Shown: positions 1 through 32,351 of the stretch, in pieces
How positions within the stretch are numbered: the first letter of the stretch is position 1
How the letters are laid out: each line of letters starts with the position of its first letter
Source of the DNA: Gammaproteobacteria bacterium
GTDB lineage: Bacteria > Pseudomonadota > Gammaproteobacteria > Natronospirales > REEB76
Reading direction: 5' to 3'
Assembly (NCBI GenBank): GCA_028864905.1
Contig: JAGWLP010000007.1
Coordinates: 1-32,351, forward strand
DNA length: 32,351 bases
Program-made: the position numbers and the translations under genes
Notes under the pieces: generated by a model
What the model was told of the DNA's origin: nothing
Databases searched by the model: none
What the model saw: only the letters and a program-made list of their open reading frames with translations

Positions 1-2
1 GC

Positions 3-761
3 CTGAATTTCAATCTGGATTACTACAAGATCGACGTGAACAACACCATCCAGCCGATCAGCGGTCAGGCCATCATGGACGGCTGCTACGTCTCGGGTAA
101 CCTGGCTGACTGTGCCCGCATTGTCCGCGGCGGTATCGGTGCCATCAAGGTATTGAATGACGCCGTCGCCAATGCGGGGGTAACACGCACCGACGGATTC
201 GATCTGGGAGCCAGCTATGACTTCCAGGCGGGCGCGGTCGGCGAGTTCCGGGCAGCGGTGGATGCCACGTACATCCGCGGCTTCGAACTGATTGAAGGAA
301 ATCCCACCGGCCCTGCTTTGGTCACCCAGTTGGCGGGAGTGGAACGCGGCGGTACCGTGTTCCCGTTCGGTGTACCCCACTGGAAAGCCCGGACCTCGCT
401 GCAATGGACCCTGGGCAATTGGCGCGCGGAATGGGACATGCGCTACATCAGTGCCCTGACCGAGCGGTGCTCCGATTCCTTTGACAACACACCGCTGAGC
501 TTCACCAATTTGGGACTGTGCTCCAATCCCAATAACACCAACAACAGCCTGTCCACCAACCACCTGGGACAGACCATCTATCACGATGCGCAGGTGAGCT
601 ACAACTTCGATCCCGCGAAGCTGATCTTCACCTTCGGCATCCGCAACCTGTTTAACAAGGAACCGCCGTCCTCGACACAGCAACAGTTGAACAGCTTTGA
701 CCCGACCCTGTACGACGTGCCCGGGCGCTTCTTCTACGCGCGCATCGGGTTCCGCTACTGA
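3..761 (+). CDS. TonB-dependent receptor, C-terminal fragment (5' end outside window)
   Basis: Frame is open from the window edge. Beta-barrel-like C-terminus (FTFGIRNLFNKEPPSS...DVPGRFFYARIGFRY*) ends in an aromatic residue, typical of TonB-dependent receptor plugs/barrels. Confidence 0.88.
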   Translation: MNFNLDYYKIDVNNTIQPISGQAIMDGCYVSGNLADCARIVRGGIGAIKVLNDAVANAGVTRTDGFDLGASYDFQAGAVGEFRAAVDATYIRGFELIEGNPTGPALVTQLAGVERGGTVFPFGVPHWKARTSLQWTLGNWRAEWDMRYISALTERCSDSFDNTPLSFTNLGLCSNPNNTNNSLSTNHLGQTIYHDAQVSYNFDPAKLIFTFGIRNLFNKEPPSSTQQQLNSFDPTLYDVPGRFFYARIGFRY

Positions 762-785
762 GATCGGCTCGCGTCTGTAACCCAT

Positions 786-817
786 CCCGCGGTCCGCAAG
801 GACCGCGGGATTTTTTT
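786..817 (+). terminator. Rho-independent terminator of the TonB-dependent receptor gene
   Basis: Perfect 10-bp stem CCCGCGGTCC-GCAA-GGACCGCGGG followed by A and T7. Confidence 0.92.
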
Positions 818-821
818 GCCC

Positions 822-2444
822 TCAGGCGTAGCCGAAAAAATCCACGAATGGCTGCAAGCGTGACAGCACCGGTTCCAGGTATTCCCGGTAATGCCGCCAG
901 CGCGCACGCGCCGAGGTGTACACCGGCTGCACTACTTGGTGATAGCTCGGCGTATTGATACGCCTTTTTTTTGCGGTTTCCTGAAACCGCAGCATCGCCG
1001 GGTCCCAGTCAAGCTCGAGGAACGCACACAGGTCCCGGGCGGCGCCTTCCAGATCATCCACCAGGGATTCGTAGCGGATCAGGTGCACCCGGTCCCCAAG
1101 CCGTTCACGGCACCGGATGCCGATCTGCATCACTCCGGCGTACAGCTCTGCGGTTCCGGCGAGGGTGAGGAAATTGCGCATGGCTTCGTTCAGGCCGAAG
1201 GCGCGCATGTAGCACGAAAGCACCACATCGCGCGGATCGCGCACGGCAAACACGAACCGGGCCGCCGGAAACAGGCGTGCGATCAGCGGCATGAACAGCG
1301 TGTTGAGCGGCAATTTATCGATGAACAATTTTTCCGGATTGCGTTGCGGCAGGGCCTCCGCCACTCGTGTCCAGTACTTGCGCCGATAGGGTTCGAGCGC
1401 CGCAGCGTCCAGACTCGATAGCTGCTCCAATCCTGTATCGTTGGTGACAAAGTCCCGCAACAGATCCTGCAGGTTCTCCTTTTCCTCCAGCACCACGAGC
1501 CGCGGATGCGAGGAAAGAATCTGATCGAGCAGCGTGGTCCCGGAGCGCGGGAATCCCACCAGAAATGCCGGTGTTTCCCCGTTCAGCGTCGGGCCGCTCA
1601 CCGGGTCTGCCACCAGGCGATCGAGATGCCGCGCAACGCGCACAACGGTAGCCAGGGTGTAAACGCCCGGACCGGGCGCCGCTTCCCCGGTATTCAACGC
1701 CTGCTTGGACCCTTGGAATGCCGCAAACGCCTGCGCATAATCGCCGCGTTGCTCATATATGGCGCCGAGGCGCGCCAGCGCTAACGAGCGGTTGCGAGGC
1801 CGAAGTGGTTTCTCCAGCAGATTCCGCAGGCGTGCGGCCGCTGCATCTGGCCGGCCGGCACGCAAATCCAGTTGCGCTTGGGTGAGATTGGCGACCGGAT
1901 CGGCGGCATCCAGCGCCAGCGCGCGCCCTGCCAGTTCCGCCGCTTCCTCCAGGCGATTCGCGCTCTCCGCAAGAGACGCGAGGCTCGCAGCCGCACTCGC
2001 GAATTGCGGGTTCAGCTCCAGTGTGCGCTGATAGGCACGCTCGGCCTGGTCGTGCTCTCCCAGATTCTCGTAGGCCGCGCCCATGTTGAGGAAACTCTCG
2101 GCATGCCGGGGGCGCAATTCGATGGCCTTGAGATAGGCGTGCACCGCCACAGACCAGGCGCCCTGGTCCGAATACACGTTGCCGAGATCGTGCATGACCT
2201 GCGCATCGCGCGGCTGCGGTCCGGCCGCACGCTCCAAAGCATCGGCGGCCGCGGTCAATTGGCCTTGCTGCCAGCGGCACAGCCCCAGCAAATGCCAGGC
2301 TTGCGCGAACTCTGCATGCAGGCCCAGAACCTGCTGGCAGCCGTTCACCGCCGTGGCAATATCCGCGCGATTGTAGGCCTCCGCCGCCTCGCGCATGCGG
2401 CGATGGATTTGCGCCACTTGCGACTGCGAGAGCGCCGGGCTCAT
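822..2444 (-). CDS. TPR-repeat sulfotransferase family protein
   Basis: N-terminal TPR repeats (AFAQAWHLLGLCRWQQGQLTAAADALERA..., HAESFLNMGAAYENLGEHDQAERAYQRTLELNP) and a PAPS-binding-like motif FLVGFPRSGTTLLDQILSSHP. Start set at MSPALSQS (2444); the ORF track runs further upstream to 2585. Confidence 0.87.
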   Translation of the reverse strand: MSPALSQSQVAQIHRRMREAAEAYNRADIATAVNGCQQVLGLHAEFAQAWHLLGLCRWQQGQLTAAADALERAAGPQPRDAQVMHDLGNVYSDQGAWSVAVHAYLKAIELRPRHAESFLNMGAAYENLGEHDQAERAYQRTLELNPQFASAAASLASLAESANRLEEAAELAGRALALDAADPVANLTQAQLDLRAGRPDAAAARLRNLLEKPLRPRNRSLALARLGAIYEQRGDYAQAFAAFQGSKQALNTGEAAPGPGVYTLATVVRVARHLDRLVADPVSGPTLNGETPAFLVGFPRSGTTLLDQILSSHPRLVVLEEKENLQDLLRDFVTNDTGLEQLSSLDAAALEPYRRKYWTRVAEALPQRNPEKLFIDKLPLNTLFMPLIARLFPAARFVFAVRDPRDVVLSCYMRAFGLNEAMRNFLTLAGTAELYAGVMQIGIRCRERLGDRVHLIRYESLVDDLEGAARDLCAFLELDWDPAMLRFQETAKKRRINTPSYHQVVQPVYTSARARWRHYREYLEPVLSRLQPFVDFFGYA

Positions 2445-3415
2445 GCGCTGGCTGCCGCCTCGATGCGCGCCACGACATCGGGCTGAAGTTTGGAAGCCTG
2501 CGCCAGCGCGCCCAGATCTTCGCGCAACTGTTCCAGGCGCGAGGCCCCCAGGATCACGGTACTGACATTGTGGTTCTTCAGGCACCAGGCAATCGCCAGC
2601 TGGCTCACACTCATGCCAAGTTCGCGGGCGACGACCGCCAGATTCTCGACGGCACCTAGGCGCCGGCGACCTTCATCCGTGTGCAGCCGGTCGCGCAGCC
2701 ATTCGTAACCCGGCAGGTTGAGGCGCGAATCCCTGGGAATGCCGTTGGCGTACTTTCCGCTCAATACGCCCGAGGCAAGAGGAGACCAGATGGTAGTGCC
2801 CATACCGTAATTCAGATACAGCTTTGTGTATTCCTGTTCCACACGCGCACGCGTGAACAGATTGTATTGCGGCTGCTCCATGCTGGGCGGCGTCAAGTTA
2901 CGTTCACACGCGATCTGGTGCGCCGCGACGATGGTTTCGGCCGGCCACTCGGACGTGCCCCAGTACAGTACCTTGCCCTGCTGGATCAGGTCGTGCATGG
3001 CATGCACGGTTTCCTCGACGGGCGTTTCCGCATCCGGGCGATGGCAGAAGTACAGGTCCAGATAATCCACCTGCAGGCGCGCAAGCGCCTGGTGGCAGGC
3101 TTCGGTCACGTGCTTGCGCGACAGGCCGTGCTGCGTGGGGCGCGGGTGGTCACGGCAACCGAAGAATACCTTGCTGGAAACACAATAAGAATCCCGGTCG
3201 AAACCCAGGTTCTTCAACGCCCGGCCCATGATGAGCTCGGAATGGCCGTTGGCGTAAGTTTCGGCGTTGTCAAAGAAATTCACGCCCGCGTCGTACGCGA
3301 GCTTCAGGCATTGTGCGGCGAGCTTGAGGTCCACCTGGTTCTTGAACGTCACCCAGGACCCGAATGACAACGCGCCGAGCTTGAGGCCGGAATTTCCGAG
3401 GCGCCGGTATTCCAT
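2441..3415 (-). CDS. Aldo/keto reductase (potassium channel beta-subunit/YghZ-like)
   Basis: MEYRRLGNSGLKLGALSFGSWVTF...FFDNAETYANGHSELIMGRAL...YLDLYFCHRPD...YWGTSEWPAE. Start set at MEYRRLG (3415), with GGAG upstream. Confidence 0.9.
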   Translation of the reverse strand: MEYRRLGNSGLKLGALSFGSWVTFKNQVDLKLAAQCLKLAYDAGVNFFDNAETYANGHSELIMGRALKNLGFDRDSYCVSSKVFFGCRDHPRPTQHGLSRKHVTEACHQALARLQVDYLDLYFCHRPDAETPVEETVHAMHDLIQQGKVLYWGTSEWPAETIVAAHQIACERNLTPPSMEQPQYNLFTRARVEQEYTKLYLNYGMGTTIWSPLASGVLSGKYANGIPRDSRLNLPGYEWLRDRLHTDEGRRRLGAVENLAVVARELGMSVSQLAIAWCLKNHNVSTVILGASRLEQLREDLGALAQASKLQPDVVARIEAAASA

Positions 3416-3468
3416 GAGCAGGTCTCCACAAAAATGGCAGTGTAACTTACCGCCGGTACCACGCCCAT

Positions 3469-3498
3469 AAAAAAACGGGGCGGTCGCCCGCCCCGTTT
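3469..3498 (-). terminator. Rho-independent terminator downstream of the 3518-4162 gene
   Basis: 11-bp stem AAACGGGGCGG/CCGCCCCGTTT. Read on the minus strand it is followed by a T-run (A-run at 3469-3475 on plus). Confidence 0.88.
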
Positions 3499-3517
3499 CC
3501 TGCTTAACGGCTGACAA

Positions 3518-4162
3518 TCAATGCAGTGTCGCGAGCTTCACATGCTTGTGACCGAGCGCGTGCGCCACGTCGAACATCGCCTGATTGAGGATCTTGTGCG
3601 TGGTCAGATCCGCCTGGGTGCTGACGTTGGTGTTGATGTCTTCCATCACCTGGTTATGCAAGTCATGGGAGAGTGCGTGGTCGAACAGATAACCGGACCA
3701 CCACACGCCATCCGGCGCAGTGCCGGCGGTGACCAGCGTGCGGGCCAGCGCCATGCCGTGCAGATCAGCGGGCACAGCCGGCAGCTTGACGCCGGCTTCA
3801 GTGGCGCGCTTCAGGCCATCTTTGACGGCATAAGTCATGCCGGTGATGAAGGTGTTGACTTCGTCCTTGCCGTACTGCTTCGTGAGCTTGGCGACTTCCG
3901 CATTCACGGTCTTCTCGCCGAGCATGGACACCAAGGCCTTGGAGAACTCGAAATTCTCGGCACCGCCGCCGGCCTTGACCAGTGCCGCCGTGACGTTCAG
4001 GGCCGGAGCACCGCTGTAAATCGGGCCGCCGAACATGTTGGTACCGGAACCGGCCTGCGCCGCCGGCGCAGGAGCGGAACCGTGATTCTGGGCGAAAGCC
4101 GCGCCGGAAAACAGCGCGATGGCGGCGCCCAAGACCGCCAATTTATATAGATGCTTGTACAT
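3518..4162 (-). CDS. Secreted protein of unknown function with His-rich C-terminus
   Basis: Signal peptide MYKHLYKLAVLGAAIALFSGAAFA|Q, own terminator, full-length ORF. I recognise no domain. Confidence 0.75.
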   Translation of the reverse strand: MYKHLYKLAVLGAAIALFSGAAFAQNHGSAPAPAAQAGSGTNMFGGPIYSGAPALNVTAALVKAGGGAENFEFSKALVSMLGEKTVNAEVAKLTKQYGKDEVNTFITGMTYAVKDGLKRATEAGVKLPAVPADLHGMALARTLVTAGTAPDGVWWSGYLFDHALSHDLHNQVMEDINTNVSTQADLTTHKILNQAMFDVAHALGHKHVKLATLH

Positions 4163-4205
4163 AAGACCTCCTCAACTCAAACACACACGACCGCTATCGC
4201 GGACC

Positions 4206-5045
4206 TCAAACGACCGTTCCCGTCATCTCTTTAAGATGCTCGAAGAAGCCGCCTTCGGGATGCAGGGCATCCAGAACCTGCCGGGCATGCTCGGAAAGCA
4301 GCCCGTGAAATTTTTCGCCGAGTTCACCCGCCAGGGTGGCAAGCGCAATGCTCTGGCGGATGTAGGCAGACGCCAATGACACCACCAAGAATTGTTCGGT
4401 CGCAACCGCACGCATCGCCTGCGCATCGATTTCGGCCGCGACCATGCGAGCGTCATCGGCGACCAGCAGCAGCCAGCGGCCGCGCTGATCCGGATGGACG
4501 CAGTAACGGTAGAGATCCCCCTGGCAGCCGCCGCAGGGTTCGGCACAGGCGTCCATGCACAACGTGGTAATAGCGACGCCCCGCGACCGGGCATCGCGCA
4601 ACTGGGACGCAAACTTCGCAGCATCGGGAGGACGGATGGCGACCAGCAGGCTGCGGCGCGCGCCGCCAATCAGTGCGCTTACCTGAGCGTGCAACTCGGA
4701 TTCATCTTTCAGATTGAACACCGGCGTCAGTTCCGGGGCGCGCGCCAAGGCATCGAGCGCCCGGCCCGCAGCCGCCAGCGTGCGCGCATGTTCGCTCTCC
4801 AAGTGCCGCAGCAGGTCGCGGGGCGGGATCGCGGCGTAACGCACGCCGGTGCGCTGTTTGATGCGGCGGGCCGCGCCGCGCTGCACCAGTTTCTCGAGCA
4901 CCGCATACACATTAGCGCGTGGCATGCCCGAGGCTTTGGCGATTTCGTAGCCATTGGCAGCACCGGAGCCCACGAGGGTCGTATACGCGCGGGCTTCGTA
5001 TTCGCCGAACCCCAAGTCCTGCAGTAGTGGTGCTACATCCGTCAT
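4206..5045 (-). CDS. TrmB family transcriptional regulator
   Basis: N-terminal winged HTH pattern LLQDLGFGEYEARAYTTLVGSGAANGYEIAKASGMPRANVYAVLEKLVQRGAARR, as in the TrmB/sugar-specific regulator family. Confidence 0.85.
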   Translation of the reverse strand: MTDVAPLLQDLGFGEYEARAYTTLVGSGAANGYEIAKASGMPRANVYAVLEKLVQRGAARRIKQRTGVRYAAIPPRDLLRHLESEHARTLAAAGRALDALARAPELTPVFNLKDESELHAQVSALIGGARRSLLVAIRPPDAAKFASQLRDARSRGVAITTLCMDACAEPCGGCQGDLYRYCVHPDQRGRWLLLVADDARMVAAEIDAQAMRAVATEQFLVVSLASAYIRQSIALATLAGELGEKFHGLLSEHARQVLDALHPEGGFFEHLKEMTGTVV

Positions 5046-5055
5046 GGGAATGTTT

Positions 5056-5079
5056 TAGTAGCTGCTTGGACAGCTACTA
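5056..5079. promoter_or_regulatory. Perfect inverted repeat, putative operator of the TrmB-like regulator
   Basis: TAGTAGCTG-CTTGGA-CAGCTACTA, 9-bp perfect arms, beginning 11 nt upstream of the regulator ATG. Confidence 0.6.
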
Positions 5080-5143
5080 TAAGCCGTGAGGAGTCTGGAG
5101 TCAAATCCGGGCAGCGGCATACAGCGGCAACTCGGCGGGTGCA

Positions 5144-6532
5144 GTGATAGAGTGCGCAATCGTGAATCGTCTGAGTCATTCCAGCCCACACCAAGGTGCG
5201 GACCGCGCGGGGAAACCCGCGCTCGCCGATCTGTATCCGACGCACCTCGAAACGGTGGGACAGCGCTTCAGCGCGGCGCTTGAGACTGCCGGCTTCGATG
5301 CGGTTGCGGTATTTGCCGGTAGTCCGCACGGTTGGTTCCTGGATGACCAGGATTACCCCTTCCAGATCAATCCGCATTTCAAGAACTGGCTGCCGCTCCT
5401 GCACGCGCACGACTCTTTCGTCGCGTACGTGCCCGGCCAGAAACCGGTGCTGGTGTACTACCAGCCCGAGGACTACTGGTACCTGCCACCGGCGCCGCCC
5501 TCAGGCTATTGGACCCGGCACTTCGAAATCCGCATCGTGCGGCACACCGAAGACGCCAAGGGCGCGCTCCCCGGCGCGCGGCGTTGCGCATTTCTGGGTG
5601 AATGGCAGGAACGCTTCAAGAGCTGGGGATTCGCAGACGTTAATCCGGAGACTTTGCTCAACCAGTTGCACTACGCGCGTGCCGCCAAGACTGGATATGA
5701 ACTGGAATGCATGCGCCAGGCAAATATCATCAGCGCGAAAGGGCACCGCGCGGCCGAGCAGGCGTTTCACGCGGGCGCCAGCGAGTTCGAGATCCACACC
5801 GCGTTCTGCGCCGCCTGCGGCCAGACCGACGACGAGCTGCCTTACCACGCCATCATAGCGCTCAACGAACACGCCGCCACGCTGCACTACCAGTATCGGG
5901 AGCGCGAGAAACCCGCGCGCCGGCATTCGTTCCTGATTGACGCCGCTGCGCAGGTGAACGGCTACGCCGCGGATGTGACCCGCACTTATTCAGCCGAACG
6001 TGACGAGTTCCAGGCGCTGATTGATGCGCTCGACAAGGAACAGCAGGCGCTCGGTAAAAAAGTCCGGCCGGAAACCGACTTCAAGACATTGCATCTCGAA
6101 GCGCATCACGCCATCGCACGGCTGCTGCACGATTTCGATTTCGTGCGCCTGCCGCCCGGGGAAAGTGTTACCAAGGGCATCAGCAGCATGTTTCTGCCGC
6201 ACGGCTTGGGCCACTTGCTTGGTTTACAAGTGCACGATGTCGGCGGTCTCATGGCAAGCCCGCGCGGTAATCTAATCCCCAAACCCGACGGTCATCCTTA
6301 TCTGCGCAACACCCGGGTGCTCAAGGAAAACTTCGTCACCACCATCGAGCCCGGCCTGTACTTCATCCCGTCATTGCTCGAGAAACTCAAGGCCGGTCCG
6401 CACAGCCGGCACGTGAACTGGGCGAAGGTGGACGCATTCCGCAAGTTTGGCGGCATCCGTATCGAGGACAACGTCGTGGCACGCGCCGCAGGTCCGGAAA
6501 ACCTGACGCGTGACGCGTTCAAAACGATGTGA
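5144..6532 (+). CDS. pepQ: Xaa-Pro dipeptidase
   Basis: Strong resemblance to PepQ along its length: FLDDQDYPFQINPHFKNWLPL, LNQLHYARAAKTGYELECMRQAN, DAAAQVNGYAADVTRTYSA, LPHGLGHLLGLQVHDVGG, TIEPGLYFIPSLL, FGGIRIEDNVV. The exact start is uncertain and may be a few codons downstream. Confidence 0.95.
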   Translation: MIECAIVNRLSHSSPHQGADRAGKPALADLYPTHLETVGQRFSAALETAGFDAVAVFAGSPHGWFLDDQDYPFQINPHFKNWLPLLHAHDSFVAYVPGQKPVLVYYQPEDYWYLPPAPPSGYWTRHFEIRIVRHTEDAKGALPGARRCAFLGEWQERFKSWGFADVNPETLLNQLHYARAAKTGYELECMRQANIISAKGHRAAEQAFHAGASEFEIHTAFCAACGQTDDELPYHAIIALNEHAATLHYQYREREKPARRHSFLIDAAAQVNGYAADVTRTYSAERDEFQALIDALDKEQQALGKKVRPETDFKTLHLEAHHAIARLLHDFDFVRLPPGESVTKGISSMFLPHGLGHLLGLQVHDVGGLMASPRGNLIPKPDGHPYLRNTRVLKENFVTTIEPGLYFIPSLLEKLKAGPHSRHVNWAKVDAFRKFGGIRIEDNVVARAAGPENLTRDAFKTM

Positions 6533-6856
6533 CACGCCGCTCCTTTTCTCTCGTCAGCAAGGGGGGAGAAGGAAGGACGAGGGGGTGCTGTAAGCTCTGG
6601 TCTGCTTTCGCTAAGTACATACTTCCGTTAATGTGGGGACGATCGCCTTCCGCAGCCAATTCAAGAGTTTGCATCCGGCATGGTTACAATTTGTTACAAA
6701 GCTGGCTTGGCTTTTTTGCCAAGTCGCCGCAGGCTCCGGGTATTATCCGCGCTGCCGTCTCCGCCTTACTGACGTAGCATTCGGGCCGGCCGCACCGGAA
6801 CCCCTTGCGCCGTTGCCGGTCATACGACCGTACTTTCCACCGCTTGGAGAACAATC

Positions 6857-8395
6857 ATGACAAAAGCCCTCGCCTGCCTGCCTTTGCTTGCTTTGCTGTT
6901 GACCGCTTCCGCGTTTGCCGCCGATGCGCCGGCCGCGGCTACGGCCAAAGCTCCGGCTTCCACCACGCCGGCACCCAAGGAAACCAAGTCCGTCACGCAG
7001 GGCAGCGTCGTGATCAACGGCCAAGCCATCAAATACACGGCCACCGCCGGCACCATCATCTTGCGCGACGAGAAGAACGAACCGACGGCCAGCATGTTTT
7101 ATGTGGCCTACACCAAGGACGGCGCCGATACCAAAACCCGCCCGTTGACCTTCGTGTACAACGGCGGGCCGGGCTCCTCTTCAGTCTGGCTGGAAATGGG
7201 ATCATTCGGGCCGGTGCGGGTCGAGGTGGCCGACGCACAGGCGACCCCACCGCCGCCTTACGGCATCGTGCCCAACCAGTATTCGTTGCTCGACAAGTCC
7301 GATCTCGTATTCATTGACATGGTCGGCAGCGGTTACAGCCGCCTGGTCGACAAGGGCACCGGCAAGGACTTCTGGGGCGTGGATCAGGACGTGGCGAGCT
7401 TCGGCCAGTTCATCCAGCGCTATATCACAGCGAATAACCGCTGGAATTCGCCGAAATACCTGTTGGGCGAATCCTACGGCACCACGCGCTCGGCAAATCT
7501 CGCCGACTGGTTGCAACAGAACGGCATCGCACTGAACGGCGTGGTGCTGCAATCCACCATCCTGAACTACGGCGACACCATGCCGGGCACCGATCTCGAG
7601 TACATCACCTACCTGCCGTCGTACGCGGCCATTGCCTGGTATCACAACAAGCTACCGAACAAGCCGGCCGAACTCGCGCCGTTCCTCGACCAAGTGCGGG
7701 CTTTCGCGCGCGGCGAGTACGCCGATGCGCTGTTCCAGGGCTCGAAGCTGCCGCAGTCCGAGTACAACGACGTGCTCGCGAAACTCGTGCAATACACCGG
7801 CCTGAGTGCACAGTTCCTGAAAAACGCCAACCTCAAGGTCTCGCCCACGCAATTCCGCGCGGAGTTGCTGCGCGACGAGGACCGTACCCTGGGCCGCTAC
7901 GACGCACGCTACGAAGGCATCAACTCCGACAATGCCCAGGCATTCCCGGAATACGATCCTTCCGACACGGGTATTGGCCCTGCCTACGCGGCCGCGTGGA
8001 ACTGGTATGTGAAGAACAGGCTCAAATACGAAACCACTGAAACCTATCGCGTCACCGGCTACAACATCATCGGACCCTGGGACTGGAAACACCCGCTGCC
8101 GGGCCGGATGTCGTTCCGTACTCCGCCGCTGCCGGATGTGGCCGCGAATCTCGGCGACGCGATGCGCAAGAACCCACACCTCAAGGTGTTCTCGGCCAAC
8201 GGCTACTACGATCTGGCGACGCCGTTCTTCAAGACCGAGTTCGATCTGGATCAGCTGGATCTGCCGCCGAACATCTATAAGAACATACAGTTCTATTACT
8301 ATCCTTCCGGGCACATGCTCTATCTGCACGTACCAACGCTGGCAAAGTACAAAGCCGATCTTGCCAAATGGTATGACGAGACCGACAACCACTGA
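6857..8395 (+). CDS. S10 family serine carboxypeptidase (secreted), copy 1
   Basis: Signal peptide, FVYNGGPGSSSVWLEMGSFGPV, catalytic Ser in LLGESYGTTR, Asp region ANGYYDLATPF, His region YYPSGHMLYLH. Confidence 0.93.
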   Translation: MTKALACLPLLALLLTASAFAADAPAAATAKAPASTTPAPKETKSVTQGSVVINGQAIKYTATAGTIILRDEKNEPTASMFYVAYTKDGADTKTRPLTFVYNGGPGSSSVWLEMGSFGPVRVEVADAQATPPPPYGIVPNQYSLLDKSDLVFIDMVGSGYSRLVDKGTGKDFWGVDQDVASFGQFIQRYITANNRWNSPKYLLGESYGTTRSANLADWLQQNGIALNGVVLQSTILNYGDTMPGTDLEYITYLPSYAAIAWYHNKLPNKPAELAPFLDQVRAFARGEYADALFQGSKLPQSEYNDVLAKLVQYTGLSAQFLKNANLKVSPTQFRAELLRDEDRTLGRYDARYEGINSDNAQAFPEYDPSDTGIGPAYAAAWNWYVKNRLKYETTETYRVTGYNIIGPWDWKHPLPGRMSFRTPPLPDVAANLGDAMRKNPHLKVFSANGYYDLATPFFKTEFDLDQLDLPPNIYKNIQFYYYPSGHMLYLHVPTLAKYKADLAKWYDETDNH

Positions 8396-8407
8396 CTTCC
8401 CATAAAT

Positions 8408-8437
8408 CAAAACACCCGCGGCCATGCGGGTGTTTTG
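8408..8437 (+). terminator. Hairpin between the tandem S10 genes; terminator or attenuator
   Basis: 12-bp perfect stem CAAAACACCCGC-GGCCAT-GCGGGTGTTTTG with a short T4 tract inside the 3' arm. Confidence 0.65.
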
Positions 8438-8456
8438 CTATCGACAGGAACCCAAC

Positions 8457-9980
8457 ATGAAAAGAGCCATCGTTTTATTGCCGCTGCTGTTGTTCGTTTT
8501 AAGCCTGCCGGCGTTGGCCGTTGATGCGCCGTCCCCAACGGCCGCAGCGGCGCTGCCGGTGCCGAAAGAAACCAGCTCGGTCACCCACCACAGCCTGACG
8601 ATTGACGGCCAGACCATCAAGTACACCGCCACGGCCGGCACTTTGCTGGTGGACAACGATCAGGGCAAACCCATCGGCAGCTTCTTCTATGTCGCCTACA
8701 CCAAGGACGGCGCGGACGCGAACCGCCGTCCACTCACCTTCCTGTTCAACGGCGGGCCGGGCTCATCGTCCATCTGGCTGCACATGGGGAGCTTCGGCCC
8801 GGTGCGCGTAGTCACCAGCGACGCCAAACCCACGCCGCCTCCGCCTTATGATCTCGTTCAGAACCAATACTCCCTGCTCGACAAAAGCGATCTGGTGTTC
8901 ATAGACGCCATCGGCACCGGCTTCTCGCGCATCGTGGGCACCGGCACGCCCAAGGACTTCTACGGCACCGATCCGGACATCGCGTCTTTCGGCAAATTCA
9001 TCCGGCGCTACGTAACGCTCAACAACCGCTGGAACTCGCCCAAGTTCCTGCTCGGCGAGAGCTACGGCACCACGCGCGCTGCCGGCTTGTCCGACTGGCT
9101 GCAAGAGAACGGTGTGGCGCTGAACGGTGTGGTGCTGCAATCCTCCTGGCTCAACGGCTTTGTGGATTTTCCGGGGCCGCCGTTCGCCCTGGATCTGCCC
9201 TACGAACTGTATCTTCCGACCATGGCGGCCACCGCCTGGTATCACGACAAGCTGCCCAACAAGCCTGCGGATCTGCCCGCGTTCCTGCAGCAGGTACGCA
9301 ACTTCGCACTCGGCGATTACGCCCAGGCGCTTGCGCAAGGCGTCAATTTAAGCGCGGCTGACACACAGACCATCGCCGAAAAACTGCATGCTTACACGGG
9401 CCTGCCGGTGCAGTACATCCTGAACGTCAAGCTGCGCATCGATCCCTTCCGCTTCGAGAAGGAATTGCTGCGCGGAGAGGACCGCACCGTCGGACGACTG
9501 GACTCGCGTTTTGAGGGTATTGACGCCGACGCCGCCGGCGAGAATCCGTCCTACGATCCATCCGGCTCGGCCATCGGCCCGGCGTTTACCGCCGCATTCC
9601 ACTGGTACCTGGAAAACGATTTGAAATACCACACCGAGCTTTCGTACAAGGTCGAGAACTACCGCGAAGTCGGCAGGGACTGGGACAACGGCCAGCGCAT
9701 CAACGGCCAGACCTATCCGCTCATGGACGTGGAGGAAAACCTGCGCGCGGCCATGACCGAGAACCCGCACCTCAAGGTGTTTTCGGCCAACGGCTATTTC
9801 GATTTCGCCACGCCGTTCTTCGAGACCGAATACGATCTCGATCACATGGGCCTGGGCCCGTCACTGATGAAAAACATCAGCTACGGCTACTACCAGTCCG
9901 GTCACATGATCTACCTCAACGTGCCGGCGCTCGCACAATACAAGGCGGATCTCATCCGCTTTTACGGCACAGCCGAGTGA
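8457..9980 (+). CDS. S10 family serine carboxypeptidase (secreted), copy 2
   Basis: Colinear with copy 1: LFNGGPGSSSIWLHMGSFGPV, LLGESYGTTRAAG, ANGYFDFATPF, YYQSGHMIYL. Start set at MKRAIVLLPLL (8457). Confidence 0.93.
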   Translation: MKRAIVLLPLLLFVLSLPALAVDAPSPTAAAALPVPKETSSVTHHSLTIDGQTIKYTATAGTLLVDNDQGKPIGSFFYVAYTKDGADANRRPLTFLFNGGPGSSSIWLHMGSFGPVRVVTSDAKPTPPPPYDLVQNQYSLLDKSDLVFIDAIGTGFSRIVGTGTPKDFYGTDPDIASFGKFIRRYVTLNNRWNSPKFLLGESYGTTRAAGLSDWLQENGVALNGVVLQSSWLNGFVDFPGPPFALDLPYELYLPTMAATAWYHDKLPNKPADLPAFLQQVRNFALGDYAQALAQGVNLSAADTQTIAEKLHAYTGLPVQYILNVKLRIDPFRFEKELLRGEDRTVGRLDSRFEGIDADAAGENPSYDPSGSAIGPAFTAAFHWYLENDLKYHTELSYKVENYREVGRDWDNGQRINGQTYPLMDVEENLRAAMTENPHLKVFSANGYFDFATPFFETEYDLDHMGLGPSLMKNISYGYYQSGHMIYLNVPALAQYKADLIRFYGTAE

Positions 9981-10099
9981 AGCGCTTGCCTCGACAGTCT
10001 GTGTTTCGAAAGAGTTCGCTCCGCCCCACAGTGAGCTGGGCACGTTTGGCGCGCCTGCAAAAACTCCGGGATTGCAGTACCCTGTGCGCATAACATGAT

Positions 10100-10444
10100 A
10101 TGACCCGCATGAACTCGCAGCGAACTCCAAACCATTCCACCATCCGGCTGACGCGGTTACGCCGCACACGCTGGTTCAGTGGAATGCTGCTCGTGGCGGT
10201 GCTGTGCACCGTGGGCCTCTACACCCTGGAATTCGCCCATCACCACGAGACCCCGGCCGCCGAATTGCACTGCCCCATCTGCCAGGTGATGGCGCACGGT
10301 GCGCTGGATGTGTTCTCCCCCACGTTCCAGCCGCAACCGCCCACTGTGCGGGCGCGGTTCCTGGCCCTCGTTCCACACCTGACACCGGTGCCGGAACGCG
10401 TCTTCCACGTCACGCACCGCTCTCGCGCCCCACCCCTCGCCTGA
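10100..10444 (+). CDS. Small membrane-anchored protein with HHH and CPIC motifs, putative metal-related
   Basis: One TM segment (WFSGMLLVAVLCTVGLYTLEF) followed by AHHHETPAAELHCPICQVMAHGAL. Lies upstream of the CopC/CopD genes. Confidence 0.6.
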   Translation: MTRMNSQRTPNHSTIRLTRLRRTRWFSGMLLVAVLCTVGLYTLEFAHHHETPAAELHCPICQVMAHGALDVFSPTFQPQPPTVRARFLALVPHLTPVPERVFHVTHRSRAPPLA

Positions 10445-10604
10445 CTCTCTCCGCGACACCGCAGAATCCGTTGCGCCAACGGTGCCCGGCTCGCAAAGCC
10501 GGTACTCCGCGTCATGGCGGGCGTGATGACACCGCGGTCCGCGTTTCCCGCTGACAACCATCCTGTCGCCGTGCGGCGGCGGCACAACGAGAGCGAGACG
10601 AATC

Positions 10605-11486
10605 ATGCGAGTTTTGCACCACAACCTCCGGAGCGGGCCGCTGCTGGTTGCGCTGCTGGCGCTGGGCCCGACGCCGGTATACGCCCACGCCATCGCCGGC
10701 ATGCGGCTGTTTCCCGCCACCCTGAGCTTCGATGATCCCGGCATCGGCGCGGAACTGCCGCTGGTGTTCAGCCACATCTACGCCGACGGCACCGAGCAAA
10801 ACGTGCTGGCCGCGGCCTTCACCAAGCCGATCACGCCGGGCTTTTCGCTGGTGATGAGCACTGATTACCAGAGCCTGGTGCCCGGAGGCCTGCCGGCAGT
10901 GCATGGCTGGGACAATTTCAGCGTGGCCGGAGCCTGGCAGGTGTACGAGAACGACGATTCTGAATCCATCGGTATGTTCTCGCTCGCCGACTCCGTCGCC
11001 CATACCGGCGGTCAGAAGATCGGTTCCGGATATTCCACCTGGAAGCCGGAGTTCGCTTTCGGCCAAGGCTTGGGCCAAGTTTCGGCCAACTGGTTAAAAC
11101 CGTTGGCGGTCACGGGTGTCGCATCCGTGGATTTCCCCACTGCCGGTAATGTCCCGCGCATGCTCAACTGGGGATTCTCCTTGCAGTACAGCATCCCGTA
11201 CCTGCAGGACTTCGTGAAATACGTCGGCATCAAGGCGCCGTTCAACAACCTGATCCCGATCGTCGAGTTTCCGATGCAGACCTGTCTCGACAACGGCTGC
11301 CGTGGCCAGACCACCGGCTACATCAATCCCGGCGTGATCTGGCTGGGACACTATTTCCAGTGGGGTGTGGAGTTGCAGATTCCCATCAATCATCGAACCG
11401 GCAATTCGGTCGGCATCCTGCTGGGCTTCGATTTCTACCTGGATGACCTCGCACCGCACACCGTCGGCGCGCCGGTCTGGCAATGA
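10605..11486 (+). CDS. Putative outer-membrane beta-barrel protein of copper-type cluster
   Basis: Signal peptide ending VYAHA. Alternating aromatic/hydrophobic strands (NWGFSLQYSIPYLQDFVKYVGIK, IWLGHYFQWGVELQIPI, VGILLGFDFYLDDLAP). Stop overlaps the copC start by 4 nt (ATGA). Confidence 0.7.
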   Translation: MRVLHHNLRSGPLLVALLALGPTPVYAHAIAGMRLFPATLSFDDPGIGAELPLVFSHIYADGTEQNVLAAAFTKPITPGFSLVMSTDYQSLVPGGLPAVHGWDNFSVAGAWQVYENDDSESIGMFSLADSVAHTGGQKIGSGYSTWKPEFAFGQGLGQVSANWLKPLAVTGVASVDFPTAGNVPRMLNWGFSLQYSIPYLQDFVKYVGIKAPFNNLIPIVEFPMQTCLDNGCRGQTTGYINPGVIWLGHYFQWGVELQIPINHRTGNSVGILLGFDFYLDDLAPHTVGAPVWQ

Positions 11487-11857
11487 GGCAGACCCGCATG
11501 CGCACCACGATTTTTGTTGCACTGCTGCTGACTCTGGGCTTCGCCTCAAACGCGTGGGCCCACGCCTTTCCGGACAATTCCGCGCCACACGTGGGCGCGA
11601 CGCTCAGCGCCTCGCCCAAGCTGGTGCAAATCTGGTTCGACGGTGAGATCGAACCGGTGTTTTCCACGTTGATCGTGAAAAACGCCGCCGGCGCACAGGT
11701 GAGCCAGGGCAATGGCCAAGTCTCATCCAGCGACAACACCTTGCTCGAAACCATACTGCCCTCGCCGCTGCCGTCCGGCCAGTACTGGGTGTACTGGAGC
11801 GTGATCGCGCGCGACGGCCACCATACGGCCGGTCGCTTCCCCTTCAGCGTGCAATAG
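11483..11857 (+). CDS. copC: CopC domain copper-binding protein
   Basis: Signal peptide then HAFPDNSAPHVGATLSASPKLVQIWFDGEIEPVFSTLIV...GQYWVYWSVIARDGHHTAGRFPFSV, the CopC/YobA fold signature. The start may be the internal ATG at 11498. Confidence 0.9.
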   Translation: MRQTRMRTTIFVALLLTLGFASNAWAHAFPDNSAPHVGATLSASPKLVQIWFDGEIEPVFSTLIVKNAAGAQVSQGNGQVSSSDNTLLETILPSPLPSGQYWVYWSVIARDGHHTAGRFPFSVQ

Positions 11858-11868
11858 CGAAGCCCGTC

Positions 11869-12981
11869 ATGCCTGTCAATATCGCCCTGACCGCGTTCGA
11901 CGTGTGCATGCTGATGGCGGTTATCGGCCTGCTCGCCTGCTGGCTTGCGGTGCTGCCGCGCGACGCGGGCAGCGCGCTCGAAACCTCGGTGCTGCGCCTG
12001 CTGGGTGTGGCCGTGGCGCTGCTCACACTCAGCAGCTTTGGCATCCTGGTGTCGCGCACGCTCGAGCTGAACGGCGGATCCTTCAGCCAGTTGTTTGCGG
12101 ACATGCCGCTCGTGCTCAAGGTCACGCATTACGGCCATGTGTGGGTGTGGCGCATTCCGGCACTGCTCCTGTTGTGGCTCGCCTGGGGCTGGAGCCTGCA
12201 CCACCGCCACCGCCGCTGGGCGGCGTGGCTGATGGTGATCGGCGCAGCCGGCATCGCGCTCACGCGCAGCGAAACCGGCCATCCCGCCGATCACGGCGAT
12301 TTCACCTTCGCGGTGTGGGTGGACTGGGCGCACCTGATGTCCGCGGCGGTGTGGGTCGGCAGCCTGTTCGGCATGTCGCTCGCGATCTTTCCCGGGCTGC
12401 TGCGCGCCGGCGAGACGGACGGCGAACGCAGCGCGCTGATTTTCCGGCGGCTGTCCACGCTTTCGGGCGGCGCGCTCGCCGTGATCTTGGCGACCGGCAT
12501 TTACACCGCAATCGGCGGGCTCGGAAGTTTCCGCGCGCTGTGGACCACGAGCTACGGCGTGACGCTCGACGTGAAGCTCGGCATCATCATTCTCATGATT
12601 GCCTTTGGCGCCCACAACCGTTACGTGAAGCTACCGCAACTACTGCGCGCCGCGGGCAAGCCGGCGCCGCGTTCACTGTTCAGGAAATTGCTCGGCGGTT
12701 TCGCCGGCGCCAGTCACATCACTGCGGGAACCGCCACCATTGTGCGCAATTGTGCGCGCGCGGTACTGGCCGAGAGCCTGCTGGGCGTGGCGGTGATCGG
12801 GGCCGCTTCGGTGTTGCTGCACGGCATGCCGCCCTCCGAAATGCGCAAGCTGCCGGACATGCCCATGCAGATGTCGCAGGTTGCAGTTCCAACCATCGAG
12901 GGACCGACTGCGCAACTTGCCCGCCAACCGGATGATCATGTGGGCAGCGCGCCGGTCAAAATGATAAGCTCACGACTGTAA
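11869..12981 (+). CDS. copD: CopD family copper resistance/import membrane protein
   Basis: Multi-TM; LVLKVTHYGHVWVWRIPALLLL, VWVDWAHLMSAAVWVGSLF, LSGGALAVILATGIYTA, LDVKLGIIILMIAFGAHNRY. Lies directly after copC. Confidence 0.9.
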   Translation: MPVNIALTAFDVCMLMAVIGLLACWLAVLPRDAGSALETSVLRLLGVAVALLTLSSFGILVSRTLELNGGSFSQLFADMPLVLKVTHYGHVWVWRIPALLLLWLAWGWSLHHRHRRWAAWLMVIGAAGIALTRSETGHPADHGDFTFAVWVDWAHLMSAAVWVGSLFGMSLAIFPGLLRAGETDGERSALIFRRLSTLSGGALAVILATGIYTAIGGLGSFRALWTTSYGVTLDVKLGIIILMIAFGAHNRYVKLPQLLRAAGKPAPRSLFRKLLGGFAGASHITAGTATIVRNCARAVLAESLLGVAVIGAASVLLHGMPPSEMRKLPDMPMQMSQVAVPTIEGPTAQLARQPDDHVGSAPVKMISSRL

Positions 12982-13009
12982 ACGAATAAACGCCACATCG
13001 GAGACGAAG

Positions 13010-13447
13010 TTGAAATGCCCTAAATGCGGCTCGGATCTGGCGCCTGCAATCCGGCACAAGATCAGGGTCAACTACTGTCAATCCTGCAAAGGGATGTGGC
13101 TGGAGCACCAGGAACTCGATCAACTGGAAGATGAAGCCTTCGACTTCGGCGATGATGCCAAAGGAACCCTGTTCCTCAGTTCCACGCCCACAACCGCCAA
13201 ATGCCCGGAGTGCAACACTCCTCTCCAGCGATTCCAATACCGATTCTGCGATCTGCAAATGGATTTTTGCGTGAACCAGCATGGCTACTGGCTGGATGAA
13301 GACGAAGACACGCGCGTCCTGACATTGATGAAACAAGAAGAGAAAGATTACGAAAGAAAAGTGCTCGCGGAAGACCAGTGGGCCAAAACCTTGACGCGCA
13401 TGCGCTCAGGTTCGTTCCTCAACAAAGTTCGAAATCTGTTTCACTGA
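13010..13447 (+). CDS. Zinc-ribbon (TFIIB-type) domain protein
   Basis: TTG start after GGAG. MKCPKCGSDLAPAIRHKIRVNYCQSCKGMWLEHQELDQLEDE and a second ribbon CPECNTPLQRFQYRFCDLQMDFCVNQHGYWLDEDE. Confidence 0.82.
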   Translation: MKCPKCGSDLAPAIRHKIRVNYCQSCKGMWLEHQELDQLEDEAFDFGDDAKGTLFLSSTPTTAKCPECNTPLQRFQYRFCDLQMDFCVNQHGYWLDEDEDTRVLTLMKQEEKDYERKVLAEDQWAKTLTRMRSGSFLNKVRNLFH

Positions 13448-13476
13448 GCCGCGCAAGGTCCGGTATCCGGGACCGA

Positions 13477-13968
13477 TCAGCCGTGCTTGGCCGACTCAAT
13501 GATGATCTTGCCGACCATGCCGGCGGCGAAATGACCGGCAACGTGACAGGCGTATTCCACCGTGCCGTCGCGCGTGAAGGTCCACACCAGATCGCGCGTC
13601 TGGCCCGGCGGCAGCGAAACCGCATTCACGTCATGCCGCATGCCCATGCCGGGCATGGCCTGCATTTCCTGCTGGTGGGCAGCCTGCAGCGCGGCGTCGC
13701 CGATCACGAATTCGTGCGCCAGCTTCCCGGCATTGCTGACTATGAATTCCACGGTCTCGCCCCGGCTCACGACAATGCGCGCGGGTTCGAAACGCAAGGT
13801 GTCGAGCGCGTGCACGTGAATCACATGCGCCGGGCCGATGCCAGCGCCGGGATGGCCGTAAGCGAAATGCTCGCTGCGGTTCATCGGCTTGGATATGCTG
13901 GCGGCCACTGCAGAGCCCGTGAGCGCCGTAAACACGATGGCTGCGACCCAAAACCATGTTTTCCGCAT
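13477..13968 (-). CDS. Secreted cupredoxin (type-1 copper) domain protein
   Basis: Signal peptide; FEPARIVVSRGETVEFIVSNAGKLAHEFVIGD...GTVEYACHVAGHFAAGMVGKIII, with H...C-x4-H-x4-M type-1 copper ligand pattern. Confidence 0.9.
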   Translation of the reverse strand: MRKTWFWVAAIVFTALTGSAVAASISKPMNRSEHFAYGHPGAGIGPAHVIHVHALDTLRFEPARIVVSRGETVEFIVSNAGKLAHEFVIGDAALQAAHQQEMQAMPGMGMRHDVNAVSLPPGQTRDLVWTFTRDGTVEYACHVAGHFAAGMVGKIIIESAKHG

Positions 13969-14042
13969 ATCGTTTACCTAGTTTTGAGTTGACGAACCCG
14001 ATAGACAAGTCATCATGCGTGAAGTTCTCGGCACAGTCAGCC

Positions 14043-16283
14043 TTACCGTGGCGCCCGGCCGGATACCTCTGCCTGTGGTTGCAGCTGCTGCACCCAGAAC
14101 TGCTGCATTGCGGTAAACAAGTGCGTGCGCGCCGCAGGGCCGGAGATGCCATGCGTCTTGTTGGGATAAATCAGCAGTTGATAAGGCTTATTGGCATCAA
14201 TCAGCGCCTGGATGAACTGCATAGTGTTCTGCCAGTGCACGTTGTCGTCCCCGGTGCCGGCTACCAGCAGCAGCGGATCGGCGAGATTTCCGGCCGCAGC
14301 CACGTCCGAGCTTTCGGCGTAACCCGCGGGATTTTCCTGCGGCGTGCCCATGTAGCGCTCGGTGTAGATCGAGTCGTAATCCTGCCACTGCGTCACTGGC
14401 GCCACTGCGATGCCGGCGCGCCACACGCCGGGCGCGTGAGTAAGCGCGTAGGCGGTCATGTAGCCGCCGAAGCTCCAGCCCCAAATGCCGATGCGCGCGG
14501 CATCCACCCACGCCTGCCGCTTCAGCCAATTTACCGCGTCCAACTGGTCGGCGAGCGCCAACTTTCCCAGGTTCAGTTTCACCAGCGCCTGATCGCGGTG
14601 ACCGAAATAGGTGGCCGCGCGATTGTCGGTGGCGAACAGGACGAATCCCTGCCGGGCCAGCAACTGGTCAAACAGGAAATTGGTTCCGCCCCAGGCGTCG
14701 CGCACGATCGGCCCGGCGTCCGGTCCGCCGTATTGATACATGATCACCGGATATTTTTTGGTCGCGTCGAAATCCGGTGGCAACGTGAGGCGCGCGTATA
14801 TCGGCGTACGCCCGTCGGCCGCCGTAATCGTAAAGAAACGCGGCGGCTGAAAGCGATAACCCAGCGACGCGGAGGCCTGAATCGCCGTGCGTCTCGCGTT
14901 GTCCAGGTTAACCAGCGTCCACGATGGCGGAGTCATGACATTGGAATACGTATCGAGATAGGCACGCGCCTGCGGCGCCATGTCAATGGAGTGGGTTCCG
15001 GGCTCGGTGGTGACGGCGCGCAGTTCGCCGCCGCGCAGCGACGCGCGATATAACTCGGTATTCAGCGGCCCGTGGGTGTAACGCGTGAAATACATTTCGC
15101 CGCGTGCCTCGTCCACACCCTCGAGCCCGAGCACGTTGTAATCTCCGGGCGTCAGCAGGCGCGCCTGACGGCCGTCGTCGCTATACAGGTACAGGTGCCG
15201 CCAGCCGTCCTGCTGGCTGCTCCATATGAAGCCGCCACTCTTGAGGAAATGCGGAGCGTCGCGCACGTCAATCCAGTCGGGATCCGTCTGGGTCACCAGC
15301 CCCCGCGCCTGACCCGATTGGAGATCGGCAGTCAACAGCTGCAGTTTGGTCTGGTCGCGGTTCAGCACTTCGCCGTACACGCGGTCGCCCTGCGGCAGCC
15401 AGCCGAAGCGTGCCAGATAGGTATCCGGCGTGCCCGCCATAGCCATCCATTTGGTGTTGCCGGTGGCGACGTCCCGCACCCCCAGGCGCACGATGGGATT
15501 GGGCGCTCCCGCCAGCGGATACTTTTGCTGATAGACGCTGGGCTGTTGTTCGAGGTAGTTGATCAGCGGAAAGCTGTGTACCGGGCGCTCGTCGGATTGC
15601 AGGAAAGCGATGTAACGGCTGTCCGGCGACCAAGTGTAAGCCGAGCGCAGATCCAGCTCCTCGGTATAAACCCAATTGAGTTCGCCATTCAGCACCTCGA
15701 CCTGGTGCGGTGCGACGCTATGCACCGGACCTCCCTGTACCGCGACGTAGTGCACGTCGCCGTCCGTCACATAGCTCACCCACTGCTCGTCGGGCGACAT
15801 CTGGGGATTGCGCTTCGCGCCCGGCGCATGCGTAATCTGGGTGGTTTGCTGGGTCGCCAAGTTATAAAGATAAATCTGCTCGTTGCTGAGATAGAAAATC
15901 GCATCGGCTTTCGGTGACCAGTGATAGGCAGCCACGCCGTAGCGGGTGATGCGCTCCTGCTCCCTCTGGTTCTTGATACTGGAGGGCGGTGCCGCGGCGC
16001 TGGCAAGCTGTGCGGCTGACAGCAACAATGTACGCTTGCCGCTGGCCACGTCCACAATGTACAGATCGGCCAGACCGTCGGCGCCGCTGCGCAGCAGATA
16101 GGTCAGAGAGCGGCCGTCGGGACTCCATTCAAGCTGTTCAGGGTGGTAGCCGGTCAATCCCGGCTCGGCAAAGATCTGTGCAATCGTGTAACCCGGTACA
16201 AGCGGCGCCGGCTCTGCAGCGCCCACCCCACATGCAGCGCAGGCCAGCAACATACCGCCCGTCAGGCGCGCGAACGTTTTCAT
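14043..16283 (-). CDS. S9 family peptidase, dipeptidyl peptidase IV-like (secreted)
   Basis: DPP-IV N-terminal propeller-like region (LEWSPDGRSLTYLL, YLLSNEQIYLY-like repeats) and catalytic domain IGIWGWSFGGYMTAYALTH with a C-terminal ...KTHGISG His region. Start set at MKTFARLTGG (16283). Confidence 0.93.
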   Translation of the reverse strand: MKTFARLTGGMLLACAACGVGAAEPAPLVPGYTIAQIFAEPGLTGYHPEQLEWSPDGRSLTYLLRSGADGLADLYIVDVASGKRTLLLSAAQLASAAAPPSSIKNQREQERITRYGVAAYHWSPKADAIFYLSNEQIYLYNLATQQTTQITHAPGAKRNPQMSPDEQWVSYVTDGDVHYVAVQGGPVHSVAPHQVEVLNGELNWVYTEELDLRSAYTWSPDSRYIAFLQSDERPVHSFPLINYLEQQPSVYQQKYPLAGAPNPIVRLGVRDVATGNTKWMAMAGTPDTYLARFGWLPQGDRVYGEVLNRDQTKLQLLTADLQSGQARGLVTQTDPDWIDVRDAPHFLKSGGFIWSSQQDGWRHLYLYSDDGRQARLLTPGDYNVLGLEGVDEARGEMYFTRYTHGPLNTELYRASLRGGELRAVTTEPGTHSIDMAPQARAYLDTYSNVMTPPSWTLVNLDNARRTAIQASASLGYRFQPPRFFTITAADGRTPIYARLTLPPDFDATKKYPVIMYQYGGPDAGPIVRDAWGGTNFLFDQLLARQGFVLFATDNRAATYFGHRDQALVKLNLGKLALADQLDAVNWLKRQAWVDAARIGIWGWSFGGYMTAYALTHAPGVWRAGIAVAPVTQWQDYDSIYTERYMGTPQENPAGYAESSDVAAAGNLADPLLLVAGTGDDNVHWQNTMQFIQALIDANKPYQLLIYPNKTHGISGPAARTHLFTAMQQFWVQQLQPQAEVSGRAPR

Positions 16284-16371
16284 GGATTGCACTCTGGCAT
16301 GCAGCAACAAGGCGGCGGTTTCAATTATAGACGGGCATTTTTCGCCAACCCCTCCAAACGCGTACCGCAGG

Positions 16372-17136
16372 TCAACGCTGCGGCGGAGAATGAGTGTTGG
16401 CGCCGGCCCCGTTGCCCGGCGGGGTGAACTTGACCGTCACGGTGACGTGCTGCTCGGCGGGATCCTTCTGCTCCTGCAGCGGCTCGAAATACCACTGACG
16501 TACGGCCGCGAGCGCGGTGGCGTCAAATATCCCCGGGGGCGTGGCGCTCACGACTTTGGGGGCCTGCACGCGGCCGCGCGCATCCACATCAAAGCTCAGC
16601 GTCACACTCCCGGCCAGATGCTGATCCAGAAGGTTGGCGGGATATACCGGATCCATGCGGAAAATCCGCCAATGACCAAAGTCCACAATCTCACAGCTGC
16701 TGTCGGGTTTGTACATCAGCGGCTGATTGCGGCAGAAAAATCGCGTGCGCGCCTGAGCGGCGTCCGGACCAAAGAACAGTGGATACATGAACTCGCCGGC
16801 CACCGCCTCAGTCCCGTGCATCGCCGGCTTGAAACGCCATTGGCCCAGTGCACTCAGCACCGCCGCAGTGTCCGCGGGTGACAGCAACGTGAAGATGGCA
16901 TGCGCATGCTGCACGCTTCCGTCTGGGGACACGATAAAGCGCGCCAAAACCTGCTGATCCGTGGGGTCAGCCTGCAGGGCTTGCATCTGCGTCGTCAACG
17001 GTTCGCTGGTGGGCGTGCCGATCAAAACGGGCGGAGGGGGCGATGCCGGCGGCGGTGTGGCTGGCTTGGGAGGTGGAGGCGTCGCACAGCCGGCAACCGC
17101 AAGCACCCCCAGCAGACATACCCAGACTTTAGACAT
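16372..17136 (-). CDS. Lipoprotein with proline-rich linker and TonB C-terminal domain
   Basis: Lipobox LAVAGC, then ATPPPPKPATPPPASPPPP, then TonB-C pattern YPANLLDQHLAGSVTLSFDVDARGRVQAPKVVSATPPGIFDATALAAVRQWYFEP. Confidence 0.82.
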   Translation of the reverse strand: MSKVWVCLLGVLAVAGCATPPPPKPATPPPASPPPPVLIGTPTSEPLTTQMQALQADPTDQQVLARFIVSPDGSVQHAHAIFTLLSPADTAAVLSALGQWRFKPAMHGTEAVAGEFMYPLFFGPDAAQARTRFFCRNQPLMYKPDSSCEIVDFGHWRIFRMDPVYPANLLDQHLAGSVTLSFDVDARGRVQAPKVVSATPPGIFDATALAAVRQWYFEPLQEQKDPAEQHVTVTVKFTPPGNGAGANTHSPPQR

Positions 17137-17253
17137 GGTTATCTGACCCGCAAATCGGCTGCAAATCGCAGAGAAGACTGGAGGCGTTACCTTAACACGC
17201 AGGCGGCACTCGCCCAAATGCGGCCCTTTCAGCTCGCGGCTTGTAGCCTGTAA

Positions 17254-17273
17254 TACTGTTTGCGTATACAGTA
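17254..17273. promoter_or_regulatory. LexA-binding site (SOS box)
   Basis: TACTG-TTTGCGTATA-CAGTA fits TACTG-N10-CAGTA with intact outer half-sites and correct spacing; ends 7 nt before the ATG at 17281. Confidence 0.85.
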
Positions 17274-17280
17274 ATCAGCC

Positions 17281-18360
17281 ATGCCGGTTTCACCTCGGAT
17301 TCCCATCAAAGGCCGTGGCGCGGTTTCCAATCCGGAAGGCCGGTTTGAAACCCGCCAACGTGAAAACTTCGACGACGGCTGGGATATTGAAGAGCCGCCG
17401 TTGCCTGCGCTGGAAACCGTGGTTACGCCCGAGCCGGCGCGCTCCGTCATCAGCCGCAACCAGTCGCCGGACATCCCCTTCACGCAATCCATCAATCCCT
17501 ATCGCGGCTGCGAACATGGATGCATCTACTGCTACGCCCGACCGAGCCATGCCTATCTGAATCTTTCACCCGGGCTGGATTTCGAAACCCGGCTGTTCTA
17601 CAAGCAGAACGCGGCGGAACTGTTGGAAAGCGAACTGCGCATGCCGGGCTATCGCCCCGCGCCCATCACGCTGGGCGCAAACACTGACCCCTACCAGCCC
17701 ATCGAGCGCAAGCTCAAAGTGACGCGCTCGATTCTGGAAGTACTGCAGCGCTTCCGCCATCCGGTGAGCATCATCACCAAGAGCACGCTGGTGGCACGCG
17801 ACCTCGACATACTCACCGATATGGCGCAACAGGATCTGGCCAACGTCATGGTGAGCATCACTACGCTCGACGAAAATCTGAAACGCAGTCTAGAACCGCG
17901 CGCAGCTGGTCCCTGGGCGCGCTTGCGCTGCGTACGCGCACTCGCGCTCGCAGGCGTGCCGGTGGGCGTGCTGAACGCGCCTATTATCCCGGTGGTGAAT
18001 GACCACGAAATCGAGCACATTCTGGAGTTGGCCGCGGAAGCCGGAGCCTGCTGCGCGGGTTATGTGCTCTTGCGGCTGCCGTATGAAGTGAAAGATTTGT
18101 TCCGGGAATGGCTGCATGCGCACCTGCCGGAGCGCGCCGCCCACGTCATGAGCATCATCCGCCAGATGCGCGGCGGCCGGGATTATCAGGCAGAATTCGG
18201 CACGCGCATGCGCGGCACCGGTGAATATGCCGAGCTTATCGCCCGGCGTTTTGCGCTGGCCCGCAAAAAATTCCGGCTGGAAAACCTGCGCCGCATGCGC
18301 CTGAGCTGTGCGCACTTTCGGCCCGCGCCGGGCGGCCCGCAACTGAACTTGGAACTTTAG
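17281..18360 (+). CDS. PA0069-family radical SAM protein
   Basis: SINPYRGCEHGCIYCYARPSHAYLNLSPGLDFETRLFYK: radical SAM CxxxCxxC cluster. N-terminal KGRGAVSNPEGRFE as in PA0069/spore photoproduct lyase-related proteins. Confidence 0.92.
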   Translation: MPVSPRIPIKGRGAVSNPEGRFETRQRENFDDGWDIEEPPLPALETVVTPEPARSVISRNQSPDIPFTQSINPYRGCEHGCIYCYARPSHAYLNLSPGLDFETRLFYKQNAAELLESELRMPGYRPAPITLGANTDPYQPIERKLKVTRSILEVLQRFRHPVSIITKSTLVARDLDILTDMAQQDLANVMVSITTLDENLKRSLEPRAAGPWARLRCVRALALAGVPVGVLNAPIIPVVNDHEIEHILELAAEAGACCAGYVLLRLPYEVKDLFREWLHAHLPERAAHVMSIIRQMRGGRDYQAEFGTRMRGTGEYAELIARRFALARKKFRLENLRRMRLSCAHFRPAPGGPQLNLEL

Positions 18361-18368
18361 ACCGAAAG

Positions 18369-18770
18369 CTAGTGCACGGCGTCGTGATGCTTGTTCCCGG
18401 TCTCGGCCTTGAGTGCCTCGAGCTCGCGCGCCACCATCTTGGAATCCAGCAGATTGATCTCCACCAGGCGCTTGAGGTGCGCGAAGCTTTCCGCATCGCG
18501 CGCCTCCCAAGTGCAGCCGATGTGACCCCCGTGTACATGCACCACCAGCGCATCCAGTTCCAGTTTGATGAGATCCGCGAGGCGCCACTCCACCCGCAAC
18601 CGGTCACCATCGGCAGGTTGCCAACCCGCCGGGCAGCGCGCCAGAAAGCCGCGGAAGGACATGTCCAGCATTTCGCACTCCTGCACCGTATCGCCCAGCC
18701 GGACGCGGATGACCGAGGAGAAACGGAAGCGCTGGAAACGGCGCCGCTCGTGGCCTGGCTTGACCGACAT
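18369..18770 (-). CDS. PilZ domain protein
   Basis: HERRRFQRFRFSSVIRVRL...EMLDMSFRGFLAR matches the RxxxR + DxSxxG c-di-GMP-binding pattern of PilZ. Confidence 0.8.
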   Translation of the reverse strand: MSVKPGHERRRFQRFRFSSVIRVRLGDTVQECEMLDMSFRGFLARCPAGWQPADGDRLRVEWRLADLIKLELDALVVHVHGGHIGCTWEARDAESFAHLKRLVEINLLDSKMVARELEALKAETGNKHHDAVH

Positions 18771-19014
18771 GAGGATTTCCCGGGTGAGACGACCCGCATA
18801 GTATAGTCAGCTACGCCCGGCTGTGGCGCGCACTATCGGCGGCAAAGACGCCTGCCGCGGGTGTCCCAGCTCACGGCCGGGTTTGCCGCCCGCGCGCCGC
18901 GCCCTGAATTTGCCTTCACAGAGGCGTGCAAATCAGGTAAAACTGGCTCCACCCCCCATCTTGGGGGAAATTCGACGGACCAGAATGGTCCCTTCCCCCA
19001 ATCAGGAATCCCCC

Positions 19015-20565
19015 ATGCAATCAACCGCCCCCGTGTCCAAGACCCGCTCGTTCTCCACGGTTTTCCTCATCGAGATGTGGGAGCGCTTCGGCTTCTACGG
19101 CATGCAGGTGCTGATCGTGTATTACCTGGTCGAGCGCCTGGGTTTTGCGGACACCCGCGCCAACCTCACCTGGGGGGCAGCGGCGGCACTGATCTACGTC
19201 GCCCCGGCGATCGGCGGCTGGATCGGCGACAAGGTCTTGGGCAGCCGCCACACTATGCTCACCGGCGCCATCGTGCTCGCCATCGGTTATGCCCTGATGG
19301 CGGTGCCCGGTTCAAGCACTTGGCTTCTGTTCTGCGCACTCGGCGTCATCGTCGTGGGCAATGGCCTGTTCAAAGCCAACGCCGGTAACCTGGTACGCAA
19401 AATCTACGAAGGCGACGACTCCCGCATAGACAGCGCCTTCACCATCTATTACATGGCCGTGAATATCGGCTCAACGGTTTCCATGCTGCTCACACCGTGG
19501 ATCAAGGACTACATCAACGATACCTACGGGCAGAACTTCGGCTGGCACGCCGCGTTCGCGGTGTGCTCACTCGGGTTGCTGGTGGGATTGGCCAATTATC
19601 TGGTCATGCGCCATACCCTGACGCTTATCGGCTCGGGGCCGGATCATCACGCACTCAACCCGCGCAAGCTGGCAACAGTACTGGGTCTGGCGGTCATTGC
19701 GCTGTTCGTCGCCGCCGTGATCCTCAATTACCAGTTGGTGGCAAAAATTTTCGTGTACGCGGCAGGCGTGGTGGTGTTGGGGATTTTCGCCTGGCTGATC
19801 CGCAACGGCCGGCCGAGCGAACGCCCGGGCCTGATCGCCGCGCTGATCCTTACCATCCAGACCGTGTTCTTCTTCATTTTTTACCAGCAGATGTCCACGT
19901 CGCTGAATCTGTTTGCGCTGCGCAACGTGGACTGGAGTTTCGGCATCTTCGGCCTGCATTTGTGGGACTGGAAGCCGGCGCAGTTCCAGGCGTTCAATCC
20001 CATCTGGATCATGATCCTGTCGCCCATCCTCGCGTTCATCTACACGCATTTCGGCAAGCGCGGCAAGGACCTGTCCGTGGCGGCAAAATTCGCCATGGGC
20101 TTCGCCATGGTGGCGATTGGGTTCTTCATCTATGGCGCGGCCGGCCATTTTCTGACCGGCCCGGGCAAGACCACATCCTGGCTGATGGTGTGGGGCTACG
20201 CTTTCGGTTCCCTAGGTGAATTGCTCACCAGCGGCCTGGGCTTGGCGATGATCGCGCGCTACGTGCCCGCGCGCATGGGTGGCTTCATGATGGGCGCCTA
20301 TTACGTGGCCGTCGGACTATCCATGTATTTCGGCGGCATGGTCGCCACCATTGCGAGCGTGCCCAGCACCATAACCAATCCGGTGGAAATGATGCCGCTC
20401 TATACCCGCCTGTTCAACTGGCTGGGGGTGGCCGGGATTGTCTGCACGCTGATCGCGCTGGCCGTGCTGCCGCTGATGCGCAAGCTGGATGCCGAACACC
20501 ACACGCAGCCGCCCGCTGAACGCACCACGGTCACGCCGCGCAAGTTGGCGGCCGAGGAAGAATAA
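19015..20565 (+). CDS. POT (PTR2) family proton-dependent oligopeptide transporter
   Basis: FLIEMWERFGFYGMQVLIVYYL...GGWIGDKVLGSRHTMLTGAIVLAIGYALMA; multi-TM. Start set at MQSTAPVSKTRSF (19015), preceded by AGGAA. Confidence 0.94.
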   Translation: MQSTAPVSKTRSFSTVFLIEMWERFGFYGMQVLIVYYLVERLGFADTRANLTWGAAAALIYVAPAIGGWIGDKVLGSRHTMLTGAIVLAIGYALMAVPGSSTWLLFCALGVIVVGNGLFKANAGNLVRKIYEGDDSRIDSAFTIYYMAVNIGSTVSMLLTPWIKDYINDTYGQNFGWHAAFAVCSLGLLVGLANYLVMRHTLTLIGSGPDHHALNPRKLATVLGLAVIALFVAAVILNYQLVAKIFVYAAGVVVLGIFAWLIRNGRPSERPGLIAALILTIQTVFFFIFYQQMSTSLNLFALRNVDWSFGIFGLHLWDWKPAQFQAFNPIWIMILSPILAFIYTHFGKRGKDLSVAAKFAMGFAMVAIGFFIYGAAGHFLTGPGKTTSWLMVWGYAFGSLGELLTSGLGLAMIARYVPARMGGFMMGAYYVAVGLSMYFGGMVATIASVPSTITNPVEMMPLYTRLFNWLGVAGIVCTLIALAVLPLMRKLDAEHHTQPPAERTTVTPRKLAAEEE

Positions 20566-20621
20566 GCCACCGCCGCGATCAACGACCGGTAACGCTGACC
20601 CCTGACGGACGCGAAGCCGCG

Positions 20622-21179
20622 TCAGTTCTCGGGCTTTAATTTAAATGCCAGCGTGTAACGCGGCGCATAACAGATGCGGTTCGGCGGACGGCCAACGTGG
20701 GTGATGGCGCCATCGAATACCACCAGCCGTCCGGGTCGCGGACTGACCGCCACTTCCGCATCCATCTGTGAATTGAAAAACAGAGTCTCGCCGCCCCACT
20801 CCACATTCCATTCCGGCGCCACGTACCACAGTGCCGTCAACCCTGGCTGGCCGGGAGCGGCGTCGGTGTGCGTGAACAGCATGTCTCCGAAGCCGGCGTG
20901 ATTACAGTAGCAGCGGTAGATGCGATAACGCTCGCCGCCTTCAAATTCACGCACTGCATCGAGCGTGGGCTGATACACGGGCAGCCGCGGTGCGGTTTCC
21001 AGCGGGATGTTCAGCGCCCAATGCCGGAAACCGGCGGTCTCGGGGCGCGCGACTTCGTCACGCTTGAACGCGCCGCTTTCCATGGCCGCGGTCAGGCGGT
21101 AAATGTCCGGCTGGGCGATGAGGCCGTCGAACACTCGGATCGGGCGGCCCTCGATCTCATGACTGCGATTGGCTGGCAT
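20622..21179 (-). CDS. 2OG-Fe(II) oxygenase
   Basis: FTHTDAAPGQPGLTALWYVAPEWNVEWGGETLFFNS...VSPRPGRLVVFDGAITHVGRPP...RYTLAFKL: HxD...H...R double-stranded beta-helix signature. Confidence 0.85.
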   Translation of the reverse strand: MPANRSHEIEGRPIRVFDGLIAQPDIYRLTAAMESGAFKRDEVARPETAGFRHWALNIPLETAPRLPVYQPTLDAVREFEGGERYRIYRCYCNHAGFGDMLFTHTDAAPGQPGLTALWYVAPEWNVEWGGETLFFNSQMDAEVAVSPRPGRLVVFDGAITHVGRPPNRICYAPRYTLAFKLKPEN

Positions 21180-21436
21180 GCATCCGGATCCGTGACGGCG
21201 CGCGACGCACCGAAATTGTCGTGGCGGCGATGGCGCGGATTATCCGGCCGGCCAGTACAGGGCGCAAGCCGTGCGGCCGCAGCCATGCCCGGGCAATCAG
21301 CCACACAACTGTCGCCAGCATCCGCATGCTACGGCCATGTCACTCCCACGCACGATAACGCGAGGCCGATGTTGCGCCTCAAACCCCGCAAACGTGGAGA
21401 CCACAAAGGCTCTGCAATCCGCAGCGCCTTGCGCCA

Positions 21437-21985
21437 TCAATCCTCGGCAGTTGCCGATATGGGCGGATAGGTAATACGCTCGCCATCCAGCCGCGCAAAA
21501 GGTGTGAGCTTATGCGCATGCCATTTGCCCGGTCCCATGATGTGGCGCACTTCGATGCCGCGCACCGTGAGTGCATCGGCGATCAATGAACGATGACAGC
21601 GCCACGGCACTGCTTCAGCACACATGATGGCAACGGTTTCCTTGCCTCCCAGCGCCAGCAATTCCTCCAGGCCGCGGGTGAAATCCGCCGTCTGCATGTA
21701 ATCCGCGTAGCCGCGGAAACTGGCATTTCTCCAGCCGGTATTCACCGAGTCCTTGCGCGCGTGACGCAAACCGCCGAGTGTAGCCAGGCGCGTGTAGGCA
21801 GTACCCTGTGCAGTGAGACTTGCAGGCAGGGTTTCGGTGTTGAACTGCGGATTGTGAGCCGAGCGCGGCACCGTGCGCACATCGACCAGCCGCGTGATGC
21901 CATGCTCGCGCAGCAAGGCAATCAATTCATCCAACGGACGTGTGGAATGGCCAATGGTCCACACAAGTGAATTTTGCTTAGCCAT
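21437..21985 (-). CDS. DUF488 family protein
   Basis: VWTIGHSTRPLDELIALLREHGITRLVDVRTVPRSAHNPQFN...IMCAEAVPWRCHRSLIADAL. Confidence 0.9.
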   Translation of the reverse strand: MAKQNSLVWTIGHSTRPLDELIALLREHGITRLVDVRTVPRSAHNPQFNTETLPASLTAQGTAYTRLATLGGLRHARKDSVNTGWRNASFRGYADYMQTADFTRGLEELLALGGKETVAIMCAEAVPWRCHRSLIADALTVRGIEVRHIMGPGKWHAHKLTPFARLDGERITYPPISATAED

Positions 21986-22012
21986 TGAGTCGGTTCACAA
22001 ACAAGGAATGCC

Positions 22013-22041
22013 AAAAAATCAGGGCGGGTTTCCCCGCCCTG
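22013..22041 (-). terminator. Rho-independent terminator of acetate-transporter-like copy 1
   Basis: CAGGGCGGG-TTTC-CCCGCCCTG. On the minus strand it is followed by A and T6 (A-run at 22013-22018 on plus). Confidence 0.88.
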
Positions 22042-22068
22042 GTAGTACGCATCCGCGAACGCAGTGTA

Positions 22069-22635
22069 CTAAGAGGCGTCGCTGGGATTGCCTGGCAGGC
22101 AGGTCTTGCCACAGCCATGGTTAATGATGGTTGCGGCGGAAATGTAAGCCGCCACCAAGCCGGCAAACAAGCCGACATAGCCCGCGATGTAGTTGAACAC
22201 ATCCAGACCAAGCCAGCCCAGCAGACAGTAGAACAGCACCGAAATCCACGCGGCCAACAGGAACAGGGAACGCGCCCAGCCGGCCTTGAACGACCCCAGC
22301 CACACGTAAAAGATGAAGATCGCCCAAACCAGGTAGAACCATCCGATCGTGCCTGAGGAATCTCCACCCGGCGCACTCATGTGGCCCATGCCGTGGGAAG
22401 CGGTAAAGAAGTAACCTGCCGCGCCGAAAAAGATGATGGCATCGAGGGTACGACCGTGGAAAAAGCTCAGGATCGCCATGACCCCGAGCGCCACGGTGCC
22501 AAGCGTGAAGGCCATGACCATGGCATGCATGTTGGGACCGGCCACCCAATGGGTGGTGAGCAGATTGCTCATCCATACGGTCAGACCGATACACATGAAA
22601 CCAATGGTGGATGAAATGACCAGTCTGTTGTTCAT
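22069..22635 (-). CDS. GPR1/FUN34/YaaH (SatP)-like membrane transporter, copy 1 (divergent)
   Basis: 6-TM protein with YaaH-like segments FYVWLGSFKAGWARSLFLLAAW and GLFAGLVAAYISAATIINHGCGKTCLP. Start at MNNRLV, preceded by GGAGGT. Confidence 0.72.
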   Translation of the reverse strand: MNNRLVISSTIGFMCIGLTVWMSNLLTTHWVAGPNMHAMVMAFTLGTVALGVMAILSFFHGRTLDAIIFFGAAGYFFTASHGMGHMSAPGGDSSGTIGWFYLVWAIFIFYVWLGSFKAGWARSLFLLAAWISVLFYCLLGWLGLDVFNYIAGYVGLFAGLVAAYISAATIINHGCGKTCLPGNPSDAS

Positions 22636-22745
22636 GGAATCAACCTCCAATATTTGGAAGACCGAGAAAATTACCGAACGGCGCCACAGGAAAGCTGAAA
22701 ACGGCGCCGAGGGGGCCCAAAACAGCGGTCCAACCGTCGGCAGCA

Positions 22746-22774
22746 GGTATAGACCATGGCCGCAGATTGTCCAA
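22746..22774 (-). promoter_or_regulatory. Putative sigma70-type promoter of copy 1
   Basis: Minus strand TTGGAC-17 nt-TATACC. The -10 context is conserved upstream of copy 2. Confidence 0.45.
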
Positions 22775-22831
22775 CTGCCTCTCTAGCCATCCGCAAGCCA
22801 TCGTCAATCCTGCTGCTATTTGCCAGAATCA

Positions 22832-22862
22832 GACACAGGGCGGGTTGCCCCCGCCCTGTGTC
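22832..22862 (-). terminator. Hairpin downstream of copy 2, lacking a U-tract (terminator-like or processing hairpin)
   Basis: 13-bp perfect stem GACACAGGGCGGG-TTGCC-CCCGCCCTGTGTC. No T-run follows on the minus strand. Confidence 0.55.
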
Positions 22863-22882
22863 ACGGACTTCATGTCTGCAAA

Positions 22883-23452
22883 TCAGGAAGCGTCCGTGGA
22901 ACCGCCGATGTTCAGCACGTTCTTGCCCGTACCGTGATTGATGATGGTCGCGGCGGAAACGTAGGCAGCCACCAGACCAGAGAACAACTGGAGATAGCCA
23001 CCGATGTACTCGAACACGTCCATCCCCAGCCAGCCGTGTAGTGCATAGGCCAGTCCGGTGAGCCACGCTGCCAACAAGAACAGCGAGCGCGCCCAGCCTG
23101 ACTTGAATGATCCAAGCCATACATAGAAAAAGAAGATTGCCCATACCAGGCCGAACCAGCCGAGGGTACCGGATGAGTCGCCGCCGGTTGACGCATGGCC
23201 CATACCGCTGTGCCCCAGAGTCAAAAGCAAACCGGCGAAGCCAAAAAAGATGATGGCGTCCAGAGTACGGCCGTGGAAGAAGCTCAGGATCGCCATGACG
23301 CCCAACACCACACTGCCGAGCGTGAACATCATGATCATGGCGTGCATGTTGGGACCGGCGACCCAATGTGTGGGAGAAAGTCCCCCCAGCCATAGCGTCA
23401 AGCCGATACACATGAAGCCAATGGTGGATGAAATGACCAGTCTGTTATTCAT
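22883..23452 (-). CDS. GPR1/FUN34/YaaH (SatP)-like membrane transporter, copy 2 (divergent)
   Basis: Near-colinear paralog of copy 1 (MNNRLVISSTIGFMCIGLT...HWVAGPNMHAM...SFFHGRTLDAIIFFG). Start at MNNRLV, preceded by GGAGGT. Confidence 0.72.
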   Translation of the reverse strand: MNNRLVISSTIGFMCIGLTLWLGGLSPTHWVAGPNMHAMIMMFTLGSVVLGVMAILSFFHGRTLDAIIFFGFAGLLLTLGHSGMGHASTGGDSSGTLGWFGLVWAIFFFYVWLGSFKSGWARSLFLLAAWLTGLAYALHGWLGMDVFEYIGGYLQLFSGLVAAYVSAATIINHGTGKNVLNIGGSTDAS

Positions 23453-23561
23453 TGAATCAACCTCCAAGCTTGTGTAAATCGAGAGAACTACCGGACGACG
23501 CCAAAGGAAGGGTAAAGAGGGCGCCGCGGACCCCAAAACGGTGGTCCGGCCGTCGGCATTA

Positions 23562-23590
23562 GGTATAGACCATGCACTGTGATTTGCCAG
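23562..23590 (-). promoter_or_regulatory. Putative promoter of copy 2
   Basis: Minus strand CTGGCA-17 nt-TATACC, in the same relative position as upstream of copy 1 and with ATGGTCTATACC conserved. Confidence 0.4.
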
Positions 23591-23747
23591 ATATGAGTCA
23601 TGAGAGCCAAGAATCTTCTTGGATCATGCCGGCAATTACCATGAAATTGCAGCGTTCCAGCCAAGTCATTGTTGAAGGGAACTAAAATCTGGCGGGCAAG
23701 CAAATCGCGTGCCTAAAAATCCGCCAATGAGAGACTGGACTGGAAAA

Positions 23748-24299
23748 TCACTTCCGGCCGGAGATTCCGGCGACACCCAAATAGCGGTCTTTCAGACCCA
23801 CATAATGGGCGGCGGAGTAACGCAACATGTCGCGCTCCTGCGCAGCCAGCGGGCGCAGCTTTTGAGCCGGACAGCCGCGATACAGGTATCCGGATTCCAG
23901 GCGTTTTCCGGGACCGACCAGGCTCCCCGCCGCGAGCAGTACCTCGTCTTCGATCACCGCACCGTCCATCACGATACTGCCCATGCCGATGAGACAGCGA
24001 TCGCCGATGGTGCAGGCATGCAGCACACACCTGTGCCCGACGGTCACATCTTTCCCGACAGCCAGCGCAAAGCCGCCCGGTGAATACGGCCCGTCGTGGG
24101 TCACATGCAACACGCTCAGATCCTGGATGTTGCTGCGCGCTCCGACGCCAATGGCGTTCACGTCGCCGCGTACCACCACGTATGGCCACAGGGACACATC
24201 GTCGCCCAAGACCACTTGGCCAATGACCAGCGCGGTGCTATCCACGTATACCCGCTGCCCAAGGACCGGGGCCTGCGACTGAAACGCACGCATGGGCAC
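23748..24299 (-). CDS. Gamma-class carbonic anhydrase family protein (YrdA-like)
   Basis: Left-handed beta-helix: SLWPYVVVRGDVNAIGVGARSNIQDLSVLHVTHDG...VTVGHRCVLHACTIGDRCLIGMGSIVMDGAVIEDE. Confidence 0.93.
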   Translation of the reverse strand: MPMRAFQSQAPVLGQRVYVDSTALVIGQVVLGDDVSLWPYVVVRGDVNAIGVGARSNIQDLSVLHVTHDGPYSPGGFALAVGKDVTVGHRCVLHACTIGDRCLIGMGSIVMDGAVIEDEVLLAAGSLVGPGKRLESGYLYRGCPAQKLRPLAAQERDMLRYSAAHYVGLKDRYLGVAGISGRK

Positions 24300-24444
24300 G
24301 CGTCACCCGCCTTGGCACGTGGCCGCCTGTAGAGCCCGACCTCGTGCAGCGTGGCATCGCCCGGCGCTTGAAGCCCGCGTGGTGACCCCCATGTCGTCCA
24401 CATGATAAAGTCCCGCCGTACTCCGGACGTTTGGGGAGAGCATC

Positions 24445-25017
24445 ATGGGCGTCACCGGTTACGTCATCCTGGCAATCATTGTCATTCTCATCATTTACGC
24501 ATTCGTACTCTACAACAACCTGGTATTGCTGAAGAACAATGTCGCCACCGCCTGGTCGAATATCGACGTGCTGCTCAAGCAGCGCCACGACGAATTGCCG
24601 AAGCTGGTCGAGACCTGCAAGCAGTACATGGGCTATGAACAGCAGACCCTGGTAAAAGTCATGCAGGCCCGCGAAGGCGTGCAACAGGCACGCACCAGCG
24701 GCAACGTGGCCGCACTCGGTCCGGCCGAATCCCAGTTGCGCGCCACCATCGGCAACCTGTTCGCCGTTGCCGAAGCCTACCCCGACCTCAAGGCCAACGA
24801 GTCCTTCCAGCAATTGCAGAACCGCATCACCGGGCTGGAAAGCAGCATCGCCGACCGGCGCGAGTTCTACAATGATTCCGTGAATACCTACAACACGCGC
24901 ATCGAACAGTTTCCGCAGGTGCTGATCGCCCGCAATTTCGGCTTCAAGGAAGCCAGCCGCCTGGAGATCGCTGCGGGCGACAAGCAGGATGTGGACATGA
25001 AGGCGCTGTTCAGCTGA
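24445..25017 (+). CDS. lemA: LemA family protein
   Basis: IYAFVLYNNLVLLKNNVATAWSNIDVLLKQRHDELPKLVETCKQYM...YNDSVNTYNTRIEQFPQVLIARNFGFKEA. Confidence 0.95.
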   Translation: MGVTGYVILAIIVILIIYAFVLYNNLVLLKNNVATAWSNIDVLLKQRHDELPKLVETCKQYMGYEQQTLVKVMQAREGVQQARTSGNVAALGPAESQLRATIGNLFAVAEAYPDLKANESFQQLQNRITGLESSIADRREFYNDSVNTYNTRIEQFPQVLIARNFGFKEASRLEIAAGDKQDVDMKALFS

Positions 25018-25056
25018 GCCGGACGCAGGTCGCCTGTACTCTCTGTGGCCGATTAG

Positions 25057-26001
25057 GTGCCTGCTGTGCACGCTGCGGATCCCGGCAATTTCTGGTTGTG
25101 GACGATAGTGCTGTGCGCGGTGGCAACGGGCGCGCTGGTCGCGGGCTTCATGTTCCTGCTGCGCGCCTGGACAGTCGAGGAAACGCCGGTCTCGCTCATT
25201 CGCTCCGCCGCGCAAGGCTACGTCAAGCTCGAGGGTCACGCGGACCTGATGCCAGGTGCGCCGATCATTTCGCCGCTGACCCAAAGCCGCTGTACCTGGT
25301 GGTCATACAAAGTGGAAGAGCGCGCAAGAACCGGTCGGAATCAGGGTTGGCAAACCGTTGAGCATGGCACCAGCGACGATTTGTTTTTGATCCGCGACAC
25401 CACCGGCCGGTGCGTGATAGATCCCGAGCATGCCGAGGTAATCACAGCGACCCGAACTGTCTGGTATGGGGATCAGCCACGGCCGCAACGGGAATCGTCA
25501 ATCGGCGGGTTTGCCCTGACTTCTCCGTATCGCTATGTCGAAGAACTTATCGCTCCCCAGGATTTCATTTTCGCGCTGGGATTCTTCCGCACGCAAAACG
25601 CCAGCGTCGACGCCATGGCCGTCAATCAGGACGTCGCGCAGCTGCTGCATGACTGGAAACAGGATCAGGCGGACTTGCTGCGGCGCTTTGACGCCGATCA
25701 CGACGGTCAGCTGAACGACCGGGAATGGGAAGCCGCGCGCCAGGCCGCACGCGATCAAGTGCTGGCCCAGGAACGCCAGACCATGCAGCGTCCGCCCATG
25801 AATGTGCTGGCAAAGCCGGAAGACGGGCGGCGGTTCATCATTTCCACGCGCCCGGAAAAACAGGTGATCCGGCGATTTCAGCTCGCGGCTGCGGGCTGTC
25901 TTCTGGTATTTGTAATTGCCGGTGTGGCGGCCGGCTACAGAATTACGATGCACCACAGGGTATCCACTGCGGCCTACGTGGTGCCAAGCGCACAGCCCTG
26001 A
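25057..26001 (+). CDS. GIDE-like membrane protein with embedded EF-hand
   Basis: GTG start; two TM segments (FWLWTIVLCAVATGALVAGFMFLL, LAAAGCLLVFVIAGVAAGY); GIDE-type SPLTQSRCTWWSYKVEER; EF-hand loop DADHDGQLNDREW. Downstream of lemA, as is common for this family. Confidence 0.78.
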   Translation: MPAVHAADPGNFWLWTIVLCAVATGALVAGFMFLLRAWTVEETPVSLIRSAAQGYVKLEGHADLMPGAPIISPLTQSRCTWWSYKVEERARTGRNQGWQTVEHGTSDDLFLIRDTTGRCVIDPEHAEVITATRTVWYGDQPRPQRESSIGGFALTSPYRYVEELIAPQDFIFALGFFRTQNASVDAMAVNQDVAQLLHDWKQDQADLLRRFDADHDGQLNDREWEAARQAARDQVLAQERQTMQRPPMNVLAKPEDGRRFIISTRPEKQVIRRFQLAAAGCLLVFVIAGVAAGYRITMHHRVSTAAYVVPSAQP

Positions 26002-26089
26002 TTTCGGCTGCACGGGCTTGCACCACCTGATAGCCTGAAACCGGCGTGCTACCATGCGCCGCGACCCTCATCAGACTCCCGCATTGCAT

Positions 26090-28132
26090 ATGCCAGAAAA
26101 TCCGCTGCTCGCGCCGGACGGGCTGCCCCGTTTTTCCGAAATCCGCGCCGAGCACATTGAGTCGGCGGTGGACGCCGTGCTTGCCGAGAATCGGGTACGC
26201 ATTACGCAATTGGAAGCCGGCGGCGCTCCCGACTGGGACGATTTCATTGAACCCTTGGAAACTCTGGGCGACCGGTTGCACCGCGCCTGGTCGCCGGCTG
26301 CACATCTGAACGCGGTGATGAATACACCGGAAATCCGTGCGGCCTATAACGCCTGCCTGCCCAAGATCAGCGACTACGACACCGAACTCGGTCAGAACGG
26401 TGTGCTGCAGAAACAATACGCTGCGCTCAAAAACGATGCTGCCTGGCAGGGTTACACAGCCGCGCAGCGCAAACTCATTGACGACGCGCTGCGCGATTTC
26501 CGCCTCGCGGGCGTGAACTTGTCGGCGGAAAAGAAAACCCGCTTTCGGGACATCATGCAACGCTTGTCAAAGCTGGAAACGAAGTTCGAGGAAAATCTGC
26601 TGGATGCGACCCAAGGCTGGATCAAGCAGGTGACCAATGTGGCACAACTTGCCGGCATACCGGCCACCGCGGTAACACGGGCGCGCCACGAAGCGGAAAC
26701 CCGCAAGCTCGAGGGCTGGGTATTCACGCTGGACTACCCGAGCTACGCCGCGGTCATCACCTATGCCGACGATCGCAGCTTGCGCGAGGAAATGTACCGC
26801 GCCTATGTCACGCGCGCCTCCGATCAGGGTCCCGACGCCGAACGCTGGGACAACAGCCAAAGCATGCGCGAAATCCTGGGCCTGAGAACCCAAGCCGCGC
26901 GGCTTACGGGTTTCAAGTCCTACGCCGACTACTCACTCGCCAGCAAAATGCTGCACACACAGGAAGAAGTGCTGGGTTTCCTCACGGACTTGGTGCACCG
27001 CTGCCGTCCGGCCGGCCAGCGCGAATACGCGGAACTCCAGGAATACGCCCGAAACCGCGACCGCCTCGCAGAGCTCGCCGCCTGGGATCTGGGTTATTAC
27101 TCGGAGAAATTGCGCGAACGGCGCTTTACCATCTCGGACGAAATGCTGAAGCCGTATTTCCCGGTGACGCGCGTGCGCGACGGCCTGTTTTCCGTGGTGC
27201 GCCGGCTCTACGGCATCAGCCTGCGCGAAGTGGCGGGCGCCGACGTATGGCACCCGGATGTGTCCCTGTATGCCATCGAAGACGACACCGGCCGCTTGTG
27301 TGGGCGGTTGTATCTGGATTTGTACGTCCGCCCAGGCAAGCGCAGTGGTGCATGGATGGACGACTGCCTGAGCCGGCGCAAAACCGCACACGGCATACAG
27401 ATTCCCGCAGCGTATCTCACCTGCAATTTCGCTCCGCCCATGGACGGCATGCCTTCACTGCTGACACACGATGAAGTGGTGACGCTGTTTCATGAATTCG
27501 GCCACTGCCTGCACCATCTGCTGACGCAGGTGGATTACCCTTCGGTCGCCGGCATCAACGGCGTGGCGTGGGATGCAGTGGAACTACCGAGCCAGTTTCA
27601 TGAAAACTTCGCCTGGACGCGTGAAGGCCTGGCGCTGGTGTCGGGTCATTATCAAACCGGCGAGCCGTTACCCGGGAATCTGTTCCGGAAAATGCTGGCC
27701 GCACGCCACTTTCAGAGCGCGCTGTTCATGCTGCGGCAACTGGAATTCGGCCTGCTGGATTTCCGCCTGCACATGCAGGCAGACGAACATCCGGACGAGA
27801 ACTTCATCGGCGCAACACTCGCGACAGTGCGCCGCGAAGTCAGCGTGACGCCGGCGCCCGAGTGGAACCGCTTCGCGCACAGCTTCTCGCACATCTTCGC
27901 CGGCGGTTATGCGGCAGGCTATTACAGTTACCTGTGGGCGGAAGTGCTGGCCGCGGACGCCTACAGCGCTTTCGAAGAGGCCGGCGTATTCGACCGCGTC
28001 ACCGGCAAACACTTCATGGATACCATCCTCGCCCAGGGTGGCAGCCGCGAGGCCATGGAGCTGTTCATGGAATTTCGCGGCCGCGCACCGACGCTGGATG
28101 CCTTCCTGCGCCTGAACGGCATCGCCGCATGA
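26090..28132 (+). CDS. prlC: Oligopeptidase A (M3 family metallopeptidase)
   Basis: MPENPLLAPDGLPRFSEIRAEHIESAVDAVLAENR and zinc motif TLFHEFGHCLHHLLT. Start set at 26090. Confidence 0.94.
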   Translation: MPENPLLAPDGLPRFSEIRAEHIESAVDAVLAENRVRITQLEAGGAPDWDDFIEPLETLGDRLHRAWSPAAHLNAVMNTPEIRAAYNACLPKISDYDTELGQNGVLQKQYAALKNDAAWQGYTAAQRKLIDDALRDFRLAGVNLSAEKKTRFRDIMQRLSKLETKFEENLLDATQGWIKQVTNVAQLAGIPATAVTRARHEAETRKLEGWVFTLDYPSYAAVITYADDRSLREEMYRAYVTRASDQGPDAERWDNSQSMREILGLRTQAARLTGFKSYADYSLASKMLHTQEEVLGFLTDLVHRCRPAGQREYAELQEYARNRDRLAELAAWDLGYYSEKLRERRFTISDEMLKPYFPVTRVRDGLFSVVRRLYGISLREVAGADVWHPDVSLYAIEDDTGRLCGRLYLDLYVRPGKRSGAWMDDCLSRRKTAHGIQIPAAYLTCNFAPPMDGMPSLLTHDEVVTLFHEFGHCLHHLLTQVDYPSVAGINGVAWDAVELPSQFHENFAWTREGLALVSGHYQTGEPLPGNLFRKMLAARHFQSALFMLRQLEFGLLDFRLHMQADEHPDENFIGATLATVRREVSVTPAPEWNRFAHSFSHIFAGGYAAGYYSYLWAEVLAADAYSAFEEAGVFDRVTGKHFMDTILAQGGSREAMELFMEFRGRAPTLDAFLRLNGIAA

Positions 28133-28148
28133 TATTTGCAGGATCAAA

Positions 28149-28262
28149 ATGAAGATAGCAACCTGGGCGAGCTGGGGTATTTACGCGAAGCACTGCTTCG
28201 CGCCAGCGAGCGCCCGGCCACGTATGGTCAGGCCGGTTGACCCGCCAGGGATGGCGCTATGA
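28149..28262 (+). other. Putative small uORF (37 codons) resembling the exonuclease III N-terminus
   Basis: AGGA 5 nt before ATG; encodes MKIATWASWGIYAKHCFAPASARPRMVRPVDPPGMAL*. Stop lies 13 nt before the xth ATG. Confidence 0.4.
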
Positions 28263-28275
28263 GCGAGACGTGCCC

Positions 28276-29046
28276 ATGAAAATTGGAACCTGGAACGTGA
28301 ACAGTCTGCGCGTGCGCCTGCCGCATGTTCTGCGCTGGCTGGAAACCAACCAGCCGGATGTGCTTGCGCTGCAAGAAACCAAGACCGAGGACCGCGACTT
28401 TCCGGTCGGTGAATTCGAGCGTGCGGGTTACCATGCGGTGTTCGCCGGACAGCCCACCTACAATGGCGTCGCGCTCCTGAGCCGTGAACCGCCGGAAGTC
28501 ATCGCCACCGCTCTGCCCGATTTCGAAGATGTGCAAAAGCGGGTGCTGCTGGCCAGGTACGGCGACTTGGCGGTGCTGGATCTGTATGTGCCGAACGGCC
28601 AAAGCGTGGACTCCGACAAGTACCGCTACAAGCTCGACTGGCTGGCGCAACTCGATCTCTGGGCGGCACAACTGCTGCGCGATTTTCCGCAGCTGGTGAT
28701 GCTGGGTGATTTCAATATCGCTCCCGAGGATCGCGACGTCCATGACCCGGTGGCCTGGCAAGACCAGGTACTGGTCAGCGGGCCGGAACGCACCGCATTC
28801 CGGCGGCTGCTGGACCGCGGTCTGCGCGACAGCTTCCGGCTGCATACCGACGGCGGCGGTCATTACAGCTGGTGGGATTACCGCGCCGCGGCGTTCCGTC
28901 GCAACCAGGGCCTGCGCATTGACCACATCCTGCTATCACCGGCTCTGGCTGCGCGTTCCGCCGCTACCGTCATTGACCGCGAGCCGCGCGGTTGGGAGCG
29001 GCCTTCGGATCACACGCCGGTCACCGCCGAACTCAGTGGTCTCTGA
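28276..29046 (+). CDS. xthA: Exodeoxyribonuclease III
   Basis: [39 protein letters not shown]...[16 protein letters not shown]...[13 protein letters not shown]...[10 protein letters not shown]. Start set at 28276. Confidence 0.95.
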
Positions 29047-29099
29047 ACCTGCACGCTGTCCAAGTGACGGCGTACACTTTGCCGCAGCGAGGAATTAGC

Positions 29100-30629
29100 A
29101 TGCATACCCAACGGCAAGCCGATGGTGGCAAACAGCCGACGACGCGCCGGCTGGGCCATTACATCAATGGCGCACCGGTAGGCAGCGATGCCGGGCGTTG
29201 CGGGCCGGTGTTCGAACCGGCGAGCGGCGCGCCTGCCGCAGAATTGCTGTACGCCGGGGAAGCGGAAGTTGCTGCGGCGATAAACGCCGCGGCCGCAGCG
29301 TTTCCCCGCTGGGCCGCCGTGCCACCGGTCCGCCGCGCACAGATATTGTTCCGCTACCGCGACCTGTTGCTGCGCGAGAGCGACGCACTCGCCCTGCTGA
29401 TTACGCGCGAACACGGCAAGACGCTCGACGATGCGCGCGGCGAGTTGCGCCGCGGCATCGAGGTCGTGGAGTTCGCCTGCGGCATCCCGCATCTTCTCAA
29501 GGGTGAGTTTTCCGACAGCGTTTCCTCCGGCATCGACAGCTGGTCGTTGCGCCAGCCGCTCGGCGTATGCGTCGGCATCACGCCGTTCAATTTTCCCGCC
29601 ATGGTGCCGTTGTGGATGTATCCGATCGCGATCGCCTGCGGCAACAGCTTCGTGCTCAAGCCCTCGGAAAAAGACCCTTCCTGCCCGCTGCGGTTGGCGG
29701 AGATCTTTGGCGAGGCCGGCCTGCCGCCGGGCGTGTTCAATGTGATAAACGGCGACCGGCAGACGGTGGAAGCGCTGCTCGCCCATCCGCACGTGGCCGC
29801 CGTGAGTTTCGTGGGTTCCACGCCGGTGGCCGGACACATCTACACCGAGGCGAGCCGTCACGGCAAGCGCGTACAGGCCCTGGGGGGCGCCAAGAATCAT
29901 CTGGTGGTGATGCCGGACGCAGACCTCGAGCAAGCTGCCGACGCACTTTTTGGCTCGGCTTACGGCTCGGCGGGCGAGCGCTGCATGGCGGTGTCGGTGG
30001 CAGTCGCGGTAGGCGCGTCCGCCGAACCGCTGGTGGATGCGCTCGCCGAGTGCGCCCGCAAGTTGCACGTCGGGCCGGGCAACCAAGCCGGCTCGGAGAT
30101 GGGGCCGCTCGTGACCGCCGCGCACCGTGCGCGTGTACTTGCATACGTGGAAGCGGGCCTCGCCGAAGGCGCCGAGCTGGTGGTGGACGGCCGTGGGCTG
30201 CGCGTAACCGGTCATGATGCAGGATTTTTTCTCGGTCCCTGTCTGTTTGACCGGGTGAATCCAGCGATGCGCATCTACCGTGAGGAAATATTCGGTCCGG
30301 TTCTGGTGGTGCTGCGCGTGCGCGACCTGGATGAAGCCATCGGACTCATCAATCGGCACGAATACGGCAATGCTGCGAGCCTTTTCACCCGTGACGGCGC
30401 CGCCGCGCGCAGCTTCACCCGCGCGGTAGCTGTCGGCATGGTGGGCATCAATGTGCCGATCCCCGTGCCGATGGCGTTCCACAGTTTCGGCGGCTGGAAG
30501 CGTTCGCTGTTTGGTCCGCTGCACGTGCATGGCCAAGACGGCGTGCGCTTCTACACGCGCTTGAAAACCGTGAGTGCACGCTGGCCCGAAGCCGGAGCAG
30601 CAGGGCTGAATTTCAGCCTGCCGGCTTAG
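29100..30629 (+). CDS. mmsA: CoA-acylating methylmalonate-semialdehyde dehydrogenase
   Basis: [25 protein letters not shown]...[35 protein letters not shown]...[14 protein letters not shown]...[25 protein letters not shown] before ATG at 29100. Confidence 0.92.
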
Positions 30630-31471
30630 CCGCCCTTCTCGCCTGCCGGCTCGCTCTGGAAGCCCTTCACCAGGCGATCGAACAACAAACCGTAGGCCAC
30701 CGCCAGCGGGATTGCGACAATGGCGGCGGCCGCCATCAGCGACTGCCAGTAGTAGATGTCGCCACGGATCAGCTCGGTGGGCACACCGGCGCTCACCGTG
30801 CGGCTGGCGGTGGAGCTGACGAACACCGCCGCGTAGATGTAATCGCTGAGCGACAGCGCAAAGGCAAACACCACGCAAGTGGCGATCCCCGGCCCCGCCA
30901 GCGGCAACGCCACGCGCAGGAACGCCTGCCAGCGGCTACAGCCGTCAATCAGCGCCGCTTCTTCCACCTCACGCGGCATGGACTTGAAGAACCCCAGCAG
31001 CAGCCAGGTGCAAAACGGCACGGTAATCGTGGGATACACCAGCACCAAGGACCATACGGTATTGGCCGTTTGCAGGAAGGTGACGATCCGATACAGCGGG
31101 ATGAACAGCAAGGTCGGTGGAATCAGGTACACGAGGAAAATTGCGATGCCGGAGCGCTCGCCCCAGCGTCCCGCGAGCCGCGACAGACTGTAGGCCGCCG
31201 GCAACGACAACAGCAGCGTGATGATGACCACGATCACGCCGATGTAGAACGAGTTCCACAGGAAAATCGGGTAATGCGTACCGGTGAACAGTAAGGTGAT
31301 GTTCTTGAACGTCGGGGCCAGATTGTATTTGAAAGGGTCGTTGGTGACGTTGTAGAGGTCCTGGTCCTGCTTGAATGAGGAAATGACCATCCAGGCCGCA
31401 GGGAAAATCGCGAAAATGGCAAACAACCCCAGCCCTACCCAGAACCCCAGTTTGCGTAACCACCGCATCAT
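30626..31471 (-). CDS. CUT1-family carbohydrate ABC transporter permease (MalG/UgpE-like)
   Basis: [38 protein letters not shown]-loop permease motif; multi-TM. Confidence 0.92.
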
Positions 31472-31483
31472 CGTGCCCTCCCG

Positions 31484-32351
31484 CTAGCGCTCTTCCGCGC
31501 GGTATGCCATGCGCAGCGCCAAAATGGCGACCGCCAGCAGGATCGGGAACATGAACAACGCGATCGCCGCGCCCTCGCTGAGGGCGCCACCCTCGATACC
31601 CTTGAGATAGGCCCAGTACGGCAGCAGTTGGGTCGCATAACCCGGCCCGCCGCGGGTGGTGATGGCCACCACCGTCATGTCGCCGAACACCAGGAGCGCA
31701 GTGAACATCGCCGCGACCACCAGGATCGGCAGCAGCGCCGGTACCGTGATCTGGAACAGCACGCGGAAAAACCGCGCGCCGTCCACCTGCGCTTGCTCGA
31801 AGATGTCACGCGGGATCGAGGTGCGCCCGGCGAGCACGATGATGGTGGCAAGCGGCAGCAGCCGCCACACGTTGATGGTCACGATCGAGGCCAGCCCCAG
31901 CCACTCACGGCCATAGTAATACAGATGATTGGCGGGACCGAAGATCGTACCGGGACCCAACAGGTGGATCTGCCGCAGGATCCAGTCCACCGGGCTGAAT
32001 TCCGAGTCCAGCAACCACAACCAGTTCACCGCCGCCAACGACACCGGCATGGCCCAGGGCAGAATTATCAATATTTGCCAAAACCATTTGCCGCGGAAAT
32101 CATGCGCCAGCAGCTCCGATTCCGCCGTGGCCAGTACCAGCGTGATGACCAGGGTGGCGGCCGTGACGATCACGCTGTTGCGCAGCGCCAGGGGAAACGC
32201 CGATTCGTGTACCGCACTGATGAAATTCGCCAAGCCCACGAAGTGGTGGATGCCGGGGTTGCCAATGGTGGCACTCGACAGGCTGAGTGCGATGGCCAGG
32301 CAGAACGGCAACCCCACGAGCGCGGCGATGTACACCAGCGCCGGTGCCAGC
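31484..32351 (-). CDS. CUT1-family carbohydrate ABC transporter permease (MalF/UgpA-like), N-terminus beyond window
   Basis: FEQAQVDGARFFRVLFQITVPALLPILVVAAMFTALLVFGDMTVVAITTRGGPGYATQLLPYWAY. Frame stays open to the window edge (LAPALVYIAAL...). Confidence 0.92.
   Translation of the reverse strand, partial: LAPALVYIAALVGLPFCLAIALSLSSATIGNPGIHHFVGLANFISAVHESAFPLALRNSVIVTAATLVITLVLATAESELLAHDFRGKWFWQILIILPWAMPVSLAAVNWLWLLDSEFSPVDWILRQIHLLGPGTIFGPANHLYYYGREWLGLASIVTINVWRLLPLATIIVLAGRTSIPRDIFEQAQVDGARFFRVLFQITVPALLPILVVAAMFTALLVFGDMTVVAITTRGGPGYATQLLPYWAYLKGIEGGALSEGAAIALFMFPILLAVAILALRMAYRAEER

Follow-up and report, generated by a model that had tools for sequence, protein, structure and literature searches.

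Background

Genes annotated as splB (COG1533) are controlled by LexA in alpha- and betaproteobacteria, and the same survey reported no such control among its gammaproteobacteria (Sanchez-Alberola et al., 2012; PMC3323433). SplB proteins of COG1533 also belong to the SOS networks of Bacteroidetes and are said to be SOS regulated in several species (PMC8565304). In Pseudomonas fluorescens, a gene annotated as SplB was up-regulated after exposure to epigallocatechin gallate in a study that contained no test of LexA (PMC5435343).

Here, we analysed a window of 32,351 bases, which is contig C21 of a gammaproteobacterial host assembly (G000; 1.49 Mb, 75% complete). It contains a radical SAM gene with a palindrome of the gammaproteobacterial SOS type at its promoter. 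The features of the locus are listed in Table 1.

Table 1. Features of the radical SAM locus, in window positions
Feature	Position	Strand	Details
TonB-C protein, divergent neighbour	16372..17136	-	PF03544; 117 nt from its start to the SOS box
-10 element TGTAAT	17249..17254	+	at the 5' edge of the SOS box; 5/6 match to TATAAT; from ortholog alignment
SOS box (predicted LexA-binding site), palindromic TACTGTTTGCGTATACAGTA	17254..17273	.	0 mismatches; kept in place in orthologs
Predicted transcription start, inside the SOS box	17260..17262	+	6-8 nt 3' of the -10 element
PA0069-family radical SAM protein, 359 aa	17281..18360	+	NF033668, 507 bits; PF04055, 62 bits
Radical SAM cluster motif C77-x3-C81-x2-C84 (CEHGCIYC)	17509..17532	+	invariant in 64/64 orthologs
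PilZ-domain protein, convergent neighbour	18369..18770	-	PF07238

Gene, neighbours and family identity

The assignment of the encoded protein to the PA0069 type, made in an earlier note from the letters of the DNA, holds: model NF033668 (rSAM_PA0069) matched it over positions 1-347 of 348 with 507.4 bits against a cut-off of 360. This model is named a hypothetical equivalog and has no reaction assigned. The next-best family, Rv2578c (NF038135), scored 226 bits, below its cut-off of 430. Radical_SAM was the only domain revealed by the Pfam scan. PA0069 itself reportedly belongs to the LexA regulon of P. aeruginosa; a full-text literature search for PA0069 together with LexA gave no match, and PA0069 was otherwise named only in passing.

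Since the TonB-C gene diverges upstream and the PilZ gene converges downstream, the radical SAM gene is monocistronic. No sign was seen that the TonB-C neighbour shares the SOS box.

Several genus orthologs (L020, L021, L022 and L024-L026, from genomes G012, G014 and G017) carry an intein, running from CLDG to VVSHN, exactly before the third cysteine of CX3CX2C. The Rv2578c family is likewise known with an intein (NF038136). In G013 (L023), the reading frame stops within the intein, and no C-terminal half of the enzyme could be located.

The SOS box and the host LexA

The palindrome is the sole perfect TACTG-N10-CAGTA in the window, and positions 17256-17271 within it are the sole CTGT-N8-ACAG with 0 mismatches. 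The box overlaps the edge of the -10 element and ends 7 nt before the ATG (intervening bases ATCAGCC), so that both the near-consensus box and the spacing described in the earlier note were borne out. A search of the whole host assembly for TACTGTN8ACAGTA with at most one mismatch returned two sites, at the promoters of the radical SAM gene and of lexA; the reversed control pattern returned none. Further exact CTGT-N8-ACAG sites in G000 (contigs C36, C46 and C98), G009 (C101) and G010 (C125 and C156) had no clear gene start nearby and were set aside as chance matches.

The lexA gene of the host is present, split across the ends of contigs C71 and C43. Its product has the recognition helix FRSANGAEEHLRALARKGIIE, which is similar to that of Escherichia coli LexA, together with an Ala-Gly cleavage site and the Ser and Lys motifs. 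The lexA promoter contains TACTGTTGTTATATACAGTA, a predicted autoregulatory box, with 15 nt between its end and the start of lexA. The earlier note had allowed for a host LexA with a different consensus; the repressor found here has a helix of the E. coli type and a box of the same kind on its own promoter. Because of this helix, and because lexA and the radical SAM gene hold the only strict sites, the host LexA very probably reads the TACTG-type consensus that underlies the radical SAM box. The lexA genes of G004-G006 (L213, L214 and L216) are preceded by two adjoining SOS boxes 19 nt apart, the second of which has one mismatch in L213. The lexA gene of E. coli is also preceded by two adjacent SOS boxes.

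The SOS regulon of the window's genus may be small. Unusually, recA in G010, G012-G014, G016 and G018 and recN in G000, G012-G016 and G018 had no box within one mismatch of the consensus close upstream; the exceptions among the recA and recN loci (L237-L256) were a one-mismatch box at recA of G017 and a weak box at recN of G010. In a genome-wide survey of strict sites, the radical SAM gene and lexA had the only ones in G000 and G018. These data suggest a narrow regulon with the radical SAM enzyme as a main member. A strong box (TACTGTATTTATATACAGTA) was detected in G014, 10 nt from a 328-aa open reading frame without a Pfam match (L278:1008-1991, minus strand), which may be a further LexA target.

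Conservation of the box across orthologs

Alignment of the upstream regions of PA0069 orthologs, proposed in the earlier note as a check, showed the palindrome to be retained in most orthologs of the order. At the level of the order, 12 of 17 orthologs have a perfect CTGT-N8-ACAG, one has a one-mismatch box, and four have none; the boxes sit at the same promoter-overlapping place as in the window. Among 87 orthologs sampled across the class, 10 had a perfect box and 19 a box with at most one mismatch; the reversed control gave 0 and 5. The remaining 68 orthologs lack a box at this threshold. The box counts may be slightly low, as the scan was out of register for a few contig-limited loci (e.g. 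L043 and L063).

The motifs of different groups were compared in 80 named orthologs, with taxon groups taken from record names. The gammaproteobacterial box was perfect in 12 of 13 Pseudomonas orthologs (0.2 expected by chance). Alphaproteobacterial orthologs had the perfect GTTC-N7-GTTC in 25 of 29 cases (0.3 expected by chance) and the gammaproteobacterial box in none of the 29. The orthologs of these two groups thus carry their own group's LexA motif. TTAG-N6-TACTA, the LexA motif of Xanthomonadales, was present in only 1 of 12 orthologs from that group. Taken as comparative evidence, conservation of the box argues for its function.

Among gammaproteobacteria, the box on the radical SAM gene occurs in Pseudomonas, Marinobacterium, Microbulbifer and the window's order. 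Control by LexA is probably patchy within the family of enzymes, given the box-less majority in the class sample and the situation in G002 and G003, which belong to family f3 of this order. There, LexA is retained and the radical SAM gene has no box; the gene therefore left the f3 regulon or never joined it.

In the window's genus, the box was lost together with LexA. The only two box-less orthologs of this genus are those of G012 and G013, both of which lack an intact lexA: no LexA was found in G012 (94% complete), and lexA of G013 (99% complete) is a decayed remnant or pseudogene (L224:1501-1683). A scan for TACTGTN8ACAGTA that allowed one mismatch found no site in either of them. The evidence from G012 is cleaner, since the radical SAM gene of G013 is itself truncated. 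G017 keeps the box and LexA was not seen in it; at 76% completeness of this genome, the absence is uncertain. Complete relatives of G012 and G013 within the genus have lexA, and the SOS repressor was thus lost recently in these two.

Promoter and leader

The -10 element was assigned by comparison of orthologs, since the consensus scan for sigma-70 promoters called no site at the radical SAM promoter; the scan rule accepts only A as the second base of the -10 element, and the -35 element is weak here. Aligned orthologs of the genus have TATAAT, TACAAT, TGCAAT or AGTAAT at this place, ending two bases 5' of CTGT. The element is kept where the box is gone, as TATAAT in G012 and GATAAT in G013. 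A start at the usual distance from it would imply a leader some 19-21 nt long that lacks a Shine-Dalgarno sequence. The lack of such a sequence, noted earlier, agrees with an anti-Shine-Dalgarno duplex energy of +0.6 kcal/mol, compared with a median of -2.6 kcal/mol for random 20-mers. The ancestor of the order probably had a leader, because relatives of family f4 have a GGAGG-like Shine-Dalgarno sequence between box and ATG.

Fold and relation to spore photoproduct lyase

The AlphaFold2 model, built from 64 orthologs, had a mean pLDDT of 88.5. Its top Foldseek matches in the PDB were spore photoproduct lyases (SPL; 4FHG and 4FHC, E 6e-8, TM 0.53-0.57, 14% identity), so that the modelled protein would share the SPL fold. 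Sequence comparison gave a more distant picture. A single-sequence search of the PDB with the window protein found no relative, and a profile search gave partial matches only, such as SkfB and NifB, with no SPL among them. Profile comparison with gammaproteobacterial SPL homologs yielded a probability of 70% (E 4e-5). The SPL family profile PF20903 had no match in the host assembly at E 0.001.

The hydrogen-donor cysteine of SPL (C140 in the solved enzyme) is not conserved, as the three cluster cysteines C77, C81 and C84 are the only invariant ones in the 64 orthologs. The alignment around the donor is uncertain, and neither candidate position gives a conserved cysteine: 33 of 64 orthologs have Cys at position 126, where the window protein has Pro (P126), and the other position, N134/T135, lies in a GxNTD segment with Asn and Thr, not Cys. 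Most gammaproteobacterial SPL homologs have a Cys in a GYDCDS segment, and the solved SPL has ACTSD. Of the resemblance to SPL claimed earlier, the part that concerns the fold stands, while the sequence match in the PDB and the catalytic cysteine are missing. The sequences of the PA0069 family give no support to SPL chemistry as such.

Evaluation of alternative explanations

Comparative evidence strongly supports the proposal of SOS control, and the box is very likely a functional LexA operator through which LexA controls the PA0069-family gene. The palindrome could instead be a chance match or the site of another regulator that uses CTGT-N8-ACAG. Exact copies of this shorter pattern barely exceed the reversed control in the host (5 vs 4) and are fewer than the control in G018 (8 vs 19). 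Such an explanation is nevertheless highly improbable: the stricter pattern is restricted to the radical SAM gene and lexA in the host, the position of the box is identical in orthologs, alphaproteobacteria have their own LexA motif instead, and loss of the box accompanies loss of LexA. The details of transcription proposed earlier fared less well. That proposal combined a -10 element TATACA within the box (17265-17270) with a -35 element TTGTAG (17241-17246) and a possibly leaderless transcript. TATACA is indeed present and no Shine-Dalgarno sequence precedes the ATG, but these hexamers are not the conserved elements. Orthologs share TATAAT or TGTAAT farther upstream, at 17249-17254, where it persists after loss of the box and predicts a start some 20 nt before the ATG; the GGAGG of family f4 also points to an ancestral leader. 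We consider the leaderless model, disfavoured on these sequence comparisons, to be improbable.

If LexA regulates the gene, the enzyme may still act outside DNA repair, for example on a tRNA, a protein or a metabolite that the cell requires while in SOS arrest. The functions of the radical SAM superfamily are diverse, the sequence matches in the PDB were SkfB and NifB rather than SPL, the catalytic cysteine of SPL is missing, and neighbour clustering found no conserved repair-gene neighbour of the gammaproteobacterial orthologs. Against this, the closest folds in the PDB are those of SPL, about 12 of 29 alphaproteobacterial orthologs are directly followed on the same strand by the gene for RNase HII (e.g. 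L145, L164 and L182), a neighbour found in that group only, and the family is persistently placed in damage regulons. A role outside repair thus appears to be the weaker, if still appreciable, option, and a nucleic-acid repair substrate is somewhat favoured. A damage-specific role is indicated because the family is wired to each group's LexA motif and this wiring decays when LexA is lost. A further-reaching version holds that the SOS regulon of the genus has shrunk to little beyond lexA and the radical SAM gene, with recA and recN released, and that the SPL-like enzyme is the main SOS output and reverses an undescribed DNA lesion. We regard this version as unlikely; if true, such an enzyme rather than classical repair genes would dominate SOS output in the genus.

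Proposed mechanism and comparison with known systems

With LexA control as the preferred reading, LexA dimers on the box would cover the 3' edge of the -10 element and the transcription start in undamaged cells, keeping the monocistronic gene repressed. DNA damage would trigger RecA-stimulated self-cleavage of LexA and free the promoter, which would then yield an mRNA with a short leader lacking a Shine-Dalgarno sequence. The product would be a radical SAM enzyme of SPL-like fold; a nucleic-acid substrate is plausible, most likely a damaged or modified one. It would be new for a radical SAM lyase to act on a DNA lesion common in vegetative cells. The PA0069 family is a good target in this respect, with Pseudomonas as a tractable laboratory system.

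Compared with SPL (PF20903; PDB 4FHC), the window protein has in common the fold, the CX3CX2C motif, a Tyr adjoining the third cysteine and a similar length, but it is remote in sequence and has no conserved counterpart of Cys140. In the published splB systems, a LexA box likewise accompanies an SPL-like radical SAM gene, and class-specific LexA motifs occur there on homologous genes. Unlike in the survey of Sanchez-Alberola et al. (2012; PMC3323433), the box described here occurs in Gammaproteobacteria, although the splB of that paper may not be exactly the PA0069 family. SOS control of this radical SAM gene would therefore be largely known in kind and recurrent across Proteobacteria; what the comparative evidence appears to add is a well-supported gammaproteobacterial case.
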